64,000 bases of DNA from a virus, in IMG/VR virus record IMGVR_UViG_3300033153_015023, positions 1 to 64,000 of that record; one strand, 5' to 3'. Both the position numbers and the translations under genes were made by a program. The notes under the pieces are model-generated. The model did not search any database. It saw nothing but the letters and a program-made list of their open reading frames with translations, and was not told the DNA's origin. The first letter of the stretch is position 1. Each line of letters begins with the position of its first letter. Shown here piece after piece: positions 1-64,000 of the stretch.

Positions 1-159
1 GGTTTTGTTGGTATTGATGTAGATTCGTTTTTGATTCCACGTTTTTACGCTTGTGATCTCAAAACCGCAACGACCATGACCGAAGATTTGTCCTTCAAGA
101 TTTTTAAGTCCATCATAAGTACCAGTTTCTTTAGTAGTAAAAGTTCCAGTTATTTCCAT
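1..159 (-). CDS. hypothetical protein, partial (runs off the left edge)
   Basis: The reading frame starts at the ATG read from position 159 and stays open to the window edge, giving at least 53 residues (begins MEITGTFTTK). It starts one base past the stop of the upstream minus-strand gene, so the two are almost certainly co-transcribed leftwards. The residues (threonine-rich start, GHGRCGFEIT) match no family I recognise. The C-terminus lies outside the window. Confidence 0.55.
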   Translation of the reverse strand, partial: MEITGTFTTKETGTYDGLKNLEGQIFGHGRCGFEITSVKTWNQKRIYINTNKT

Positions 160-160
160 T

Positions 161-358
161 TTAATCCACTTTATAAAATTCATTTTGATATTGTCTAACC
201 CATCTATTAACTGTTGTAAATAATATATATTGACCGGTAGCCAAACCAAGCTCAGCGTCAGCTTTTGAAGTTCTACCAAACCAAAGCCCGTCACCCTTGT
301 AATACATCACGTTACCTTTTTTAGTGATAATTTTCTTAATTCTTGAGTTTGTTACCAT
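161..358 (-). CDS. small hypothetical protein
   Basis: 65 residues, basic at the N-terminus (MVTNSRIKKIITKKGNV), with no domain I recognise. The start has a purine-rich ribosome site (AGGGGGCCAGG) just upstream on the minus strand. It is the first gene of a leftward operon whose probable promoter lies at 606-634, leaving an untranslated leader of about 240 nt with inverted repeats. It is divergent from the main rightward operons. Confidence 0.6.
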   Translation of the reverse strand: MVTNSRIKKIITKKGNVMYYKGDGLWFGRTSKADAELGLATGQYILFTTVNRWVRQYQNEFYKVD

Positions 359-391
359 TCCTGGCCCCCTTTTAAAATTAATTTTGATATT

Positions 392-434
392 GTACCATCA
401 AGATTATGAATCTTGCTAGCTATCTGAATGGTAC
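392..434. promoter_or_regulatory. nested inverted repeats in the leftward leader
   Basis: An outer inverted repeat, GTACCAT (392-398) with ATGGTAC (428-434), encloses a perfect inner one, CAAGATT (399-405) with AATCTTG (409-415). It lies about 35 bp before the start of the leftward gene at 358. It could be a protein operator or an RNA hairpin controlling translation of the minus-strand operon. The palindromes are visible; the function is inferred. Confidence 0.5.
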
Positions 435-605
435 CAGTACAAGGCTTTTCTTCCAGGACTCGTGTTTTTCCTTTATTCCGCCTTGTTTTTTCCTTCTCTA
501 GAGGTTTTAATCGGTTGCCAGGAAGTTCATTTTATCCCCGCCCAACCCTATCAAAACCTTATTTCAAATAACTTATAATTAATTAACTTAATTAACTATA
601 ATAAT

Positions 606-634
606 AAAATAGCATATTTTTAGACGGTTGTCAA
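606..634 (-). promoter_or_regulatory. promoter of the leftward operon
   Basis: On the minus strand a perfect TTGACA (634-629) is followed after 17 bp by TATTTT (611-606), with more TATTAT-like sequence just beyond. This is a housekeeping sigma-70 type promoter directed towards the two minus-strand genes. Confidence 0.6.
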
Positions 635-884
635 ACATTTTAAAAAGTTTTTTCGCTTTTTTTGTGTTTTTTTACCTGAATTCGGCGTTTTTTACTATAC
701 AAATAACAAGTATTCTTGAGAATATATAACTTTTTATCATTTTTCTGAATTTAAAACTAAACTTTTAGGGCTCTCTGGCCGTATTAAAGAGTATTATACA
801 TTGATTTTACATTGTAATAGATTATTCTATTCAATATGAATTTATTAAGAGAGGGGGGGTATGTCGTTTTTTATATAAATTTGT

Positions 885-970
885 TTCCTTTCCAGATAAA
901 CTATTTTCCTTTCCATATAAAACATCTATATAACCCCTTCCCAGATAAAATATCTATTTTTCCAGGCGGT
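885..970. repeat. iteron-like direct repeats in the divergent control region
   Basis: Four related words lie in a row: TTTCCAGATAAACTAT, TTTCCATATAAAACAT, TTCCCAGATAAAATAT and a partial TTTTTCCAGG. Their CCA cores start at 892, 913, 941 and 962, so the spacings are 21, 28 and 21 bp. The repeats sit in a gene-free, very AT-rich stretch (359-1171) just before the first rightward promoter. They may bind the ParB-like protein, a repressor or a replication initiator; the sequence does not decide which. Confidence 0.5.
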
Positions 971-1036
971 AACTATTTTTTATGTTAGGGTGTATTATAT
1001 AGTAGAAAACAATTTTTAGGTATTAGAAAAAAGTTG

Positions 1037-1065
1037 TTGACAAAAAATATTGGGTAGTTTATTAT
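1037..1065 (+). promoter_or_regulatory. sigma-70 promoter P1 (upstream of the ParB-like gene)
   Basis: TTGACA at 1037-1042, 17 bp, then TATTAT at 1060-1065. The block AAAAAGTTGTTGACA around the -35 box is the same as at the array promoter at 6473, so both units are probably switched on together. Confidence 0.75.
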
Positions 1066-1071
1066 TAATAG

Positions 1072-1167
1072 TATGAACGCTAAAGTATTAAATATATTGG
1101 CCCTTCTTCCCGGTGCCCTCCTTCGGGCGTGGCGTTCAGACCGGGAAGCCGGGCTTTATTTTTTATA
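1072..1167 (+). ncRNA. pseudoknot-like leader RNA, copy 1
   Basis: Three pairings fit this leader. Stem A: 1074-1082 with 1130-1138 (core GAACGC/GCGTTC). Stem B: 1100-1113 with 1141-1154, 4 bp plus 8 bp around a 2x2 mismatch. Inside lies a GCCC/GGGC hairpin (1115-1128). The order A-B-A'-B' makes an H-type pseudoknot, or two rival structures. Stem B' runs into CTTTATTTTTTATA and then the AGGAGG of the next gene, so it resembles an intrinsic terminator fused to a ribosome site. Copy 2 at 6510-6608 has different stem sequences but the same architecture and the same 17-nt 3' end. The fold is deduced by hand. Confidence 0.65.
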
Positions 1168-1177
1168 GGAGGTGCAT

Positions 1178-1951
1178 ATGATAGCACATAGGTTAGCGAA
1201 ATACTTCCCTATACTTGAAGGGGAAGAGTTTGATTTACTTGTACAGGATATAAAAGATCATGGGCAACTTGAACCGATTGTTACTGTAAATGGTGAGATA
1301 CTTGATGGTGTGAATCGCTATAAAGCTTGTATGAAGTTAGGTATTGATACTATTACCGAAGAATATGAAGGTGATGATCCTTTAAGCTATGTTATCTCGT
1401 TAAATATTCGGCGTCGACATCTTGATACCAGCCAGCGAGCAATGTTGGCAACTGAGATGTTGCCGGAGTTTGAGAAGAAAGCGAAAGAAAGATTAAAAAC
1501 TTCATTGCCTGGTGGTGGACGCCTAGGGTCAGAAGACCCAGGGCAAACATGGGAAGACATACATCGCTCAAGGGATGATGCTGCTAAACAATTTGGTGTA
1601 TCTGGCCCGACAATTCAGCGAGCTAAACGCGTCAAAGAGGAAGCGCCTGAAAGAGTAGAAAAGATTATCAAAGGCGAGGAAACAGTAGGTGCCGTTGATG
1701 CAGAATTGCGTCAAAAAAAAGCGGCTAGATCCTATGCAAAGAAGAGAGAGAAGGAAGACAAAAAAGAGATAAAGCAGAAAACGCCTATTTTGGTGAAGGA
1801 ATATTTTGATGCTTTGAAGGCATATAAAAAAGCCTTAGGATTAGCTATCAGGGGAGCTTATCTATTTTCCCCTGAATCAAATAATATACTTCAGACAAAG
1901 CACGATGATCTGATAGAATTGATGCGTAGTCTGGAAGGAGCGATTAAATGA
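1178..1951 (+). CDS. ParB-like (ParB/Srx fold) DNA-binding protein
   Basis: 257 residues. The N-terminal ParB/Sulfiredoxin-type domain (about residues 5-95) shows the family core GEILDGVNRYKAC at residues 39-51. A helix-turn-helix follows around 143-160 (AAKQFGVSGPTIQRAKRV), then a lysine- and glutamate-rich C-terminal part. Phage proteins of this type bind DNA and act in partition, transcription control or genome processing; the substrate here is unknown. I take the ATG at 1178, 5 nt after a perfect AGGAGG; an in-frame GTG at 1172 lies inside that ribosome site. It is first in the operon behind promoter P1 and the pseudoknot leader, and overlaps the next gene by ATGA. Confidence 0.8.
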   Translation: MIAHRLAKYFPILEGEEFDLLVQDIKDHGQLEPIVTVNGEILDGVNRYKACMKLGIDTITEEYEGDDPLSYVISLNIRRRHLDTSQRAMLATEMLPEFEKKAKERLKTSLPGGGRLGSEDPGQTWEDIHRSRDDAAKQFGVSGPTIQRAKRVKEEAPERVEKIIKGEETVGAVDAELRQKKAARSYAKKREKEDKKEIKQKTPILVKEYFDALKAYKKALGLAIRGAYLFSPESNNILQTKHDDLIELMRSLEGAIK

Positions 1952-2445
1952 TCAAAGAAAGGAAAAGTGATATTAGGGAAGATCGACTTAATATAGGTGC
2001 GGATATCCTTTTGGATATGAGAGATGAAGACTTGCCACAAGCAACATTTCTAAGAGTTGCTTTGATTATGGTTAAGTATTTTAAGGAAGGCAAATATATC
2101 AAGGATTTAGAAAAAGTAGGCTATTCTAGTTCCTTTGGCTTAAGACCGAGCTATTGGAATAATAACAGGAAAGATTTAGAGAGAGTTATTCTTGAACGTG
2201 GTTACGTCTTTTATCATTCTCAGGAATGGGTTAAACCAGACAAGGAAAAAAATATACCTGGATTTTTTAGGCATGGCTGGGGATTTCCTACACCAGAAGA
2301 ATTTAATCACACACGTAACCAGCAAAGAAAGGGAATTGTAAAACGGAAAGATACTTATAATGAGAAAATAGAAAATGCACCGGCCAGTTATCAAGATGCC
2401 CTACCCTATCTAAGAACTATGGAAATAGCAGGTCCAAATAATTAG
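1948..2445 (+). CDS. hypothetical protein
   Basis: 165 residues, overlapping the ParB-like gene by ATGA, so the two are translationally coupled. The sequence is soluble-looking and rich in charged and aromatic residues, with no domain or motif I recognise. Its place between a ParB-like protein and an AbrB-like regulator suggests a role in early control or replication, by neighbourhood only. Confidence 0.7.
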   Translation: MIKERKSDIREDRLNIGADILLDMRDEDLPQATFLRVALIMVKYFKEGKYIKDLEKVGYSSSFGLRPSYWNNNRKDLERVILERGYVFYHSQEWVKPDKEKNIPGFFRHGWGFPTPEEFNHTRNQQRKGIVKRKDTYNEKIENAPASYQDALPYLRTMEIAGPNN

Positions 2446-2541
2446 GAAGTCCCTTTATTTACAAATTAACTTTGCAGATGTTTTAAGTTTTTTTGTATAA
2501 AGAATTGTTCAATAGATAATGTATTATAGAAGGAGGTTATT

Positions 2542-2769
2542 ATGAAGTTATTAAAACAGTTCGTATTAAAAAAAGATACGTCCACGTACAAACAGCTATT
2601 ATTTATCCTGCCTATAAAATGGCTTCAAAAGACAGGGATGGATAAAGGCGATTTTTTGAATGTGTATGAGATTGATGAATCTACTATAAAAATAGTTGCT
2701 GAGAAAAATCCTTTTGGTCAACCTGAGAATGTATCAAGGGTTGGCAGACCTGTAAAAAGTAAAGGATAA
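2542..2769 (+). CDS. AbrB/MazE-like small DNA-binding protein
   Basis: 75 residues. The segment ILPIKWLQKTGMDKGDFLNV followed by DESTIKI resembles the swapped-hairpin beta fold of SpoVT/AbrB and MazE proteins (pattern: IP-x-hydrophobic, helix, KGD, strand). Such proteins act as dimeric transcription regulators or antitoxins. No toxin gene is adjacent, so a regulator is more likely. A clear AGGAGG precedes the ATG, and a TATTAT box lies at 2522-2527. The C-terminal tail (GRPVKSKG) is basic. Confidence 0.6.
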   Translation: MKLLKQFVLKKDTSTYKQLLFILPIKWLQKTGMDKGDFLNVYEIDESTIKIVAEKNPFGQPENVSRVGRPVKSKG

Positions 2770-2773
2770 AGAC

Positions 2774-2803
2774 TTGATAAAGACTATGTATTTATATTAT
2801 AAT
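2774..2803 (+). promoter_or_regulatory. sigma-70 promoter before the replication operon
   Basis: TTGATA at 2774-2779, 18 bp, then a perfect TATAAT at 2798-2803. It would drive the leader hairpin at 2826-2870 and the replisome organizer, loader, helicase and primase genes. Confidence 0.65.
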
Positions 2804-2825
2804 GAACTTCTTCTTCTTCTTTTTA

Positions 2826-2870
2826 GAGCAGGGAATTTGACGCAATGTCTTTTCCCTGCTCACTTTTTTA
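2826..2870 (+). terminator. leader hairpin with T-run, probable attenuator
   Basis: Ten base pairs join GAGCAGGGAA (2826-2835) to TTCCCTGCTC (2852-2861) around a 16-nt loop, followed by ACTTTTTTA. It has the form of an intrinsic terminator but lies between a promoter and the start of the replication operon, with the ribosome site directly after the T-run. Partial termination or antitermination of the replication genes is the simplest reading. Confidence 0.65.
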
Positions 2871-2880
2871 AAGGGTAATT

Positions 2881-3309
2881 ATGTCCATAATTAATTTTTT
2901 TATTGATGATGACATAATTATATCTATCAATAATCGTTTTAGATATGCCAGACAACCTAGAACCATCTTAGAAAAAATTCCTTTTAAAGAAATCATCTAC
3001 TATCTCAATGACAAAACTGGAAAGAAATTCCGGTATACTAATCCTAAGTCGAAAGAAAAAATCACTAGTAGATGGAATGAAGGGTACAGGTTGGATGATT
3101 TTAAAAAGGTTATTGATGTAAAGGTAGCTGAATGGACAGGTACTAATTACGCTATGTATATCAGACCAGAAACTTTATTCGGATCTAAATTTGAAGGTTA
3201 TGTAAATCAAGAACGGGAAGGGACAAATATCTGTCCTAACCCAGAATGTCAATATTTATTAAATGGGACAGAAATAAATTGCCCCAAATGTCATTGGAGG
3301 ATTCGGTGA
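2881..3309 (+). CDS. replisome organizer-type protein (Phg_2220_C domain) with zinc ribbon
   Basis: 142 residues. Residues about 34-112 carry the Phg_2220_C pattern of phage replication proteins: a YLNDKTGKKFRY-like start, NEGYRLDDFKKVIDVKVAEW in the middle, and RPETLFGSKFEGY at the end. The usual N-terminal DNA-binding part is shortened to about 30 residues. The C-terminus adds a zinc ribbon (CPNPEC, then CPKC) not typical of the family. In related phages this domain takes part in origin recognition and helicase loading. The stop overlaps the GTG start of the helicase loader (GTGA). Confidence 0.75.
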   Translation: MSIINFFIDDDIIISINNRFRYARQPRTILEKIPFKEIIYYLNDKTGKKFRYTNPKSKEKITSRWNEGYRLDDFKKVIDVKVAEWTGTNYAMYIRPETLFGSKFEGYVNQEREGTNICPNPECQYLLNGTEINCPKCHWRIR

Positions 3310-4163
3310 AGATAATTAACGATCTTAAAATAGGCAAGGGGTTTATTTTTCGAGTAGGTGGACAGCTTGTTTGTGGTTTATGTAGAAAAGAAATTGAGGT
3401 TAGCCAGAAATGTATATACTGTTCTAATTCTTTTGAGCATGGGATAAAAGATGTAGACCATGCTACTAGAATAACAGATGCCTTTTTTAACCAGTTATTC
3501 CCTAAAGAAGATATTTATGATGAGAATAGTGATTACAGACCTAAAGTATTGCATGTAGGGAAACTTTACGATGTAATAGAATCCTGTGAAAAAGCAAAAC
3601 AGTATGATAAGATATATATGAAAGAGCGACTTCTTTCGGAGGCAAACATTCCAAAAAGATATTGTTTTTTAGGTTGGAAAGATTTCCATTCTAATCTAGA
3701 TCTAACTGGGTTAAAAGATTTGTGCTCGAATAATTCAAATGGGGAAATTATTTATTTGCATGGCGATAATAATACTGGTAAAACTTTATTAATGAGTATC
3801 ATGTTGCAAAGATTTCTTGATAATGAGCATAGTATTTATTTTATTACACCAGAGCAAATTGCTAATTTATACGCAAAACACTGGTATGATTCTACAGATA
3901 AGAGAAGTGATTTAGAAAAAATACGATGTTTAGATGTTGTCGGTGTTGATGATTTATTCGATCCGAAGAAGGTGTTTATAGGGAAGAATGGTGGTCTGAT
4001 TATCCCTTCTGTAGATAGTTTTTTACGCTATCGAGTACATAACAATTTAACTACTATTATTACAACTAATATCCCTCTCTTACAAGTTGCACAAACTGAA
4101 TTCCATCAAACTGGAAAACTTTTAGAAAGAGGCGATAAAAAGTTTCGTATTTTATTAACATAA
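3306..4163 (+). CDS. DnaC-like helicase loader, AAA+ ATPase
   Basis: 285 residues. An N-terminal zinc finger (CGLC, then CIYC) is followed by an AAA+ core with Walker A GDNNTGKTLL (about residues 155-164), Walker B VVGVDDLFD, and a sensor-like TTIITTNIP. This is the layout of DnaC/DnaI proteins, which open the DnaB ring onto single-stranded DNA at the origin. I take the GTG at 3306, which follows a TGGAGGA ribosome site and overlaps the previous stop; an ATG at 3246 would intrude 60 nt into that gene. The DnaB gene follows after 14 nt. Confidence 0.85.
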   Translation: MKIINDLKIGKGFIFRVGGQLVCGLCRKEIEVSQKCIYCSNSFEHGIKDVDHATRITDAFFNQLFPKEDIYDENSDYRPKVLHVGKLYDVIESCEKAKQYDKIYMKERLLSEANIPKRYCFLGWKDFHSNLDLTGLKDLCSNNSNGEIIYLHGDNNTGKTLLMSIMLQRFLDNEHSIYFITPEQIANLYAKHWYDSTDKRSDLEKIRCLDVVGVDDLFDPKKVFIGKNGGLIIPSVDSFLRYRVHNNLTTIITTNIPLLQVAQTEFHQTGKLLERGDKKFRILLT

Positions 4164-4177
4164 AGAAGGGAAGATGT

Positions 4178-5608
4178 GTGGATTTCTTTTTAAGTAGTGA
4201 TGAAGACAATGAGAGAATTGTTCTAGAAGGTGCTGTGAGAGTGGAAGAGTATTACCAGGTTTTTAGTAGTACTGTGCCAGCAGATTTCCTTAAGGCAGAA
4301 CACAAATGTATTGCAACTGCTCTAATAGAAATAGAAAAAACATCTTCCCCAGGGTTACTTCTTGCCTTTTGTAAAAAAACTGATTTTGTTGCGCCATCTC
4401 TTGAATACATAAAAAAGTTATTTTTCCCGCCACTACCTTCAATAGAAGACTACAAAAAACATGTTGAGATACTCAAATCTGATTCTAGAAGAAGGGTTAT
4501 TGAGGATAAATTGCTTCCTCAATTAATTGAGCATCTTGCTAAAAAATCAGAGCCTATCGGCAATATTTCTGATATAGCAATATCAATAAAAGATGTTGCT
4601 GACTCAGGCGCTGCTAAAATCTATATTCAGAATACAAAAGAACTGTTGGATTCATATAGCGTGGTAGAAGAAGCGCGAAGAAGCGGCAGTAGTTTTTATA
4701 GCTGTGGATTCAAACAAATAGATGAAGAATTAACAAGGGGGTTTTTTCCATCTGGTGTTACTATTATTGGTGGACGTCCAGGGATGGGTAAAAGTTCTTT
4801 TGTTATCAGTAGTGCAATGAGTCTTTCTTTCAAAAAAATTCCTATTCTGTTATTTTCTTTGGAGATGTCATCTATATCTGTTATGGATAGAATTCTATCG
4901 AGAGAGACCAGGGTACCCCTCTCTCAACTAGTAAAACATTCCCACGAATTACCACCAGCTCAATTACAACAAATAAAGGATGTAAAAAAACGACTTTGGG
5001 ATAACGAATATCTGTATGTGTGCGATAGACCAGGTGTATCATTACGTTTTATCAGGGAACAGATTAAAAGGTTCCAGAATATTCATGGGATCAAATACGC
5101 TATTGTATATATAGATTTGTTTGGAAAGATAAAAGATTTGAGTGAGGCTAATATGGCTCAAAGTTATGAGAAAAATCTGAATTTAGTGCAGGGCATGGCA
5201 AGAGAGTTAGGCGTGCATTTTGTTTTAGCAGCACAGATAAATAGAGCTGCTGAGAAAGGAAAAAGTATTTGGAATTACCGGCCTAAATTGCATGATATAA
5301 AGAATTCCGGTGCATGGGAAGAAGTAGCGGATCTGATACTATTTTTGTTTCGTGGAAAATATTATGATGATACTCTCGAAGAAGATGTTATAGAAATTCA
5401 GATAGCTAAACAGCGGGATGGTGCCATGAATACTGTAAAATATTTTCAATTTGTGGGGGAATATGCGTTAATATTAAATGCAGATGTTGTTCCCGCTGAT
5501 AAGAAGGGTAGGGATAGTGGAAAAGAAGATAGCTCGGATGTATATGAAAGCTCTGTTGAAGAAGTCGAGAGAATTAATTCAGCTCGACACCGAAAGATGG
5601 TTACTTGA
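4178..5608 (+). CDS. dnaB: replicative DNA helicase, DnaB family
   Basis: 476 residues, about the family length. The N-terminal helical domain is followed by the RecA-like motor domain with Walker A GGRPGMGKSSF (near 196-206), the Walker B-like region IVYIDLFGKI, and the AAQINRAAEKG and HDIKNSGAWEEVADLILFL blocks seen in DnaB proteins. It unwinds DNA 5' to 3' ahead of the polymerase. The start is GTG with an AGAAGGGAAG ribosome site. It lies between its loader and the primase, with which it overlaps by about 70 nt. Confidence 0.93.
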   Translation: MDFFLSSDEDNERIVLEGAVRVEEYYQVFSSTVPADFLKAEHKCIATALIEIEKTSSPGLLLAFCKKTDFVAPSLEYIKKLFFPPLPSIEDYKKHVEILKSDSRRRVIEDKLLPQLIEHLAKKSEPIGNISDIAISIKDVADSGAAKIYIQNTKELLDSYSVVEEARRSGSSFYSCGFKQIDEELTRGFFPSGVTIIGGRPGMGKSSFVISSAMSLSFKKIPILLFSLEMSSISVMDRILSRETRVPLSQLVKHSHELPPAQLQQIKDVKKRLWDNEYLYVCDRPGVSLRFIREQIKRFQNIHGIKYAIVYIDLFGKIKDLSEANMAQSYEKNLNLVQGMARELGVHFVLAAQINRAAEKGKSIWNYRPKLHDIKNSGAWEEVADLILFLFRGKYYDDTLEEDVIEIQIAKQRDGAMNTVKYFQFVGEYALILNADVVPADKKGRDSGKEDSSDVYESSVEEVERINSARHRKMVT

Positions 5609-6464
5609 TCTAGGGGCAGAAGAACTTCAGCAGCTTGAGAGGGGTTGGTGGGAATTCCGCTGCCTAAATCCTGATCATAACGACCATCATCCCAGCATGG
5701 GATACAATGAATTTACTGGGGCATGGTCCTGTTTTAGTTGTCTTTCAAAAGGCAGTGGCCCGGTGTTTTTAACCATGTTGGCGCTTGATAAACAATATGA
5801 AGAAGCGGTTGAGTTTGTTCTTGACTATGTGATAGGTAAAGAGGATTGGAAGCCTAGAGAGATCAAAAAGAAGCGTAGGATAAAAGTACCTATAGAAGGG
5901 TTTGTAGAACTTCCAGCAGCAGCAATTAAGTATTTAAAAGATAGAGGAATTCCTATAAAGTTTGCACAAAAAAAGGGTGTTAAATGGTCGAATAGTATGA
6001 GCAGGATTATTATTCCCATAACAGAATATTATTGGACTGCAAGGGCTATTGATGATTCAAAACCGAAGTACCTGCATACTAAAGGTTTTTCAAAAAGTGA
6101 AGTTTTGTACAATTTTGATTCTGTGCATAGGGTTGTTTCTGGTGTAGGTGTTGTCGAAGGTGTGTTTGATGCGTGGAAAGTAGAGCTCGCAGGATTCCCA
6201 TGCGTGGCAACTTTCGGCGCGGGAATATCGAATGGACAATTAAGGCTACTGGATGGATTTGTACGATTAGTAGCCATACCTGATAAGGATCAAGGTGGTG
6301 AATTATTTATTGAGAGAATTTCAAAAGTGAGGAATCCTGAATTATGGATAGCGGAACCACCTGGGAAGGATGTAGGGGCGTGTACTATAGAAGAAGTGAG
6401 GAAGATATGGGAAGAAAAGAGGCTGTTTTGGAAGGTATATTCACATATTTTTGTCAAGAAATAA
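5538..6464 (+). CDS. dnaG: DnaG-type DNA primase (zinc-binding and TOPRIM domains)
   Basis: 308 residues, shorter than cellular DnaG (about 600). An N-terminal CHC2-type zinc finger (CLNPDH, then CFSC) is followed by a core with TOPRIM motifs VVEGVFDAWK (glutamate) and AIPDKDQGG (the D-x-D pair). The C-terminal helicase-interaction domain is missing, as in many phage primases. It makes RNA primers and is encoded directly after DnaB. Start choice is uncertain: ATGs at 5538 and 5544 are plausible, and an upstream ATG at 5478 would overlap dnaB by 130 nt. Confidence 0.88.
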   Translation: MYMKALLKKSRELIQLDTERWLLDLGAEELQQLERGWWEFRCLNPDHNDHHPSMGYNEFTGAWSCFSCLSKGSGPVFLTMLALDKQYEEAVEFVLDYVIGKEDWKPREIKKKRRIKVPIEGFVELPAAAIKYLKDRGIPIKFAQKKGVKWSNSMSRIIIPITEYYWTARAIDDSKPKYLHTKGFSKSEVLYNFDSVHRVVSGVGVVEGVFDAWKVELAGFPCVATFGAGISNGQLRLLDGFVRLVAIPDKDQGGELFIERISKVRNPELWIAEPPGKDVGACTIEEVRKIWEEKRLFWKVYSHIFVKK

Positions 6465-6472
6465 AAAAGTTG

Positions 6473-6501
6473 TTGACAATTATTATTGTGGGGTTTATAT
6501 T
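6473..6501 (+). promoter_or_regulatory. sigma-70 promoter P2 (repeat array)
   Basis: TTGACA at 6473-6478, 17 bp, then TATATT at 6496-6501. It shares the block AAAAAGTTGTTGACA with the promoter at 1037. It starts just after the primase stop and drives the array leader. Confidence 0.75.
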
Positions 6502-6509
6502 ATAGAGAG

Positions 6510-6608
6510 TATGAGTATTCGACTATTTCAAAGATTTGTATTGCCTCCAAAAATTTGATATCTTTAGTCGGATACTCAGTCAAATTTGCGGGGGCTTTAT
6601 TTTTTATA
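6510..6608 (+). ncRNA. pseudoknot-like leader RNA, copy 2 (array leader)
   Basis: Stem A pairs 6512-6525 with 6565-6578 (14 bp, two G-T wobbles at most; GAGTATTCGACTA with TAGTCGGATACTC). Stem B pairs 6543-6557 with 6581-6595: 6 bp and 7 bp around a 2x2 mismatch, the same plan as copy 1 at 1072. The order A-B-A'-B' again makes a pseudoknot. The 3' end, GGGCTTTATTTTTTATA, is identical to copy 1, while both stems differ completely, so the structure rather than the sequence is conserved. It ends 13 nt before the first repeat of the array. Confidence 0.68.
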
Positions 6609-6621
6609 AGGGGGAATTAAA

Positions 6622-6914
6622 GAGCGGGCCAAGAAGAATGAGAAAACCAGTGGTCACGAGCGAGCCAATCCCCGCGAGAAAACCACCAGAGGTGAGCGAG
6701 CCACGGAATATGAGAAAACCATGTTTCACGAGCGAGCCAATGATCAAGAGAAAACCACTCCCCTGGAGCGTGCCAAAGGTGTGGAGTAAACCAGAGTGTT
6801 AGAGCGTGCCACGAATATGGAGAAAACCATAGAAGGGAAGCGAGCCATTGATGTCGAGAAAACCATTGATAAAGAGCGAGTCAAGTGAAAAGAGAAAACC
6901 AGTGGGTGTGAGCG
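6622..6914 (+). repeat. TIGR-like array: alternating 10-nt repeats, 8-nt spacers, 36-nt unit
   Basis: Two repeats alternate every 18 nt without a single slip. The edge type is GAGCGAGCCA (starts 6622, 6658, 6694, 6730, 6766, 6802, 6838, 6874, and a truncated GAGCG at 6910). The inner type is GAGAAAACCA (starts 6640, 6676, 6712, 6748, 6784, 6820, 6856, 6892). Repeats vary at one base at most. The sixteen 8-nt spacers all differ, for example agaagaat, gtggtcac, atccccgc, ccagaggt. This gives eight 36-nt units with the same repeat type at both ends. TIGR arrays of TIGR-Tas systems are likewise cut into 36-nt guides with two short spacers between alternating repeats. It is transcribed from promoter P2 towards the sigma-like gene. 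No Tas protein was recognised in the window. A protein-binding iteron array is the alternative. Confidence 0.8.
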
Positions 6915-6972
6915 TTATTATTTATTAAAAGGTTAAATTGATTTTAAAAAAGTTCAATATAAGGAGAAGAAG

Positions 6973-7662
6973 GTGCGACGTATAAAAAAGAAAGTAATCT
7001 GGCAGGTAAAAGCAAATCCAGAAAAAATAAGGCTCTGGAAACAAAATATTTCCAGGGGATTAAAACTTTATTGGATGTCACCAGCAGGCATATTAAGAAA
7101 ACAGGTTATGAGGGAAAGTTTCTCTGGACCTGTTAAAGTAGAGTATCAAAAGAAGATACAAAGTAAGAAACCTTTTGAAGATATTCTGAAGGAATTTGCG
7201 CCATGGAAAGAAGGTTTGATACGTAAGTTCTCTAGTTACCCAGCAGAAGAAATTTCACAGGCAATAGATATTGGCATGTGGAAGGGGTATACAAAGTGTG
7301 TAGATAAAAAGTATCTAACATCTTCTGTAACCAGCTATGGATACTGGTCCCTGCTAGATTTTTTAGAGAGTGAAAGACATCCCGATGGAAAACTTGTTTC
7401 TACACCTACTGCTAATATGGATGTTTTTGAAGATGATGTCATATCTATCGAATCAAAACCTTTATTCTGGGCAGCTGTAAAATTTGTTAGGGATAAACTT
7501 TCAAAACCTGGAAAAGAAACACTAGATCTTCTGATCAAAGGATATAGCCAGCGGGAAATAGCAGAAATAAGGGGTGTTTCACCAGGAAGAATTTCACAAA
7601 TTATTACAAATATTATCCGGCCACGAATAGCAGAAGTTTTATCCTATGCAAGTATTATGTAA
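6973..7662 (+). CDS. phage sigma-70-like transcription factor
   Basis: 229 residues from a GTG start behind AAGGAGAAG. The N-terminal 45 residues are basic, and QNISRGLKLYWMSPAG recalls NUMOD3-type DNA-binding helices. Residues about 65-135 resemble sigma region 2 (helical, with TSSVTSYGYWSLLDFLESER). The C-terminus is a clear region-4 helix-turn-helix (KGYSQREIAEIRGVSPGRISQIITNI). It probably redirects host RNA polymerase to phage middle or late promoters, possibly the GTTTTT-N4-TATTAT sites found next to it and elsewhere. It lies directly after the repeat array and may be read from the same transcript. Confidence 0.72.
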   Translation: MRRIKKKVIWQVKANPEKIRLWKQNISRGLKLYWMSPAGILRKQVMRESFSGPVKVEYQKKIQSKKPFEDILKEFAPWKEGLIRKFSSYPAEEISQAIDIGMWKGYTKCVDKKYLTSSVTSYGYWSLLDFLESERHPDGKLVSTPTANMDVFEDDVISIESKPLFWAAVKFVRDKLSKPGKETLDLLIKGYSQREIAEIRGVSPGRISQIITNIIRPRIAEVLSYASIM

Positions 7663-7673
7663 AGTATAGAAGG

Positions 7674-7689
7674 GTTTTTGTTGTATTAT
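7674..7689 (+). promoter_or_regulatory. GTTTTT-N4-TATTAT promoter-like motif
   Basis: GTTTTT (7674-7679), four bases, then TATTAT (7684-7689), followed by ATATTGAGG before the next small gene. The same spacing recurs at 8265, 30951 and 32647, and with one change in each hexamer at 47979. Confidence 0.5.
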
Positions 7690-7706
7690 ATATTGAGGTA
7701 AGGAAG

Positions 7707-7790
7707 ATGGAAGATATTGTAAAAATTGATAAATTGATGAGTGACTTAAAAAAGAAATATATTAAAGGCCAAATAACAGTAATGGAGTAG
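7707..7790 (+). CDS. very small hypothetical protein
   Basis: A 27-residue frame (begins MEDIVKIDKL) with a GAGGTAAGGAAG ribosome site, immediately downstream of the promoter-like motif at 7674. It is highly charged and helical-looking. It is too short to recognise; its support is the ribosome site and the tight spacing to the next gene (4 nt). Confidence 0.4.
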   Translation: MEDIVKIDKLMSDLKKKYIKGQITVME

Positions 7791-7794
7791 TAGT

Positions 7795-8088
7795 ATGATT
7801 AAAACAAAAGATTTTTATGAGCCGTGTAATTGTCGATCAGCAGGTGAATGTCCTCATAATTGGTTTATTGAAGTGAGGGCACTTGCAGCTATGGTAGATA
7901 ATGCTAAAGAAGCAATGTTAAAGAAGTTAACTAAAAAATATACAGAAGGCTGGGGTGGGTGGGATAATCCAGAAGCTATGCCAATTTTAAAAAACAAATT
8001 GATTAAACATATCAAAAAAGATTTTACACCAGAAAATATGATTGATATAATGAATCTTGCTGCTATGATCAGGAATCAACAAATATGA
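7795..8088 (+). CDS. hypothetical protein with Cys/His-rich N-terminus
   Basis: 97 residues. Residues 10-20 carry a compact CNCRSAGECPHN motif that could bind a metal; the remainder is a helical lysine-rich domain (KKLTKKYTEGWGGWDNPEAM). I do not recognise the family. It overlaps the next small gene by ATGA. Confidence 0.65.
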   Translation: MIKTKDFYEPCNCRSAGECPHNWFIEVRALAAMVDNAKEAMLKKLTKKYTEGWGGWDNPEAMPILKNKLIKHIKKDFTPENMIDIMNLAAMIRNQQI

Positions 8089-8246
8089 ATATCTCAACTG
8101 CCGTACTAAAAATAATTGAATTGCATAAATTTGTCCCTGATAGTCTATACGATACTATGACACATCAGAAAACTATTGCGAAAATATTGCAGGAATTATT
8201 GGATACAAATGGTATTGCTGATGAATACTTAGATAAACAGAAATAA
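8085..8246 (+). CDS. small hypothetical protein
   Basis: 53 residues starting MNISTAVLKIIELHKF, with an ATGA overlap to the preceding stop as the main support for translation. It looks like a small all-helical protein. No function can be assigned. Confidence 0.5.
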   Translation: MNISTAVLKIIELHKFVPDSLYDTMTHQKTIAKILQELLDTNGIADEYLDKQK

Positions 8247-8264
8247 ATAATAAACTATAAGCAG

Positions 8265-8280
8265 GTTTTTACTGTATTAT
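8265..8280 (+). promoter_or_regulatory. GTTTTT-N4-TATTAT promoter-like motif
   Basis: GTTTTT (8265-8270), ACTG, TATTAT (8275-8280), about 20 bp before the next gene start. It is the second of the recurring motif set. Confidence 0.5.
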
Positions 8281-8302
8281 AGGATAGGAAGGGGTAAACT
8301 AA

Positions 8303-8545
8303 ATGACTACAAAAGCAGCAGTAATTAAGGCACCTGATGAGGTGTACTCAGCAATGACAGATCAAGCAAAACTTCTTGATATTATGAAAGTTTTTAATAT
8401 AGAAATTACAAAAGAAACTCTCAGATCATTCTCAGTTGAAGGTAGGAAATTCTATTTTAATCTTAAAGGGGAATTAATAAAAATACTTGATAGTGATGGA
8501 AAAATATATAAAAGTTCAGAAGAAAATAAATTGGAGGTAGAGTAA
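8303..8545 (+). CDS. hypothetical protein
   Basis: 80 residues. The N-terminal half is helical; the C-terminal half alternates in beta style (VEGRKFYFNLKGELIKILDSDG). No recognised domain. It overlaps the next gene by one base (TAATG), so the two are coupled. Confidence 0.65.
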   Translation: MTTKAAVIKAPDEVYSAMTDQAKLLDIMKVFNIEITKETLRSFSVEGRKFYFNLKGELIKILDSDGKIYKSSEENKLEVE

Positions 8546-9054
8546 TGGCAAGGAAAATAAAAGAGGTATCGTCCGCAGTGATAGATTGGTTTTGTCCTAA
8601 ATGCGGAAAGGATGTATCTATGGAAGATGAGAAGTGCTCTCACTGCGGAGCAAAGTTTGTTCCGATAGGGAGTATTTCTGAGGAGGAAGCACGACTTCAA
8701 AAATTGCAGGATGATATTAAAGAAGCTACTGCAAAGAAAAAAGAGGCTAAGAAAGAAAAGGCTGAAAAAAAGAAAGAGGCAGCTATTGAAGTAGAAAAAC
8801 CTAAGAGAAGAAAGATGAAAGAGGTTGCAAGTAAAACTGGTTCCCCTCGTCCTGGTACAAGGAAAGCTTTTGTGTTTGAAGCACTTACAACAGAAGGATT
8901 AAACTATGATACCTTTACCCCCCTGTTTGCAAAAGAATTTGAGCTAGATGATGAAGAGGCTGTAAAGGCTATCAAGATGATTATCTATCAATTCAAAAGA
9001 GATGATTTTTCTATAGTTGAAGAGGGTGGTATTTGGAAGTTGGAACAAAGATAA
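8545..9054 (+). CDS. zinc-ribbon, coiled-coil and winged-helix-like protein
   Basis: 169 residues in three parts. An N-terminal zinc ribbon (CPKCGKD, then CSHCGAK; residues 17-37). A lysine/glutamate-rich coiled stretch (about 50-90). A C-terminal domain (about 97-165) beginning RPGTRKAFVFEAL and containing TPLFAKEFELDDEEAVKAI. The same C-terminal domain occurs twice in the minor head protein at 43665-45404 (KPGTRKYFVYKK, IRLFAKEYGMDEATARGKV). It looks like a small winged-helix fold, perhaps nucleic-acid binding. It lies just before the DNA polymerase gene. Biochemical role unknown. Confidence 0.7.
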   Translation: MARKIKEVSSAVIDWFCPKCGKDVSMEDEKCSHCGAKFVPIGSISEEEARLQKLQDDIKEATAKKKEAKKEKAEKKKEAAIEVEKPKRRKMKEVASKTGSPRPGTRKAFVFEALTTEGLNYDTFTPLFAKEFELDDEEAVKAIKMIIYQFKRDDFSIVEEGGIWKLEQR

Positions 9055-9060
9055 AAGAGT

Positions 9061-11457
9061 ATGAGAAGATTGATTATAAGGGAAAGACAGGCAAGAGTGC
9101 TTGCAACAAAAGATTGTTCTCTATGTGGTCTTTGTAAAGATAGTGTATCTAATAGTGGTGTAAAAAGATGTGAGCTTAAAGGTATTGGCCCTATAGATGC
9201 AAATATTATGTTTGTTGGGGAAGCGCCTGGAAGTGACGAATTGGAACAGAACGAATTCTTTGTAGGTTCTGCCGGTAATTTTCTAACTGATATGATGGAA
9301 GTTGCTGAATTAGATAGAAAGACTGTGCGTATTGAGAATATTGTACGCTGTAGACCACCTAATAATAGGGATCCGAAACCTACAGAAATTAGAGCTTGCC
9401 TTCCTTTCCTTGTAGAACAGATAAAAATTATTAAACCCACTGTAATTGTTACGCTTGGTTCTATTGCTTTTTCTGCATTAACAGGTCTATCAGGGATTAT
9501 GAAGTGGTCTGGCAGGAAATTATATTCAAGGAAATATCAATGCTGGTTACTACCTGCTTTACATCCTAGTTATTTTATTCGTTCTGGTGGGGCCTTTACA
9601 GCGGAAGGTGAATTGAGGTACGAGGTAGAAAGGTTCATAAAGACAATTGAGCTTGCAAAGAAAATACAATACAAAGCTCAAAGAGCTTCAGTTATTGAAA
9701 AGCATTTTGTTACTTCTCAAGCAGAAGCAAACGAAGTATTTACAAACTGTTGTCAGTCTAAAGTATTTGCATTTGATTTTGAAACTCATTTAGATGGTTC
9801 CCCTAGGGGCATTGGCCTTTGTTGGGAACCTAACAAAGCTTATTATATCCCAGAACTATTCTTTCAGGATGATATATTATTTCATTTTTTCAAGGATGCA
9901 GAGAAAGCAACAAAAGTAGCACATCATATTGCATTTGATCGTCCGGTTGCTAGATCTGTAGGGGCGGAAGTAGGTGATAACGTATTTTGTACCATGCTCG
10001 CTCATCATCTTATAGACGAAAATATTTCTCATGGTCTAAAAGAGATCGAGTGGGAATATATTGATAAGGGTGGTAGAGCAGATTTTTTAAAACCACACTA
10101 TGGAAAACCTTCTTGGGAATTAATTCCAGAAAAAATAATAGGTGATTATTGCTGTGAAGATGTAGAGAGCACTTTCCTATTATATTTCAAATTTAAAAAA
10201 TTGATGATAGAGGAAGGTGTTGATTATGTTTTTGATAATATAACAATGCCTGCAACCAGGGTTGTAGAACATATTGAATACGTGGGTGCACCTGTTGATG
10301 AGATAGCGCTGGAAAAACTGCAAACTAAATGTGAAGAAAGAGAAGAGCTTTGTGAGACTAGAATCTGGACAATTGCTAAAAAAGAATTTAATATAAATTC
10401 AGGTAAACAGTTAGGTGATGTGTTATACCTTGATCTAAACCTTCCTAAAATTAAAAATAATATAGATGAAAAAAATTGGCAGACAGGAAAAGGGAATTGG
10501 AAAACAGATGAAGAGACCCTTAAGGCACTTCAGAAGTGGGATACTCATGGAATTATAGAGCAGCTTCTTGATATAAAGGCACAACGTAAATTAATTTCTA
10601 CTTATATAAATGGTACTAAAAAACGGATGAGAGATGGAAGGTTGTACCATAGATTTTTACAACATGGAACTGTAACTGGCAGATTTGCAAGTGGTTTTCA
10701 TACCTTCCCAAAAGACCCTGATGTGCGTGCAATTATTGGTGCGCCTTTAGGTAGAAGTTTAGTTGATCTTGACGGTGATCAAATGGAATTGAGAATAGGC
10801 GCATCTCTTTCAGGTGACAAAAAAATGATAGAAGTTTTCCAGCGTGGTGATGATATTCATGCCTGGGTTGCAAGTTTTTTGTTTAATTGCAAATTGGAAG
10901 ATGTAACAGATAAACAAAGAGACATTGCAAAAGGATTTGATTTCGGTGTATTTTTTGGTAGGGGTATTAATTCAATCAGGGATGAATTTAAAGTTTCTGA
11001 TGCACAGGCACATAAATGGTATGATATGTTTTTTGAATTGCTTTCAGGTTTGTTAGAATGGATAGAAAATCAAAAAATTTTTGTTAAGGAAAATAAATTT
11101 GTTGTAAATTCATTTGGTAGAAAACGTCGTTTATCGTTAATTGACCATGATGTAAGTGATTTCCAGGCAGAGGCAGAAAGACAGGCTGTTAATACACCAG
11201 TTCAGGGCACTGCTTCTGATTGTGTTATTATCGCTTTAAGACGAATTTATAATAGGATAGTAAGGGAACATCTAGATGCAGTTATTTTTGCAACTGTGCA
11301 TGATTCTATTATGGTAGAATGTAATAATGATATAGCTGCATATGTCGGGCAGATGATGAAAGAAGAGTTTGAAAAACCTTATCCTTTTATAAAAGTTCCG
11401 ATAGTTGCAAGTGTTAATATCGAAAAAAACTGGTATGAACATGCAAGAAATAAGTAA
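9061..11457 (+). CDS. polA: uracil-DNA glycosylase / DNA polymerase I fusion
   Basis: 798 residues. Residues 1 to about 195 form a family-4-type uracil-DNA glycosylase: Cys19 and Cys22 plus later cysteines for an iron-sulfur cluster, GEAPGSDE, FFVGSAGNFL, and the HPSYF motif. A 3'-5' exonuclease follows (FDFETHLDG, AHHIAFDRPVA, YCCEDVEST), keeping its acidic residues. The C-terminal family A polymerase has motif A DLDGDQMELRIG, motif B RDIAKGFDFGVFFG and motif C TVHDSIMVE. It should replicate the genome with proofreading; the glycosylase part may detect or exclude uracil. The fusion is contiguous with no frameshift. It is preceded by the zinc-ribbon protein and followed by a promoter-like box. 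Confidence 0.93.
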   Translation: MRRLIIRERQARVLATKDCSLCGLCKDSVSNSGVKRCELKGIGPIDANIMFVGEAPGSDELEQNEFFVGSAGNFLTDMMEVAELDRKTVRIENIVRCRPPNNRDPKPTEIRACLPFLVEQIKIIKPTVIVTLGSIAFSALTGLSGIMKWSGRKLYSRKYQCWLLPALHPSYFIRSGGAFTAEGELRYEVERFIKTIELAKKIQYKAQRASVIEKHFVTSQAEANEVFTNCCQSKVFAFDFETHLDGSPRGIGLCWEPNKAYYIPELFFQDDILFHFFKDAEKATKVAHHIAFDRPVARSVGAEVGDNVFCTMLAHHLIDENISHGLKEIEWEYIDKGGRADFLKPHYGKPSWELIPEKIIGDYCCEDVESTFLLYFKFKKLMIEEGVDYVFDNITMPATRVVEHIEYVGAPVDEIALEKLQTKCEEREELCETRIWTIAKKEFNINSGKQLGDVLYLDLNLPKIKNNIDEKNWQTGKGNWKTDEETLKALQKWDTHGIIEQLLDIKAQRKLISTYINGTKKRMRDGRLYHRFLQHGTVTGRFASGFHTFPKDPDVRAIIGAPLGRSLVDLDGDQMELRIGASLSGDKKMIEVFQRGDDIHAWVASFLFNCKLEDVTDKQRDIAKGFDFGVFFGRGINSIRDEFKVSDAQAHKWYDMFFELLSGLLEWIENQKIFVKENKFVVNSFGRKRRLSLIDHDVSDFQAEAERQAVNTPVQGTASDCVIIALRRIYNRIVREHLDAVIFATVHDSIMVECNNDIAAYVGQMMKEEFEKPYPFIKVPIVASVNIEKNWYEHARNK

Positions 11458-11501
11458 CTTATTTGTAGTATACAACTGTATTATATATTGAGGTTAATAG
11501 A

Positions 11502-12029
11502 TTGGATTTGATGGAATGGTTATTAAAACAACATGAGACAATAGTTCAAAGAACAAAAATTATACATGAAGAAGAAATTTATTTTTCAGAGTTAAATAGG
11601 AGAATGGCTGAATATGGTGGGGATTATTCCTGGGCAATATCTGAAAACATAATTGCAGAACATGCTTATCAAAGAAAAAAGTTATCTTTTGATAAATGGT
11701 ATAATCCACTTTTTGTAAACTTAAAAAAAGAACTTCCTGCAGGTGCATCTGCAAAATCTGTTGAAGCTCTTATGTCAACAAAATACAAAGAAGAATGGGA
11801 TCGATGGAAAGAAGAACTACTACAATTAGAATTACAACAGAAAACAAGAGAACACTTTTTAAAAGTATGGGGTTCCATGAAAGATATTTATGTCGAATTA
11901 TCCAGGAATATGCGATCTGATTGGAAGTCTGCTGGTGGATTAAACATAAAATCTTTTGGTGAAGAGAATGTTATAAAGATAAAGAAGATTAGAAAACTAA
12001 AAAAACAGGAGGAAAAAGATGGATCTTGA
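11502..12029 (+). CDS. hypothetical protein between polymerase and SSB
   Basis: 175 residues from a TTG start, 8 nt after GAGG and behind a TATTAT box at 11479-11484; an ATG at 11511 is a less well-spaced alternative. The protein is strongly helical and charged, ending in a lysine-rich tail (KIKKIRKLKKQEEKDGS). The next protein begins with a similar EKIRKLKEQREEK stretch, so the two may contact the same partner or each other. In T4-like phages small helicase-loading or SSB-partner proteins sit here, but no motif confirms it. Confidence 0.65.
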   Translation: MDLMEWLLKQHETIVQRTKIIHEEEIYFSELNRRMAEYGGDYSWAISENIIAEHAYQRKKLSFDKWYNPLFVNLKKELPAGASAKSVEALMSTKYKEEWDRWKEELLQLELQQKTREHFLKVWGSMKDIYVELSRNMRSDWKSAGGLNIKSFGEENVIKIKKIRKLKKQEEKDGS

Positions 12030-13020
12030 AAAGATCAGAAAATTAAAAGAACAGAGGGAAGAAAAAGCAGTACAGGATTTTTCTTCAGAACTTAAGTATA
12101 CCTTGAAGCCTGGCTTTAATGTACTTCGTCTTGTAGGTGATCCTGAAATCTGTTTACAGGCATGGATAAAACAGGCAGATGGTAAAAATCATCCGTATAT
12201 TTTTGAAGCAGATGGGATAATGATGGAGCTTATTAATAGTATCCTTGATTATACCATGGAACAGAAATCCGATGGGAAATTTGCCAGGCGATATACGTAT
12301 GAAGGAACGGATATATTTCAGATTATAAAAAGTCAGAGATGGATGCCACGGGAAGTATATTTGTTCAACTGTATTCCTAGAGAGCTGCAGAAAGATCCTT
12401 CAGCAAATCAGATGGTCCGTCTTGCTGAGGTAAAAAATCATACTCTATTACTGACTCAATCGAAGGCAGGTATAGGGATCGGCCCGATGCTCTTTGAATC
12501 TATTGCTGGAATTATTGATAACTTCGGTGATGCGGAAACATATGATATTGTAGTATCAAAAAGTGGATCAGGTTTCGATACTGTGTATGATGCACAAATG
12601 GCTGTTGCAAAAAATAACAATTATGGGGAACGTGTGGCGGCAGAAGGTGCTCTCTCTGCAAAAGAACTTGAATACGAAAAATACGATTTATCTCTTTTGA
12701 TACAACCGACACCAATAAAATCTGTTTTAACTACTATGGGGGATTCTATTAAGCTTGCAGATTCTGTTTTGAGTTCAAATTTCTATCAGCGTCTTTCAGA
12801 AGCTGCAAAAAAAGAGGTTGCTCCAGAAGAAGTTTCCACAGTTGCAGAAGAAGTACCAAAACAATTTTCTCGGAGAAAGAAAGTGACTGAGGAAGTGGAT
12901 CCGATAGCAGCCTCTTTCCCAAAGGGCGCTGTATTAGAACCGTGTGAGAAGTGCGGTAAGAAGTTTCCGGATAACGAATCTAAATGTCCATACTGTGGAC
13001 AGGAGTATGATGTAGTTTAG
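12019..13020 (+). CDS. single-stranded DNA-binding protein, gp32-like, with C-terminal zinc ribbon
   Basis: 333 residues. The N-terminus is a charged helix; the core (about 25-230) has the layout of T4 gp32-type OB-fold proteins, starting YTLKPGFNVLRLVGDPEI. An acidic linker leads to a C-terminal zinc ribbon (CEKCGKKF, then CPYCGQEY). The gene lies between polymerase and recombination genes, where a gp32-like protein belongs. It would coat single-stranded DNA for replication and RecA-driven pairing. The family assignment rests on fold pattern and context and is less certain than for its neighbours. Confidence 0.65.
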   Translation: MDLEKIRKLKEQREEKAVQDFSSELKYTLKPGFNVLRLVGDPEICLQAWIKQADGKNHPYIFEADGIMMELINSILDYTMEQKSDGKFARRYTYEGTDIFQIIKSQRWMPREVYLFNCIPRELQKDPSANQMVRLAEVKNHTLLLTQSKAGIGIGPMLFESIAGIIDNFGDAETYDIVVSKSGSGFDTVYDAQMAVAKNNNYGERVAAEGALSAKELEYEKYDLSLLIQPTPIKSVLTTMGDSIKLADSVLSSNFYQRLSEAAKKEVAPEEVSTVAEEVPKQFSRRKKVTEEVDPIAASFPKGAVLEPCEKCGKKFPDNESKCPYCGQEYDVV

Positions 13021-13023
13021 GAT

Positions 13024-13105
13024 GCTCTAGCTCCTGCTAAAGTAACGACGCCTACGTGCGCGGGTTTAAATATCGTCCAATTGCAGGTGCATTTTTAAAG
13101 AGGGG
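13024..13105 (+). ncRNA. intergenic RNA hairpin with T-run fused to ribosome site
   Basis: GCTCCTGC (13030-13037) pairs with GCAGGTGC (13083-13090) with one mismatch, and an inner GACG (13047-13050) pairs with CGTC (13074-13077). ATTTTT follows and leads straight into AAAGAGGGG, the ribosome site of the gene at 13112. The stretch is richer in G+C than its flanks. It resembles an internal terminator or attenuator that sets the ratio of SSB to downstream recombination proteins. Confidence 0.5.
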
Positions 13106-13111
13106 AATACT

Positions 13112-13444
13112 ATGATAAATGATAAAACATATCCTTTATGGGATCAGTTTGTAGAAAAGAAAGAGGGGTGGATTGGAGGTCTATTAGAGGATAGTGGTGA
13201 TTCAATGGATCGAGCTATGGGAATGAAAGACGCACGTACAGAAATTATTGATATACAATTAAATCCTAATGGAAAAGATTCAGCTTTTTTTGAAATAGTT
13301 GGTAAAAAGTTTTCATGTGGTTTTGATGTGCAGTGTGGAGGAGTTACAGCAGGTGAAGAAGATTGGATAACTTTTTCTGAATATGGCGATTATACATTTA
13401 GGGCTAAAAGAGCTGTGGAGACAGTATGGAAACAAAAGAATTAA
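13112..13444 (+). CDS. hypothetical protein
   Basis: 110 residues, mixed alpha/beta with an acidic character, starting after a strong AAAGAGGGG site. Segments such as FSCGFDVQCGGVTAGEEDW suggest a small beta-rich domain. No family recognised. It overlaps the next gene by 19 nt. Confidence 0.65.
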   Translation: MINDKTYPLWDQFVEKKEGWIGGLLEDSGDSMDRAMGMKDARTEIIDIQLNPNGKDSAFFEIVGKKFSCGFDVQCGGVTAGEEDWITFSEYGDYTFRAKRAVETVWKQKN

Positions 13445-13632
13445 CTTTTGAATTTGGATATACTAAGGCAATACCTGTTCCTGGAAGTGACTACTCAAAT
13501 TTTATAAAAGCATCTTATCGTAAGGTAGTTGAATTAGGGCCTTTTGAAAAAGAGGATGAAGCTAGAGAAAAATTAAGTGATGATGTAATCGATTTTGTTA
13601 TCAAGAAAATAATTGAGGTGGAAGAAGCATGA
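13426..13632 (+). CDS. small hypothetical protein
   Basis: 68 residues (begins METKELTFEFGYTKAI). It resembles short acidic phage proteins with a beta N-terminus and a helical C-terminus. It overlaps both neighbours, ATGA with the sbcD-like gene, so it belongs to the recombination operon. Function unknown. Confidence 0.6.
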   Translation: METKELTFEFGYTKAIPVPGSDYSNFIKASYRKVVELGPFEKEDEAREKLSDDVIDFVIKKIIEVEEA

Positions 13633-14711
13633 AAGTTGGCGCTATTGCAGACCTGCATTTTGGAAAAAATGTTGATGGGAATACTAATTTTAACAGGAGT
13701 GAAGAAACTCTTATCCAGCTTGATAAAGCAGTTGACTATTTACAATCTGAAAGAGTAGATGCAATTGTTGTATTAGGAGATATTGCCCATACAAATCATC
13801 CATCTATAAAATCAAATATTTATATCCGAAAAGCTTTAAAACTTTTAGGTGATTTTGGACGACCTGTTCTTATTTTTCCAGGGAACCATGACTATACTCA
13901 TGAAGGAAATCATATTCTACAACCTTTTATGTCAAAAGATCAATCAAGAATTGATATTGTAGATAAACCTTGTCTATGGAATGGAATGTGTGTTATGCCA
14001 CATATGCCTAGAAAATTATTTGCTGATATAAAAAGTAAAGAAGATTATGATTTGCAAATAAAACAAATGTACAAAGGTGTGTTAAAAAAATATCCTTCAA
14101 ATATATTATTAACCCATGCACAAATTCAAGGTTGCGTCGTTAACAGTGATTATATGTTTGAAAGTGGTGTATTAGAATTTCCACAATTGGATAATAAACA
14201 ATTAAAATTAGTTGTAGCTGGGGATATTCATAAAGCGCAAATGTTTGATCTTGGTGGTGTATCTGTTGTATATCCTGGTAGTTTAATCCAAACTGATTAC
14301 GGTGAGAAAGATGATGTTAAAGGGGTTGCACTGTTTGATACAAGTACTTTAGAGAATACCTTGCAAGAAATACCTGGATATAAAAAATATTATCATCTTG
14401 AATTGAACAGTTTGAAAGATGTTGATGTTATTAAAAAATCTATATGGGGCAATATTCTTGATATAGAAATTAAAGATTGTGGTGAAAGGGATTTAATTGA
14501 ACAAAGAGTAAATGAATTAAGCGCCCTGTCAATTCGTGATATAAGAATCCAGAGAGAAGAGGACAATATAAAAAATGAAGGATTTGAGATTGCCGGAAAG
14601 CCTCACGAAGAACAGTTTTTGGAATATTTAAATTCACTTGATTTTACGGAAGCGCAAAAAGACAAATTACTTTTTGCAGCTAAAAATATTATGGGGGAAA
14701 TTAGAGGATGA
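13629..14711 (+). CDS. sbcD: SbcD/Mre11-like exonuclease subunit (T4 gp47 type)
   Basis: 360 residues. Calcineurin-type phosphoesterase motifs are in order: DLHFG near residue 8, GDIAH, GNHDYTHE, THAQIQG and GDIHK. These ligate the two metals of Mre11/SbcD nucleases. With the following ATPase it forms the complex that processes DNA ends for recombination-dependent replication. It overlaps sbcC by ATGA. Confidence 0.92.
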   Translation: MKVGAIADLHFGKNVDGNTNFNRSEETLIQLDKAVDYLQSERVDAIVVLGDIAHTNHPSIKSNIYIRKALKLLGDFGRPVLIFPGNHDYTHEGNHILQPFMSKDQSRIDIVDKPCLWNGMCVMPHMPRKLFADIKSKEDYDLQIKQMYKGVLKKYPSNILLTHAQIQGCVVNSDYMFESGVLEFPQLDNKQLKLVVAGDIHKAQMFDLGGVSVVYPGSLIQTDYGEKDDVKGVALFDTSTLENTLQEIPGYKKYYHLELNSLKDVDVIKKSIWGNILDIEIKDCGERDLIEQRVNELSALSIRDIRIQREEDNIKNEGFEIAGKPHEEQFLEYLNSLDFTEAQKDKLLFAAKNIMGEIRG

Positions 14712-16687
14712 TTGTCAATAAAATATTTGTAGAAAATTATGGTTCCATCAAATCTGCTACTTTCCATCCACAAAAAGGATTGATTGGTATCTTTGGTGAG
14801 AGTAGTGATAACGCTGAAAAATCAAATGGGGCAGGTAAAAGTACTTTAGTTGAAGCAATATTATTTGGTTTATTTGGTAGATCTCAAAAAGGCACTATTT
14901 CAGAATTAAAAGCAGATTTTTCTACAACCCCTCTTATTGTAGATATAGAATTTTATCTTTTAAATAGACAATTTAGAATCAGGCGCACATGGGACAAAAA
15001 AGCAGGTGGGTTTTTACAGTTGTGGGAAGATGATAAAGAGTTTGCCGGGGCTATTAAAGAAGTACAAGAAAAAATAAATAAATTATTAGGTGTGTCTTAT
15101 CCAGTTCTTACAGCAATATCTTTTTTCCTTCAAGGTGATAACGATTCTTTCTCGGGTGCAGCCTCATCTGAACGTTTATCTTATATGAGAGAAATCCTAT
15201 CTCTAACTTTCTGGGATAATTGTTATGATGTTGTTCTTAAAAAGAAAACTTCTGCAAACCTTCTTCAGATCACAGCAGTAGTGGATTCTACAAAACAGAT
15301 TTTATCAGTAAAGAGAGCGTCTTTTTCTTTAGATGATCTTGAAACATCACAAAAGACTGTAAGAAATATAAAAAATACTCAGATACAACTCAAAGAGAGA
15401 CAGGAAAATTTACGAAGAGAAAGAGAAGTTGCATCTGAAAACCTTGTTCAGAAAACCTTTTTGAAGGAAAAACTGGACACTCTTATTGATAGTCTTGATT
15501 CTTTGATTTTCCTTGAAAGAGATTTTGAGAACAAACTACCTGTTGAATCTTCTGTTAAAGCCTATCGATCTGTAGAAAGTTTTATCCAGAAAAATAGAAA
15601 AGAGATAGATAAACAAAATTTATATTTAGGAGAAATAACTTCAGATATAAAAAGAGAAAATAGTTTCTTATCTATGTCACCAGAGGCAGGTGTTATCTGC
15701 CCAACTTGCAGGCAAGAAGTTAAAGCCTCTGATATAGAAATACATATAAAAGAAGCTGAAAAAAAGGTAGTTGATTTAACAAAAGAAGCAGGGCAGATTA
15801 AAAAATATGTTGAGGGCTTATCATATGATATAGGCACGTATGAGAATTTTATTTTTCTAAATAAAAAATCTGTTGAATATCTAACAAGTAGATTGTCTTA
15901 TATGAAAGAGATGGAAGAGTTAGAACTAACAAAAGAAAAAATTGTTACTACAGAGTTATTAATAGAAGATATAAATTCACAATTGGAAGGTATTGAAGAC
16001 AGCTCTCAGCTTATAGAAAGTCTTGATTCACAACTTTTAGAGTTAGAACAGGATATGGGTAAAAATGAAGTTTCTCTTAGAGGAATATCTGATAAGGTAG
16101 TAGAACTAAAATTAATAGAAAAACAGATAGATGAATTAGATATAGAGTTGTCAAAAAAAGAAGATGAGCTTAAAACAACAACAGAACAGGTTTCTACTTT
16201 AGAATTATTACAGAGGCTATTTGGAAAGACAGGTGTATCTTTTTATATTGTCAAGAAAGTAGTGAAGTCTTTCTTAGAAAAGAACTGTAATCAAATATTA
16301 GAAAAGCTTTCTCCATATAGAGTAGAGTTTAATTTAAAAACTTCTACAGATAAAAATACTTTGGATATTCTTATTCGTAGAAATGATGGTATGCGGAAGT
16401 ATGAAACCTTTTCTGGTGGTGAAAAAGAATTATTGAATTTTGCAATTAGAATGTCATTAAGTCAGCTATTAAAGAAAAGAGGGACTGGTGCAGCAATTAA
16501 GTTTGTGGTACTTGACGAAATCTTTGGTTATCTTGATAATTACAATAAGGGTGTTTTAGAGAATGTATTAATGATGTTACGAAAAGAGTTTAGTCAACTT
16601 TTTGTTATATCGCATATTCCACTTGATTTATCTTTTGATCAAACAGTTACTATTAAAAAAGTTGGCTCATATAGTATTATAGAATAG
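14708..16687 (+). CDS. sbcC: SbcC/Rad50-like ATPase (T4 gp46 type)
   Basis: 659 residues, shorter than cellular SbcC (about 1000), as in phages. The N-terminal Walker A lies in NGAGKSTLVEAI; two long coiled coils flank a zinc hook CPTC (about residue 335); the C-terminal ABC signature is FSGGEKELLN and Walker B is FVVLDEIFGYLD. It clamps DNA and drives the SbcD nuclease. It directly follows its partner gene with a 4-nt overlap. Confidence 0.93.
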   Translation: MIVNKIFVENYGSIKSATFHPQKGLIGIFGESSDNAEKSNGAGKSTLVEAILFGLFGRSQKGTISELKADFSTTPLIVDIEFYLLNRQFRIRRTWDKKAGGFLQLWEDDKEFAGAIKEVQEKINKLLGVSYPVLTAISFFLQGDNDSFSGAASSERLSYMREILSLTFWDNCYDVVLKKKTSANLLQITAVVDSTKQILSVKRASFSLDDLETSQKTVRNIKNTQIQLKERQENLRREREVASENLVQKTFLKEKLDTLIDSLDSLIFLERDFENKLPVESSVKAYRSVESFIQKNRKEIDKQNLYLGEITSDIKRENSFLSMSPEAGVICPTCRQEVKASDIEIHIKEAEKKVVDLTKEAGQIKKYVEGLSYDIGTYENFIFLNKKSVEYLTSRLSYMKEMEELELTKEKIVTTELLIEDINSQLEGIEDSSQLIESLDSQLLELEQDMGKNEVSLRGISDKVVELKLIEKQIDELDIELSKKEDELKTTTEQVSTLELLQRLFGKTGVSFYIVKKVVKSFLEKNCNQILEKLSPYRVEFNLKTSTDKNTLDILIRRNDGMRKYETFSGGEKELLNFAIRMSLSQLLKKRGTGAAIKFVVLDEIFGYLDNYNKGVLENVLMMLRKEFSQLFVISHIPLDLSFDQTVTIKKVGSYSIIE

Positions 16688-16696
16688 GGGGTTAGA

Positions 16697-17236
16697 ATGT
16701 TTGTAGGAGATCTTTTTACTGGGGTCCGCTTTGGCGGTAAGCACCACGGTATGTTGGGCGTGTTTGTATTGCTATCTTCACTCGCTGAAGATACTATATC
16801 TCCAATAAAGTTAGTTAATCGTGTCAGTAAGTTAGTAATACCAAAGCATCGAAGAGTCTTTGTTGTAGGTAATGTGTCTGCTCAAAGTTCTCATGAGCTT
16901 GCTCTGTTTATAGGAGATCTATTAGATACAAAATGTGAGGTGATAGTTGAGTTGAATGAAAGAGAATCTCTGGGAGGGGTTCATAAAATGCCTTCCTGGG
17001 TTATTGTAAAAACAAATGGTGGTATGTGGATTTCTGAAAGGGTAGATGAACTAATATGGGTAGTTGATAATATGTCACTTTTAACACAACCAACAGATAT
17101 TCGACCAGCTTTAAAAATACCTGTGAGTGTGGTACCTATGAAGACAAAGGATATTCCAGAGTGTTTTAATATCGTAGAAAGCAGGCCAGGTTGGAAAATG
17201 TTTTCTGAAAAAACATCTGTATTGAGAAGACGATAA
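16697..17236 (+). CDS. hypothetical protein
   Basis: 179 residues, alpha/beta, with repeated hydrophobic strands (RRVFVVGNVS, CEVIVELNE, SWVIVKTNGG, DELIWVVDN). I find no convincing catalytic motif. Its place between SbcC and RecA suggests a recombination accessory. It ends one base before the recA start. Confidence 0.65.
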   Translation: MFVGDLFTGVRFGGKHHGMLGVFVLLSSLAEDTISPIKLVNRVSKLVIPKHRRVFVVGNVSAQSSHELALFIGDLLDTKCEVIVELNERESLGGVHKMPSWVIVKTNGGMWISERVDELIWVVDNMSLLTQPTDIRPALKIPVSVVPMKTKDIPECFNIVESRPGWKMFSEKTSVLRRR

Positions 17237-17237
17237 A

Positions 17238-18389
17238 ATGATATCTAAAGACCTGCAAAAAATACTTACTAAAAAGTTTGGTACTGGTGTTATTGCAAAA
17301 GCTTCAGATGCAAAGGCATTGATTTATAAACGTATCCCAACAGGGTCAATGCAATTAGATGCAGCTTTGGGGGGTGGTATTCCATTAGGTAGGATTATAG
17401 AATTTGCAGGCCCGGAAACTCATGGTAAAACAACTGTTCTGTTAAAAATTATAGCAGAAAATCAACAAAAGGGTGCAACCTGCGCTTTTATTGATACAGA
17501 AGGATCGTTTGATTCTACCTTTGCAAAAAAGTTAGGTGTCAATTTAAAAACTTTAGAATTTAATGCCCCTGTTTCCCAGGAAGCAATGATCGATCTGGTA
17601 GAAATATTTGTTGCTTCTAGGGAAGTAACTGTAATAGGAATTGATTCTATAACAGGCCCTGTCCCTACCCATATACAGGGTAGAAGCGCTGCTGATCCTA
17701 CAATGGGTGTTGAGGCAAAACTAAATAATTTGTTTTGTAGGAAAGTTGTAACTGCTATGGCCCCTGGTGATTTAACAAAAAAAGAAAACCAACCCTGGTG
17801 TGCAGTTATTTATACTAATCAATTACGTGATACAATAGGGAAGCTGCACGGTATCCCAACAGGTGGTGGTGGTTGGGGGTTAAAGTTTTTTAAATCCATC
17901 GGTGTAGAATTCAGAAGATTAAATTGGTTAGGTAAAGATGGGGAATCAATTATAGCTACAAAGGCTGATAAGTGGGGGCAGACGATTTCTTTTGTAGTGA
18001 AGAAAAATAAAACTGCTATCCCTCATAGTGTAGGTGAGATAGATTTTTATTTTAAAGATACTGCTATTATAAAAGCTGGTGAATATGATCTTTTAAAAGA
18101 AGCTATTATAACAGCAACTAAAAATAATATAATTAGACAAAGTGGCGCTTATTTTTATATAGGCGAAAATAGTTTTCAAGGGATGGATAATTTTGTTTCC
18201 GCTATAAGAACAGATCGAGGGATAGTTACTTATCTTGAAAAACAATTTGTTGATGAGAAGAAGTTCTGGTATTTTAAACAGGATATAAAAAGATTACCAC
18301 GGGGATTAGTTGATGAACAAACTACCATCATGGGTAGAGAAAGAAAACCACAAAAGGGAAAGTCAAAAGCAGGAAAAAAGGATAGCTAA
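17238..18389 (+). CDS. recA: RecA/UvsX-like recombinase
   Basis: 383 residues. Walker A is GPETHGKTT (near residue 57), Walker B is VTVIGIDSITG, with a FIDTEGSFD strand and a downstream YTNQLRDTIG block as in RecA. It catalyses strand exchange on SSB-coated DNA and fits with the SbcCD, SSB and resolvase genes around it. The C-terminal tail is lysine-rich. The 3' end overlaps the next gene by about 77 nt. Confidence 0.92.
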   Translation: MISKDLQKILTKKFGTGVIAKASDAKALIYKRIPTGSMQLDAALGGGIPLGRIIEFAGPETHGKTTVLLKIIAENQQKGATCAFIDTEGSFDSTFAKKLGVNLKTLEFNAPVSQEAMIDLVEIFVASREVTVIGIDSITGPVPTHIQGRSAADPTMGVEAKLNNLFCRKVVTAMAPGDLTKKENQPWCAVIYTNQLRDTIGKLHGIPTGGGGWGLKFFKSIGVEFRRLNWLGKDGESIIATKADKWGQTISFVVKKNKTAIPHSVGEIDFYFKDTAIIKAGEYDLLKEAIITATKNNIIRQSGAYFYIGENSFQGMDNFVSAIRTDRGIVTYLEKQFVDEKKFWYFKQDIKRLPRGLVDEQTTIMGRERKPQKGKSKAGKKDS

Positions 18390-18636
18390 AGAGTTTGATG
18401 GACATGCTCAGCCTGCTTCAGGTGCAACCCCTCTTTTTAAAGGTGATGTCAGGAACAAAAATTATCTTATCGAGTGTAAACGGACAGGCCATGCCTCTTA
18501 TACAATATTCTTAAAAGATTTAAAAAAGATAGAACGTTTTGCAAAAGACAAAACAAAATTGCCGATGATGATTATTGAGTTTGTTGGGAATAAAGAATAT
18601 GTTATATTAAGGAAGGAAGATTTTTTGAATGTATGA
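18313..18636 (+). CDS. PD-(D/E)XK nuclease, Holliday-junction-resolvase-like
   Basis: 107 residues. The motif FKGDVRNKNYLIECKRT shows the aspartate and E-x-K signature of the PD-(D/E)XK fold, preceded by a helix with a conserved-type glutamate and PASGATP, as in archaeal Hjc-like and phage resolvases. It probably cuts branched DNA. The start is taken at the ATG at 18313, inside the 3' end of recA; a TTG lies one codon earlier. It overlaps the next gene by 8 nt. Confidence 0.72.
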   Translation: MNKLPSWVEKENHKRESQKQEKRIAKEFDGHAQPASGATPLFKGDVRNKNYLIECKRTGHASYTIFLKDLKKIERFAKDKTKLPMMIIEFVGNKEYVILRKEDFLNV

Positions 18637-19450
18637 TATTTGTGTAATAGATGCAAAAAACTTTGTCTATAGAATGGATTGGGCTTATAGAGTTCTCAAA
18701 GATTCTAAAGATAGATCTACCAGTGTTTTGTATGGAACCATAAAAGGTCTTTTAAACTTAAAAAAATATTATCCTATAAAACGATTTATGTTTTTATGGG
18801 ATTCCTTTAACAGTTGGCGTGTTAATATCTATCCGGAATATAAAGCAGGTAGAAAAAAAGACTATCAGAATACGTTTACTGATCAAATAGATATTCTAAG
18901 AAAAGATATACTTCCATATATTGGTATAGATCAATTAGAGGCGAATGGTTATGAAGCTGATGACTTAGCTGCATGGATAGTAAAAAATTGTTGTGGTGAT
19001 ATATTATTAGTTTCTAATGATCATGATTGGAAACAACTTTTATGGAATGATTACATTTGGTTATTTGTACCTATTAAAAAAACTGTTCTAGGTAAACATT
19101 TAGTTTTAAAAGAAGAGGGTTTGACGCCACAACAGCTTCCTTATTATTGGAGTATAATTGGTGATACTTCAGATAATATAAAAGGTATTTATAGATTCCC
19201 AAAAAAAGAAGCTAAGTTATTAGTTTTAAAAACAGATTGTTTTATTAACTTTTCGCCTATTCAATCTAAATGGGAAAAGGTGCTAATAGAAAATATTGAT
19301 ATTGTAGAACGCAATTTAAAATTAATTCAATTGAATGGTAAAATAACTAATATTGCATGGACTAGATCTCTTAAAGATAAAAAGGTTTTTCAAGAAATTT
19401 GTAATGAATATGGTATTGTATCCCTGGTTGTAAAATTTGGGTTTTTATAA
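18629..19450 (+). CDS. 5'-3' exonuclease / flap endonuclease (T5 FEN / T4 RNase H type)
   Basis: 273 residues. Motifs of the FEN family appear in order: VIDAKNF, FLWDSF, YPEYKAGRK, EANGYEADDLAAW, LLVSNDHDWKQL and the helix-hairpin-helix entry GDTSDNIKGI. It removes RNA primers and 5' flaps during lagging-strand synthesis. It ends at the ATG of the NusG-like gene (TAATG). Confidence 0.9.
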   Translation: MYDICVIDAKNFVYRMDWAYRVLKDSKDRSTSVLYGTIKGLLNLKKYYPIKRFMFLWDSFNSWRVNIYPEYKAGRKKDYQNTFTDQIDILRKDILPYIGIDQLEANGYEADDLAAWIVKNCCGDILLVSNDHDWKQLLWNDYIWLFVPIKKTVLGKHLVLKEEGLTPQQLPYYWSIIGDTSDNIKGIYRFPKKEAKLLVLKTDCFINFSPIQSKWEKVLIENIDIVERNLKLIQLNGKITNIAWTRSLKDKKVFQEICNEYGIVSLVVKFGFL

Positions 19451-20013
19451 TGCTGTGGTTTATTATAACTTTACCAGCAAAACTTGCAGAATACCATCTT
19501 GAAAAAGCAATTAGACGGGGGTTATTGAACAGTCATTTTATTAGAAAAGATATAATTATCTATATTCCAGTACTTACACAGATAACAAATGGACATACAA
19601 CCAGCATATCTTTATATGAAGGTTATGCGTTTTTAGGTCTGCCTGATAAAGAAGACGTCTTTCAATTTTTTGAAGGTTTTGAAGACAGATATAACTTTTT
19701 GACGGTGCTACGAAAGGTTGTTACTGAAAAAAATCATGTTGGGAAATCTGTTGATAATAAAATACCTGCAATAATCTCTCGAAGTATTATAACTGATGCA
19801 AAGCGCAGATGTAGTACATCACGAAGGGAATCAGATAAATCTTATCGATTTAAAATTAAGGATAGAGTCCATATTACAAAAGGTGTGTTTGAAGGATTTG
19901 AAGGAACTATAAAACAAATAAGTTCTTTAGGGACAGAAGTGTTTGTCGATATTTTCTTTTTAGGTGCGACTACATCAATTCGTACGGATAAAGAAGATCT
20001 TGAAAAAATATAG
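19450..20013 (+). CDS. NusG-like transcription elongation/antitermination factor
   Basis: 187 residues. The N-terminal part (1 to about 110) has the alpha/beta outline of an NGN domain (WFIITLPAKLAEYHLEKAI, then GYAFLGLPDKEDVFQFF). The C-terminus is a KOW domain (FKIKDRVHITKGVFEGFEGT, residues about 135-187). NusG paralogs such as RfaH bind RNA polymerase and suppress pausing or termination on chosen operons. With so many leader hairpins in this genome, a phage antiterminator is an attractive role, but only inferred. Confidence 0.7.
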   Translation: MLWFIITLPAKLAEYHLEKAIRRGLLNSHFIRKDIIIYIPVLTQITNGHTTSISLYEGYAFLGLPDKEDVFQFFEGFEDRYNFLTVLRKVVTEKNHVGKSVDNKIPAIISRSIITDAKRRCSTSRRESDKSYRFKIKDRVHITKGVFEGFEGTIKQISSLGTEVFVDIFFLGATTSIRTDKEDLEKI

Positions 20014-20022
20014 GAGCCGTTT

Positions 20023-22449
20023 ATGTCATCAAAGAAACTTAGTAAAACAGCAGAAGTAATTTTAAAAGAAAGATATTATAATCCAGGAGAGGATTGGCAG
20101 AGGTTATGCAGGCGAGTTGCAAAGTATATAGATATAGATGGAAAATATGAAGATCAGTTTTTTGAGATGATGTATGAATTGGATTTTTTACCTAATTCAC
20201 CGACATTGATGAATGCAGGAACTGAGTTGAAGAATCTGAGCGCATGTTTTATATTACCTATTCCAGATTATATGGATGGTATTTTTAATACTCTTAAAGT
20301 CGCTGCTTTGATTCAAGCATCTGGCGGAGGAACTGGATTTGATTTAAGTGACTTGCGACCGAAAGGATCTCGAGTTAGTAGTACAGGTGGGGTTACTTCT
20401 GGTCCCATTAGTTTTTTAAGAGTTTATGATTCTGCATCAAATGTGATTAAACAAGGAGGAAAACGGCGTGCCGCGAATATGGCTATTATGAGATGTGATC
20501 ACTTAGATATAAAGGAATTTATACGATGTAAAGCTGCGGAAGATAAAATTACGAATTTCAACGTTTCTGTGGCTGCTACAGATGATTTTATGAGAGCATG
20601 TGAAGAGGATACAGATTGGAAGCTTGATTTTAACACTCATAATTTAGAGCCTATTACTCTTCCTGCAAATGAATTAATGGATATGATTATCAATGGTGCG
20701 TGGAAGAATGGAGAACCTGGATTGTTTTTTATCGATACTGCTAATCGTTTATCTTCTATCGATGAGCGTATTGTTGCTACAAATCCGTGTATTGCTGGAG
20801 AGAGTCGTGTTGAGATTGTAGGAGATCGATTAAAATATCCGGAAGGTGTTCCGATCAAGAGTCTTGTAGGAAAGTCCGGTTTTTACGTACACAGCTATTG
20901 CAATAAAAGAAAGCGACTTGTATTAGGAAAGGTATCTCGCGTATGGAAGACCGGCAGAAAAAAAGTCTATAGAGTCACATATCAGTGGAAGGGTGGTAAG
21001 GGAAGAAAGGTACTAAAGGTAGGTTCTATTTGTGTTACAGCAGATCATGAATTTATGATGAGAGGTGGTCGTTCGAATGCTCACTCTCGGTTTATCGACG
21101 GAGAGTATGTTGCTGCTAAAGACTTAAGAGCGGGAGATGCTTTGATGCCATTAAACCATAAAGTTGTGTCTGTAGAGGAAGTCGGCTATAGAGATGTGTA
21201 TGATATGGAAGTTGAAAAATATCATAATTTTGCTGTTGAAGGTATAATAGTTCACAATTGTGGGGAAATTCCACTCCCACCGTATGGAAGTTGCAATCTA
21301 GGTTCAATTAATCTTTCTCAGTGTGTTGATGATGAGAGTGTAGCCTGGGATAAATTGAGCCAATTAATACATCTTGGAATTCGATTTTTAGATGATGTAG
21401 TTGAGCGGAATGAATATATAATTCCGGAAATTGGCGATTCTGCAAAAAAATATCGTTCTCTCGGTTTAGGTATAATGGGTTGGGCAGATATGCTTTTAAA
21501 GATGCAGATTAGATATGGTAGTGATAAGAGTTTAGATCTTGCTCGACGGATTGGTTCCTTTGTGAAAAAGGAGGCTAAAAAGGAGAGCTGGCGACTCTGT
21601 AAAAAAAGAGGAGAGAACAGCGAAGGTAAAGATCGGAGAAATGCAATGCTAACATCTATAGCTCCTACCGGAACGATTTCTATGTTAGCTGGATGTAGTT
21701 CTGGAATTGAACCGAACTTTGCATGGACGTGGCAATCAAATAGAATGGATAGAGTATTTGAACATTTTCATCCTTTAGCACAAAAATATTTAAAACAAGG
21801 AAAAGAGCTGCCGGATTATTTTGTAACTGCATTTGACGTATCTCCGAGCGATCACGTTCGAATGCAGGCTGTGTGGCAGGAAAACATTGATCATTCTATT
21901 TCGAAGACGATTAACTTGCCTAATGATGCTACGAGAGGAGATATTAGAAATGTATTCTTTCAGGCGTGGAAACTTGGTTGCAAAGGAATTACTGTTTATA
22001 GAGATGGTAGTAGGAGAGAGCAAGTTTTGGTTTCAAAAACAAAGACGGATATTGTCGGAGTTGAGAAAGTGGCTCCAATAAAGAGACCAGAGAAACTGTA
22101 TGGAACTACAATAAAACAGCAGACGAAAAGCGGTACTGTGTATACGACAGTGAATTTTATAAGTGACGCTCCGGTGGAAGTGTTTCTCAATACAGAGACT
22201 CGTCCGACAATTGATGGTTTAGGAAGATTGATTTCTCTTTCGTTGAGAAGCAATATCTCTGCGGAGGAAGTTATTGAGCAATTAAAGCAGAGTGGTGGAG
22301 TTGTTGAAGTTGCTGTTGCAAATGCAATTGATACATCTATTACAATAGAGAAGGATGAGCCGTGTCCGAATTGTGGTGTTAATTTAGTTCGCCGTAACGG
22401 TTGTAGAGAGTGTCTTTCGTGCGGATGGTCTGCATGTACAATATCATAG
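20023..22449 (+). CDS. nrdJ: class II (B12-dependent) ribonucleotide reductase with intein
   Basis: 808 residues, of which about 651 remain after removal of the intein at codons 256-412. Reductase blocks are in order: FLPNSPTLMNAG, ASGGGTGFDLSDLRP, the split NPC/GE active site, PYGSCNLGSINL, and PTGTISMLAGCSSGIEPNFA. The C-terminus has a zinc-ribbon-like CPNCGVNL ... CLSCGW. It reduces ribonucleotides to dNTPs using adenosylcobalamin. Cys413, the intein's +1 residue, matches the thiyl-radical cysteine of the NPCGE motif, so activity needs splicing. Its codons use CGA/CGT arginine more than the surrounding recombination genes. Confidence 0.93.
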   Translation: MSSKKLSKTAEVILKERYYNPGEDWQRLCRRVAKYIDIDGKYEDQFFEMMYELDFLPNSPTLMNAGTELKNLSACFILPIPDYMDGIFNTLKVAALIQASGGGTGFDLSDLRPKGSRVSSTGGVTSGPISFLRVYDSASNVIKQGGKRRAANMAIMRCDHLDIKEFIRCKAAEDKITNFNVSVAATDDFMRACEEDTDWKLDFNTHNLEPITLPANELMDMIINGAWKNGEPGLFFIDTANRLSSIDERIVATNPCIAGESRVEIVGDRLKYPEGVPIKSLVGKSGFYVHSYCNKRKRLVLGKVSRVWKTGRKKVYRVTYQWKGGKGRKVLKVGSICVTADHEFMMRGGRSNAHSRFIDGEYVAAKDLRAGDALMPLNHKVVSVEEVGYRDVYDMEVEKYHNFAVEGIIVHNCGEIPLPPYGSCNLGSINLSQCVDDESVAWDKLSQLIHLGIRFLDDVVERNEYIIPEIGDSAKKYRSLGLGIMGWADMLLKMQIRYGSDKSLDLARRIGSFVKKEAKKESWRLCKKRGENSEGKDRRNAMLTSIAPTGTISMLAGCSSGIEPNFAWTWQSNRMDRVFEHFHPLAQKYLKQGKELPDYFVTAFDVSPSDHVRMQAVWQENIDHSISKTINLPNDATRGDIRNVFFQAWKLGCKGITVYRDGSRREQVLVSKTKTDIVGVEKVAPIKRPEKLYGTTIKQQTKSGTVYTTVNFISDAPVEVFLNTETRPTIDGLGRLISLSLRSNISAEEVIEQLKQSGGVVEVAVANAIDTSITIEKDEPCPNCGVNLVRRNGCRECLSCGWSACTIS
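20788..21258 (+). mobile_element. mini-intein in the ribonucleotide reductase gene
   Basis: 157 codons in frame between NP and CGE of the active site. Splicing blocks: Cys1 in CIAGESRVEI; block B GSICVTADHEFMM with the T-x-x-H motif; block F VGYRDVYDMEVEKYHNF; and the C-terminal VHN followed by Cys. The residues between B and F are too few for a homing endonuclease, so it can splice but not move alone. Confidence 0.92.
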
Positions 22450-22967
22450 TCGGTTTAGATTTATCTCTTACTCATACTGGTGTAGGTATTATCTTTAATG
22501 GTAAGAGGGGTTATTTTAGTCTTATCCCAAAAAAGCTTTCTGCTGTTAAAAGATTAGCTTGGATTGAGACTCAACTAAAGTTGTTTATTGATTCTACATC
22601 GATTTGTTGTGCTGTGATTGAGGGTTATAGTTTTGGTAGTGTGGGAAGAGCTATTTTTAATATTGGTGAGTTAGGTGGTGTTGTTCAGTTATTATTATAT
22701 AAACATAATATCCGTACTATAATTATTCCCCCAGCAATTGTTAAAAAGTTTTGTTGTGGGAAAGGCAACGCTTCTAAAGATATTATGATAGAAGCTTATA
22801 ACTTATCCCACAATACAAATTTTACGTTAAAAGATAATAACGAAGTGGACGCTCTTTTATTAGCAGAAATACTGTATTCTTATTTCTATAGATATAATGT
22901 ATTCTTATTTAACTATCAGGAAGATATTATAAATTCTTTGGGGAAAACATGCGAGGTATTATATTAG
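22434..22967 (+). CDS. ruvC: RuvC-like Holliday junction endonuclease
   Basis: 177 residues with the RuvC acidic residues in place: GLDLS near residue 9, VIEGYSF, and NEVDALLLAEI near the C-terminus. It would resolve four-way junctions, complementing the PD-(D/E)XK nuclease. I take the ATG at 22434, which overlaps the reductase stop by 16 nt; a TTG-type start at 22410 is possible. It overlaps the next gene by 19 nt. Confidence 0.85.
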   Translation: MYNIIVGLDLSLTHTGVGIIFNGKRGYFSLIPKKLSAVKRLAWIETQLKLFIDSTSICCAVIEGYSFGSVGRAIFNIGELGGVVQLLLYKHNIRTIIIPPAIVKKFCCGKGNASKDIMIEAYNLSHNTNFTLKDNNEVDALLLAEILYSYFYRYNVFLFNYQEDIINSLGKTCEVLY

Positions 22968-23566
22968 TAGATGATATTGATAAGCTTGCATACAAGCCTG
23001 CTTTTCCACATCAACTCGCAAAAGATCGTTGTCGAGAGGATAGACGTAAAAGATTGATGCTGAAAAAAATAAATGTGATTGCCGGCAAGTTCCTTCTTTT
23101 TCGAGAAAGAGAGATGTTAGAGATCTATATGTATCACAATCATCGAGTAAGAGATCTTAGGCCGTTTGTCCATTCGAAAACCCGATATTTAGTTTTATCG
23201 AAGATGCATCATATACTATATCTGCTTCAGCAATATCTTAAGTTTTTTTTCGAATACGATTATAAAGAAATCGATCAAGTTGCGAGAGAAGTATTGCTTC
23301 CAAAACAGTATATCTTTCTTTGTGATTATTTACGTTTGCATTCTTATCGTAGATGTAGTTTGTTGTATAGTATTTCTATTCAAGCGGTTTATTGTCGATT
23401 GCGGTATATTAAAGATCGGTTGCAAGGAAAATTATTTGTGGATAAAAAAGATATTGAGTTAAAAAAGGTTCGTAAAAATATAGAACGGGCAAGATATGTC
23501 CTGGAAGTAACAAAGCCTTTGGTAGAATTAATTACAACCTTACAAAGATATAGAGCAAAATTATGA
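22949..23566 (+). CDS. basic helical protein, possibly two sigma region-4-like HTH units
   Basis: 205 residues, very rich in Arg, Lys, Leu and Tyr. Two similar segments can be laid over a region-4 helix-turn-helix: FREREMLEIYMYHNHRVRD ... SKTRYLVLSKMHHIL, and LLPKQYIFLCDYLRLHSYRR ... SIQAVYCRLRYIKDRL. Both end where the recognition helix would be. This suggests a sigma-like or sigma-appropriating regulator, but the match is degenerate. The codon mix is rich in CGA/CGT. It overlaps the genes on both sides. Confidence 0.6.
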   Translation: MRGIILVDDIDKLAYKPAFPHQLAKDRCREDRRKRLMLKKINVIAGKFLLFREREMLEIYMYHNHRVRDLRPFVHSKTRYLVLSKMHHILYLLQQYLKFFFEYDYKEIDQVAREVLLPKQYIFLCDYLRLHSYRRCSLLYSISIQAVYCRLRYIKDRLQGKLFVDKKDIELKKVRKNIERARYVLEVTKPLVELITTLQRYRAKL

Positions 23567-23922
23567 CCATTGTATTTGATTGGAGTGTGTTGTGTATTCC
23601 TTCAAAGAAAACACGCTTCGGGTATCCTAGAAGATTCTCACGCAGCCTTGTAAAGTGGTTGATAAGACATGGTTGGAGAGTTTGTGTTATAAGCCCATTC
23701 TGGTTAGAAAGATTTCCTACAATGGAATTAGCAAGGCATTTTTTACGATTGAAATTTCCTTTTGTTGAAATAGTTCGTTTTAAATCACGTCCTGAATTTT
23801 CTATAATTGTTTCTTTTGATCAATTTATACAGAAAAAAAGATTTTTCTTTCTAAGATTATTTTTAAATTTACGTAAACTAACTAAGAGAAAACATCGTAT
23901 TACTGTATGGAAGAAAAGATGA
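23563..23922 (+). CDS. hypothetical protein, weak HAD/5'-nucleotidase-like start
   Basis: 119 residues. The opening TIVFDWSVL and the helix-strand RSLVKWLIRHGWRVCVISPF recall small HAD-fold phosphatases, but the second catalytic aspartate (D-x-D) is absent, so an active phosphatase is doubtful. The C-terminus is very basic. It overlaps neighbours by ATGA on both sides. Confidence 0.55.
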   Translation: MTIVFDWSVLCIPSKKTRFGYPRRFSRSLVKWLIRHGWRVCVISPFWLERFPTMELARHFLRLKFPFVEIVRFKSRPEFSIIVSFDQFIQKKRFFFLRLFLNLRKLTKRKHRITVWKKR

Positions 23923-24086
23923 AAAAAGAAAATGAAGTTGAGAAAGAAACTTATGCTCCATTTTGGGCTTTTGGTCATAAATTTATTGGGTATTATTATC
24001 AAACAAAAGAAGGAAAACAATTTACTTGTATTGCTGCGGATATAACTATAGCAAGATGGAAAAGAGATAAATGGTTAAAAAAATGA
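23919..24086 (+). CDS. small hypothetical protein
   Basis: 55 residues (begins MKKENEVEKETYAPFW), aromatic and basic, with an ATGA overlap to the upstream stop and a TGA shared with the next start. No family recognised; the coupled starts support translation. Confidence 0.55.
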   Translation: MKKENEVEKETYAPFWAFGHKFIGYYYQTKEGKQFTCIAADITIARWKRDKWLKK

Positions 24087-24310
24087 TTTGTGAAAGTTAT
24101 GAACCATATACTGGTTTTTATGATTTACGTACATTCATATTGCCTAAAAGAGTGTTTATAAAATTATGGATAGGACAGGATATGCTGGCGCATATGCGGG
24201 ATAGGGCTGAATACTATAAACGTTGGCATCCTAGCCAATGGCAAAAGGCAAAAGAAATGTGTGGTCAATATCAACAAATATTATTTCAATATAGGAGAAA
24301 GGAAAAATGA
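24083..24310 (+). CDS. small hypothetical protein
   Basis: 75 residues if started at the ATG at 24083, which overlaps the previous stop as ATGA; an in-frame ATG at 24071 would add four residues. The sequence (MICESYEPYTGFYDLRTF) has no recognised domain. It overlaps the next gene by ATGA. Confidence 0.6.
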   Translation: MICESYEPYTGFYDLRTFILPKRVFIKLWIGQDMLAHMRDRAEYYKRWHPSQWQKAKEMCGQYQQILFQYRRKEK

Positions 24311-24537
24311 GTAGAATAGAAAAGGATATGTGTGATAGTTGTGGTAGAATAACATCAGATAGATATGCTGAGACAGGATGGATACACTTTGCTGTTAATG
24401 GTGGGCTTACTATTACAGTATCGGAAGGGCGTGATAAAAAAGATCAAGCAATAACTATTTTTCATAAATTAAGTGATGATCTTGATTTCTGTTCTTTAGC
24501 ATGTTTTAGTGAATGGATTAAAGAGGAGAAAAGCTAA
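24307..24537 (+). CDS. small zinc-finger-like protein
   Basis: 76 residues with two cysteine pairs at opposite ends (CDSCGRI at residues 9-15 and CSLACF near 62-67), a spacing that fits a treble-clef or MYM-like zinc site around a beta sheet. It overlaps the next gene by one base. Function unknown. Confidence 0.62.
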   Translation: MSRIEKDMCDSCGRITSDRYAETGWIHFAVNGGLTITVSEGRDKKDQAITIFHKLSDDLDFCSLACFSEWIKEEKS

Positions 24538-24923
24538 TGCGTTTAACAGGTTTTTATTTAACAGATGAACAAATAAAAGAACGTGTAGAATGTTTTCGAT
24601 ATATTAGGGATGAAAAGAAGAATCCTATCGGGATTGTCGTTTTAGACAAACATGGTAGAATAGGCTGGAGTCTATACAACGATGTAGCGGAGAGAAGAGC
24701 TGCTGAGGAGAATGGATGTATACAGGAGATGGCTACTACAGATAAAGGATTGTTGATTGCTTTAAATAGAGCATCGGATGTTGCTGATCCAGAAACTGAT
24801 ATTCGTACCAGAATTGCGCAGGCTCATGAATATCGTATTGTAACAAGGTTGCTTGCAACACATATAGTTATCAAGGAAATGATTAAGCTAAGATATATCT
24901 GGAAAAGTGTTCCGAAGGAGTAA
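24537..24923 (+). CDS. hypothetical protein
   Basis: 128 residues. Residues 30-55 form a beta hairpin-like block (NPIGIVVLDKHGRIGWSLYN) followed by long helices. No known motif. It belongs to the coupled run of small genes from 23.5 to 29 kb. Confidence 0.62.
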   Translation: MRLTGFYLTDEQIKERVECFRYIRDEKKNPIGIVVLDKHGRIGWSLYNDVAERRAAEENGCIQEMATTDKGLLIALNRASDVADPETDIRTRIAQAHEYRIVTRLLATHIVIKEMIKLRYIWKSVPKE

Positions 24924-24927
24924 AAAT

Positions 24928-25095
24928 ATGGATACAGATAATAGATTGTGTATTAATTGTAGATATGTAAAAAGACTAGATAGTGTTGTTGGTAGATGTT
25001 TGGCAGTGAAAGGACGTGTATTTGCGTTTTGTAAACTCAAAGAACCGGGTCATGTTTGTGAAGATTTTAAATTGGCTAAAGAAGTAAAAACATGA
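24928..25095 (+). CDS. small cysteine-rich protein
   Basis: 55 residues from the ATG at 24928 behind AAGGAG; an in-frame start at 24907 would intrude into the previous gene. Five cysteines (CINC, GRCL, FCKL, HVCEDF) suggest a metal-binding knuckle. It overlaps the next gene by ATGA. Confidence 0.6.
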   Translation: MDTDNRLCINCRYVKRLDSVVGRCLAVKGRVFAFCKLKEPGHVCEDFKLAKEVKT

Positions 25096-25199
25096 TCGAA
25101 TTAATTTTATTGGTTGTGGGATGGGTTGCAATTATCTGGATGATAATAGGGATAGTTAAGATTTTTATAAATAGGAAACAAGGAGGCAAAATGCCATGA
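25092..25199 (+). CDS. small membrane peptide
   Basis: 35 residues: one hydrophobic helix (LILLVVGWVAIIWMIIGIV) followed by a basic tail (KIFINRKQGGK), so an N-out/C-in membrane peptide is likely. ATGA overlaps at both ends support translation. A role in lysis timing or membrane remodelling is possible but not shown. Confidence 0.55.
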   Translation: MIELILLVVGWVAIIWMIIGIVKIFINRKQGGKMP

Positions 25200-25375
25200 C
25201 AGAAGAGACAAGAGTTCGTTTGGGAGCGAAACAAAGTGCAAAAGGCGGGATTCAGCTTGACATTACCGCAGAAGCTTCTACAGTAGAAAAGGCTGGGGAA
25301 TTACTTGGTGAAGCGTTGGATACGTTAAAAGTGAAACTCCAGGAAAAAGGCTTTGAGTTAGTCAAAGCAGGGTAA
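25196..25375 (+). CDS. small hypothetical protein
   Basis: 59 residues (begins MTEETRVRLGAKQSAK). A beta strand is followed by an amphipathic helix (AEASTVEKAGELLGEALDTL), reminiscent of short DNA- or RNA-binding proteins. The start overlaps the previous stop and follows AAGGAGG. No family assigned. Confidence 0.6.
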   Translation: MTEETRVRLGAKQSAKGGIQLDITAEASTVEKAGELLGEALDTLKVKLQEKGFELVKAG

Positions 25376-25383
25376 AATTATAT

Positions 25384-25419
25384 AAGGGGGTGGATGATCT
25401 TATAATTATTTATCCCCTT
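25384..25419 (+). promoter_or_regulatory. intergenic hairpin
   Basis: AAGGGG (25384-25389) pairs with CCCCTT (25414-25419), and adjacent bases extend the stem partly. There is no proper T-run after it, so it is more likely an RNA-stability or translational hairpin than a terminator. Confidence 0.35.
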
Positions 25420-25447
25420 GCCCTAAATATATAAGGAGAAAATAAAA

Positions 25448-25684
25448 GTGGCAGGGTATGAAGATATTACAACAGAAAAAATTGATGCAAGTAAGATTAC
25501 TGCTGAGAGATATGATCCTAAAACTTTTGAGCAATTGGATACTACTTATATAGGTCCGAAAAGAGATAAAGAATTACATAGAAAAATCTTAGAAGCGGAA
25601 TTTCTTAAAGAGAAGATAAAGAAAAAAGTAGTCAAAGAAAAAAACTGGCTATGGAAGATATTAAACCAATCTACGGAAAAGTAG
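25448..25684 (+). CDS. small hypothetical protein
   Basis: 78 residues from a GTG start behind AAGGAGA. Charged and helical, ending in a lysine-rich region and WLWKILNQ. No domain recognised. Confidence 0.58.
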   Translation: MAGYEDITTEKIDASKITAERYDPKTFEQLDTTYIGPKRDKELHRKILEAEFLKEKIKKKVVKEKNWLWKILNQSTEK

Positions 25685-25706
25685 TAAATTACGTGGGGAG
25701 GGCAAA

Positions 25707-26345
25707 ATGAAAATAGATTTTGTTATAATAGTTATTTCTATATTAGTTTTATTTGGAATAGGTGTGAGGATGCAGAGTGAGGCTGAGATACAGGATATTT
25801 ATAAATCGAGTCAACATACTATAACTATGCAACAAATTGAGATCACTGCTCTTACTAGATCAATTAAATATTTGGAGACTAAAAGGAAAATTGTATATCC
25901 ATATCTTTGCCCGATTCATGTAGATGATTATAAACGGTTATCTTCTCCTTTTGGATTGCGAAAAGTACCATCTGGAATATATACAGGTGGTTCATTGACA
26001 CGGGAACATTTGGGAATTGATTTGGTGGGTACTAAATGGGCACGTGTTGTGCCTGTAGCTGCTGGAAAAGTACTTGAAAAATGGTATGTACCAGATGGTA
26101 AGCAGCGGGTAGGACATCCGTTGATGGGGGGATATGTTAAAATCAAACATAATGATGGATATATTTCAGGTTATGGGCATCTTTCGGCTATCTACGTTAA
26201 GGAAGGTGATACTATAAAGATTGGTGACATATTGGGTCGTGTAGGTTCCACGGGGGACAGTACTGGTCCGCACCTACATTTTAGTTTACAAGATCAAACA
26301 GGTAAATATCTTCAACCATTAAATTATATCGACATAGAGGATTAG
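25707..26345 (+). CDS. membrane-anchored M23-family peptidase
   Basis: 212 residues. An N-terminal hydrophobic segment (FVIIVISILVLFGIGV) acts as signal anchor, followed by a short coiled region and an M23/LytM domain with HLGIDL (zinc ligands H and D), GHLSAIYVKEGD and the GPHLHFSL catalytic motif. M23 enzymes cut peptide bridges of peptidoglycan. It could be the phage lysin or help genome entry; no classical holin was recognised beside it, though small membrane peptides are near. Confidence 0.85.
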   Translation: MKIDFVIIVISILVLFGIGVRMQSEAEIQDIYKSSQHTITMQQIEITALTRSIKYLETKRKIVYPYLCPIHVDDYKRLSSPFGLRKVPSGIYTGGSLTREHLGIDLVGTKWARVVPVAAGKVLEKWYVPDGKQRVGHPLMGGYVKIKHNDGYISGYGHLSAIYVKEGDTIKIGDILGRVGSTGDSTGPHLHFSLQDQTGKYLQPLNYIDIED

Positions 26346-26457
26346 GAAAAATAAATGATTTCATATAAATTATGCAAAACGTAGAAAAATACGCTGGTTA
26401 TGTGTCAAGTGTCATGGTAAGTTAAGGAAGAAAAAATAATATTAGAAGGGTGGTTAT
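26346..26457 (+). other. gap with a possible small gene remnant
   Basis: No ATG-started gene. A frame without a standard start codon reads NYAKRRKIRWLCVKCHGKL from about 26366 to 26440, with a CVKCH motif like a small zinc-finger protein. It may be a remnant or use an unusual start. Confidence 0.3.
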
Positions 26458-26712
26458 ATGAGTAAAACTGGAACTGTTAGAAGACTACCTTCAAGAAAAC
26501 CAGTAGGGACTTTTATTAAAATTGCTAATAGAGACCCAGAAGGTTCCCGAAAAGAGAGACGGAAGAAGTTTAAGAACTTCAAAAAAACTTATAAGTCCCC
26601 CTGGGGTTATAAGGGAATAACTAAAAGTATTATCTACTGGTATAAACGTATTAAAAAGAGACGTGTTCGTAGAAAACTGGCTTTAAAAAGTCAAAGGGAA
26701 AATAGGAAATGA
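26458..26712 (+). CDS. small, highly basic protein
   Basis: 84 residues, more than a third Lys or Arg (for example RRVRRKLALKSQ), with no acidic domain; probably binds nucleic acid. It starts behind AGAAGGGTGG and overlaps the next gene by ATGA. Family unknown. Confidence 0.6.
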   Translation: MSKTGTVRRLPSRKPVGTFIKIANRDPEGSRKERRKKFKNFKKTYKSPWGYKGITKSIIYWYKRIKKRRVRRKLALKSQRENRK

Positions 26713-26921
26713 TGGAATCCTTTATTGTTTATTATCATTATGTAGTTAACAACAAAACAATTCTTGCTCATAGTGTAATAAAGGTTAATTCTATTGATGA
26801 AATAAGGGATATTATGAAAAGAAGGATGCTCAAAAATAAACTTCAGGGATTAGAAATTGATTCAATTATAACTAAAGAAAAAGAAACAGCTATGAATAGA
26901 GGAAGATTAAATACGTTATAA
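26709..26921 (+). CDS. small hypothetical protein
   Basis: 70 residues beginning with a beta strand (SFIVYYHYVVNNKTI) and continuing as helix. ATGA overlap with the previous gene. No recognised family. Confidence 0.57.
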   Translation: MMESFIVYYHYVVNNKTILAHSVIKVNSIDEIRDIMKRRMLKNKLQGLEIDSIITKEKETAMNRGRLNTL

Positions 26922-26934
26922 GAGGGTATGATAA

Positions 26935-27321
26935 TTGAATACAAAAGAACTTAAATTCAGGATTACATATCAACATGAAGATACAGGACGATTTGTACAA
27001 AGAATTATAGAGCTGGGTGAGGCCTTTCCATATTTAGCAGAAAAGTGGTTTATAGTTGGAAAGGATCAATATATTGGCCTTAAGGATAAATCAGGTAATA
27101 AAATATATGATGGGGATATTGTTTATATATATGGAAGCGAATTTAATGATATACCTATGAGCAAAAGAACAAAGCAAAAAGTTGTTTGGGCTGAACCATG
27201 TTATGCTTTTGTGAATATGGATGTAGATATAAATACTACCTGTTGTATTTCAACTTATATTACTGGTAGGGATATGGAAATCATTGGTAGTATTTATGAA
27301 AATCCAGAATTGTTTGATTGA
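26935..27321 (+). CDS. YopX-family protein
   Basis: 128 residues. The central QYIGLKDKSGNKIYDGDIVYI and C-terminal IIGSIYENPEL are the signatures of the YopX family, found in many phages of Gram-positive bacteria. The molecular role is unknown. The start is TTG behind AGAGGG. Confidence 0.85.
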   Translation: MNTKELKFRITYQHEDTGRFVQRIIELGEAFPYLAEKWFIVGKDQYIGLKDKSGNKIYDGDIVYIYGSEFNDIPMSKRTKQKVVWAEPCYAFVNMDVDINTTCCISTYITGRDMEIIGSIYENPELFD

Positions 27322-27335
27322 ATAAGGATAATAAG

Positions 27336-27500
27336 ATGAAAGCAGGTTTAAAAAAACCTTACTGGTGTGGAATCTGTGGTCAAGAATTAGATAAAGAGGA
27401 TATAGAAGATGGATTAAAGGTGGGTGAGTTTATCGCAATTTTTTGTAGTAACTGTGATCAATATATTATTATAGATGTAAAAGATGATAAGAAAATATAA
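27336..27500 (+). CDS. small zinc-ribbon protein
   Basis: 54 residues from the ATG at 27336 behind AAGGA; a TTG at 27318 lies inside the previous stop. Two cysteine pairs (CGICGQE and CSNCDQ) form a zinc ribbon. It overlaps the next gene by 17 nt. Function unknown. Confidence 0.6.
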   Translation: MKAGLKKPYWCGICGQELDKEDIEDGLKVGEFIAIFCSNCDQYIIIDVKDDKKI

Positions 27501-27723
27501 GTATATTCATTTTATAAAAATAAAAGAGAGGCTTAAGAGGTCAGTTTGGATATGTTTAATTAATGACAATGGCCCTGAGATAGGTATTATAAAGTGGTAT
27601 CCACAGTGGAAAAAGTATTGTTATTTTCCGCATTGTATGGCTGTTTACAGTATTATCTGTCTTAAAGATATTGCTGATTTTATAGATTGGTTGGGAAAAT
27701 ATAGGGGTAAAAAAGAATGTTAG
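27484..27723 (+). CDS. small hypothetical protein
   Basis: 79 residues, rich in Trp and Tyr (IKWYPQWKKYCYF), with an alternating beta pattern and a C-terminal helix. No family recognised. It overlaps the next membrane peptide by ATG/TAG coupling. Confidence 0.55.
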   Translation: MIRKYKYIHFIKIKERLKRSVWICLINDNGPEIGIIKWYPQWKKYCYFPHCMAVYSIICLKDIADFIDWLGKYRGKKEC

Positions 27724-27851
27724 CGATAATGATACTATCTCTTATAATAGGTTGGTGGTTAGGTTTTTTCACCTGCGCACTTTTTAAAGTGGATGGACAG
27801 GCACCAAGACCTTTAAAAGATAAACAGAAAAATAATTATAATAGGGGATAA
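27717..27851 (+). CDS. small membrane protein
   Basis: 44 residues: a hydrophobic helix (AIMILSLIIGWWLGFFTCAL) followed by a polar basic tail. It overlaps the preceding gene by 7 nt. Phages often encode one such protein in a cluster of small early genes; function is unknown. Confidence 0.52.
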   Translation: MLAIMILSLIIGWWLGFFTCALFKVDGQAPRPLKDKQKNNYNRG

Positions 27852-27856
27852 AGAGC

Positions 27857-28033
27857 ATGTGTAGAAAATGGCTAGTTCACGCAGTAGCTGAATGTAGAGA
27901 TTGTGATTTCAGAGAAGAAGATTACAAGAAGGCGCAGAAAACCGGTAGAAGTCATTATATAAAAACTGGTCATATGGTTACAATAGAAACTGGATATTGT
28001 CAGATTTATGGTGATAGGGGGCAAGGGAAATGA
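27857..28033 (+). CDS. small C2H2-like zinc-finger protein
   Basis: 58 residues. CRDCDF is followed by SHYIKTGHMV, giving a plausible C-x2-C ... H-x5-H metal site. It overlaps the next start by ATGA. Function unknown. Confidence 0.52.
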   Translation: MCRKWLVHAVAECRDCDFREEDYKKAQKTGRSHYIKTGHMVTIETGYCQIYGDRGQGK

Positions 28034-28212
28034 CTACTAAACAGTTAATTAAAATATTAAAAAAAGTACCAGCAAATACACGAGTATATATTATAGGTAA
28101 AAGAGAAGATATTTATGATGAGACTGTCGATAATGTTTTGATTCAATTTGAAAAAAGAACTGGAGAAACAACAGTATATCTTGATAGTGATTATATAAAT
28201 TGCGGAGATTAA
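28030..28212 (+). CDS. small hypothetical protein
   Basis: 60 residues (begins MTTKQLIKILKKVPANTRVY), a pattern common in small phage proteins with one helix and a beta sheet. ATGA overlap upstream; the next gene starts 2 nt after its stop. Confidence 0.6.
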   Translation: MTTKQLIKILKKVPANTRVYIIGKREDIYDETVDNVLIQFEKRTGETTVYLDSDYINCGD

Positions 28213-28213
28213 A

Positions 28214-28552
28214 ATGAGTAGAAAACTATTATTTTCTGTAACTAAGAAAGACTTAAAGATAACTTGGTTCTCCGGTAAAGGTGGTGGAGGACAGTATAGG
28301 AATAAGCACCAAAACTGTTGTAGAATTCAGCATGAAGATAGTGGAGTAACTGTAACCGGTCAAGATGAAAGGAGTCAGAAGCAGAATTTGAAGAATGCTT
28401 TTTTGAGACTGACAAAACATCCTGATTTTAAGAAGTGGTTGAGAATAAAGGCGTCGGAAATGACGTTGGATAAGATTGAGTTTGAAAGGGAAGTGCAAAG
28501 GGCTGTAGATGAAATGATGAAATCAGAAAATCTAAAGATAGAGTATTTTTAA
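28214..28552 (+). CDS. stand-alone RF-1-domain protein with GGQ motif
   Basis: 112 residues. SGKGGGGQYRNKHQNC carries the GGQ motif that triggers peptidyl-tRNA hydrolysis in class I release factors, followed by HEDSGVTVTGQDERSQKQN as in the RF-1 domain. The codon-recognition domains are missing, as in ArfB-type rescue factors, and the C-terminus is shorter and less basic than ArfB. It may free stalled ribosomes during infection or alter host termination. Confidence 0.85.
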   Translation: MSRKLLFSVTKKDLKITWFSGKGGGGQYRNKHQNCCRIQHEDSGVTVTGQDERSQKQNLKNAFLRLTKHPDFKKWLRIKASEMTLDKIEFEREVQRAVDEMMKSENLKIEYF

Positions 28553-28563
28553 GGAGGAATAGT

Positions 28564-28767
28564 ATGTTAGAATGGACAGAAGAAAAACCGCAGAATGAAG
28601 GTAGATATCTTTTCAAATCTTGGAAAGAGTGGAGGGTGTGTGTAGTAGAAGTTCATTACGGAAAGTGGCAGAGCGCTCAAAATCCTGATTGGCTTTATGC
28701 TACTACCGATCCTATAGATAGTATGAAAGGTCAGTGGTACGGACCTATTCCGGAGCCGTTGAAATGA
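28564..28767 (+). CDS. small hypothetical protein, tryptophan-rich
   Basis: 67 residues with regular Trp/Tyr spacing (begins MLEWTEEKPQNEGRYL). The layout, W near the start and WYGPIPEP at the end, resembles DUF551-like short phage proteins, but I am not certain. ATGA overlap with the next gene. Confidence 0.6.
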   Translation: MLEWTEEKPQNEGRYLFKSWKEWRVCVVEVHYGKWQSAQNPDWLYATTDPIDSMKGQWYGPIPEPLK

Positions 28768-29027
28768 TTCCTAATATGGTTCATCCTCTAAGTAAGCATT
28801 GGGATCAGCCTAGTAGAAAAGATATTGCAATAGACGATATGTATGCACTTATGGGCAGGGAATCTTTTCAACAATTAAAAAGATATTCTACGTCAATCCC
28901 TACTGGAATTTATGAAGGTAAGATGTGGAAAGCAAGAATTGGAGGCAAATGGTTTTTGAGATGGTTTGGAATTGAAAATAAAGAGGGGTTATTGCCACTT
29001 CTGATTAGAGAGATAATTGTAGTGTAG
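28764..29027 (+). CDS. hypothetical protein
   Basis: 87 residues from the ATG at 28764 (ATGA overlap). An upstream in-frame GTG-type start at 28734 is less likely. It has a central helix and a C-terminal WKARIGGKWFLRWFG stretch. No known domain. Confidence 0.57.
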   Translation: MIPNMVHPLSKHWDQPSRKDIAIDDMYALMGRESFQQLKRYSTSIPTGIYEGKMWKARIGGKWFLRWFGIENKEGLLPLLIREIIVV

Positions 29028-29045
29028 AGCGAAGGAGCGCGAAAA

Positions 29046-29252
29046 ATGAGTGATAGTATGAGTGAAGAAATTAAAATCTTCGATCAACTAAAGAATTTGG
29101 CTGATGGTATTATTGATAATATTAGTAATATATCAGATGAAGAGATCATCGAAGAAGTAAGAGAAGAGCATAATGATCCCGAATTCGAAGCTAATATCAT
29201 GCGAGATATCATTAAAGAAGTAAAAGGTAAGATGGAGAGAGGGGATGAGTGA
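29046..29252 (+). CDS. small acidic protein
   Basis: 68 residues, about a third Asp or Glu, all-helical. Small acidic phage proteins can mimic DNA or bind host factors, but nothing specific is visible. It overlaps the next gene. Confidence 0.55.
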   Translation: MSDSMSEEIKIFDQLKNLADGIIDNISNISDEEIIEEVREEHNDPEFEANIMRDIIKEVKGKMERGDE

Positions 29253-29367
29253 AATACAATTAATAAATAAACTAGATGTGCCTCTCTATATAGATGTAAT
29301 ATGTTATGGTTGTAAAAGACGTGTAGCATTATCAAATACACATGAATTTAAATTGATACTATTATAG
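29245..29367 (+). CDS. very small hypothetical protein
   Basis: 40 residues (begins MSEIQLINKLDVP) with one CYGC pair. The start lies in AGGGGATGAG, overlapping the previous stop by 8 nt. Support is from coupling only. Confidence 0.4.
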   Translation: MSEIQLINKLDVPLYIDVICYGCKRRVALSNTHEFKLILL

Positions 29368-29462
29368 TGGCAGTTAGGAACTGGAGTATTGCTAGACGTT
29401 TAGAAATATTAGAACACAAAACAGGTATATCAAGGAGAAAACTGAAAAAGTTTGTATGGTAA
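29367..29462 (+). CDS. very small basic hypothetical protein
   Basis: 31 residues from a GTG that shares its first base with the previous stop. Basic and helical (RRLEILEHKTGISRRKLKK). It could be a helix-turn-helix-sized fragment. Weakly supported. Confidence 0.3.
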   Translation: MAVRNWSIARRLEILEHKTGISRRKLKKFVW

Positions 29463-29530
29463 GGATTTTTACTGATTGAGGAAGAGTGTGTAAAAATAAA
29501 TCAATTTAAAACATAACTTGGTTGGAAATA

Positions 29531-30928
29531 ATGAGAAGGATAAAATTAGATTATAGGGATAAAATACTTTGTGGTGATACATTGGAGGTTTTAAAAAGTA
29601 TGGAGGCTGGTATTGTAGATATGTGTATAACATCCCCGCCATACTGGGGCTTAAGAGATTACGGCACGGCACAATGGGAAGGTGGGGATAATGGATGTGA
29701 TCATATAAAAGAATATGCTAGAGCAAACGAATCATTGAAAAATAGTACCCTAGGGCCTTTAAAAAAAGGGCTAGGGGCTAACAATGCGGCTCATATTGCA
29801 CAAGAAAAACAATATGGAAAAACTTGCCTTAAATGCGGCGCTATCCGAATAGATAAGCAACTCGGCCTTGAACCGACCATCGATGAATATATCAGCAACA
29901 TGACGGCAGTATTCGAGGAAGTGAAAAGGGTGCTGAAGGATACGGGAGTACTTTTTTTAAATATGGGGGATGCTTATGCGAGTGCCAATAGTTGTCGTAT
30001 CATTGATGGTAATGGGCGAGCAGGTTTATCATATAATAGCACACCACCCCATAAACGTTCTAATAGATTAGCGAGTAATATTAAAGAAAAAGACCTGATC
30101 GGCCAACCCTGGCGCCTTGCTTTCGCTCTCCAGGCCGACGGATGGTATCTTCGCAGCGATATTATCTGGCATAAGCCCAATCCCATGCCTGAGAGCGTAA
30201 CTGATAGACCAACCAAGAGTCATGAGTATCTATTCCTGCTCACTAAGAAAAGCAAGTATTTTTATGATGCGGATGCGGTGAGGGAAGAGCATAAGGAAAT
30301 CAGCATAAAGAGAAGTCATAGAAAATGGGATGGTAATAGGGATATAGGGTCCATTAAGCCTTCTTGGTCAACCTTGAAGGCAGAGAATATGTGTCATCCC
30401 GCTGGCCGCAACAAGCGCACTGTCTGGACTATAGCAACACAAGCATATTCTGGAGCCCACTTCGCAACTTTTCCCGAAAAACTTGTAGAACCATGTATCC
30501 GTGCTGGAACCAGTGAGAAGGGTAACTGTGCTGAATGCGGCAAGCCGTGGGTGCGGATGGTGGAGAAAACAGATCCTCCCCGGCGTGATGTGAATAGTAC
30601 ATATCCCGGCAGGCAAACCCTTGCGACTCAAAAATATAAACATGATGAATCGGGTCCCGTAAAGCATACCATCGGCTGGAAACCTTCCTGCTCCTGCGGT
30701 GCGGATACCGTGCGGCCTATTGTACTTGACCCATTCATGGGCAGCGGGACCGTCGGCCTAGTAGCGAAAAAGCTGAATCGGGATTATGTTGGCATAGAAT
30801 TAAATCCAGAATATATTAAAATGGCGGAAAAACGGATCCGGGGGCAGATGGGATTATTTGTAAAAAATAATGAGCCTTCAGTTAAGATAAAAAAGAAAAG
30901 AAGAATAAGAATGAGTATAGGAATATGA
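29531..30928 (+). CDS. beta-class DNA methyltransferase (N4-cytosine/N6-adenine type)
   Basis: 465 residues. Motif IV TSPPYWGLRDYG comes early and motif I DPFMGSGTVGLVAKKL late, the beta-class order; TSPPYW favours N4-cytosine methylation. Between them are zinc-ribbon cysteines (CLKCG, CAECG, CSCG) typical of this phage family. No restriction endonuclease is adjacent, so it is probably a solitary enzyme that protects phage DNA. Start uncertain: ATG at 29531 or TTG at 29522. G+C is higher than in the flanking small genes, suggesting separate acquisition. Confidence 0.88.
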   Translation: MRRIKLDYRDKILCGDTLEVLKSMEAGIVDMCITSPPYWGLRDYGTAQWEGGDNGCDHIKEYARANESLKNSTLGPLKKGLGANNAAHIAQEKQYGKTCLKCGAIRIDKQLGLEPTIDEYISNMTAVFEEVKRVLKDTGVLFLNMGDAYASANSCRIIDGNGRAGLSYNSTPPHKRSNRLASNIKEKDLIGQPWRLAFALQADGWYLRSDIIWHKPNPMPESVTDRPTKSHEYLFLLTKKSKYFYDADAVREEHKEISIKRSHRKWDGNRDIGSIKPSWSTLKAENMCHPAGRNKRTVWTIATQAYSGAHFATFPEKLVEPCIRAGTSEKGNCAECGKPWVRMVEKTDPPRRDVNSTYPGRQTLATQKYKHDESGPVKHTIGWKPSCSCGADTVRPIVLDPFMGSGTVGLVAKKLNRDYVGIELNPEYIKMAEKRIRGQMGLFVKNNEPSVKIKKKRRIRMSIGI

Positions 30929-30950
30929 TCAATTCCTTTATATTCCCTAT

Positions 30951-30966
30951 GTTTTTATGTTATTAT
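30951..30966 (+). promoter_or_regulatory. GTTTTT-N4-TATTAT promoter-like motif
   Basis: GTTTTT (30951-30956), ATGT, TATTAT (30961-30966), about 35 bp before the gene at 31002. It is nearly identical to the motif at 32647. Confidence 0.5.
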
Positions 30967-31001
30967 GAAGTTTAGAAAATATATTTTTAAAAGAGAGTAT
31001 T

Positions 31002-31202
31002 ATGAAACTTGGAAAAATAGTAGAAGGATTGAGGGATAAAAGTTTCCCTTTTTCAGTACGTATTGCTTGTGAAGGTAAAGAGTATATAGAACTAGATGTT
31101 TTTAAAGAGTTTCAAGGGAAACTCAAGACACGTACAGAGACAGATATTATAAAAATATTAAAATCTATTCGTGGGCCGTCTTCTAGCATTACAATTATAT
31201 AA
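31002..31202 (+). pseudogene. N-terminal ParB-like fragment of a methyltransferase, frameshifted
   Basis: 66 residues. DVFKEFQGKLKTRTETDI and IIKILKSI match the start of the ParB-like domain that precedes phage DNA methyltransferases. The next expected segment (about 25 residues, with the GFSFP- and LDGH-type core) is missing, and the sequence resumes in another frame as GRLLALQLYKKIGGKIP in the next gene. The simplest reading is an internal deletion with frameshift at about 31170-31180, splitting one gene into two. Confidence 0.65.
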
Positions 31203-32244
31203 GAAGATAGGTGGAAAAATACCTAAATTACCTGCTTGTCGAATAGAGGCTAGAAATGAAGCGGATGCAAAACAAAAATTATTACGGCTTAATAGTAGAT
31301 ATGGTATAATTGATTTTGATGGTATGAGTGAGTTTGTTAATGATATGGAAATTAATATTGATGATTTAGCGTTACCTGATATTAATATAGATGATTTAAA
31401 AGTATTATTAACTGGTGAAGAAGGTACAAAAGCTGATGATGAGCTGCCTGAAGATATCCTTGTAATATCTAAGTTAGGTGATTTATGGGAATTAAATAAT
31501 CATAGGATACTATGTGGGGATAGTACGGACGCTGAACAGGTTGGAAAACTGATGGCTGGAGAGAAGGCGGACATGGTGTTCACCGATCCGCCTTATGGGA
31601 TGTTTTTAGATGCTGATTATTCGAGCATGGAAGGGATAGGGAAAGGGAATAAATACAGCAATGTTAAAGGAGACCATAAAGATTTTAACCCTGAATTAAT
31701 CAACTCAATTTTTATAAACTTTTCGTATTGCAGAGAAATATTTTTATGGGGAGCCGATTATTATGCCGAATTGATCCCGAAAAGAAATAAAGGTTGTTTT
31801 ATCGTATGGGATAAAATGAAAGGCGGAGAAGGTGCCAATGATAAATATGATAAAATGTTCGGGAGCAATTTCGAATTGTGCTGGAGTAAAACAAGACATA
31901 AAAGGGCGATTGCAAGAGTCTTATGGAAAGGCATATTTGGATTAGAAAAAGAACACGATCACAAAAGGCATCATCCCACCCAGAAACCGACAGAGCTTGT
32001 TTTATGGTTTTTGGATAAATTCTCAAAAAACAATAAACCGATCACCGACCCCTTCCTCGGCTCCGGCTCTACCCTCATCGCCTGTGAGAAAACCGATCGC
32101 ATCTGCTACGGCATGGAAATCGAACCGCACTATGTAGATGTATCTGTTCGTAGATGGATTGATTGGTGTAAACAAAATAATAGAGCTATAAAAATAAAAC
32201 TGAATGGGAAGATTGTAAAAGAAGATATATTGATAAATAAGTAA
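31171..32244 (+). CDS. DNA methyltransferase (DPPY type) with truncated ParB-like front
   Basis: 357 residues from a GTG. The first 60 residues are the second half of a ParB-like domain (GRLLALQLYKK, EADAKQKLLRLNSRYG). The catalytic domain is complete: motif IV FTDPPYGMF, motif I DPFLGSGSTLIACEKTD, HHPTQKP and a final YGMEIEPHY. DPPY suggests N6-adenine methylation. The domain that would normally precede it is in the broken frame at 31002-31202, so DNA targeting may be altered while catalysis persists. Confidence 0.82.
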   Translation: MGRLLALQLYKKIGGKIPKLPACRIEARNEADAKQKLLRLNSRYGIIDFDGMSEFVNDMEINIDDLALPDINIDDLKVLLTGEEGTKADDELPEDILVISKLGDLWELNNHRILCGDSTDAEQVGKLMAGEKADMVFTDPPYGMFLDADYSSMEGIGKGNKYSNVKGDHKDFNPELINSIFINFSYCREIFLWGADYYAELIPKRNKGCFIVWDKMKGGEGANDKYDKMFGSNFELCWSKTRHKRAIARVLWKGIFGLEKEHDHKRHHPTQKPTELVLWFLDKFSKNNKPITDPFLGSGSTLIACEKTDRICYGMEIEPHYVDVSVRRWIDWCKQNNRAIKIKLNGKIVKEDILINK

Positions 32245-32275
32245 AAAGTTATTATGTTAATATATGAGGTAAGAG

Positions 32276-32635
32276 ATGGTAATTAAATTAACAGAAGATT
32301 TAGAAAAACAAATATGCACATATGTAGGGCAGGGAAATACGTTTGAAAGAGCATGTAGATTGGTAGGTTTAAATGATAAAATATATAGGTTATGGAAAAC
32401 ACGAGGTGAAAAGGAAAAGAGTGGTAAATATTTTAAGTTACTACAAAATGCAAAAGTTGCTGAAGATAAATATAAAGCGTTTAATATTGCAACTATTCTA
32501 ACTGCTGCAAAGGGTGGATCATGGCAGGCATCAGCATGGTTACTTGAACGTAATTATCCTGTAGAATTTGGTAAACAACAGCATACTTGTTCTAATAGTA
32601 GCACAAAAATGGCTAAAAATGCTGGTTTAGAATAA
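32276..32635 (+). CDS. HTH protein, small-terminase-like
   Basis: 119 residues. A helix-turn-helix (ACRLVGLNDKIYRLWKTRG) is followed by helices and WQASAWLLERNYPVEFGK, a pattern found in phage small-terminase-like proteins. It is one of two such proteins upstream of the large terminase. It may bind packaging-site DNA or be a regulator; the second protein at 32744 is the better terminase candidate. Confidence 0.6.
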   Translation: MVIKLTEDLEKQICTYVGQGNTFERACRLVGLNDKIYRLWKTRGEKEKSGKYFKLLQNAKVAEDKYKAFNIATILTAAKGGSWQASAWLLERNYPVEFGKQQHTCSNSSTKMAKNAGLE

Positions 32636-32646
32636 GATTTCTTTGT

Positions 32647-32662
32647 GTTTTTATGTTATTAT
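32647..32662 (+). promoter_or_regulatory. GTTTTT-N4-TATTAT promoter-like motif
   Basis: GTTTTT (32647-32652), ATGT, TATTAT (32657-32662), about 85 bp before the small terminase gene. Probably the promoter of the packaging and head operon. Confidence 0.5.
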
Positions 32663-32743
32663 GGATCATATTTGATTAAAAAACGTTTATTATTATATAG
32701 AATTTGATTGTTTTTTAGTCTTTGTTAGAGGAATAGGGATAAA

Positions 32744-33220
32744 ATGAAATTATCTGATAGGCAAAAAATAGCAGCTCGATTGATGGCAGCAGGGGTTTCT
32801 CAAGTAAGAATTGCTGAGCGGTTAGGAGTAGACCCTAATACTGTTCATCTTTGGAGAAAGAAAAAACCTTTTCGTAAAGAATGGGATTTCTGGAGAAGGA
32901 AGGGTGTAGAAGTTTTTGAAAAACGAATGGAACAATTACTTGGGCTTGGAGCAGACAGGGTAACGGATATTTTATTAGATGGTAAAGATAATGATGCACT
33001 AACAGCTTTTGATAAAGTTATGAGAGCTACTGGGAGGTATAAAGACAAGATAATTGTTGAGGAACCTAAGCCGGAGGAGGATCCGATTGAGCAAATCAGA
33101 GGCATTGTTAGAGATATCAACGATACTCTCGGAATCCCAGATACAAAAGTGGGAGAAGAAGATAGCAAAACTGAAGAAGGCAGGCGACCCAGACAGCTTG
33201 ATGAAAGCAACTCTAAGTGA
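32744..33220 (+). CDS. terS: terminase small subunit
   Basis: 158 residues. An N-terminal helix-turn-helix (MAAGVSQVRIAERLGVDPNT with HLWRKKKPF) is followed by an oligomerisation helix region and an acidic tail. It lies directly before the large terminase and overlaps it. Small subunits recognise the packaging site and start DNA packaging. Confidence 0.78.
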   Translation: MKLSDRQKIAARLMAAGVSQVRIAERLGVDPNTVHLWRKKKPFRKEWDFWRRKGVEVFEKRMEQLLGLGADRVTDILLDGKDNDALTAFDKVMRATGRYKDKIIVEEPKPEEDPIEQIRGIVRDINDTLGIPDTKVGEEDSKTEEGRRPRQLDESNSK

Positions 33221-34889
33221 AGATAAATTTAACGAGTTAATAGATTTCCATATAGAGATAAAAAAAGTACATCAAGAAGAGAAAATATTAAAAAGATATG
33301 AAACAGATCCGGCTACTTTTATAAATAACGAATGTTGGGTTTTCAACCCAGATAAAAGTCCATCTATTCTTAGATTTAAACTATATGATTATCAGAGAGA
33401 ATTTGTTAAAAAACTATATAAAAAGTATTTGAACCAAGAAAATATATTGGATGAAAAAACAAGGCAGATGGGATTAAGCTGGTTATACATGGCTTTTTTC
33501 TTATGGGGATTACTATTTGATCCAGGTTTTTCTGGCTTTGTAATGTCATATAAAGAGAAGTTGGTTGATGATGGTGGTTCAGAATCTACAATAGATAGTT
33601 TACTTGGCAAACTTAGATTTATGAATGATTATCTTGGTAGGGATAGTGAGAGTAAAATCATTAATGAAGATATAAGCAGACTGAGCCAGGAACTTCATTT
33701 TAAATATCTTAGAATTAACAATAAAACAACTGGTGCATATTTAGTCGGCTCAAGTGCTAATCCTAATGCTGGTAGAGGAGGTAGTTATAGAATAGGTCTT
33801 TGGGATGAGACTGCATCTACTCCTAAATCAGAAATCATCTTTCCTGCGTTTCATCAAGCAGTGAGATGTCAGTGTTTAAATAGTACAGTTAGAGGTAAAG
33901 GGAATGTCTTTGCAAGACTTCGACACACACCGGATTCCGACTATGAAGTTGTAACACTACACTGGGCTTTGCATCCGGAGAAAGCGGAAGGGATGACGTG
34001 GGAGAATGGGAAGCCGACTTCTCCCTGGTATGAAAAACAATGTCTTGATCTTTCCCCAACACAGGTAGCACAGGAAATTGATATTGATTATGAAGCATCT
34101 GTTGAAGGAAGAGTTTACGATAAGTTTAGTAGATTAGTACATGTAAGAACGCTAGACTTTAATCCAGATTGGAAGAGCAGTTCGATTATTGCTTGGGACT
34201 TAGGTGTATCTGATGAGACGTTTGGTAGTGTAATGCAGATGGATAATCAAGGTAGTATTGGCGTTATAGATGAGATAGTAGGAACAGATGAAGAGATTTC
34301 GTTTTATATAGGTTTGATTTGTGGAGTTGAACCTGCGGAGTTGAAGTTTATGTCTGCGGATAGAAAGAAGATGTATTTAGACTTTTTAACTCGATCTCGA
34401 AAGTTTGGATATAGAGATTTGATTCAAGTTGCAGGACCAGATGCTGTTCAGCGTAGTATAACTTCAAAGAGATCTGTTAGAGATCAGTTTTTGAGAGCCG
34501 GTTCGTTAGGAAGAGATTCACAGGGTAAAATTACTGATCGTCGGTATAGGAACTTAAGGATGATTCCTCTAACTGGCTATAAGATAATGGATCGGATTAT
34601 TGCTGCAAAGAAGTTGATGAATCCTCAAAATAATCATTTAGTTATTTCAGATAGATGTGTTAATTTAATAGAACGATTGTTAAACTATAAGTGGACAAAA
34701 ACAACTGAAGGGATGAATAAAGAGTCTCCAGAGCATGATTGGGCAAGTCACGGAAGTGACTCATTTGGATATGGAATTTTGTGGTATATGAAACATAGAA
34801 GTGTTTTGAGAAAACCATTACTAGGAGAAACAAGATCAAGGGGGCAAAGGCAGGGAATAATTTCAGTAATGAAGGTAGGTACAAAATAA
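33087..34889 (+). CDS. terL: terminase large subunit
   Basis: 600 residues. The ATPase has the Walker A-like KTRQMGLSWLYMAFF and Walker B GLWDETAS; a coupling-type motif follows. The RNase H-like nuclease starts IIAWDLGVSDETFG and ends HDWASHGSDSFGYG. It drives packaging and cuts concatemers. I take TTG at 33087, 7 nt after GGAGGAGG; other in-frame starts are at 33054 (TTG) and 33201 (ATG, no clear ribosome site). It overlaps terS by about 130 nt. Confidence 0.93.
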   Translation: MSKSEALLEISTILSESQIQKWEKKIAKLKKAGDPDSLMKATLSEDKFNELIDFHIEIKKVHQEEKILKRYETDPATFINNECWVFNPDKSPSILRFKLYDYQREFVKKLYKKYLNQENILDEKTRQMGLSWLYMAFFLWGLLFDPGFSGFVMSYKEKLVDDGGSESTIDSLLGKLRFMNDYLGRDSESKIINEDISRLSQELHFKYLRINNKTTGAYLVGSSANPNAGRGGSYRIGLWDETASTPKSEIIFPAFHQAVRCQCLNSTVRGKGNVFARLRHTPDSDYEVVTLHWALHPEKAEGMTWENGKPTSPWYEKQCLDLSPTQVAQEIDIDYEASVEGRVYDKFSRLVHVRTLDFNPDWKSSSIIAWDLGVSDETFGSVMQMDNQGSIGVIDEIVGTDEEISFYIGLICGVEPAELKFMSADRKKMYLDFLTRSRKFGYRDLIQVAGPDAVQRSITSKRSVRDQFLRAGSLGRDSQGKITDRRYRNLRMIPLTGYKIMDRIIAAKKLMNPQNNHLVISDRCVNLIERLLNYKWTKTTEGMNKESPEHDWASHGSDSFGYGILWYMKHRSVLRKPLLGETRSRGQRQGIISVMKVGTK

Positions 34890-34943
34890 ATGTAAAGAAA
34901 TTTGGTTAAAGATATGTATTATAGAGTAGAGAGGTAATATAAA

Positions 34944-35102
34944 ATGGAAGCAAGACTTGAAGTTAGTTATGATGGATTCGATCCAAAACTTGATGAGAAG
35001 ATTATAGAGATCATGAAAAAAATTGATGCTGAATGGTATATATCGGGGTATGATCATAAAACAAAAAGACGAGATATTTGTTTTGATTTGGAGGTAAAAT
35101 GA
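34944..35102 (+). CDS. small hypothetical protein
   Basis: 52 residues (begins MEARLEVSYDGFDPKL), a small alpha/beta protein behind GAGAGG and a TATTAT box at 34917-34922. It overlaps the next gene by ATGA. Confidence 0.55.
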   Translation: MEARLEVSYDGFDPKLDEKIIEIMKKIDAEWYISGYDHKTKRRDICFDLEVK

Positions 35103-35416
35103 AAAGACCGGAGAAGGTGAAGTTGGGATGGAAGGAATTAGAGATTACATACAAACCGCATGTGATTTCAGAAGACGGAAAGGATTGTTTTGGTTTGGCT
35201 CAATATCATAAGGGAGTGATCTTTATTTCTGAAGATCACTATACTGAGGCAAATCTAAAGATCAGGGGTTTGCTTCATGAGCTGCTGCATATGATCGACT
35301 TTCACTATGCAACCGAGCTTTCGGAAGCACAGGTATCTATGCTTGCAATTGGATTGGGAGATCTCTCTGCACAGAATCCAGGATTGATGAAATACATATT
35401 TGAGGATATGAAATGA
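35099..35416 (+). CDS. phage zincin-like metallopeptidase (HELLH)
   Basis: 105 residues. GLLHELLHMIDFHY contains the H-E-x2-H zinc motif with a further histidine, as in small phage zincins related to ImmA/SprT-type proteins. It lies in a packaging operon where such a protein is often seen. Substrate unknown; it could process a head protein. ATGA overlaps on both sides. Confidence 0.75.
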   Translation: MKRPEKVKLGWKELEITYKPHVISEDGKDCFGLAQYHKGVIFISEDHYTEANLKIRGLLHELLHMIDFHYATELSEAQVSMLAIGLGDLSAQNPGLMKYIFEDMK

Positions 35417-36363
35417 TTGACGTTGCTCTTGTAGGTTGCGGACGAATATCTAAAAGGCATGTTGAGGCAATTTCAGCTACACGCGGCATTCGTATCAATA
35501 TGGTATGTGATATTGATAAAGTGAGAGCACATGCACTTGCAGGTCCACTTGGTGTTTCATATTCAACAGATATGCAAATGATTCACGAAGCAGATGTAAT
35601 TGTAGTTGCAACTCCCTCAGGTCATCATCCGAAGCACGTAATCAGTATAGCAGAGAATTGTAGCGTGAAGTACATTCTCTGTGAGAAACCTCTTTCGCTT
35701 ACCGTTAGGGAAGCTATTGAGATGTATAATTTTACAGAGAAGAAGGGTAAGTGTCTGTTGCCTATTTATCAGAATCGATATAATCCAATCATTCAGTACA
35801 TGAAGCAATTTCTGACTAATAGAAGGTTAGGAACGATTTATCAAGTAATTGTAAATGTGTTATGGAATAGGGATGATGAGTATTATAAAATTGGTTGGCA
35901 TGGGACAAGAGATCTTGATGGAGGCGTTCTATATACACAAGCAAGTCATTATGTGGATATGTTACTCTACCTCTTCGGACCAATTTCAGAAGCGAAAGGA
36001 TTCGGAACTCATCGGAGAGGTTGGGAAGTTGATGATTCGGTTTCTGCGACAATCCGGTTTGGAGAGGGTGCCGTTGCGAGTCTAAATGCTACCGTTAGCG
36101 TATACGAAAAGAACTTTCTTACTGAGATGACAATAATTGGTGAGGAAGGTACTGTTCGACTTTCTGGAACAAATTTGAATGAGGTTGATTTTTGGAACGT
36201 TGAAGGAATGAAGAAACCTGATATCGATTTCAAGCAGGATCACATTTATGGTAAAGGACACGATGCTGTGTATAAGTATATTGTCGATGAGAATTGGAAA
36301 ATGTTTCCGGCAAAACAGGAAGTGATAGATGGAATTTCATTAATGGAGAAATTATCTTTTTAG
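35413..36363 (+). CDS. Gfo/Idh/MocA-family sugar dehydrogenase (WlbA-like)
   Basis: 316 residues. An N-terminal Rossmann fold ([17 protein letters not shown]), the [11 protein letters not shown] motif with the catalytic lysine, and [24 protein letters not shown] with the active-site histidine identify the family. Paired with the left-handed beta-helix acetyltransferase next door, it resembles WlbA/WbpB, which oxidises UDP-GlcNAc uronic acid at C3. It may supply a modified sugar for phage or host surface glycans. The aminotransferase normally between the two is not seen. Confidence 0.85.
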
Positions 36364-36371
36364 GAGGTTGC

Positions 36372-36905
36372 ATGCAGGGTTATTTTATTCATGAAAGTAG
36401 TTATATCGACAGCAACGTTGATATTGGAGATGGTACAAAGATATGGCATTTCTCTCATATTTTAGAGGGAGTGCGAATTGGAAAAAATTGTACTATAGGG
36501 CAGAATGTAATGATTGGTCCAGACGTTGAAATAGGAGATGGATGTAAGATCCAGAACAATGTTTCTATTTATAAAGGAGTTACTTTAGAGGACGGTGTCT
36601 TTTGTGGACCATCATGCGTATTTACAAATGTTATCAATCCACGGGCTTTCATTGATAGGAGGAGAGAGCTTAAACCGACTCTCGTTAAGACGGGAGCAAC
36701 TCTCGGAGCTAATTGTACAATTATTTGCGGCGTTACAATTGGTGAGTATGTAATGGTAGCTGCCGGAGCTGTTGTAACAAAAGACGTTCCTGATTATGCA
36801 TTGGTTATAGGAGTTCCTGCTCGAAATATAGGTTGGGTATCGAAAGAAGGAATAAGAGTAAAGAAAACACCATGTAAACAGGTATTATATAATAGAAGGA
36901 GGTAG
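36372..36905 (+). CDS. left-handed beta-helix sugar N-acetyltransferase (WlbB-like)
   Basis: 177 residues from the ATG at 36372 behind TAGGAGG. Many hexapeptide repeats ([48 protein letters not shown]) and the C-terminal [15 protein letters not shown] identify the family of WlbB/WbpD 3-N-acetyltransferases. It forms a natural pair with the dehydrogenase before it. Substrate inferred only. Confidence 0.85.
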
Positions 36906-36911
36906 AGAGGT

Positions 36912-37040
36912 TTGAATAGGGATCTTAAAAAGGTTAGAGAAATTGGAATAATTAGATGGTTGCTGATTTCTCTAACCGAAGGAGAAGCCAATGAAGTAGT
37001 GAAAGCTCGCGAGAGTATAAATCAAGAACTTGTTTTATAG
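36912..37040 (+). CDS. very small hypothetical protein
   Basis: 42 residues from a TTG start behind GGAGGTAGAGAGG, all helical with a hydrophobic stretch (GIIRWLLISL). Support is the ribosome site and lack of stop; weak. Confidence 0.35.
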   Translation: MNRDLKKVREIGIIRWLLISLTEGEANEVVKARESINQELVL

Positions 37041-37099
37041 ATTAAAGTATTTCGTTGCGGAAAATCGAAAGCAATTTGTAGTGAGATTGTGAGTAGGGT

Positions 37100-37217
37100 A
37101 GCAAGGTGGTGGAATTGGTAGACACTAAAAAGCGCAAGATGTAGCGACCTTGCGGTGTCCGATTAAGTTACGGTTCGATAAGAAAACGTCTTGCAGGTTC
37201 GACTCCTGCCTTTGCTA
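37100..37217 (+). tRNA. tRNA-Leu-like gene with abnormal, enlarged anticodon region
   Basis: Acceptor stem AGCAAGG (37100-37106) pairs with CTTTGCT (37210-37216), with A as discriminator and no encoded CCA. The D arm GTG/CAC with GAATTGGTAGA is the leucine type. A variable-arm hairpin AAGA/TCTT (37180-37192) precedes a perfect T arm GCAGG-TTCGACT-CCTGC (37193-37209). Between D arm and variable arm lie 54 nt instead of about 18. They contain CGCAAG/CTTGCG (37133-37154) with a 10-nt loop, and a GATTAAGTT stretch with a possible TAA anticodon. No standard 5-bp/7-nt anticodon arm can be drawn. It may hold an insertion, be decayed, or be a tRNA-like RNA. Confidence 0.65.
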
Positions 37218-37459
37218 TAGCTTCTTCTTACAATATAGAGGAAGCAGTTCTCCCGACATCAATTGTTTGAGGAATTTGGAGCTGTGAAAGGTATTGGCAG
37301 TACCTGGGTAAAGCTTATTCAGCTGCCACTGAGTAAGTGAGGATCTAATAAAGTGGTCACCTCTACTAGAATTGGAAACTGGAAGAGGAGCTGTTATTGA
37401 AGGCAGCGGTTGCCTGTGGTGGTAAGCAGGCTCACAGTTTTTATTTAGAGGAGAATAAA
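37218..37459 (+). ncRNA. structured intergenic region, possible RNA
   Basis: 240 nt without a convincing gene, richer in G+C than its flanks. Several hairpins can be drawn: GGTA/TACC at about 37290-37304, and GCCTG with CAGGC near 37410-37430, followed by ACAGTTTTTATTT and then GAGGAGAA, the ribosome site of the gene at 37460. The last hairpin again fuses a terminator-like T-run to a ribosome site. A longer frame entering from 37397 is not supported by a ribosome site. Confidence 0.4.
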
Positions 37460-37603
37460 ATGCTTTGCAAATGGTCTCACGGACGCGATGTATATGAGTT
37501 TGATGCAAATACGAAAGCAGAAGAAATACAGAAGATAAGAGGGCTTGCAAAGGCTCAAGGTTGGAAGTTTAAAGATATGAAGAAGGAAAATAGCAATGAA
37601 TAA
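37460..37603 (+). CDS. small hypothetical protein
   Basis: 47 residues from ATG at 37460 behind GAGGAG (begins MLCKWSHGRDVYEFDANT). Alpha/beta, basic C-terminus. It overlaps the next gene by 8 nt. Confidence 0.57.
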   Translation: MLCKWSHGRDVYEFDANTKAEEIQKIRGLAKAQGWKFKDMKKENSNE

Positions 37604-37856
37604 AGGATTAAGAACATATGGGGCCATTGTTATCCTCGACGATCGAATAACAGAGCTGGAAACTGAAATGAAACAGGTACTAAAAGAATTTGATGAGGTC
37701 GAGAAACAACGCGATGAGTTGCTTGAGATATGCAGAACAGCGGAAAAGACAGCAATAGAAATACACTCTGGCAGAAGGCATGAAGGCTCTATGCCTTGTG
37801 GAATATTGGCAAGAAAACTAGAAGACATTATAGGGAAAATAGAGCTTGTTATATAA
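37596..37856 (+). CDS. small coiled-coil protein
   Basis: 86 residues. Residues 15-45 form a heptad-rich coiled coil (RITELETEMKQVLKEFDEVE). Similar short coiled-coil proteins are common in phage small-gene clusters. Function unknown; it overlaps the next start. Confidence 0.6.
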   Translation: MNKGLRTYGAIVILDDRITELETEMKQVLKEFDEVEKQRDELLEICRTAEKTAIEIHSGRRHEGSMPCGILARKLEDIIGKIELVI

Positions 37857-38080
37857 TGTGTAACCACGGTAGGACTATAAATTGTCCAAAATGTAAAGAC
37901 TACTATGCTTGCTTAGCAGAAGAGACGCCAATTGATTGGGATAAGTTTCCACCTGAATTCTGGATTGCTGCACATAGAAGAGTTTTGAGAAGATTAATGC
38001 GAAAGCATCCTGGATTCTTTCTTAAAAGATTTGGTATAATAAGATCGGTTGGAAAGTATGTGCGTGTAGGGAAACCATAA
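37856..38080 (+). CDS. small zinc-finger-like protein
   Basis: 74 residues from ATG at 37856, which shares its A with the previous TAA. CNHGRTINCPKCKDYYAC gives a cysteine/histidine cluster at the N-terminus; the C-terminus is basic (AAHRRVLRRLMRKHPG). Possibly binds nucleic acid. One-base overlap with the J-domain gene. Confidence 0.6.
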   Translation: MCNHGRTINCPKCKDYYACLAEETPIDWDKFPPEFWIAAHRRVLRRLMRKHPGFFLKRFGIIRSVGKYVRVGKP

Positions 38081-38406
38081 TGATACTAGAAGACGCATTA
38101 AAATTATTCCAGATTAATATTTCTCAAAGAATGGGGGGTGTAAGAAGCTTTGGAGAAGCAACTACTCGACTAGAGAATCTAAAGAAATCCGCTCGGAAAG
38201 AATATCGTAGGAAGGCAAAAGAGCTTCATCCAGATATAAATGGTTCACATGAAAAGATGGTTGAGTTGAATACTGCAATGCAGTTAATTGGCATGATGCA
38301 TGTAGAACCTCCTCGACCACAACCTGTAGTGATAGTTTATAGACAATCATATCCTAGTTATTCTGAGGGAACCTCGACTACTGGAACGTGTACTTTTTCA
38401 TGGTAA
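38080..38406 (+). CDS. J-domain (DnaJ-like) protein
   Basis: 108 residues. YRRKAKELHPDINGSHEKMV has the HPD motif that stimulates DnaK-type chaperones, with the preceding helix in the right place. The C-terminus is short and lacks zinc-finger or peptide-binding domains. It may recruit host DnaK for head or tail assembly. Confidence 0.75.
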   Translation: MILEDALKLFQINISQRMGGVRSFGEATTRLENLKKSARKEYRRKAKELHPDINGSHEKMVELNTAMQLIGMMHVEPPRPQPVVIVYRQSYPSYSEGTSTTGTCTFSW

Positions 38407-38417
38407 GGAGATAAAGA

Positions 38418-38693
38418 ATGGGATTTTTAGCAGAAGATACAAAACATGAAGGAGCAGATATTGTTACTAAAGCAACTCAAGCTTTAGCTAAAGAAACAAA
38501 AGCCAGACGTATCTTTCTTTGCTATTCTATCCTTAATCCAGATGCGGTACATGATGATGATGAAGTGGTTTTCTTTTCCGAATTAGTAGATGTTAATCGA
38601 AAATCTCACCCTGTAGAGGAGCTGGCTATTTTGCGGAAATATATTGCTGAATATATTTGTCAACCACCTAATTTTGAAGACGCTAAAAAATAA
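38418..38693 (+). CDS. hypothetical protein
   Basis: 91 residues, mixed alpha/beta and acidic, starting after AAGGAG. Segment ARRIFLCYSILNPDAVHDDD looks like a strand-loop with an acidic cluster. No family recognised. Confidence 0.58.
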   Translation: MGFLAEDTKHEGADIVTKATQALAKETKARRIFLCYSILNPDAVHDDDEVVFFSELVDVNRKSHPVEELAILRKYIAEYICQPPNFEDAKK

Positions 38694-38707
38694 AAGGAGA
38701 ATAAAAT

Positions 38708-38977
38708 ATGAAGTACAGAAAAAAACCAATGGTAGTTGAGGCGATGCAGTTTTGGAATGGTGATGGGAAAAATACTATTAAGGAATGTGAAGAGTTTGTT
38801 AAGAATTCGGCGTATTATTTCTCTGATGTCGATGGATGTTTGCATATTTTTACTCTTAAAGGTGAAATGATATCTAATAACGGTGATTGGATTATCAAAG
38901 GGATTCAAGGCGAATTTTATGCATGTAAACCAGACATATTCGAACAGACATATGAAAGGGTAACGGAGGAAGAATAA
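38708..38977 (+). CDS. conserved small phage protein (KYRKKP family)
   Basis: 89 residues. The opening KYRKKPMVVEAMQFWNG, the GDWIIKGIQGEFYACKPDIF block and the FEQTYERV end form a pattern found in small proteins of many tailed phages. Its function is unknown. One-base overlap with the next gene. Confidence 0.75.
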   Translation: MKYRKKPMVVEAMQFWNGDGKNTIKECEEFVKNSAYYFSDVDGCLHIFTLKGEMISNNGDWIIKGIQGEFYACKPDIFEQTYERVTEEE

Positions 38978-39216
38978 TGGCAATAGGAAAGTTTTCTAAT
39001 GATCGTAGACCACAAAAGAAATCGGGAGCTGTTAAAACTCGAGGTAGTGTTGATGAATCTCGAAATGACGATATTCTGAGAAACAGAGATTTTTCAATGG
39101 AGGAAACAACTATTGGTAAGAGTGGAGTACTCAAACCAATCAGACCTGGTTATAGCAAGTCCGGTGTAAAATCTGTTGGTGGCTATGAAGAAGGTGAAGT
39201 AAGAAAAAAAGCGTAG
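38977..39216 (+). CDS. small basic hypothetical protein
   Basis: 79 residues, low complexity, rich in Ser, Gly, Lys and Arg, probably disordered. It lies in the run of small genes before the portal. No family recognised. Confidence 0.55.
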   Translation: MAIGKFSNDRRPQKKSGAVKTRGSVDESRNDDILRNRDFSMEETTIGKSGVLKPIRPGYSKSGVKSVGGYEEGEVRKKA

Positions 39217-39226
39217 GAGGAATATT

Positions 39227-39433
39227 ATGGCTGAAGTTATGTCTGCAGAGAGTCGACGCTGGCAAGCAGAGAGCGATGCGCGTACTTTAATCGATGCGGA
39301 AACAATTAATTTAGACGCTGGTCGAAAGAGAAGAGCATTAACAGAAGCAAAGAAGATTGCTCTGTTAAAAAAGAAAGAAATGAAAGCAGCAGAAAAGGTT
39401 GCTAACAAGAAAACCAAGAAAAAGGGTAAATAA
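39227..39433 (+). CDS. small helical basic protein of the portal-proximal type
   Basis: 68 residues. ESRRWQAESDARTLIDAETI followed by a lysine-rich tail is a pattern seen in small proteins encoded near head genes in many phages. Probably a helical assembly or DNA-associated protein. Function unknown. Confidence 0.62.
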   Translation: MAEVMSAESRRWQAESDARTLIDAETINLDAGRKRRALTEAKKIALLKKKEMKAAEKVANKKTKKKGK

Positions 39434-39434
39434 A

Positions 39435-39653
39435 ATGACTATAGAAGAATGGGAAAAAAGAATGGATACGGCTACGGATGAAGCCGAAATAAAAAGCTTG
39501 TTCAGAAATAAACCGAAGGGAGCAAAGACTATTAGAACAGGTGCTCCGATGGTAGGTGCTGGAGATATGGGCAATGGAGTTGGAGTTCTATTACCTGGAG
39601 ATGCCCGGGGAGATTTACCGCTTCTCAATAGATTGACAAGAAGCAAGAAATAG
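39435..39653 (+). CDS. small hypothetical protein
   Basis: 72 residues from ATG at 39435, two bases after the previous stop. A helical N-terminus is followed by a glycine-rich middle (GAPMVGAGDMGNGVGVLLPG). No family recognised. Confidence 0.55.
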   Translation: MTIEEWEKRMDTATDEAEIKSLFRNKPKGAKTIRTGAPMVGAGDMGNGVGVLLPGDARGDLPLLNRLTRSKK

Positions 39654-39686
39654 TAAGAGATTCCTTACAAAACAAGGAGTCATTAA

Positions 39687-41348
39687 ATGTACGAAAGAAA
39701 CGACGAACAAGGGATTCGTAAACTCAATTACTCTCGATATAGGAAACTAGTCGAGAAAGGTTATTCTATTGCAGAGGATACTGCAAATACTTCTCTATAC
39801 TACATCAACGAGGATCCATTTGGTAGAACATACTACCAAAAATCTTTAGGTGAGGTAACAATTCGAGATCCTCTTACAGGAAGGATGTATACACAAGAGG
39901 AGTGGGCAACAAAGGAATTTATTGTTGACAATAAAGCACAGTTGGTTGCAAAGGTTAGTGCTGATTTGGTTGTAGGAAAGAGCGTATCTATAAAGTTTAA
40001 GGATACAGATAGTCCTAAAGAAGAAAAAATTGCATGGTTGGAAGAGTTTATAAAATGGAATAAGTTGCGGACTAAACTTTATGAGTCTGCGATGAGAAAT
40101 AGCGGCTTAGGAGATCAATACTTTGAGTTAGAAGTTATAGATGATAAGATAAAGGTTATTTATCGGGATCCATACTATGTGGATATAGAGTATGAAAATG
40201 ACGATGTAAAGTTTTATGAGATTGCGTGGGAGATTGATGTAGAGAAACCTGTCTCTCGAAGTCTTCTTAAAAAGAAGCGGCAAAAAACTACTTACATTCA
40301 AAAGAAGCTTCATTATAAGGGAATGATTCGATGGGAGCTATGGGAGAAGAGGAAAAAGGAAATGATCCCAATTCCTCTCAATGAGAATCCAGAAAATGAG
40401 GAACTGTTGACGCGTGCTTTGAGCGAATCGCATATGAAGACGTTATTGGCTCGAGAGTCCGGAGAGGAATATGAAACCGATGATATAAACTATGTATATG
40501 TAGTTGAGGAGTATACAGGGATAGACACCTTCCTTTTAATTCATTGGCCAAACTATCGAATGTTTGATCTCTTCGGTGTTTCAGATGCCGGTATGATAGA
40601 GAATTTACAAAACGCTCTCAATAACAGACAGACTCAGCTTCACGACATTCTCGACAAGCATGCAGATCCTCCTATGTATGGTAGTGATTCATATTTAGAT
40701 GAGAATGGTAATCTGGTAATGACTGGTGGAGGAGGAAGATACTTTCCAGTTACAGAGGGCGGAGATCCTCCAGGTTATTTAACATGGAATGGGAATATAA
40801 CTGATTCACAGGATGAAATCAAACGTCTCTATGAAGCAATTCTTGACAATACAGAAACTTCGCCAGCGCTACTCGGTAGAGACAAAGGTGGCATAGAATC
40901 TGGTAGAGCTTTGATGTACAAGTTAATCCGATCTCTTGCAATGGCAGCTCGAAAATCTGTGTATATGAAAACAGCAATTAATGAGTTAATTCTAACTGCG
41001 CAGAAACTTGAAGAGATTTGGATAGTTGGTGATGGGATAAAGAGCCTGGATGAAGAGATAAAAACAGAGTGGAGTGATCTTCTTGAAGTAGTGATTGAAA
41101 TTCAGTCTGCTATTCCAACCGACACTCAAGAGATAATTGGTGAAGTTGGGACGTTAGTAGAGAGAGGACTTATTTCAAAGGAAACTGGATTGTTGATTAT
41201 TGAGAAATATTTTGATGAGATTGATCCAGAGACGGAAAAGAAACTACTTGCTGCACAAGAGGATCGGGAAGCGGAATTAGAGAAGAAGAGAATGCCTGAT
41301 CTGTTAGCAGGTATTCCAGAAGAAACAGAACCAGGACTTAATGAATGA
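39687..41348 (+). CDS. portal protein (SPP1 gp6-like)
   Basis: 553 residues, the size of siphovirus portals. The order clip/stem/wing can be followed: an N-terminal region, a beta wing with YRDPYYVDIEYENDD, then GVSDAGMIENLQNALNNRQTQ, and the long helical crown near the end. It forms the dodecameric channel at one head vertex and docks the terminase. It follows the terminase by about 5 kb because accessory genes intervene. ATGA overlap with the next small gene. Confidence 0.9.
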   Translation: MYERNDEQGIRKLNYSRYRKLVEKGYSIAEDTANTSLYYINEDPFGRTYYQKSLGEVTIRDPLTGRMYTQEEWATKEFIVDNKAQLVAKVSADLVVGKSVSIKFKDTDSPKEEKIAWLEEFIKWNKLRTKLYESAMRNSGLGDQYFELEVIDDKIKVIYRDPYYVDIEYENDDVKFYEIAWEIDVEKPVSRSLLKKKRQKTTYIQKKLHYKGMIRWELWEKRKKEMIPIPLNENPENEELLTRALSESHMKTLLARESGEEYETDDINYVYVVEEYTGIDTFLLIHWPNYRMFDLFGVSDAGMIENLQNALNNRQTQLHDILDKHADPPMYGSDSYLDENGNLVMTGGGGRYFPVTEGGDPPGYLTWNGNITDSQDEIKRLYEAILDNTETSPALLGRDKGGIESGRALMYKLIRSLAMAARKSVYMKTAINELILTAQKLEEIWIVGDGIKSLDEEIKTEWSDLLEVVIEIQSAIPTDTQEIIGEVGTLVERGLISKETGLLIIEKYFDEIDPETEKKLLAAQEDREAELEKKRMPDLLAGIPEETEPGLNE

Positions 41349-41518
41349 ACACAGAGGAAGCAGAATTTCGAGTAAAAGAAATAATGGAAGATGTTCGTCA
41401 AGTAGAAAAGCAAAAAGTATTTTTAGGGAAGGGTTGGTGGGGGTGTAAAGAGAGACATCGGTTAGCTCGTATTTTAAGTTGTATAAGAAAGAAAGGAAAA
41501 GATGAAAAGTGTCTTTAA
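41345..41518 (+). CDS. small hypothetical protein
   Basis: 57 residues, basic (ends RILSCIRKKGKDEKCL), overlapping the portal stop by ATGA and the next gene by 17 nt. No known motif. Confidence 0.5.
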   Translation: MNTEEAEFRVKEIMEDVRQVEKQKVFLGKGWWGCKERHRLARILSCIRKKGKDEKCL

Positions 41519-41882
41519 ACCAGAAAAATCTTATGGAAATAGATTCTTTAGAACTACCTATGCTATCGTTGCTCGACGATTGAAAATTGATCCCGTTGCA
41601 GAGGGGGCAATTTTACACAAGCGTATTCAGAACCTCTTCTGGGGAAACGACTTTGTTAAGCTGGAGAGTAAAAAAGAAAGAGAGAAGCGACAGGAGCTTG
41701 CAGATCGACTAGTAGATCGGTATGGTAGGCGATCAAGAAAGTTTTATCGAATTTTCCAATTATACTGCTACTCTCGAGGACAGTTGAGAGGGCTCGCTTC
41801 TATGCAAAACTTTATATTAGGTGAAGAAGATAAGCGAGAAAGAATAGATAATAGCATAAAAAAATTATTTAGGGATAATTAA
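41502..41882 (+). CDS. hypothetical protein
   Basis: 126 residues, very basic and helical (KLESKKEREKRQELADRLVD, RRSRKFYRIFQLY). Position after the portal suggests a head or DNA-associated role, with no motif to confirm it. Confidence 0.58.
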   Translation: MKSVFKPEKSYGNRFFRTTYAIVARRLKIDPVAEGAILHKRIQNLFWGNDFVKLESKKEREKRQELADRLVDRYGRRSRKFYRIFQLYCYSRGQLRGLASMQNFILGEEDKRERIDNSIKKLFRDN

Positions 41883-41883
41883 T

Positions 41884-42681
41884 TTGAGAGCTGATTTATA
41901 CCAGGGTGATTGTTTACAAGTGATGGATTTACTTATTAAAAAAGGTATAAAAGTAGATGCAATTATTACGGATTTACCTTATGGAATTACGGCGTGCAAG
42001 TGGGATTCAGTTATTCCATTAGAGCCTATGTGGATATTGCTAAAACAACTTATTAAAGACAAGGGTGCTATAGTATTATTTGGTAGCCAGCCTTTTACAA
42101 GTAAAGTAATTGTAAGTAATTTAAAGATGTTCAAATATTGTTGGGTATGGAATAAACGATTGGCAGGAAATGGAATATTAGCAAAAAAACAACCACTAAA
42201 AATACATGAAGATATAATGGTTTTTAATAGTAGGATATATTATCCAGAAATGAGGAAAGGGAGGGCAAGATGGAAAGGTGGGATTAAAGATAAACATGGT
42301 ACTTTCTCAAATGCGGAAAGTAAAAAAGTATGGAATGATAAGTATTATCCAACTTCTATTCTTGAATTTTCAGGAGCAGGGATGAGGTATATAAGAGTTC
42401 ATCCTACTCAAAAACCAATACTATTACTAGAATATTTAATTAAAACATATACGAATGAAAAAGAACTTGTTCTTGATTTTACTATGGGTTCAGGCACAAC
42501 AGGGATAGCTTGTAAAAATCTAAACAGAAATTTTGTAGGAATAGAATTAGATAAGAATTATTTTGAAATAGCAAAATATAGAATTTTAGATATAGCAAAT
42601 AATGATGATAGTATAATATGTCATTTAGAAAGAACTTTATATAGTAAAAGGAGGATAAAGAATGAAAATCAGATTACCTAA
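41884..42681 (+). CDS. DNA methyltransferase (N6-adenine type, D-L-P-Y variant)
   Basis: 265 residues from a TTG. Motif IV reads TDLPYGITACKWDSVIP, the D-L-P-Y form; motif I is LDFTMGSGTTGIACKNL; HPTQKPILLLEYLI is typical of the N4/N6 family. It stands alone inside the head gene cluster without a nuclease, so it should protect phage DNA. Base composition is more AT-rich than the neighbouring head genes, suggesting insertion. Confidence 0.85.
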   Translation: MRADLYQGDCLQVMDLLIKKGIKVDAIITDLPYGITACKWDSVIPLEPMWILLKQLIKDKGAIVLFGSQPFTSKVIVSNLKMFKYCWVWNKRLAGNGILAKKQPLKIHEDIMVFNSRIYYPEMRKGRARWKGGIKDKHGTFSNAESKKVWNDKYYPTSILEFSGAGMRYIRVHPTQKPILLLEYLIKTYTNEKELVLDFTMGSGTTGIACKNLNRNFVGIELDKNYFEIAKYRILDIANNDDSIICHLERTLYSKRRIKNENQIT

Positions 42682-42871
42682 AACAGGAGAGGTGAATGTA
42701 AGGAATGGCAGCCCTCCTTATGTTGCACCGAAGAGATTGGCATGTAATGCAATCGCTCGACATAACCGCAAATGTGAGCAGGCAGAAAAAGCATATCTTC
42801 GAAAATGGGGTGTAGGTAAAAAACATCCTATCGGTATAAAGAAGAGATCAAGAGTGTTGGAGGGAGAATGA
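42662..42871 (+). CDS. small basic protein
   Basis: 69 residues, Lys/Arg-rich, overlapping the methyltransferase by 20 nt and the next gene by ATGA. PPYVAPKRLACNAIARHNRK has no recognised family. Confidence 0.52.
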   Translation: MKIRLPKTGEVNVRNGSPPYVAPKRLACNAIARHNRKCEQAEKAYLRKWGVGKKHPIGIKKRSRVLEGE

Positions 42872-43047
42872 AAACAAGTTCCGGAACTGGAAAGAAAGGT
42901 AGTCGAAAAATCGGTCGTAACTCTACAAAAAGTGCTCGTTACAAGTCTCAAGGAATAAGGGAGAAGAATAAAGAAAGACGGAGACTGAAACGAGAGAGAA
43001 AGTTTGCACGTAATAAAGAGAAACGGAGTTTAGTTAATGCCTTATAA
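42868..43047 (+). CDS. small, highly basic protein
   Basis: 59 residues, almost half Lys or Arg with Ser/Gly (begins MKTSSGTGKKGSRKIGRN). Such histone-tail-like peptides may bind DNA in the head. It overlaps the FkbM-type gene by 11 nt. Confidence 0.5.
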   Translation: MKTSSGTGKKGSRKIGRNSTKSARYKSQGIREKNKERRRLKRERKFARNKEKRSLVNAL

Positions 43048-43672
43048 AGTAGTGCACAGCGATGAAAACCATATTTGGTATCGTGAAGGAACTACAGATT
43101 TAGAAAGAATTCAGGAGCAACCTATATATCGAGAGTTGTTTTTTAATGATATAGATACCGCTCTCGATGTTGGAGCTCATATAGGAGCATTTGCTCGTTA
43201 TGCAATACAATTTGTTAAAAGAGTTGTTTGCGTGGAACCTGAGAAAGATAATTTTTCGATGTTGCTTCGAAATATAGAGGATTTGAATACCATTATTCCT
43301 ATTCGAGCTGCAGTTACTGATGATAAAAAGCTTTTGTATGGAGGTAGTGCCGCGTTTCGACTGGCAAGTAATCTGTCAGCACACCATTTAGGGGTAAGTA
43401 CGTTACGTGTTCCTGTTATTTCATTTCGAAAGCTTATTTGCGTTTTTGAACCAGATGCAATAAAGATAGATATAGAGAAGGAAGAGAGGAAATTAGATTT
43501 TCAAAATCTTCCTCCTTTTGTAAAGTCTATTGCGATTGAGTATCATCCAGCATCCTCTGGTAGAAGAGTTCACGAGATATTACTAAAGCAAAATTTCGAC
43601 GTTGTTCGATTGCCGAATTTTTTAAAGGGAACTAATGATGTAGGGATTTATCGGAGAGTAAAAAATGCCTAG
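43037..43672 (+). CDS. FkbM-family methyltransferase
   Basis: 211 residues. The SAM-binding motif ALDVGAHIGAFARYA, the acidic VVCVEPEKDNFSML strand and the AIKIDIEKEERK segment place it in the FkbM family, which methylates small molecules or sugars. Unlike the DNA methyltransferases nearby it lacks a D/S-PPY motif. It may cap glycans made by the phage sugar enzymes. It overlaps the minor head protein by 8 nt. Confidence 0.82.
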   Translation: MPYKVVHSDENHIWYREGTTDLERIQEQPIYRELFFNDIDTALDVGAHIGAFARYAIQFVKRVVCVEPEKDNFSMLLRNIEDLNTIIPIRAAVTDDKKLLYGGSAAFRLASNLSAHHLGVSTLRVPVISFRKLICVFEPDAIKIDIEKEERKLDFQNLPPFVKSIAIEYHPASSGRRVHEILLKQNFDVVRLPNFLKGTNDVGIYRRVKNA

Positions 43673-45404
43673 CAAAGGGTGGTATGTAAATGGGTTGGAT
43701 GAACTCCTCGAAGACTCTATTGATCGGATGAAGGGATTCAACCGTCAATATATGAGAGATATGAGAAGTCTGTTTTCCGTAGAGAAAGTCTTTCAAGGTG
43801 TTGATATGAATGAGTACTCTATCCCCGACCTCAAAAAAATGGCTCTAGATACAATCCACAAAAAGAATTTGCTGGATCCTGCTCACGGTGGAAAACTTCC
43901 AATTCTTTGTAAAGACAAAAAGGTTCGATACTATAATCCAGAGCAGTGGTCAGAAACAATAGCAAGAACGAGATCGAGAGCGCTGCAAGAAAAAGGCTTG
44001 CACAATGAAATGGCGGAAGCAGGATTTGATTTGGTGATTGTGTCTATTGGTGGCTCCGGTGATATGTGTAAACACTGGGAAGGGAAGATTCTTTCTATCT
44101 CTGGAAAGACATCTGGTGTTGAAACGGTAACTCATGCTCAAAGTATTCATTTGTTTCATCCAAATTGCGCACACAGCAGTTCTCCCGTAATTATTACAGA
44201 AGATGAAGCTGGTCCGAAGATATGGGGTAGAAGTGACTTACCTAAGGTTGCAAGAGAGAGTTTGCGACAAATACTAGATCAAGCAAAAGCGTTTCAACTA
44301 GAACTTCAAATGACAGGTCTTCAACAGTTTGCAGGCTCTGTAGCTGCGTTAAAACCTGGTACGCGAAAGTATTTTGTTTATAAAAAGATTAGTGATGGAA
44401 TAGATGAAGATGAGTTAATACGACTTTTTGCAAAAGAGTATGGAATGGACGAAGCTACAGCTCGCGGAAAGGTTCGATTTTATATTAGTGATTTAAAGAA
44501 GAATGCAAAGTTGCCTGTTCTTAAAAAAGATGGATTTCTAAGCGTCGAGAAACCTGTTAAACCGCATTTTGTAAGTTCTGTGAAAGCTTTGAAATCTGAT
44601 ACGAAAGAATATTTTGTCTATAAAAGAATAAAAGTTGGAGTAGATGAACATGAATTGATGAGACTTTTTGCAGAGGAATATGGATTAAAAAAAGCAGAAG
44701 CTCGAGGATGGGTTAAGTTTCATATCCGCAATTTGGAAAAAACTGGAAAGTTGTCTATAGTCAAAAAGGACGGATTCTTAAGCACGGTTAAACCAGTTAA
44801 ACCGCTCTTTGCCGCAGGACCTCCTTCAGAAGAAGAGATGTTACATCCTTGGTTATCTAAAAAAGAGGCGAAAAAACTTATGGGTGATGCTGATCTTGAA
44901 AGACTTGTTAAAGAAGATAGTCCAAAAACAGATTTTGAAAGAAAAGTCTATGACAGAATACGTGATTGGACTAAGAGGGGATATGTTTCTATAAGAAGTA
45001 CTGAACAAGAATTATTTAGTGGAATTGCTGTTGATAAATTAAAAATAAAAGATAGGTTTGTTGATGTAGTATATCTTGAATCGTTTCTTGATAATGCTCC
45101 AAAGTACCATGGTAGTGTTGCTCGAGGGACGAATACTCTGTTAAAAAAGAAGATCGGAGATGTTTATGAAACAAGAGCAATGTCGTCTTTTTCTAAAGGC
45201 ACTCGTCCTACGGAAGCGTTCAGTGAAACGAATACGGTTCTTGTTATTGAAAATAGTAGAAAGGGAGCTGATATTTCTAAACTCTCTGCCGTCGGAGTAG
45301 AAGGTGAGGTGCTTATGCCAAAAGGTCGATATTATATAAAGAAAATCATAGAGAGCTTTGAGACATCTGTTAATCAGAAGATTTATTTTTTAGAAGAAAT
45401 GTAA
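43665..45404 (+). CDS. minor head protein fused to two winged-helix-like repeats and an ADP-ribosyltransferase-like domain
   Basis: 579 residues. Residues 1 to about 180 match phage minor capsid proteins (YNPEQWSETIARTRSRALQE, then GDMCKHWEGKILSISGK, and LFHPNCAHS). Residues about 225-300 and 305-380 are tandem copies of the KPGTRKYFVYKK domain also seen at 8545-9054. The C-terminal 160 residues look like an ADP-ribosyltransferase: YHGSVARGTN, a SSFSKG strand, and GVEGEVLMPKGRYYI with the E-x-E pattern. Such enzymes packed in heads can be injected to modify host proteins. The ART call is from motifs only. Confidence 0.8.
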   Translation: MPSKGWYVNGLDELLEDSIDRMKGFNRQYMRDMRSLFSVEKVFQGVDMNEYSIPDLKKMALDTIHKKNLLDPAHGGKLPILCKDKKVRYYNPEQWSETIARTRSRALQEKGLHNEMAEAGFDLVIVSIGGSGDMCKHWEGKILSISGKTSGVETVTHAQSIHLFHPNCAHSSSPVIITEDEAGPKIWGRSDLPKVARESLRQILDQAKAFQLELQMTGLQQFAGSVAALKPGTRKYFVYKKISDGIDEDELIRLFAKEYGMDEATARGKVRFYISDLKKNAKLPVLKKDGFLSVEKPVKPHFVSSVKALKSDTKEYFVYKRIKVGVDEHELMRLFAEEYGLKKAEARGWVKFHIRNLEKTGKLSIVKKDGFLSTVKPVKPLFAAGPPSEEEMLHPWLSKKEAKKLMGDADLERLVKEDSPKTDFERKVYDRIRDWTKRGYVSIRSTEQELFSGIAVDKLKIKDRFVDVVYLESFLDNAPKYHGSVARGTNTLLKKKIGDVYETRAMSSFSKGTRPTEAFSETNTVLVIENSRKGADISKLSAVGVEGEVLMPKGRYYIKKIIESFETSVNQKIYFLEEM

Positions 45405-45449
45405 AGATAGTAAATAGTATCTTCGTATTATATAATAGAAGGGAATAAA

Positions 45450-45620
45450 ATGACAGAAGATGAAAAGTTTGATAATATATTTAACGAACCTCTCTCAGAT
45501 AGAAGGGGAAAACCTGATCCTAACTACAAGCCTCCACAGAAGATGAAAAGGGAGTCTTGGGAAGAATATTTTGAGAGAGTAGCAAAATATGAAGAGGAGT
45601 ACAAAGAGGAGAAAAAATGA
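45450..45620 (+). CDS. small acidic protein
   Basis: 56 residues, charged and probably disordered (ends KYEEEYKEEKK), behind a TATTAT box at 45426-45431 and a GAAGGGA ribosome site. It overlaps the next gene by ATGA. Confidence 0.52.
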   Translation: MTEDEKFDNIFNEPLSDRRGKPDPNYKPPQKMKRESWEEYFERVAKYEEEYKEEKK

Positions 45621-45901
45621 AGAAGGTTTTTCTAATGGAGTTTGCTTACCTTAAGGATGCAGAAGGAATTGCTGAATCGTTTGGTACAACACCAGAGGAG
45701 TTATCAAATGTATCAGCACAGATGATGAAACTTGGTTGTAAGGATGAGATTACGAAAAAGACTACATCACTAATGGAGTTAATCGAGTCCGGAGAAATTA
45801 CAGGGGGTCAGGTACTAGCACTGACAACTATGCAGTTGGCGGATACACAAGAGAAAGCTATGATTCATTTTTTGAAGACGTTGATGAAAGGAAAAATATG
45901 A
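45617..45901 (+). CDS. hypothetical helical protein
   Basis: 94 residues, all-helical (QMMKLGCKDEITKKTTSLME). No recognised family; translationally coupled to queD by ATGA. Confidence 0.6.
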   Translation: MKKVFLMEFAYLKDAEGIAESFGTTPEELSNVSAQMMKLGCKDEITKKTTSLMELIESGEITGGQVLALTTMQLADTQEKAMIHFLKTLMKGKI

Positions 45902-46248
45902 AAAAGCGATACAGAATCAAATTAGACTTTGATGCAGCTCACTACTTACCTCACTACGCTGGACCCTGTGCCAATCTCCATGGTCATACTTGGCATATTG
46001 AGTTCTATATTACAGTTCCAAAGAAGTTAGATGAGAGTGGAATTGGACTTGATTTCAAGGTTTTGAAAGAAAAGCTGAAAGCAATTCTACCGGATCATCA
46101 ACTTATAAACGACATCATAGAACATCCGACAGCAGAGATTATTGTTGAGAAACTCTATTATAAAGCTGCAATGGAATTTCCGATGATGGTGGAAAAAGTT
46201 ATATTATGGGAGACAGAGAAAAATGGAATTGAGTTTTCCAATAGTTGA
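45898..46248 (+). CDS. queD: 6-carboxy-tetrahydropterin synthase (QueD)
   Basis: 116 residues, full length. FDAAHYLPHYAG and NLHGHTWHIEFY give the three zinc-binding histidines, and DHQLINDI with the late EKVILWET matches the family. It converts 7,8-dihydroneopterin triphosphate to 6-carboxy-tetrahydropterin, the second step to 7-deazaguanines. It overlaps queE by 26 nt. Confidence 0.93.
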   Translation: MKKRYRIKLDFDAAHYLPHYAGPCANLHGHTWHIEFYITVPKKLDESGIGLDFKVLKEKLKAILPDHQLINDIIEHPTAEIIVEKLYYKAAMEFPMMVEKVILWETEKNGIEFSNS

Positions 46249-46813
46249 GGTATTCGATAGCATCCAGGGAGAAGGTGCTCGAGTAGGTACTGCTTGTCGC
46301 TTTGTACGTTTTGCGGGATGCAATTTAAAGTGTGACTTTTGTGACACTGATTACAAAGAGCGAGAAAGAGTTGGGATAGACGAACTTGTGAGAAGGATGG
46401 AAGGAGCTCCTGGAAAGAATATTGTCATTACCGGCGGTGAACCTACTATTCATAAAGATCTACTTAAGTTTGTTTGGAAATTACGTGCTCATGGATATCA
46501 TATCGCTCTTGAGACAAATGGTGAAAACAACGTTGGGTTTGAGGTCGATTGGCTCACGGTTTCTCCAAAGAGTTATTTGTTTAATCAATTATACGGTGAT
46601 GAAATGAAGGTTCTTTGGATGCGTAATAATGCCTCTGATAATGCTGTCCGCTCTCATTCTTTACGAAGAGGTAGTAATTTTAAACACTATTTCATCCAAC
46701 CAATTGAGCGAAAAGGTAAGTTTGAAAAAATAGATGAGATAATAGAATTTATAAAGGAGAATCCAGAGTGGAGACTGAGTATACAAGCACATAAGATATT
46801 AGGAATTCGTTAA
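46223..46813 (+). CDS. queE: 7-carboxy-7-deazaguanine synthase (QueE), radical SAM
   Basis: 196 residues. The radical-SAM cluster motif is CNLKCDFCDTDY, preceded by DSIQGEGARVGTACRFVRFAG; VITGGEPTIHKD follows. It makes 7-carboxy-7-deazaguanine from the QueD product. It ends just as the folE frame begins, with coupled translation likely. Confidence 0.93.
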   Translation: MELSFPIVEVFDSIQGEGARVGTACRFVRFAGCNLKCDFCDTDYKERERVGIDELVRRMEGAPGKNIVITGGEPTIHKDLLKFVWKLRAHGYHIALETNGENNVGFEVDWLTVSPKSYLFNQLYGDEMKVLWMRNNASDNAVRSHSLRRGSNFKHYFIQPIERKGKFEKIDEIIEFIKENPEWRLSIQAHKILGIR

Positions 46814-47343
46814 TAGACATTATTTCTTACATTGGAGATGATCCTAGTCGAGAGGGTTTAGTTGATACACCAGATCGAATAATTCGTTCCTGGAAAAAAC
46901 TGTTAGGTGGTTATAAGGAAGATGCAATAGAGATTCTTCAAAAAGCAAGTTTCGATGCTGAGGGTTATGATGAGATGATTATGTTGAAGGAAATTGAATT
47001 CTATTCGACATGCGAACATCATTTCATGCCTTTCTTCGGGAGGGCTACTGTTGCATATATTCCTCAAAACAGAGTAGTTGGTATATCAAAACTTGCACGT
47101 ATTGTAGAAGTGTTTGCAAGACGACTGCAGATTCAGGAAAGAATGACCACTCAGATTGCTAATGCGATAGACGATATTTTACTTCCGCAGGGAGTAATGG
47201 TTGTATTAGAGGCGCAGCATTTATGTATGGTTGCGAGAGGTGTTGAGAAACAGCATTCGTCAATGGTCACATCTGCTGTCCGAGGAGTTTTTCGGACGGA
47301 GTCAGAAGTAAGAGCAGAATTTTTTAGTTTGAGAGATAAATAG
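46813..47343 (+). CDS. folE: GTP cyclohydrolase I (FolE), apparent ATA start
   Basis: About 177 residues. The catalytic block FYSTCEHHFMPFFGRATVAY, ISKLARIVEVFARRLQIQER and the zinc-ligand cysteine in AQHLCMVARG are intact. The conserved N-terminal DIISYIGDDPSREGLVDTP lies upstream of the first ATG (46975), so translation must begin earlier. No ATG, GTG or TTG is in frame there. ATA at 46813, overlapping the queE stop, has AGGA 8 nt upstream and fits the family; ATT at 46798 is the alternative. It converts GTP to dihydroneopterin triphosphate for QueD. Confidence 0.85.
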   Translation: MDIISYIGDDPSREGLVDTPDRIIRSWKKLLGGYKEDAIEILQKASFDAEGYDEMIMLKEIEFYSTCEHHFMPFFGRATVAYIPQNRVVGISKLARIVEVFARRLQIQERMTTQIANAIDDILLPQGVMVVLEAQHLCMVARGVEKQHSSMVTSAVRGVFRTESEVRAEFFSLRDK

Positions 47344-47354
47344 GAGGTAGAGAG

Positions 47355-47777
47355 ATGAAGAAGGTTGTATGTTTACTAAGTTTATTGTTTCTTCTAAGTT
47401 CTTGCGCTTATGAATTGACTTCAACTATTGAAGCGTGGAACTGGACCTTTAGTCCAATTCGAGACTTAGAAGTAAGTGTTGATGGAGATGTGAAAGTTGT
47501 TCCTGGTTTGGCTCCTTATATGAGGTCGTGGGAAGTTACTTGGGAAGTTGGTTTTTTGGGAAGTGAAGATTACGATCTTGAAATAGGAGTAAAAGAAATT
47601 GGTGGTGCATGGATATGGGTAACAGGAATGATTAATACTACTGACACTCATTATATCACTATATACGATACCTATTTTACATATCCTAAAAGTATTTCTG
47701 TGGATGATAACCTGCATATGATGATTTCAACTGAACCTCCGAATATTAAAGAGCTTGTAAAGTTGAAAGGAGAATAA
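47355..47777 (+). CDS. putative lipoprotein
   Basis: 140 residues. The signal peptide KKVVCLLSLLFLLSSCAYE ends in a lipobox-like LSSC, so the mature protein should be lipid-anchored through Cys17. The rest is beta-rich. A phage lipoprotein here could act in superinfection exclusion, as in several siphoviruses, but there is no direct evidence. AGGAGG precedes the ATG. Confidence 0.68.
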   Translation: MKKVVCLLSLLFLLSSCAYELTSTIEAWNWTFSPIRDLEVSVDGDVKVVPGLAPYMRSWEVTWEVGFLGSEDYDLEIGVKEIGGAWIWVTGMINTTDTHYITIYDTYFTYPKSISVDDNLHMMISTEPPNIKELVKLKGE

Positions 47778-47778
47778 A

Positions 47779-47949
47779 ATGCCTATAACATCATGTACAA
47801 AGAAAGGTAAACCTGGTTTCAAGTGGGGTAAGAGTGGGAAATGTTATCCTTATACTCCTGGAAACAAAGTAAGTAAGACAGCTGCAAGGAAGAAAGCTGC
47901 TAGACAAGCCGCCGCGATTCATGCTTCTGGATATAGAGAGAAAAAATAA
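47779..47949 (+). CDS. small basic conserved phage protein
   Basis: 56 residues. CTKKGKPGFKWGKSGKCYPY followed by ARKKAARQAAAIHASGY is a motif pair found in short proteins of many tailed phages near head genes. Function unknown. It starts one base after the previous stop. Confidence 0.65.
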   Translation: MPITSCTKKGKPGFKWGKSGKCYPYTPGNKVSKTAARKKAARQAAAIHASGYREKK

Positions 47950-47978
47950 TACCTCCTCTTTTCCTTTATGAAACCTAT

Positions 47979-47994
47979 GTATTTCTATTATTAC
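47979..47994 (+). promoter_or_regulatory. promoter-like motif before the scaffold-capsid genes
   Basis: GTATTT (47979-47984), CTAT, TATTAC (47989-47994): one change in each half of the GTTTTT-N4-TATTAT motif with the same spacing, about 35 bp before the scaffold gene. Confidence 0.42.
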
Positions 47995-48028
47995 AGATAA
48001 ACAGAAAAACTTTTAATTGGAGGACGCA

Positions 48029-48709
48029 ATGGAAATGTTGCACGAGTATCTCTTTATGGATCTACAGTGGTTCGCAGAAGGGGATGAAGGGGAAACAGAA
48101 GAAGAAAGAGAAGCAAGAGAGGCAAAGGAAGCTGAAGAGGCTACTAAAAAGCTTGAAGTAGATGGTCTTTCTGAAGAAGAACTAAAAACTCTTGTTAGAA
48201 AATTGGATGAGAACAATAAGAAGCTTTCTGGTCTCTCTCGAGAGCGGCTTCATGAAATCATGGAGAAAAAAGCCAAGTTGAGAGAGATTGAGAAAAAGGA
48301 GAAAGAGGAAAGGGAAGCAGCTCTTAAAGAGAAAGAGAAGTATAAAGAGCTGTACGAAGGACTAAAACCAAAATATGATGTTCTTGAGAAAGATGTAGCA
48401 AAGACACACACTCTTTTTGAAGAAGAGTTTGAATTGCTAAAGGAAAGTCTTCCAGAAGAGTATCATAAACTGATTCCGAAAACAGACATTCGAGAACAGG
48501 TAAATTGGATAAAGAATTTTCAGTTGACTGTTGTTGAAAAGGAAGAGCCTGCTGGCGAGAAAAAGAAAAGTGTTGGCGGTGGTAGTGAACCTTCTAAGAA
48601 GGGTTCAAAGGAAGAAGCAGGGAAATCTGCAATTGAAGAGCAAATTCAAAAATGCGAGACGGCAGAAGAACTAGAAGAACTGCTAAGTAAATACGGTCGT
48701 ACTGTATAA
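48029..48709 (+). CDS. capsid scaffolding-type protein
   Basis: 226 residues from ATG at 48029 behind TTGGAGGA. After the leader FMDLQWFAEG it is a long Glu/Lys coiled coil, then a Gly/Ser/Lys region (VGGGSEPSKKGSK) and a short helical tail, the usual build of a scaffold. It directly precedes the major capsid gene, which shares the LQWFAE motif. Confidence 0.82.
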   Translation: MEMLHEYLFMDLQWFAEGDEGETEEEREAREAKEAEEATKKLEVDGLSEEELKTLVRKLDENNKKLSGLSRERLHEIMEKKAKLREIEKKEKEEREAALKEKEKYKELYEGLKPKYDVLEKDVAKTHTLFEEEFELLKESLPEEYHKLIPKTDIREQVNWIKNFQLTVVEKEEPAGEKKKSVGGGSEPSKKGSKEEAGKSAIEEQIQKCETAEELEELLSKYGRTV

Positions 48710-48786
48710 AAAAGAATTGTTGAGATTACAACTAGGCTTGGATCCAGGATAGGACAACAAAAAAATCTAACACAAGGAGATAAGCA

Positions 48787-49770
48787 ATGAAAACTAAACT
48801 TTTCAGTAATGTCCATTTACAGTGGTTTGCTGAGACTACAACTGCGACCCTAACCGGTCTTGTTCAGACTGCTTACAGTAAAGCTGTTGAGTTTGCTTTC
48901 CAGCCCAACTTGCTCTTTGCACAATTTGCTCAGAGCAAAACGTGGAAGATCAGCGACAGAGATCCAATGCCTGGTGACGTTGTTACCTTTACGATCTTTG
49001 GCGCGCTTAGTACCGCGACAGGCGCTCTTTCTGAGACAGGAGATCCTACTGCAGCTACAATGACTAAAACTCAGAGGAGTGTAACTCTTGCTGAGTACGG
49101 TCAGTTAGTGACTACTACTTCAAAACTTCGGACTCTGTCTTTTGCGAACATCGATCTTTCCGCTGCAAGAGTGGTTGGTGACAGTATGGGGAAGAGTATA
49201 GATTTAATCGCTCGAGCTGCTTTTGATTCTCATACAGGATCTTCGTACGTTAAGTACGCAAGTGGTTCAAATGCTACTGCAGTTTTATCTTCATCAACTA
49301 TTACAGCTGCAGACATTCGTTATGCGCACAACAGGTTGGCAAGAGGTAATGTTATCAAGCCCGATGGTATGTTTTATGTTGCAATAGTGCATCCAGATGT
49401 ATCTCATGACTTGAGAGCAGAGACAGGCAGCGGTGCTTGGCGTGCTCCGAAAGAGTATGTCGATCCGGCAAATATCTACAATGGAGAGATTGGCTCTTTC
49501 GAAGGCTTTCGCTTCGTTGAGACTTCAAATGCAAATCTATCGACTGATGGTGCTTCTGGTTCTGTTGATCTTTATACTTCGTACTTCTTCGGCTATCAAG
49601 CTGTTGGGTATGGAGAAGGGATTGCACCGGCGATGGGTATATCAGGTCCGTTTGATGCCCTGCAACGCCTGATGAATGTGTATTGGTACAGTTTGTGTGG
49701 GTTCGGAGAATTACGGAGAGAGAGTCTCTTCAAGTTCTACAGTGCATCCAGCGTAGGTTCTAATAGTTAA
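48787..49770 (+). CDS. major capsid protein
   Basis: 327 residues, HK97-fold size. The leader HLQWFAETTTATLTGL precedes a long N-terminal part, and the middle AKQVALAE-type pattern is seen as SVTLAEYGQLVTTTSKL, followed by spine-helix and P-domain-like regions (DLIARAAFDSHTG). It follows the scaffold and is followed by an intrinsic terminator, fitting very high expression. Codon use is the most G+C-rich of the window, as expected for an abundant product. Confidence 0.88.
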   Translation: MKTKLFSNVHLQWFAETTTATLTGLVQTAYSKAVEFAFQPNLLFAQFAQSKTWKISDRDPMPGDVVTFTIFGALSTATGALSETGDPTAATMTKTQRSVTLAEYGQLVTTTSKLRTLSFANIDLSAARVVGDSMGKSIDLIARAAFDSHTGSSYVKYASGSNATAVLSSSTITAADIRYAHNRLARGNVIKPDGMFYVAIVHPDVSHDLRAETGSGAWRAPKEYVDPANIYNGEIGSFEGFRFVETSNANLSTDGASGSVDLYTSYFFGYQAVGYGEGIAPAMGISGPFDALQRLMNVYWYSLCGFGELRRESLFKFYSASSVGSNS

Positions 49771-49791
49771 GAGTAGTGAACAAAAAAAATA

Positions 49792-49826
49792 AATGGGGAG
49801 CTTAAACTAGCTTCCCATTTTTTCTA
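49792..49826 (+). terminator. intrinsic terminator after the major capsid gene
   Basis: ATGGGGAGCT and AGCTTCCCAT pair around a 6-nt loop with one G-T wobble, followed by TTTTTT. This isolates the capsid transcript from the glycosyltransferase genes. Confidence 0.82.
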
Positions 49827-49848
49827 AAAAAGAAAAGGAGCCAAGAAA

Positions 49849-51954
49849 ATGGTAGAGAGTGTAAAAAGAGCAACAGTTTCTGTTGCTTTGATCGTAAAGG
49901 ATGAGGCAGCTACATTAAATCCTTGCCTCAAGAGTGTGCGAGATGTAGTTGATGAAATAGTCGTTCTTGTAGATGATCGAACTACTGACAGGACCTTTGA
50001 GATTGCAAAGAAGTACGCCGACATAGTAGAGTATTTCAAGTGGAGTGATTTTTCTACCGCAAGGAATGCTTCTATTAAAAAGTGCGGTAGTGAATGGATT
50101 TTGATAATGGACGGTCATGAAGTCCTGCATCCGAAATCAAAACCTATTCTCACTAATCTTTTAGAGAGAGTATTGCCTCAGAAAGATTTAAGTGATACCG
50201 GGATGTTTAGCGCATTCGTTTATATGAACCCGAAGGGAAAAGGTTCTATTGAGGAGATGATTCCGGATACATTTTTTCTTCAGCCACGGTTGTTCATAAA
50301 CAATGGAGATTATGCTTATACCGGACGCGTACATAATTGGTTAAATACGAAAGCAAAAAGTAAGTTACAGAAACGTCCGGTGAATGAACTAGTATTCATT
50401 CACAAGAGAACAGAGAAGAATAGTAAGCTTCGAAAAGAGGAGCGACGGAACGTAAATATTCCAGCACTTAAATTAGATATTAAAGATAATCCAAAAAGTC
50501 CTCGTCCATATTTCTATCTTGGGAATGCATATAATGAATTAGAAGAGTGGGAAGAAGCGCTTTCGTGGTATAAGAAATATCTAAAGTTATCTACTTGGGG
50601 AGCAGAGCGTGCTCATGCAATGTTGATGATGGGAACAATCTACGCACAGAAAAAAGAATATAAGGAAGCAACTCAGATATTAAAAGAAGCTATTAAAGAA
50701 GATTGGGAAAGAGCTGAAATATATCTAGTGCTCGGTGATATTGCATTCGATCAGAAAGATCTTTATCAAGCAGAGCATTGGTGGAAGTCTGCAATAGAGA
50801 TGAAACCTCCGATGAATAATCTATTTTTACATGGTCCTGCTTATACATACATGCCTCATCAAAGTTTAGCAAAGTTATATTCTACAGTTGGTGAGTGGAT
50901 GAAAGCTCTTCAACATGCAGAGAAGGCAATATCTCTTGGTTGTGCCAATCAGGATATGATATCGAAAATGGCTATATGGAAAACGAAATTAGGTTTAGAT
51001 TCTAATAAGAAGAATATTATCCTTTACGATGAAAACAATCAGTTTGCTTTTCTGAAAGATATCCGGAGGAACTTGACAAAGAAGTTTAATGTCGCTACTT
51101 CTGTAGAGTATGATACCGAGCAAGCTGGTTGGGCAGATGTTGTTTGGTTCGAGTGGTGTAATAAGAACATTTTACGTGCGTCTGAAATGGTGAAACCGGA
51201 AGGGCAAACATGGATCGTTCGTCTGCACGGATATGAAGTATTCAATCCTGATAGAATGACATATGTAAATTGGAGTAAGATTGATGTGTTGATATTTGTT
51301 GCCGATCATATACGGAAACACTTTGACGAGAATTATTGGATTCCAGATAATGTAAAGACTGTTGTAATTCCAAATGGTGTTGATCTTAACAGATGGAGTT
51401 TTGCAAAGAGAGAGTATAGCAAACAAAAGAATATTGGTATTATAGGTATTTTGACTGAGAAGAAAGGGCCCCTCCTCCTTGCAAAGGTGATAAGACATTT
51501 TTCAAAGACACATCCTGATTATAGATTTCTGCTCCGGTTTGATTCTTTGAAGAAACCAAACGTTTTTGAGCATGTCTTGCAGTATGAATTGAGAGACTTG
51601 ACAAATTGGGAATGGATAGACCGTGTTGAATCAATAAATAGCTGGATGGAGGATATAAAGTTTCTTATATCAACAAGCGTATTAGAGTCGTTTAGCTACG
51701 TAGTTGCAGAGGCAATGGCGAAAGGAATTAAACCTCTGATTCATGATTTTAAAGGATCGAGGGATCTATATCCAGCAGAGTTTATTTGGCGTGATATAGA
51801 TGAGCTAGAAAAAGTGTTTGATGGAGAATATAAGTCTGATGAGTATCGTAAATGGATAGAAGATCATTATTCTATTGACAAACAGATGAAGCAGATTTTT
51901 GAGTTGCTGGAAGATAAAACCAATAAAGAAAATAATCCTCAGAATAGTGGGTAA
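49849..51954 (+). CDS. glycosyltransferase fusion: GT2, TPR, GT4-like
   Basis: 701 residues. The N-terminal GT2 domain (1 to about 200) resembles SunS-type enzymes: ALIVKDEAATLNPCLKSV, VDDRTTDRTFEIAKKY, ARNASIKKC, and LIMDGHEVL where the D-x-D-like site lies. TPR-like repeats follow (RPYFYLGNAYNELEEWEEA). The C-terminal 260 residues form a GT4-like domain (VIPNGVDLNRWSF, GILTEKKGPLLL, STSVLESFSYVVAEAMAKG). It could add two sugars, possibly to capsid or tail proteins given its position right after the capsid gene. Target unknown. Confidence 0.85.
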   Translation: MVESVKRATVSVALIVKDEAATLNPCLKSVRDVVDEIVVLVDDRTTDRTFEIAKKYADIVEYFKWSDFSTARNASIKKCGSEWILIMDGHEVLHPKSKPILTNLLERVLPQKDLSDTGMFSAFVYMNPKGKGSIEEMIPDTFFLQPRLFINNGDYAYTGRVHNWLNTKAKSKLQKRPVNELVFIHKRTEKNSKLRKEERRNVNIPALKLDIKDNPKSPRPYFYLGNAYNELEEWEEALSWYKKYLKLSTWGAERAHAMLMMGTIYAQKKEYKEATQILKEAIKEDWERAEIYLVLGDIAFDQKDLYQAEHWWKSAIEMKPPMNNLFLHGPAYTYMPHQSLAKLYSTVGEWMKALQHAEKAISLGCANQDMISKMAIWKTKLGLDSNKKNIILYDENNQFAFLKDIRRNLTKKFNVATSVEYDTEQAGWADVVWFEWCNKNILRASEMVKPEGQTWIVRLHGYEVFNPDRMTYVNWSKIDVLIFVADHIRKHFDENYWIPDNVKTVVIPNGVDLNRWSFAKREYSKQKNIGIIGILTEKKGPLLLAKVIRHFSKTHPDYRFLLRFDSLKKPNVFEHVLQYELRDLTNWEWIDRVESINSWMEDIKFLISTSVLESFSYVVAEAMAKGIKPLIHDFKGSRDLYPAEFIWRDIDELEKVFDGEYKSDEYRKWIEDHYSIDKQMKQIFELLEDKTNKENNPQNSG

Positions 51955-51966
51955 AGGATTTAGTTT

Positions 51967-52857
51967 ATGGAACAAATTAGAATATTTCCAGTTTGTAGAG
52001 GTAGACGCGATCTCTTCCAAAAGCTTGTAGATTATTGGGATACTGTTTCTTATTATATCCCTGTTAATTCATTTGAGGATGCAGATGTTATATGGGTTGA
52101 GTGGGCAAACGAACAGAGTGTGTATGCTTCTCAAAAATCTCCAAAGAAAAATGTGATAGTTCGGATTTGTGGTAGTGAATACTATCAAGAATTTTGGAAG
52201 GAGTGGGGATCACAGATCGCTAGAGTGATTTCTATAAATGCAGTTTTTAAGACACCATTTCCAACTATACATATTCCGAACTTTGTTGATACTGAGTTTT
52301 GGCGTTCTTTGACAAGAGAGAGATCGAGAACTATTGCAATGCTGGGAGATTTTACTTATCGTAAAGGACAGATTGGATTGTTACGAATGCTTACTGAGCG
52401 ATCAAAGTTCTTTGAAAAGGTGTTGATGGTAGGTCCATTAAAGTTGGATAATAAAGGATATGAAGCAGAGGCGAGAGGGAATATAATGCAGCTTAAATAT
52501 CTCGCTGAAGACCAGGGAGTTGAATTAGAAATTCGGGATGTTCAATCTCCTGAAGACGTAAGAGAGATTATTAACTCTGTTTCTTTTGTTGTAAGTAGTT
52601 CAATAAGTGAAATGTGTCATCGTGTGATGCAAGAGGCTATGAGTTGTAATACTCCGGTACTAATAGCAAATTGGTTGGGCTCAAAAGAAGTGTATCCAAA
52701 GGAATTAATATATTCAAACGCAAAAGAGTTTTGGTCTCTCGTAGATAATTATCCAAATATAGATTTAAGACAGTACGTTTTGGATCACTTCGCACGAGAA
52801 GTTATCCTTCCACAAATTGATAGAGTAATCAAGGAAGTTGCGGAGGAAGTGAAATGA
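51967..52857 (+). CDS. GT4-like glycosyltransferase
   Basis: 296 residues, similar along its length to the C-terminal half of the preceding fusion: DADVIWVEWANEQ against ADVVWFEWCNKN, PNFVDTEFWRS, GDFTYRKGQIGLL, and SSSISEMCHRVMQEAMSC. This indicates duplication. It overlaps the epimerase by ATGA. Acceptor unknown. Confidence 0.8.
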   Translation: MEQIRIFPVCRGRRDLFQKLVDYWDTVSYYIPVNSFEDADVIWVEWANEQSVYASQKSPKKNVIVRICGSEYYQEFWKEWGSQIARVISINAVFKTPFPTIHIPNFVDTEFWRSLTRERSRTIAMLGDFTYRKGQIGLLRMLTERSKFFEKVLMVGPLKLDNKGYEAEARGNIMQLKYLAEDQGVELEIRDVQSPEDVREIINSVSFVVSSSISEMCHRVMQEAMSCNTPVLIANWLGSKEVYPKELIYSNAKEFWSLVDNYPNIDLRQYVLDHFAREVILPQIDRVIKEVAEEVK

Positions 52858-53855
52858 AAATATTAATTACTGGTGTTGCTGGTCTATTAGGATCAAGATT
52901 AGCCGATTGGATTATAGAAAATACAGATAATACAGTTATCGGTATTGACAATCTAAGTGGAGGATATATAGAAAATGTAAATAAAAGTGTAATTTTTTAT
53001 AAGTTTGATCTATCTACAGAAGTAATAACATTAGATAGTATATTTTCTAAATATAAACCAAGTATTGTATATCATTTTGCAGCATATGCCGCTGAAGGAT
53101 TGAGTCCATTTATGCGACGATTTAATTATATGAATAATTTAATCGCATCTATCAATTTGATCAATAGTAGTATTAAATACAGCGTAAAAAGATTCGTTTT
53201 CGCAAGTTCAATGTCAGTATATGGAGATAAATATTCGACACCATTTGATGAAAATATGATACCGGCTCCTATAGATCCATATGGAATAGCAAAGTATGCT
53301 GTTGAGCAAGATTTACATGTTGCATATATACAACATAATCTGGAATATACTATTATACGACCGCACAATTTTTATGGCGTTAATCAAAATATATGGGACA
53401 AGTATAGAAATGTAATAGGGATCTGGATGTATCAAATACTCAATAAGATTAGACCAACTATATTTGGAGATGGAGAACAAAAAAGGGCGTTTAGTTATGT
53501 TGACGATTCGATCGTACCTTTTTGGAATGCATCGCAGAGAGATTTATGTATAGGAGAGATTATAAATCTAGGCGGTATTAACGTATATACTATTAATCAA
53601 GCTATGAAATTAGTGTTAAAAGTTACCGGTACTAGTTTGAAACCTGTTTATTTAGAAAAAAGACATGAAACAAAAAACGCGTGGAGCACATGGAAGAAAT
53701 CTGTTGAACTGCTGAATTTTAAACACAGAACCGCATTGCAAGATGGTATTCAAATAATGTGGAATTGGGCTAAGAGGCAACCAAACAGAGAACGTCGTAT
53801 TTGGAAGCAGTATGAGTTAGAAAAGAATATTTACAATTATTGGAAAATAATGTAA
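52854..53855 (+). CDS. NAD-dependent sugar epimerase/dehydratase (SDR)
   Basis: 333 residues. Rossmann motif TGVAGLLGSRLADWI, the FAAYAAEGLSPF region, the catalytic YGIAKYAVEQD (Y-x3-K), and RPHNFYGVNQNIWDKYRNVI are typical of extended SDR enzymes that remodel nucleotide sugars (UDP-glucose 4-epimerase-like). It would supply a sugar for the neighbouring glycosyltransferases. Confidence 0.87.
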   Translation: MKILITGVAGLLGSRLADWIIENTDNTVIGIDNLSGGYIENVNKSVIFYKFDLSTEVITLDSIFSKYKPSIVYHFAAYAAEGLSPFMRRFNYMNNLIASINLINSSIKYSVKRFVFASSMSVYGDKYSTPFDENMIPAPIDPYGIAKYAVEQDLHVAYIQHNLEYTIIRPHNFYGVNQNIWDKYRNVIGIWMYQILNKIRPTIFGDGEQKRAFSYVDDSIVPFWNASQRDLCIGEIINLGGINVYTINQAMKLVLKVTGTSLKPVYLEKRHETKNAWSTWKKSVELLNFKHRTALQDGIQIMWNWAKRQPNRERRIWKQYELEKNIYNYWKIM

Positions 53856-53924
53856 AAACCGTCTTGAGAAGTAGAAGACAATTAAATGATATAGAAATAA
53901 TTATCTCATAGAAGGGAGTGGATA

Positions 53925-54074
53925 ATGGCTAAGAAAATAAAGAAAGGTGTTCCGAAGAGAGATGGTAGTGGAAAAGGAATAGGAGCAAATCGAAATACCG
54001 ACAGTTGTTCAAAAGGCGGCCCTGGATTTGGTCGAGGTGGTGGTAGAGGAAAGGGGTCTAACAGAAAGAAGTAA
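53925..54074 (+). CDS. small Gly/Lys-rich protein
   Basis: 49 residues, low complexity (GPGFGRGGGRGKGSNRKK), basic, probably disordered and able to bind nucleic acid or the head lattice. It starts behind AAGGGAGTGG. Confidence 0.5.
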   Translation: MAKKIKKGVPKRDGSGKGIGANRNTDSCSKGGPGFGRGGGRGKGSNRKK

Positions 54075-54091
54075 ACCAAGGAGTTTATGAT

Positions 54092-54637
54092 ATGGGAGAG
54101 CAGGCGTATTATATAAGAAAATTACTTAATATAGTGATGGGGAATAGAGATACCTCTTTTGTGGTAATCGACGCCGCTTATGAGATGATTCGTCTTGGTT
54201 GGAGTTTTTCTCGATCTACATCATTTACAAAAGGAGATGGAGAGAATGCGGATGTTCTCATTGTGGTACCTGATATTGACATTGAGTTTCATTTTATAAT
54301 GGCTTACTCTTCATCTGGTCCGGGAACAATTTATTTATATGAAGGGGCAGATGGTAGTGGTGGTTCTGCAATTCCTTTGTATAATGACAATCGGAACTCT
54401 TCAAATATAAGCAACATTATTGCAACATCTACTCCATCAATCACTACACCTGGAACGGAGTTATCCTCAAAACAAATTGGATCTAATGGAATAGGTCAGA
54501 CGTCTTTCGGTGCAATAAGTGCATCGCGACATGAATGGATTTTAAAGCGTAATACAAAGTATTTGATTCGCTTTTCATCAACAGCTGCGGGAAATGTAAT
54601 GGTTTTAACTGTCAATATATTTGAATATGGTCATTAA
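54092..54637 (+). CDS. probable head decoration/fibre-type protein
   Basis: 181 residues, beta-rich. IEFHFIMAYSSSGPGTIYLYEG and the late HEWILKRNTKYLIRFSSTAAGN are found in small virion proteins encoded close to capsid genes in many siphoviruses. It probably decorates the head surface and might be a glycan target of the nearby enzymes. Inference from pattern and position. Confidence 0.68.
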   Translation: MGEQAYYIRKLLNIVMGNRDTSFVVIDAAYEMIRLGWSFSRSTSFTKGDGENADVLIVVPDIDIEFHFIMAYSSSGPGTIYLYEGADGSGGSAIPLYNDNRNSSNISNIIATSTPSITTPGTELSSKQIGSNGIGQTSFGAISASRHEWILKRNTKYLIRFSSTAAGNVMVLTVNIFEYGH

Positions 54638-54646
54638 AGAGGTAAG

Positions 54647-55546
54647 ATGAATAACTTAATTACGGTTGTAATACCGACGTATAATGAGAAGGAAGAGCTC
54701 CTTCGAAAAGCGATTGAGAGCGTGCTTAATCAGACCTACAGAAAAATTGAGTTAATTGTAGTAGACGACGGCTCTACAGACAGTACTCCAGAAATCCTAA
54801 AGGGTTATGGAAAAGACATTCGAGTGTTTCGACGAGAGAGAGATTCTGAATTCAGATCTGTCTCCCAAGCACGTAACATAGGATTGGAAAAAGCAAAAGG
54901 GAAGTGGTGGAGTAACTTAGACGCGGATTGGTGGCTCGAAAAAGATTGGGCAGAAAGATGTATTGAATTTATCGCTGGGAGGGAGAATGAGATTCTCGGT
55001 GTTCACGTCGACTTTGCTGTACATCATTTTGATGGTAGGATAGAACATGTGCATGTTGGCGAAAGATACGATCCTTGTCTAAGCACTCTCGAAAACTACA
55101 AGAAACATGAAGCTTTGTTTGGTAAGTTTTTTAGGATGGACGTCTGTAGGAAAACCGGTCCTTTTGATACGAGATTTCCTAGAAAGCAAAATCGAGAGTG
55201 GACTCTTAGATTTCTTCAGCATGGAAACTTAGTTTATCTTCCAAAGGAGTTGGCTCACTTTGTCTTTCACGAACCCGATCAAATGAAGGAAAGGGCTTCT
55301 GTAAAGTATCGGATTCTTGCCGATTTAAAGAATGGAATCGACATCGAGCACAATATGAGAATCGCATATGATTCTGAAGATGGTAGGTATTCTATGGTGG
55401 ATGCCTTTAGAACATTTTTTACTGTTCCTGAGTGGAGTAAAGAAAGAACCTCCGGAAAAACTTTCGAGAGAATCGAAAAAGCAAAAAAAATCTGCGATGA
55501 GGAAGCATCCGAATCGTGGGAGAGAGGGTATAGTAGAAAGAAATGA
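54647..55546 (+). CDS. GT2-family glycosyltransferase, copy 1
   Basis: 299 residues. VVIPTYNEKEELLRKAIESV, VVDDGSTDSTPEIL, SQARNIGLEKAKGKWW and the N-L-D-A-D metal site (SNLDADWWLEKDW) define a GT-A fold enzyme. It is followed immediately by a close paralog, a recent tandem duplication. Donor and acceptor unknown. Confidence 0.87.
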   Translation: MNNLITVVIPTYNEKEELLRKAIESVLNQTYRKIELIVVDDGSTDSTPEILKGYGKDIRVFRRERDSEFRSVSQARNIGLEKAKGKWWSNLDADWWLEKDWAERCIEFIAGRENEILGVHVDFAVHHFDGRIEHVHVGERYDPCLSTLENYKKHEALFGKFFRMDVCRKTGPFDTRFPRKQNREWTLRFLQHGNLVYLPKELAHFVFHEPDQMKERASVKYRILADLKNGIDIEHNMRIAYDSEDGRYSMVDAFRTFFTVPEWSKERTSGKTFERIEKAKKICDEEASESWERGYSRKK

Positions 55547-56424
55547 ACAATTTAATTACTGTTGTAATTCCTACTTACAATGAAAAAGAAGAGCTTCTCA
55601 GAAAAGCGATTGAGAGTATCCTTAATCAGACGTATTCAGAAATTGAATTAATTGTTGTAGATGATGGAAGTACAGATGACACTCCCAGAATCTTAAAAGA
55701 ATATGGAAATGATATTCGAATGTTTCGTAGAGAACGAGATTCTGCGTTTAGGTCTGTTTCACATGCATTTAATATTGGATTAGAGAGTGCAAAAGGAGGT
55801 TGGTGGCATCATGATGCAGCAGATTGCTATCACGAGCTTGACTGGGCTGAGCGCTGTATGGATTTTATTGCCAGGAGAGAAGATATTGTTCTCGGTGTTC
55901 ATACTGATTTTGCTGTACATCATTTTAACGGACAAATCGAACACGTTAAAGTAGGACAGCAGTGGCGACGAGGTCTCAATTCTCTTGAAAATTATCGAAG
56001 ATGCGAAGCACTTGGTGGAATGATCTTTCGAATGGATGCTTGTAGAAAAGCAGGACCTTGGGATATTCGATTTCCTCGAAAACAAACAAGAGAGTGGACG
56101 ATGAGAGTTTTACAGTTAGGAGATCTTGCTTATCTACCCAGAGAACTCTGGCATTTCGTATTTCATGAGAGTAATCAGATGAAACGGAATGCTACCGTAA
56201 AGTATCGAATTCTTGCCGATCTGAAAAACGGATTTGATATTCAAGGAAATATAGAAATCGCTTATGGCTCTGAGAGCGGTAGATATGCGATGGCAGATGC
56301 ATTTAGAACATTCTTCACTACTCCGGAATGGGGGAAAGAAAGGTTATCAGGAAAGACTTTCGATCAATTAGAGAAAGCAAAAAAAATCTGTGACGAGGAA
56401 GCGTCCGAACAATGGGAGAAGTAA
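55543..56424 (+). CDS. GT2-family glycosyltransferase, copy 2
   Basis: 293 residues, a close paralog of copy 1 with the same start MNNLITVVIPTYNEKEELL. The metal-site segment differs: WHHDAADCYHELDW here against SNLDADWWLEKDW in copy 1, so the D-x-D-like site and perhaps donor specificity changed after duplication. ATGA overlap with copy 1. Confidence 0.86.
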   Translation: MNNLITVVIPTYNEKEELLRKAIESILNQTYSEIELIVVDDGSTDDTPRILKEYGNDIRMFRRERDSAFRSVSHAFNIGLESAKGGWWHHDAADCYHELDWAERCMDFIARREDIVLGVHTDFAVHHFNGQIEHVKVGQQWRRGLNSLENYRRCEALGGMIFRMDACRKAGPWDIRFPRKQTREWTMRVLQLGDLAYLPRELWHFVFHESNQMKRNATVKYRILADLKNGFDIQGNIEIAYGSESGRYAMADAFRTFFTTPEWGKERLSGKTFDQLEKAKKICDEEASEQWEK

Positions 56425-56425
56425 A

Positions 56426-56848
56426 ATGGCTTGGACTGAAATATCTACAGTAGCACAGCTACGAAAAAATATTCCGATGCTAAAAGATACAGACATTAGC
56501 GAAGCAACTCTTGAAGCTAATATTGAGGATGCAAAGGATATAATATACGACGATTTGAGTAAGTTTGTAGATTGGGATGAGGCTGAAAAACTCGATGTTG
56601 TTCCCAGAGTCATTAACCGTCTTGCTCAGTACCAAGCAGCAATGGTAACAATCATCCGAAACTTTCATAGTGATGAAAATATGATTGGAAGTGAAGAAGG
56701 TGAAAATACAATTTACAATCACTACAAAGGTCTCTATGACAAATTAATGGCTCAAATAGAGACCGGAGATATTCGCATCTTAGATAGTGATAATGAAGAA
56801 CTGGAACCAGATGTAATGCGGAAACCTGGTCTAGGAAGGATAATATAA
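56426..56848 (+). CDS. head-tail connector (head completion) protein
   Basis: 140 residues from ATG at 56426, behind GGGAGAAG. Mostly helical (TEISTVAQLRKNIPMLKDT, AQYQAAMVTIIRNFHSDE), consistent with the gp15/gp6-type adaptors that bind below the portal. The assignment rests on size, helix content and position before the tail-completion gene. Confidence 0.68.
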   Translation: MAWTEISTVAQLRKNIPMLKDTDISEATLEANIEDAKDIIYDDLSKFVDWDEAEKLDVVPRVINRLAQYQAAMVTIIRNFHSDENMIGSEEGENTIYNHYKGLYDKLMAQIETGDIRILDSDNEELEPDVMRKPGLGRII

Positions 56849-57328
56849 TTGGCTGAAACTGCCGTTACAATCGACTTTCATAATACACTTCACGTTCTCA
56901 AGTCAATTAAGCTAATTGCAAAAGATCAGCGTAAGTACAAGCTCTTTCGAAAAATAGCAAAGCTGCTTTTTCATAGTTGGTGGGGAGAGACATTTCAAAA
57001 GCAGGGTGCTAGGAGAGGACATCCGAGATGGAGACCACTAAATTCTAAATACGCGAGATGGAAAAGAGTGCATGGAAAGGCAACAGAGCCTTTGATTCTT
57101 ACAGGACACTTACAAGGTTCTCCTCAGATACTAAAAGAATTTAAAACAAGATTGATTTGGGGAACAAAAGTTCCGTATGCTCAATATCATCAGAAACCTA
57201 CTGTTTCTGGTAGACCTCCGAAGAGAGAAATGGTTTTCATTACTGCAAGAGATAAAGTTGAACTAAAGACTTTCATTGAAAGGTTTATTGAGAATGTATT
57301 AAGGAAGGCAAATAAAAATGGTATCTAA
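56849..57328 (+). CDS. virion morphogenesis / tail completion protein
   Basis: 159 residues from a TTG start directly after the previous stop. RWRPLNSKYARWKRVHGKAT, LILTGHLQGSP and GTKVPYAQYHQKPT match the Phage_tail_S/virion morphogenesis family, which closes the head-tail interface. It overlaps the next small gene. Confidence 0.8.
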   Translation: MAETAVTIDFHNTLHVLKSIKLIAKDQRKYKLFRKIAKLLFHSWWGETFQKQGARRGHPRWRPLNSKYARWKRVHGKATEPLILTGHLQGSPQILKEFKTRLIWGTKVPYAQYHQKPTVSGRPPKREMVFITARDKVELKTFIERFIENVLRKANKNGI

Positions 57329-57491
57329 ATGTCGTATATGGGATCGAGTACTCACTGACGATGAAATAAAAACTATGTACAAATATCCTTATTTAATACC
57401 TGCGGGCAGCGAGGTTTTAATAATTTATAAACCTTTCTTTCAAAAGGTAAAGGAAATGTTATTAAATGTTTTTAAAGGGATAAATAAATGA
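57318..57491 (+). CDS. small protein resembling the end of a LamG/lectin-like domain
   Basis: 57 residues. RIWDRVLTDDEIKTMYKYP is the hallmark of the last strand and helix of LamG-type (concanavalin-like) domains, which are normally about 150-200 residues. Here only this tail is present, followed by a basic amphipathic helix. It is probably a domain remnant, or a peptide that has taken a new role. Confidence 0.5.
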   Translation: MVSKCRIWDRVLTDDEIKTMYKYPYLIPAGSEVLIIYKPFFQKVKEMLLNVFKGINK

Positions 57492-57958
57492 GTCGATTAT
57501 ACATGGAAGATGCTCTTGATAATCTTAAGAGCTACTATGAGGACAATCTCGATGGTAAACTTACTACAATCGAAAGTGAGCGAGGAGAGAACATCCCTCG
57601 GTTAGGAAATCTCACGGTTGGAGAGTCTACTGTTCAAAAGTTTCCTCGAATGGAGATTCTTCCTGATGATACAGATCACGATTATGGATTCGAAGATCGT
57701 CCTCTCACTCATCCATGGTTAGTTCACTCGATTTTGATTTGGGTTGAACATACATCTGGAAGCAAAGAAGTTGTGAGAAAGACGTTGATGAGATATGTCG
57801 AAGCAATAAATAAACTAGCAGAAGATAATAACAATACATTTGCAGGATTTGTAAATGTGGAATTGGGGGTAGAAGATTACACTCCTATGATCGAGGATCA
57901 GAAAGAGAAAAAAATGATCCAGGGTGTTTCAATGCAAATGACGTGTAAGTCTTTGTAA
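57488..57958 (+). CDS. tail terminator/completion-type protein
   Basis: 156 residues, alpha/beta (HPWLVHSILIWVEHTSGSKE, VRKTLMRYVEAINKLAED), of the size and location of the tail-terminator proteins that cap the tube next to the head. It lies directly before the tail tube gene. Family call by position. Confidence 0.68.
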   Translation: MSRLYMEDALDNLKSYYEDNLDGKLTTIESERGENIPRLGNLTVGESTVQKFPRMEILPDDTDHDYGFEDRPLTHPWLVHSILIWVEHTSGSKEVVRKTLMRYVEAINKLAEDNNNTFAGFVNVELGVEDYTPMIEDQKEKKMIQGVSMQMTCKSL

Positions 57959-57979
57959 ATATTTTAATGGAGGAAAACA

Positions 57980-59284
57980 ATGCCTAGTATAAATAATATA
58001 AAATTGACTGTAGGTGTTGAAAGTGGTATGTCTGCTGGGTCGGCGGCTCCTCGTACAAAGGTAGTTCCGATCTCTGGCGTTGTTTCTATTGATCGAAAAG
58101 CAAATACAGGTGAAGACCCTGCGATCGTAGGAAATAACATGACGTCCGGAGAATATATTCTCTTTGCAGATGTAGGAGGTGAAATTCCTTTAGCAGTTCG
58201 TCCTACTGGAGGTTATGCAGCACTTGTAAAATCTGCTCTTGGAACTGAGGAGGATCCACCCGTGCAAGTTGGTGGGTGTATGAGATTTCGGTATACCGGA
58301 TCAGAAGCAAGTTGTCAGGTAGAAGTGAAACCTGATACTGATAATGAGATAGTATCGAAAATTGGTGTGAAGGGTTCAGAGGCTGTTGACAGTAATTTTG
58401 GAGCCGATGGTATTCTTGATTTGTCTGCAGTAGATCAAGATACTCTCGGAGAACTTGTAACTGTGATTGATGCGTATGATGACTATGATGCAGAGAAGGT
58501 TTTCGGCGGAGATTCTTTAGACATTAAAACGGTTGCTGTAGAACTTCAGTATGGACAAGGAAAAAATACTTGGGTGTATGTTTGGTTTAGTGCCGCTGCA
58601 TCTGGAGTGTATCGTCATGTTTTTACAGCAGATTTAAGTAGCTCAGAAAAGCCGACTCTCTCACTTCAGAAAGACGGTTACCAGGACAACTTCCTTTATG
58701 CAGGATGTGTTATTGATGTACTTTCTCTAAGTGGTGCATTAAAAGCTATTATAGAGGGGAGCGCGACTGTTCTTGGTTTTACAGAAACAGCAAGTCAGAG
58801 TGCAAGCAGCTTATCTCTTGCAGATGTTGATCCGGTTATCTTTTACAACGGAGACTTTTCGATTGGTGGTAAGGACTATGACTACATCCGGAACTTCGAC
58901 CTTTCAATTGCAAATAATCATAATCCGGATGGGTATGGAGTTGCATCACTTGATCGACAGTATCATCAAAAAGGGAAGATGGAGATTACTGGGACGATGG
59001 TAGTCAGATTAGATTCAGATTCTTTTGCAGAAAGAGCAAAGGTATTTGCAGATACACAAGTTGCACTGAGCTTTTATTTTAAAGGCGATGATATTGCAAC
59101 AGATATTCCAGAATTAATGCTTATTGAATTACCTTATTGTAGCTTACAGAACTTCGACTTCTCCGAGAATGCTGGAGTATTTGATGCTTCTATGGGATTC
59201 AAGGCAACTAAGCCAAAGGGTACTGTATACAATGAGCCGATTACTTTTACGATGCTGAATACAGATAGTGCTGTGTGTAAATAA
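57980..59284 (+). CDS. major tail tube protein
   Basis: 434 residues, larger than the usual 200-300, so it may carry an extra surface domain. It starts with a beta-strand (INNIKLTVGVESGMSAGSAA) and has repeating beta blocks (DYDYIRNFDLSIANNHNPDG, YHQKGKMEITGTMVVRLD) seen in tube proteins. It precedes the tail assembly chaperones and tape measure. Confidence 0.82.
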   Translation: MPSINNIKLTVGVESGMSAGSAAPRTKVVPISGVVSIDRKANTGEDPAIVGNNMTSGEYILFADVGGEIPLAVRPTGGYAALVKSALGTEEDPPVQVGGCMRFRYTGSEASCQVEVKPDTDNEIVSKIGVKGSEAVDSNFGADGILDLSAVDQDTLGELVTVIDAYDDYDAEKVFGGDSLDIKTVAVELQYGQGKNTWVYVWFSAAASGVYRHVFTADLSSSEKPTLSLQKDGYQDNFLYAGCVIDVLSLSGALKAIIEGSATVLGFTETASQSASSLSLADVDPVIFYNGDFSIGGKDYDYIRNFDLSIANNHNPDGYGVASLDRQYHQKGKMEITGTMVVRLDSDSFAERAKVFADTQVALSFYFKGDDIATDIPELMLIELPYCSLQNFDFSENAGVFDASMGFKATKPKGTVYNEPITFTMLNTDSAVCK

Positions 59285-59299
59285 TAAAGGAGAAAAGAA

Positions 59300-59758
59300 A
59301 TGGGTTGGAAAGATGATGCCAGAAAGGTGCAAAGAGAACATAAAGTAGAGTTAAAAACTTTACCAGAACATTGGGTTATCGTTCGCAAGTTTACTATTTT
59401 ACAAAATGAAAAAATGAATGCTTGGCGGGATCGTATTGAGTTGGATAAAGACGGAATTCCGAAGCTAAAGAAGGAAGGAGAGTTTCACGGGTTTTTTAAA
59501 CTTGTGCTCTCTTTTGGCATTCTTGACTCCAATTTTACAAAAGAAGATAATGTTACTGAAAGCTTTCAAGATACAGAGTTTTTAGATGAGTTAATGCAGT
59601 ATGCAGAAGTTGCAGAAGAAATATATACTGCAGTGTTGGAGTATAACCGCCCTTTAGCAAAAGCGAACGACAAGCTATTAGAGACTGTACAGAATGGATT
59701 AGTAGAGGAACAAAGTTCAAAGAAGGAGAAAAACTCCCAGACGGAACAGACCCGGTAA
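59300..59758 (+). CDS. tail assembly chaperone, short form
   Basis: 152 residues, the counterpart of lambda gpG: helical, acidic C-terminus, lying between the tube and tape-measure genes. Near its end the codons GAG AAA AAC (about 59726-59734) offer a site for -1 slippage to the longer product. Confidence 0.78.
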   Translation: MGWKDDARKVQREHKVELKTLPEHWVIVRKFTILQNEKMNAWRDRIELDKDGIPKLKKEGEFHGFFKLVLSFGILDSNFTKEDNVTESFQDTEFLDELMQYAEVAEEIYTAVLEYNRPLAKANDKLLETVQNGLVEEQSSKKEKNSQTEQTR

Positions 59759-59985
59759 ATAAACTTCAGAAATGGGGTCCATTTATCGCTGACTGCCTTC
59801 GGTTTCTTGATGGTGATGGAACATATCGGCATTGGAAGTATGGCTCAGACTACAGTGAACAGCCGTGGATAGACGTTCAGATTTACGATGAGATTCGTAG
59901 TAGACATGCACAACTAGAGAACGAAAAAATTAAACAGATGACAAAAGTATCACCTAATCTTTCTATGCGACCGAGGAGTAGATAA
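59300..59985 (+). CDS. tail assembly chaperone, long form by probable -1 frameshift
   Basis: The -1 frame is open from before 59701 to the stop at 59983-59985. After slippage at about 59728-59734 (five A residues in GAGAAAAAC) it would add about 80 residues (KLPDGTDPVNKLQKWGPFIAD ... in pieces; ends SMRPRSR). There is no separate start for this frame, and tail phages usually encode gpG and gpGT this way. The 3' end abuts the tape-measure ATG. The exact slip site is inferred; the run is not a textbook X-XXY-YYZ heptamer. Confidence 0.68.
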
Positions 59986-62364
59986 ATGGGTACTCGTACC
60001 AATGTTGATATAGAAATAAGAGCAAAAGATAAAGCCTCAAAAGAAATAAAGAAGACAGAGAAGTCTCTTGGTGGTATAGAAAAGAGTGCCGGTGCTCTGA
60101 TTGGAAAAATGGCTGGAGTAGCTGCCGGGGTTGCTGTAGCTGGAGTAGCTTTGACAAAAGCATTCGATGCTGCTCAATATGCAGCGACAGTTCAGCAGAC
60201 AGAAATGTCATTTCGATCAATAGCAGCTGAAGCTGGAGTGATGGCAGACGATGTTATTGATAATATGAAGAGAATGTCCGGAGAGACAATTAATGAACTT
60301 GATATGATGTTAGCTGCAAATAGAGCTAACTTATTAGGTTTGCCTGTAGATAAGTTTGATGAGTTAATGGCAATTGCTCGTGCGTCTGCTACTGCTACCG
60401 GTGGTGCAGTAAAAGATATGTTTAGCGATATTGTAGTTGGTATTGGTCGTGCGTCTCCAATGATTTTAGACAATTTAGGTATTGTAGTAAAAGTCGGTAA
60501 AGCCAACCTGGACTATGCAACTGCAATTGGTAAAACTGTTAAACAATTAACTGATCAAGAAAAGAAAACTGCTCTTCTTAATGCTGTTCTCAAAAGCGGT
60601 GAAGATATAATTCGAAAAGTAGGAGAAGCAGGCCAAACAGTTACAGCAGCAGAATACTTTCAGCAAGCAGAAGCCGCTGCAACCGATTTAAAGGCGACTA
60701 TCGGTGAGCTTCTACTTCCTACCTTTATAACATTTTCAACCTACCTTACAAAAGCCCTTCGTGCAATTCGTGACATGATTCAACAAACTCAGGCAGTTAG
60801 AGAAGCAATGTCTATTGATGTTTTAACCGGAACACTGGCAGAGCTACAAAAAAGTTATGATGTATTAACAGAACAGATTAATACGTTAACCGCTTCTCAG
60901 GAAGCAGGAATGAAAACACAGGGTAGAACTAGAGAGGAAACCGATGCGGAAATACGTGCGTTAGGACAACAGAGAGAAGCAATTGGTGCCAATATCTATT
61001 GGCTAAAGCTTCAAGCAGCAACAAAAGAGAATAATATTGACGCAGCAAAGGGTCTTATCGAAGTAGAAACTAAATTAAAAAATCTTTGGACAGATACTCA
61101 TGGTTTGGAAGAATATGGTAAATGGTTGGATAAATTGTATCAGCAGACAGAGCAAGCGGGATTAGATAAGCTTTGGATTCAAGTAGAACGTGCCCAAGCT
61201 AATCTTGTTACTGCAACTGGAGAAGAAGCAGATAAATTAAAATTAGTTATTGACATGCTTCAAGAAAAGATACTAGCACAGTCAAAGTATGTTGATGACG
61301 AAGCAGAGATCATGGCTATTCTTGATGCAGAAAATGAAAAAAGAAAAGCTCTGTGGGAAGAAGAAAAAGCACGTCAAAAGGAATTGGCAGATGCAAAAAA
61401 GGTAGCAGAAGCCACTTTAGCTCAATTAATGATGACGGATTTAGAAAGACAATTATCAATGATTGATATGCAAAAAGATGCCTTTATAGAAGCAGGTCTC
61501 TCTCGAATAGAAGTAGAATTATGGTATCAACAGGCACAGGAAGAGACATGGGAAAAGAACAAAAAAATTACAGAGGAGATGGAGAGGCAAGCTGAGATAG
61601 CCGCTAGTAGAGCTGGTTTTGGAGTTTTCCTAGGTGCAGCAGAAAGTTTTGCAAAGACAGAAGTTGGAAAAGGAGCCGTTGGTGAAAAGCTTGGTTTAGA
61701 CGTCAATCCATTAATGGATGCAATAACTGCAATCGCAGATGCATTTTTAAATGTTACTTCCATCCTTGCTCTTTTTAATCCAATAAAAACAATATTGCAA
61801 GGAGTGATGTCCGTTTTAGGTCCTCTAATAGATGAAGTACTTGCTCCGATTATTGGTATTCTTAAAGTTATAGGAAACGTTGTTGGAAAATTGTTAGTGC
61901 CTGTTTTTAAAGTATTGGGATTAGCAACTGAAGCGATAGGAAAAGCATTTGTTTGGTTATATAATAACGCCATTAGACCGCTAGGTAATTTTATTTTGAA
62001 GGTAATTACTACTGTTGGAAACTTTTTTATCGGTGCTATAAATGCAGTAATCCGAGCATTAAATAAAATCCCTTTTGTAAATATTAGGACTATTGCAAAA
62101 TTAAATTATGAGGCAATGAAGTTACAGGCAATTACGTATGAAGGTCTGGTTGGTGCTGGAACCGAAGGTGAACCAGGTGAGCCGGGTGCACCGGGTAGTA
62201 CCACTTCTATTCAACGTGCTCCAGATATTTATATTACAATTAATGTAGATGGTAGTGTTTATGGCGCAGGAGGTCCTCTAGAAGTAGGAGAACAAATGGC
62301 AAGAGCTCTTGAAGAGTATGCTGGAATTGGTGGAAGAATTCACATTGCGGAGGCAATAGCATAA
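59986..62364 (+). CDS. tail tape measure protein
   Basis: 792 residues. Long helical stretches with heptads, a hydrophobic N-terminal segment (GVAAGVAVAGVALTKAF), the typical VKQLTDQEKKTALLNAVLKS block, and a hydrophobic region (about 600-680, ILQGVMSVLGPLIDEVLAPI). A short collagen-like GEPGEPGAPG occurs near residue 725. It sets tail length: at about 0.15 nm per residue this predicts a tail near 120 nm. It overlaps the next tail gene by one base. Confidence 0.92.
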   Translation: MGTRTNVDIEIRAKDKASKEIKKTEKSLGGIEKSAGALIGKMAGVAAGVAVAGVALTKAFDAAQYAATVQQTEMSFRSIAAEAGVMADDVIDNMKRMSGETINELDMMLAANRANLLGLPVDKFDELMAIARASATATGGAVKDMFSDIVVGIGRASPMILDNLGIVVKVGKANLDYATAIGKTVKQLTDQEKKTALLNAVLKSGEDIIRKVGEAGQTVTAAEYFQQAEAAATDLKATIGELLLPTFITFSTYLTKALRAIRDMIQQTQAVREAMSIDVLTGTLAELQKSYDVLTEQINTLTASQEAGMKTQGRTREETDAEIRALGQQREAIGANIYWLKLQAATKENNIDAAKGLIEVETKLKNLWTDTHGLEEYGKWLDKLYQQTEQAGLDKLWIQVERAQANLVTATGEEADKLKLVIDMLQEKILAQSKYVDDEAEIMAILDAENEKRKALWEEEKARQKELADAKKVAEATLAQLMMTDLERQLSMIDMQKDAFIEAGLSRIEVELWYQQAQEETWEKNKKITEEMERQAEIAASRAGFGVFLGAAESFAKTEVGKGAVGEKLGLDVNPLMDAITAIADAFLNVTSILALFNPIKTILQGVMSVLGPLIDEVLAPIIGILKVIGNVVGKLLVPVFKVLGLATEAIGKAFVWLYNNAIRPLGNFILKVITTVGNFFIGAINAVIRALNKIPFVNIRTIAKLNYEAMKLQAITYEGLVGAGTEGEPGEPGAPGSTTSIQRAPDIYITINVDGSVYGAGGPLEVGEQMARALEEYAGIGGRIHIAEAIA

Positions 62365-64000
62365 TGGCACTTTTTGTTCCTACAACTGAAAACTTTAGAA
62401 CCGCTGTAGAAGATAGGAAATCTCTCCGCTATATAAAAGTTTTAATTGATATAGATGATGATGATGTACTTGAAGATGTTACTTCTAAACTCGATAGTAA
62501 TTATGTTCAGGGCGGAGGAAGCGGTCAAGGTGAGCTGGGTGTTTCCACAAAACAATATTCTGTAAAATTAAGAAATTCTGATCAAACATACGCAGACGGT
62601 GATTTTGCCGGAGCTATCTGTGCAATTGAAGCTCAGGTAGGATCGACAGAATATGTGCGTATTTTTACAGGGATTGTTTCTGATGAAGGGTGTCAAAGAA
62701 GTAAGAAGACGAAGTCAGATGATGTGGTTACAATCAGAATGCACGACTCTTCCAAGTCAAGAGGAATGCGTGTAAAACCCAGACCAACTACATACATAGG
62801 TTATAAAATATGTGATACCGTAACTCCAGCAGCTTCTCTCTTTCACCAATTAGCCTATCTATTGGGTCTCTCAGAATCCGATCTTGTAACAGTTACAATT
62901 GACCAGACAAAAGACTATTTACCACTCGATGGAAAAGTTACCGCATGGCAGGAATTACAAAACCTGTGTGCACAGTATATTGGACACATGTGTTTCCGTT
63001 ATGACGGAAAACTACTATTTGTTTCAAGGCATCAAACAGGTTGGACTGATCCTACTTCGGAATGGACTTTTGATGACAGTAATATTCATAGCTGGAATGG
63101 AAGAAACAGCTCAGTTGTTTGTAATAAAGTAAAAACAGTTTTTGAAAAATATGAGAATCTCGGTGCAAGAACAATATATAAAAATACCGATGATTGGGAT
63201 TCGACGAACGAGAGAAATGCAATTACAATAGCAGCAGGTGATTATTGGCCGGGACCTAATTCTCAGGATTTAGCCAGACTTATGTATAAAGATCCTGCCT
63301 CTGGTGAAAGTTTTCCTATTGGAATTAGTATTCAACCACCTTCAATTGGTGCTGTTGGTAGCGGATCTGATATTGAATGTGAAGGTGGTTTATTAACTCT
63401 TATCAGTTTTAATGGTTCAACTGGAGACACTCATCAAAATCCTGGAAGCTCTGAAATAATTCTACGGAATAATACAGGTTCTACTATTACTATTCGTAAG
63501 TTCATAATTAGAGGTACTCCTTTAAGAATACAAAAAAAATGTATTGTAGAGGATGTTGATGCTGATATTGTTGATGACTGGGATTATATAGAAAAAACAA
63601 TTTCTGGAAAATACGCTGTTAGTGATACACAGGCTCATATTTCTACACAGCGGTGGCTTGAGTTTGGAAAGGTTCCGAGAAAGATTTTTGATTTTGTGAC
63701 TGATTGGATTCCGCAGATTCAGGAAGGCGCTGTAGTTACATTCAATCCTGACGCTTCGATCGATCTATCTGGTGTTGTCGAATCGTATTCTCATACAATA
63801 AATGGTCCTTATCGAAAATGGAAAACAAAAATATCTATACGTGAGAAAGAAGATTTTACACCTTCAGGTGATGCAAATGTAGTAGAGGAGGATCAAGGTG
63901 ATTCCGCTACAGAAACAGCAGAAACTTTTGTAACTCATGAAGAAGCTCAAAATGGTTATGATGATGCCCCTAGTGGAGGAACAACTACTCCTACTCAACC
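62364..64000 (+). CDS. tail hub/distal tail protein, partial (runs off the right edge)
   Basis: At least 545 residues, open to the window end. It begins MALFVPTTENFRTAVEDRKS and reads as beta-rich domains (YSVKLRNSDQTYADGDFAGA, FRYDGKLLFVSRHQTGWTDP, IRKFIIRGTPLRIQKKCIVE), resembling tail-hub/baseplate proteins encoded after the tape measure. The last part (about residue 510 on) turns acidic and Thr/Ser-rich. The stop lies outside the window. Confidence 0.72.
   Translation, partial: MALFVPTTENFRTAVEDRKSLRYIKVLIDIDDDDVLEDVTSKLDSNYVQGGGSGQGELGVSTKQYSVKLRNSDQTYADGDFAGAICAIEAQVGSTEYVRIFTGIVSDEGCQRSKKTKSDDVVTIRMHDSSKSRGMRVKPRPTTYIGYKICDTVTPAASLFHQLAYLLGLSESDLVTVTIDQTKDYLPLDGKVTAWQELQNLCAQYIGHMCFRYDGKLLFVSRHQTGWTDPTSEWTFDDSNIHSWNGRNSSVVCNKVKTVFEKYENLGARTIYKNTDDWDSTNERNAITIAAGDYWPGPNSQDLARLMYKDPASGESFPIGISIQPPSIGAVGSGSDIECEGGLLTLISFNGSTGDTHQNPGSSEIILRNNTGSTITIRKFIIRGTPLRIQKKCIVEDVDADIVDDWDYIEKTISGKYAVSDTQAHISTQRWLEFGKVPRKIFDFVTDWIPQIQEGAVVTFNPDASIDLSGVVESYSHTINGPYRKWKTKISIREKEDFTPSGDANVVEEDQGDSATETAETFVTHEEAQNGYDDAPSGGTTTPTQ

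Follow-up and report, generated by a model that had tools for sequence, protein, structure and literature searches.

A solo TIGR array in a complete phage genome without a recognisable Tas gene

INTRODUCTION

The closest described system is SpTIGR, from Salicola phage CGphi29, whose 36-nt tigRNAs have been sequenced and whose TasH protein was shown to cut DNA (PMC12045711). The CGphi29 array (HQ634153) is built from an edge repeat, AAGCGAGCCA, and a loop repeat, AAGACAACCA, separated by 8-nt spacers and recurring with a period of 36 nt. TIGR spacers are typically of 9 nt, those of SpTIGR being of 8 nt, and a terminator after the array is typical, but not defining, of TIGR arrays (PMC12045711). 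The searches that led to TIGR systems started from Tas genes and would have passed over any array that lacks one; no report of such arrays was found in the open-licence literature that we searched. Viral guide arrays that lack effector genes have been described in another setting, the mini-CRISPR arrays of SPV1 and SPV2, which occupy the same position and carry different spacers in close relatives, and for which a trans-acting host effector was assumed (Medvedeva et al. 2019, PMC6858448). Here, we describe an array of the TIGR type in a complete phage genome for which no Tas protein could be recognised.

RESULTS

Architecture of the array

The window, by which we mean the whole stretch of 64,000 nt that was analysed, corresponds to bases 1–64000 of an 80,025-bp virus record (G000). 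Between positions 6622 and 6914 it carries edge (GAGCGAGCCA) and loop (GAGAAAACCA) repeats of 10 nt each, 16 altogether, in strict alternation, their starts falling at 6622 + 18n (n = 0–15), i.e., at steps of exactly 18 nt. The 16 spacers are each exactly 8 nt long and no two are alike; the whole forms eight units with a period of 36 nt (Table 1). Perfect copies of the edge or the loop account for 10 of the 16 repeats, and the other six have one mismatch each (GAGCGGGCCA, GAGCGTGCCA twice, GAGTAAACCA, AAGCGAGCCA and GAGCGAGTCA). Edge and loop both have the form GAG....CCA, the linker of the loop being AAAA. This architecture is shown directly. The alternation, the 18-nt steps, the 16 different spacers of 8 nt and the eight 36-nt units are as given in a preliminary description made from the sequence alone, which held in these respects. 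The further statement that the edge type closes the array on both sides held only in part: the first edge is of full length, as it is in several relatives, but the 3′ boundary consists of the first five edge bases only, GAGCG (6910–6914), followed by TTATTATTT. The loop-N8-edge pattern occurs seven times in the 80-kb genome, always within the array, and no reverse-strand or reversed-pattern match was found anywhere in those 80 kb, which excludes a chance origin. A coding tandem repeat was rejected, as the stretch is noncoding, with in-frame stops in all six frames. A CRISPR array, with a single repeat of 21–50 nt and spacers of similar length, is ruled out by the alternating 10-nt repeats.

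The array is preceded by a predicted sigma-70 promoter and a leader, and is flanked by the genes for a DNA primase and a sigma-factor-like HTH protein (Table 1). The promoter call rests on the consensus match only, three such sites being present in the region against 2.1 expected from shuffled sequences. The segment from 6500 to 6625 folds with −30.2 kcal/mol (z = −2.45), and the leader includes a 14-bp inverted repeat, TGAGTATTCGACTA/TAGTCGGATACTCA (6511–6575), which might act as an operator or give structure to the leader RNA. No rho-independent terminator was detected on the plus strand between 6300 and 7100, and 6400–7000 gave no match to an Rfam RNA family.

Table 1. Coordinates of the array, its units and the features around it. 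Positions are those of the window unless stated.
Feature	Position	Strand	Basis or remark
DNA primase gene, left neighbour	5478..6464	+	phrog_47, 7.7e-48; context only
Predicted sigma-70 promoter, TTGACA-17-TATATT, upstream of array	6473..6501	+	11/12 consensus bases
Leader, promoter to first repeat; long hairpin possible	6502..6621	+	Fold and inverted repeat
TIGR array	6622..6914	+	8 × edge(10)-spacer A(8)-loop(10)-spacer B(8), then half edge GAGCG
Unit 1	6622..6657	+	Edge GAGCGGGCCA, A AGAAGAAT, loop GAGAAAACCA, B GTGGTCAC
Unit 2	6658..6693	+	Edge GAGCGAGCCA, A ATCCCCGC, loop GAGAAAACCA, B CCAGAGGT
Unit 3	6694..6729	+	Edge GAGCGAGCCA, A CGGAATAT, loop GAGAAAACCA, B TGTTTCAC
Unit 4	6730..6765	+	Edge GAGCGAGCCA, A ATGATCAA, loop GAGAAAACCA, B CTCCCCTG
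Unit 5	6766..6801	+	Edge GAGCGTGCCA, A AAGGTGTG, loop GAGTAAACCA, B GAGTGTTA
Unit 6	6802..6837	+	Edge GAGCGTGCCA, A CGAATATG, loop GAGAAAACCA, B TAGAAGGG
Unit 7	6838..6873	+	Edge AAGCGAGCCA, A TTGATGTC, loop GAGAAAACCA, B TTGATAAA
Unit 8	6874..6909	+	Edge GAGCGAGTCA, A AGTGAAAA, loop GAGAAAACCA, B GTGGGTGT
Terminal half edge GAGCG	6910..6914	+	Would close the last 36-nt tigRNA at its 3′ end
Sigma-factor-like HTH gene, right neighbour	6973..7662	+	Context only; not Tas
Exact site of unit 1 of the G001 array	G013 position 10115; G001 (reverse complement) position 49681		Not claimed as a target

The repeat pair belongs to a family of arrays linked to tas

The following dual-repeat traits of TIGR are present in the window: alternating repeats of 8–12 nt, short spacers, a 36-nt unit, boxes C and D in both edge and loop, an A-rich loop linker, an additional edge pair, and an array that closes with a 3′-truncated edge, the 5′ truncation of the first edge that is also expected of such arrays being absent here. 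The SpTIGR edge is alike to that of the window at nine of 10 positions, one copy of AAGCGAGCCA being found inside the window array, and the SpTIGR loop has the same form as the loop of the window; 8-nt spacers, the 36-nt period, a 3′ half edge and a tailed-phage carrier are also common to both. Box D is GAG in the window and UG for TasR; edge and loop motifs are described to covary (PMC12045711). In CGphi29, however, TasH is encoded immediately upstream of the array, whereas the phage of the window is without any Tas.

An exact scan for GAGAAAACCA-N8-GAGCGAGCCA returned 52 loci in 51 viral contigs, and a scan with the repeats in reverse order returned seven further records. The same repeat pair is present in 58 other viral records, 47 of which have a Tas match (counted over whole records; G037 has only a 57-aa fragment, and several more run off the end of their contig). 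Clustering of the ORFs revealed a protein of 235–355 aa common to most loci, and in all 41 tas loci that were fetched the gene is on the array strand, at a median distance of 20 bp and at most 733 bp. Some members of this protein family match Pfam Transposase_20, an IS110 domain related to Nop. A profile built from 22 members matched the solved structures of TasH (21kl) at 4.7e-63 and of TasR (9mty) at 6.2e-43, far ahead of IS110 transposases at just 5e-5, and the array-adjacent proteins are Tas proteins. With one Tas of the family as the query, tblastn matched only three of 50,697 phage records, two of them being the same Salicola phage. The TIGR-TasA loci of uncultivated phages (for example, L040, L011, L013 and L017) are identical to the window in repeat pair, spacing and end structure, but differ from it in having tasA within the array or next to it, in many cases together with a ParB-like gene. 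The family identity of the repeats is thus shown by the presence of tas beside the repeat pair in most relatives, by the TasH and TasR profile matches and by the likeness to SpTIGR, and the TIGR-like identity put forward in the preliminary description held; we consider it very likely that 6622–6914 is a TIGR array.

A ParB-like protein of 222–265 aa adjoins tas and the arrays at L011, L013, L017, L018, L024, L027, L030, L040, L043 and L050. These ten loci, in which arrays often flank both genes, probably correspond to the published tasParB association. The repeat pair is also found in L088, L089, L090, L091 and L092, contigs from bins assigned to PVC, Dehalococcoidia, Spirochaetales, Aenigmatarchaeota and Veblenbacteria; among these, Tas was seen within the fetched DNA only in L092, and the bin assignments are perhaps unreliable.

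No Tas in the complete genome

The first 114 bp of the window recur exactly at 79912–80025 of the record, and with this terminal direct repeat G000 is a complete phage genome. It encodes terminase, portal, major head and tail proteins and a full replication module. No Nop-domain Tas had been recognised in the window at the outset, and a search of the rest of the genome for Nop-domain proteins had been proposed; no Tas or Nop match was found in the complete 80,025 bp, either with Pfam Nop, with the family HMM at maximum sensitivity, or by profile search. A hidden Tas at 47937–48158 was considered and rejected as noise: the HMM score there, the best obtained, is of 9 bits (E 0.035), with no Pfam support and no nearby array. 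The family HMM detected no tas fragment near the window array, and the ParB-like protein that adjoins tas in the ten loci is absent from the genome. The absence of tas, as judged by these searches, is shown, and the phage is very likely to be without a recognisable Tas; for this reason the locus is classed as an array only, not as a complete TIGR-Tas system. The suggestion that the array is an orphan is thus borne out, and more strongly than could be known from the window.

The nearest relative, G012, is also complete (127-bp terminal direct repeat) and has 49 genes in common with G000, their proteins being 44–60% identical. Gene order at the site is the same, but the primase and sigma-like genes of G012 are only ~75 bp apart, and this genome has no array and no Tas. 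Given the ~75-bp gap, the array, the promoter-like site and the leader either were gained by the G000 lineage, as an insertion of ~500 bp, or were lost by G012. When the primase, sigma-like and DnaB proteins were used as queries, G012 was the only true relative retrieved, and no Tas-bearing relative of the window phage was found. A ParB-like gene lies at 1172–1951, 5 kb upstream of the array, and is absent from G012; it has no profile match to the tas-linked ParB family and was rejected as a TasParB. The window also has three DNA methyltransferase genes and a gene for a QueE-like protein of deazaguanine synthesis (29522–30928, 31171–32244, 41884–42681 and 46223–46813), a possible hint that the phage DNA is modified.

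Other orphan arrays, and a phage pair that differs in tas

Eleven other records lack Tas, seven of them uninformative, with an array that lies at, or close to, the edge of the contig. The well-flanked orphans are G001, G004 together with G010 (one phage), and G006. G001 (L014, 89 kb) resembles the window in having a solo dual-repeat array with a conserved leader and no Tas in its 89 kb, but belongs to another phage group, with only about six proteins in common with the window genome and with the array placed between DNA polymerase-side genes and the gene for a gp32-like SSB. G001 and G013 (L027) were compared over 40 kb and are 97–99% identical in DNA across most of it. The order at the shared site is leader-array-tas-array-parB-array-trailer in G013 (L027, 2800–5540) and leader-array-trailer, with four units, in G001 (L014, 2960–3350); the leader of the G001 array is that of the first array of G013, and its trailer that of the last. 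The two have no spacers in common. In this single phage species, the repeats and the leader are stable, the spacers have been fully replaced and tas was gained or lost. A deletion through recombination between the flanking arrays would give the structure of G001, a possibility that we only infer. In locus L036 (contig G037, 26325–26420 on the minus strand), all that is left of tas is a C-terminal piece of 57 aa, 23 bp from the array, and there is no other Tas match on the 32-kb contig; G037 is likely to be an intermediate in the loss of tas. No protein family is common to all of the well-flanked orphan phages, G006 sharing none with the window genome, and nothing thus points to a replacement effector shared among them.

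The hypervariability of the spacers is shown: across relatives the repeats are shared and the spacers are not, even between G001 and G013. Identical spacers in many unrelated relatives, which the preliminary description had named as an observation that would refute guide function, are therefore not what is found.

Repeat conservation and the processing footprint

At 0.38 mismatches per repeat, the window array has fewer than most Tas-bearing arrays, many of which exceed 0.9. Its departures from consensus are found at positions 1, 6, 6 and 8 of internal edges and at position 4 of a loop, all of them positions at which Tas-bearing arrays tolerate change (P = 0.0033, or 0.0004 when pooled over the orphans, where P is the chance that uniform mutation does as well and only true arrays are counted). 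This shows a constraint of the Tas type on the window repeats, which speaks against old decay; a recent loss of tas is not excluded, because the mutations could predate the loss.

Across the family, internal edges are near-invariant at positions 2–5, 7 and 9 (n = 385). First edges are degenerate at positions 1–6 and conserved at 7–10 (n = 36), that of the window being itself of full length, and last edges are conserved at positions 1–5 and degenerate at 6–10 (n = 28). This asymmetry, a footprint shown family-wide, is as expected if each guide starts with the 3′ half of an edge and ends with the 5′ half of the following edge, with a cut between positions 5 and 6, and the end of the window array at GAGCG coincides exactly with the family boundary after position 5. 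Moreover, the pairing that such an RNA would have between position 7 of one edge and position 4 of the next (C4-G7) is kept in eight of nine non-consensus cases across the family. An asymmetry of this kind is not what DNA-binding sites would give.

Target searches

Targets were modelled on the published cleavage pattern, as spacer A, a gap of 0–2 bp and the reverse complement of spacer B. The window array has no self-target at one mismatch or fewer in any geometry. When the 417 units of all arrays were compared with 1.65 Mb of non-redundant phage sequence, matches with at most one mismatch were most frequent with a gap of 1 when the geometry was the correct one (33 against ~22), a suggestive excess but one that is not significant, 36 cells having been inspected. 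Over 1.6 Mb, the window pairs gave three 1-mismatch matches at gap 1 against none at gaps 0–3 in control geometries, but gaps 7–8 score too, and units 1 and 3, for which the whole viral collection was scanned, showed no convincing gap preference. Thus, the comparison of adjacent spacer pairs with phage and viral sequence, also proposed in the preliminary description, identified no convincing target of the window array in the sequence scanned. Unit 1 of G001 (TTAATGTT/CTAATGAA) has an exact site, with a gap of 3, in a conserved region of its own DnaB-like gene and in that of G013 (Table 1); because of its AT-rich sequence and of a gap wider than the 2 bp that TasR tolerates, it is not claimed as a target.

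DISCUSSION

The explanation that we put first is that of a solo TIGR array encoding eight 36-nt guides which are used by a Tas protein in trans, a reading as likely to fail as to stand, in which transcription, processing, the trans-acting Tas, the targets and the benefit to the phage are all inferred. Transcription from the putative promoter at 6473–6501 would produce a precursor RNA. A Tas dimer of outside origin, encoded by the host, by a prophage or plasmid or by a phage infecting the same cell, would act in trans and bind GAG (box D) and CCA (box C), and a cut inside each edge, between positions 5 and 6, would release AGCCA-A8-GAGAAAACCA-B8-GAGCG, of 36 nt. Spacers A and B may then pair with opposite strands of a single target of 16–18 bp. 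The guides of the phage would in this way serve a foreign effector, most likely against competing mobile elements. The arrays of SPV1 and SPV2 offer a parallel, as guide arrays of viral genomes with a promoter-bearing leader and no effector genes; these, however, are CRISPR arrays for which reciprocal targets between viruses were found, whereas the window array is of the TIGR type and none was found for it. Against the trans reading it must be said that the host is unidentified and no Tas has been observed in it, that no convincing target was found and that there are no expression data.

The main rival is that the array is a relic, the phage or a recent ancestor having lost an array-adjacent tas, for example through recombination between arrays, and the array being now idle. 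This is possible. The multi-array locus of G013 and the single array of G001 are the outcome expected of such a deletion, and the tas fragment beside the array of G037 is probably a visible intermediate of loss. However, the repeats of the window are among the best conserved and their mutations fall at tolerated positions, the promoter-like site and the phasing are intact, and no remnant of tas is found near the array. Less probable is that the array is a decoy, with unmatched tigRNAs flooding a hostile Tas of a host prophage or of a rival phage, much as small-RNA anti-CRISPRs do. An effectorless array with intact Tas-binding repeats and no close self-target is what a decoy would be expected to look like, but a decoy has no need of spacer diversity, and yet no two of the 16 spacers are the same and arrays are replaced as a whole; nor is there direct support for this idea, which we regard as unlikely. 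More doubtful still, and very unlikely in our view, is the idea that the G000 genome encodes, at some other place, an unrecognised effector without sequence kinship to known Tas. The genome does have several genes of unknown family, for example, that for a 431-aa protein (L060:13255–14550, minus strand). However, tas lies within 733 bp of the array in all 41 loci that have it, whereas primase and sigma-like genes adjoin the array here; the well-flanked orphans have no protein family in common; and the retention of boxes C and D implies an effector of the usual Nop kind. All but excluded are binding sites for a protein, be they replication iterons or an operator array: the array does sit between the primase and sigma-like genes, and the arrays of G004 flank a gp32-like SSB gene, but two alternating repeats at fixed spacing with free spacers, the adjacency of tas in most relatives, terminal half repeats with the asymmetry predicted for RNA processing and the near identity to SpTIGR all speak against binding sites and support the preference for guides already expressed in the preliminary description.

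If the trans reading is followed further, solo TIGR arrays could be a distinct mobile strategy, in which hypervariable dual-spacer guide cassettes travel without an effector and would draw, by analogy with the mini-CRISPR arrays of archaeal viruses, on the Tas proteins of hosts, prophages and rival phages. The tas cassette would be gained or lost within a single phage species while the leader and the array site persist. We advance this bolder view tentatively, the balance lying slightly against it. What is new is a complete phage genome with a Tas-less array, together with further orphan phages, and a pair of phages, 97–99% identical, that differ in the presence of tas and in every spacer. With these, questions left open by the TIGR study, namely the origin of the arrays, their turnover and the role of Tas in phages, become directly testable, as does the action of Tas on guides supplied in trans between viruses. 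Lastly, Microcystis phage Mvi-JY20 (PP438412, L119) encodes a Tas-like protein, annotated as hypothetical, at 2740–3465, with a TGCGAGCC-type array at ~3569 in the locus; Mvi-JY20 is an isolated cyanophage and so can be used experimentally.
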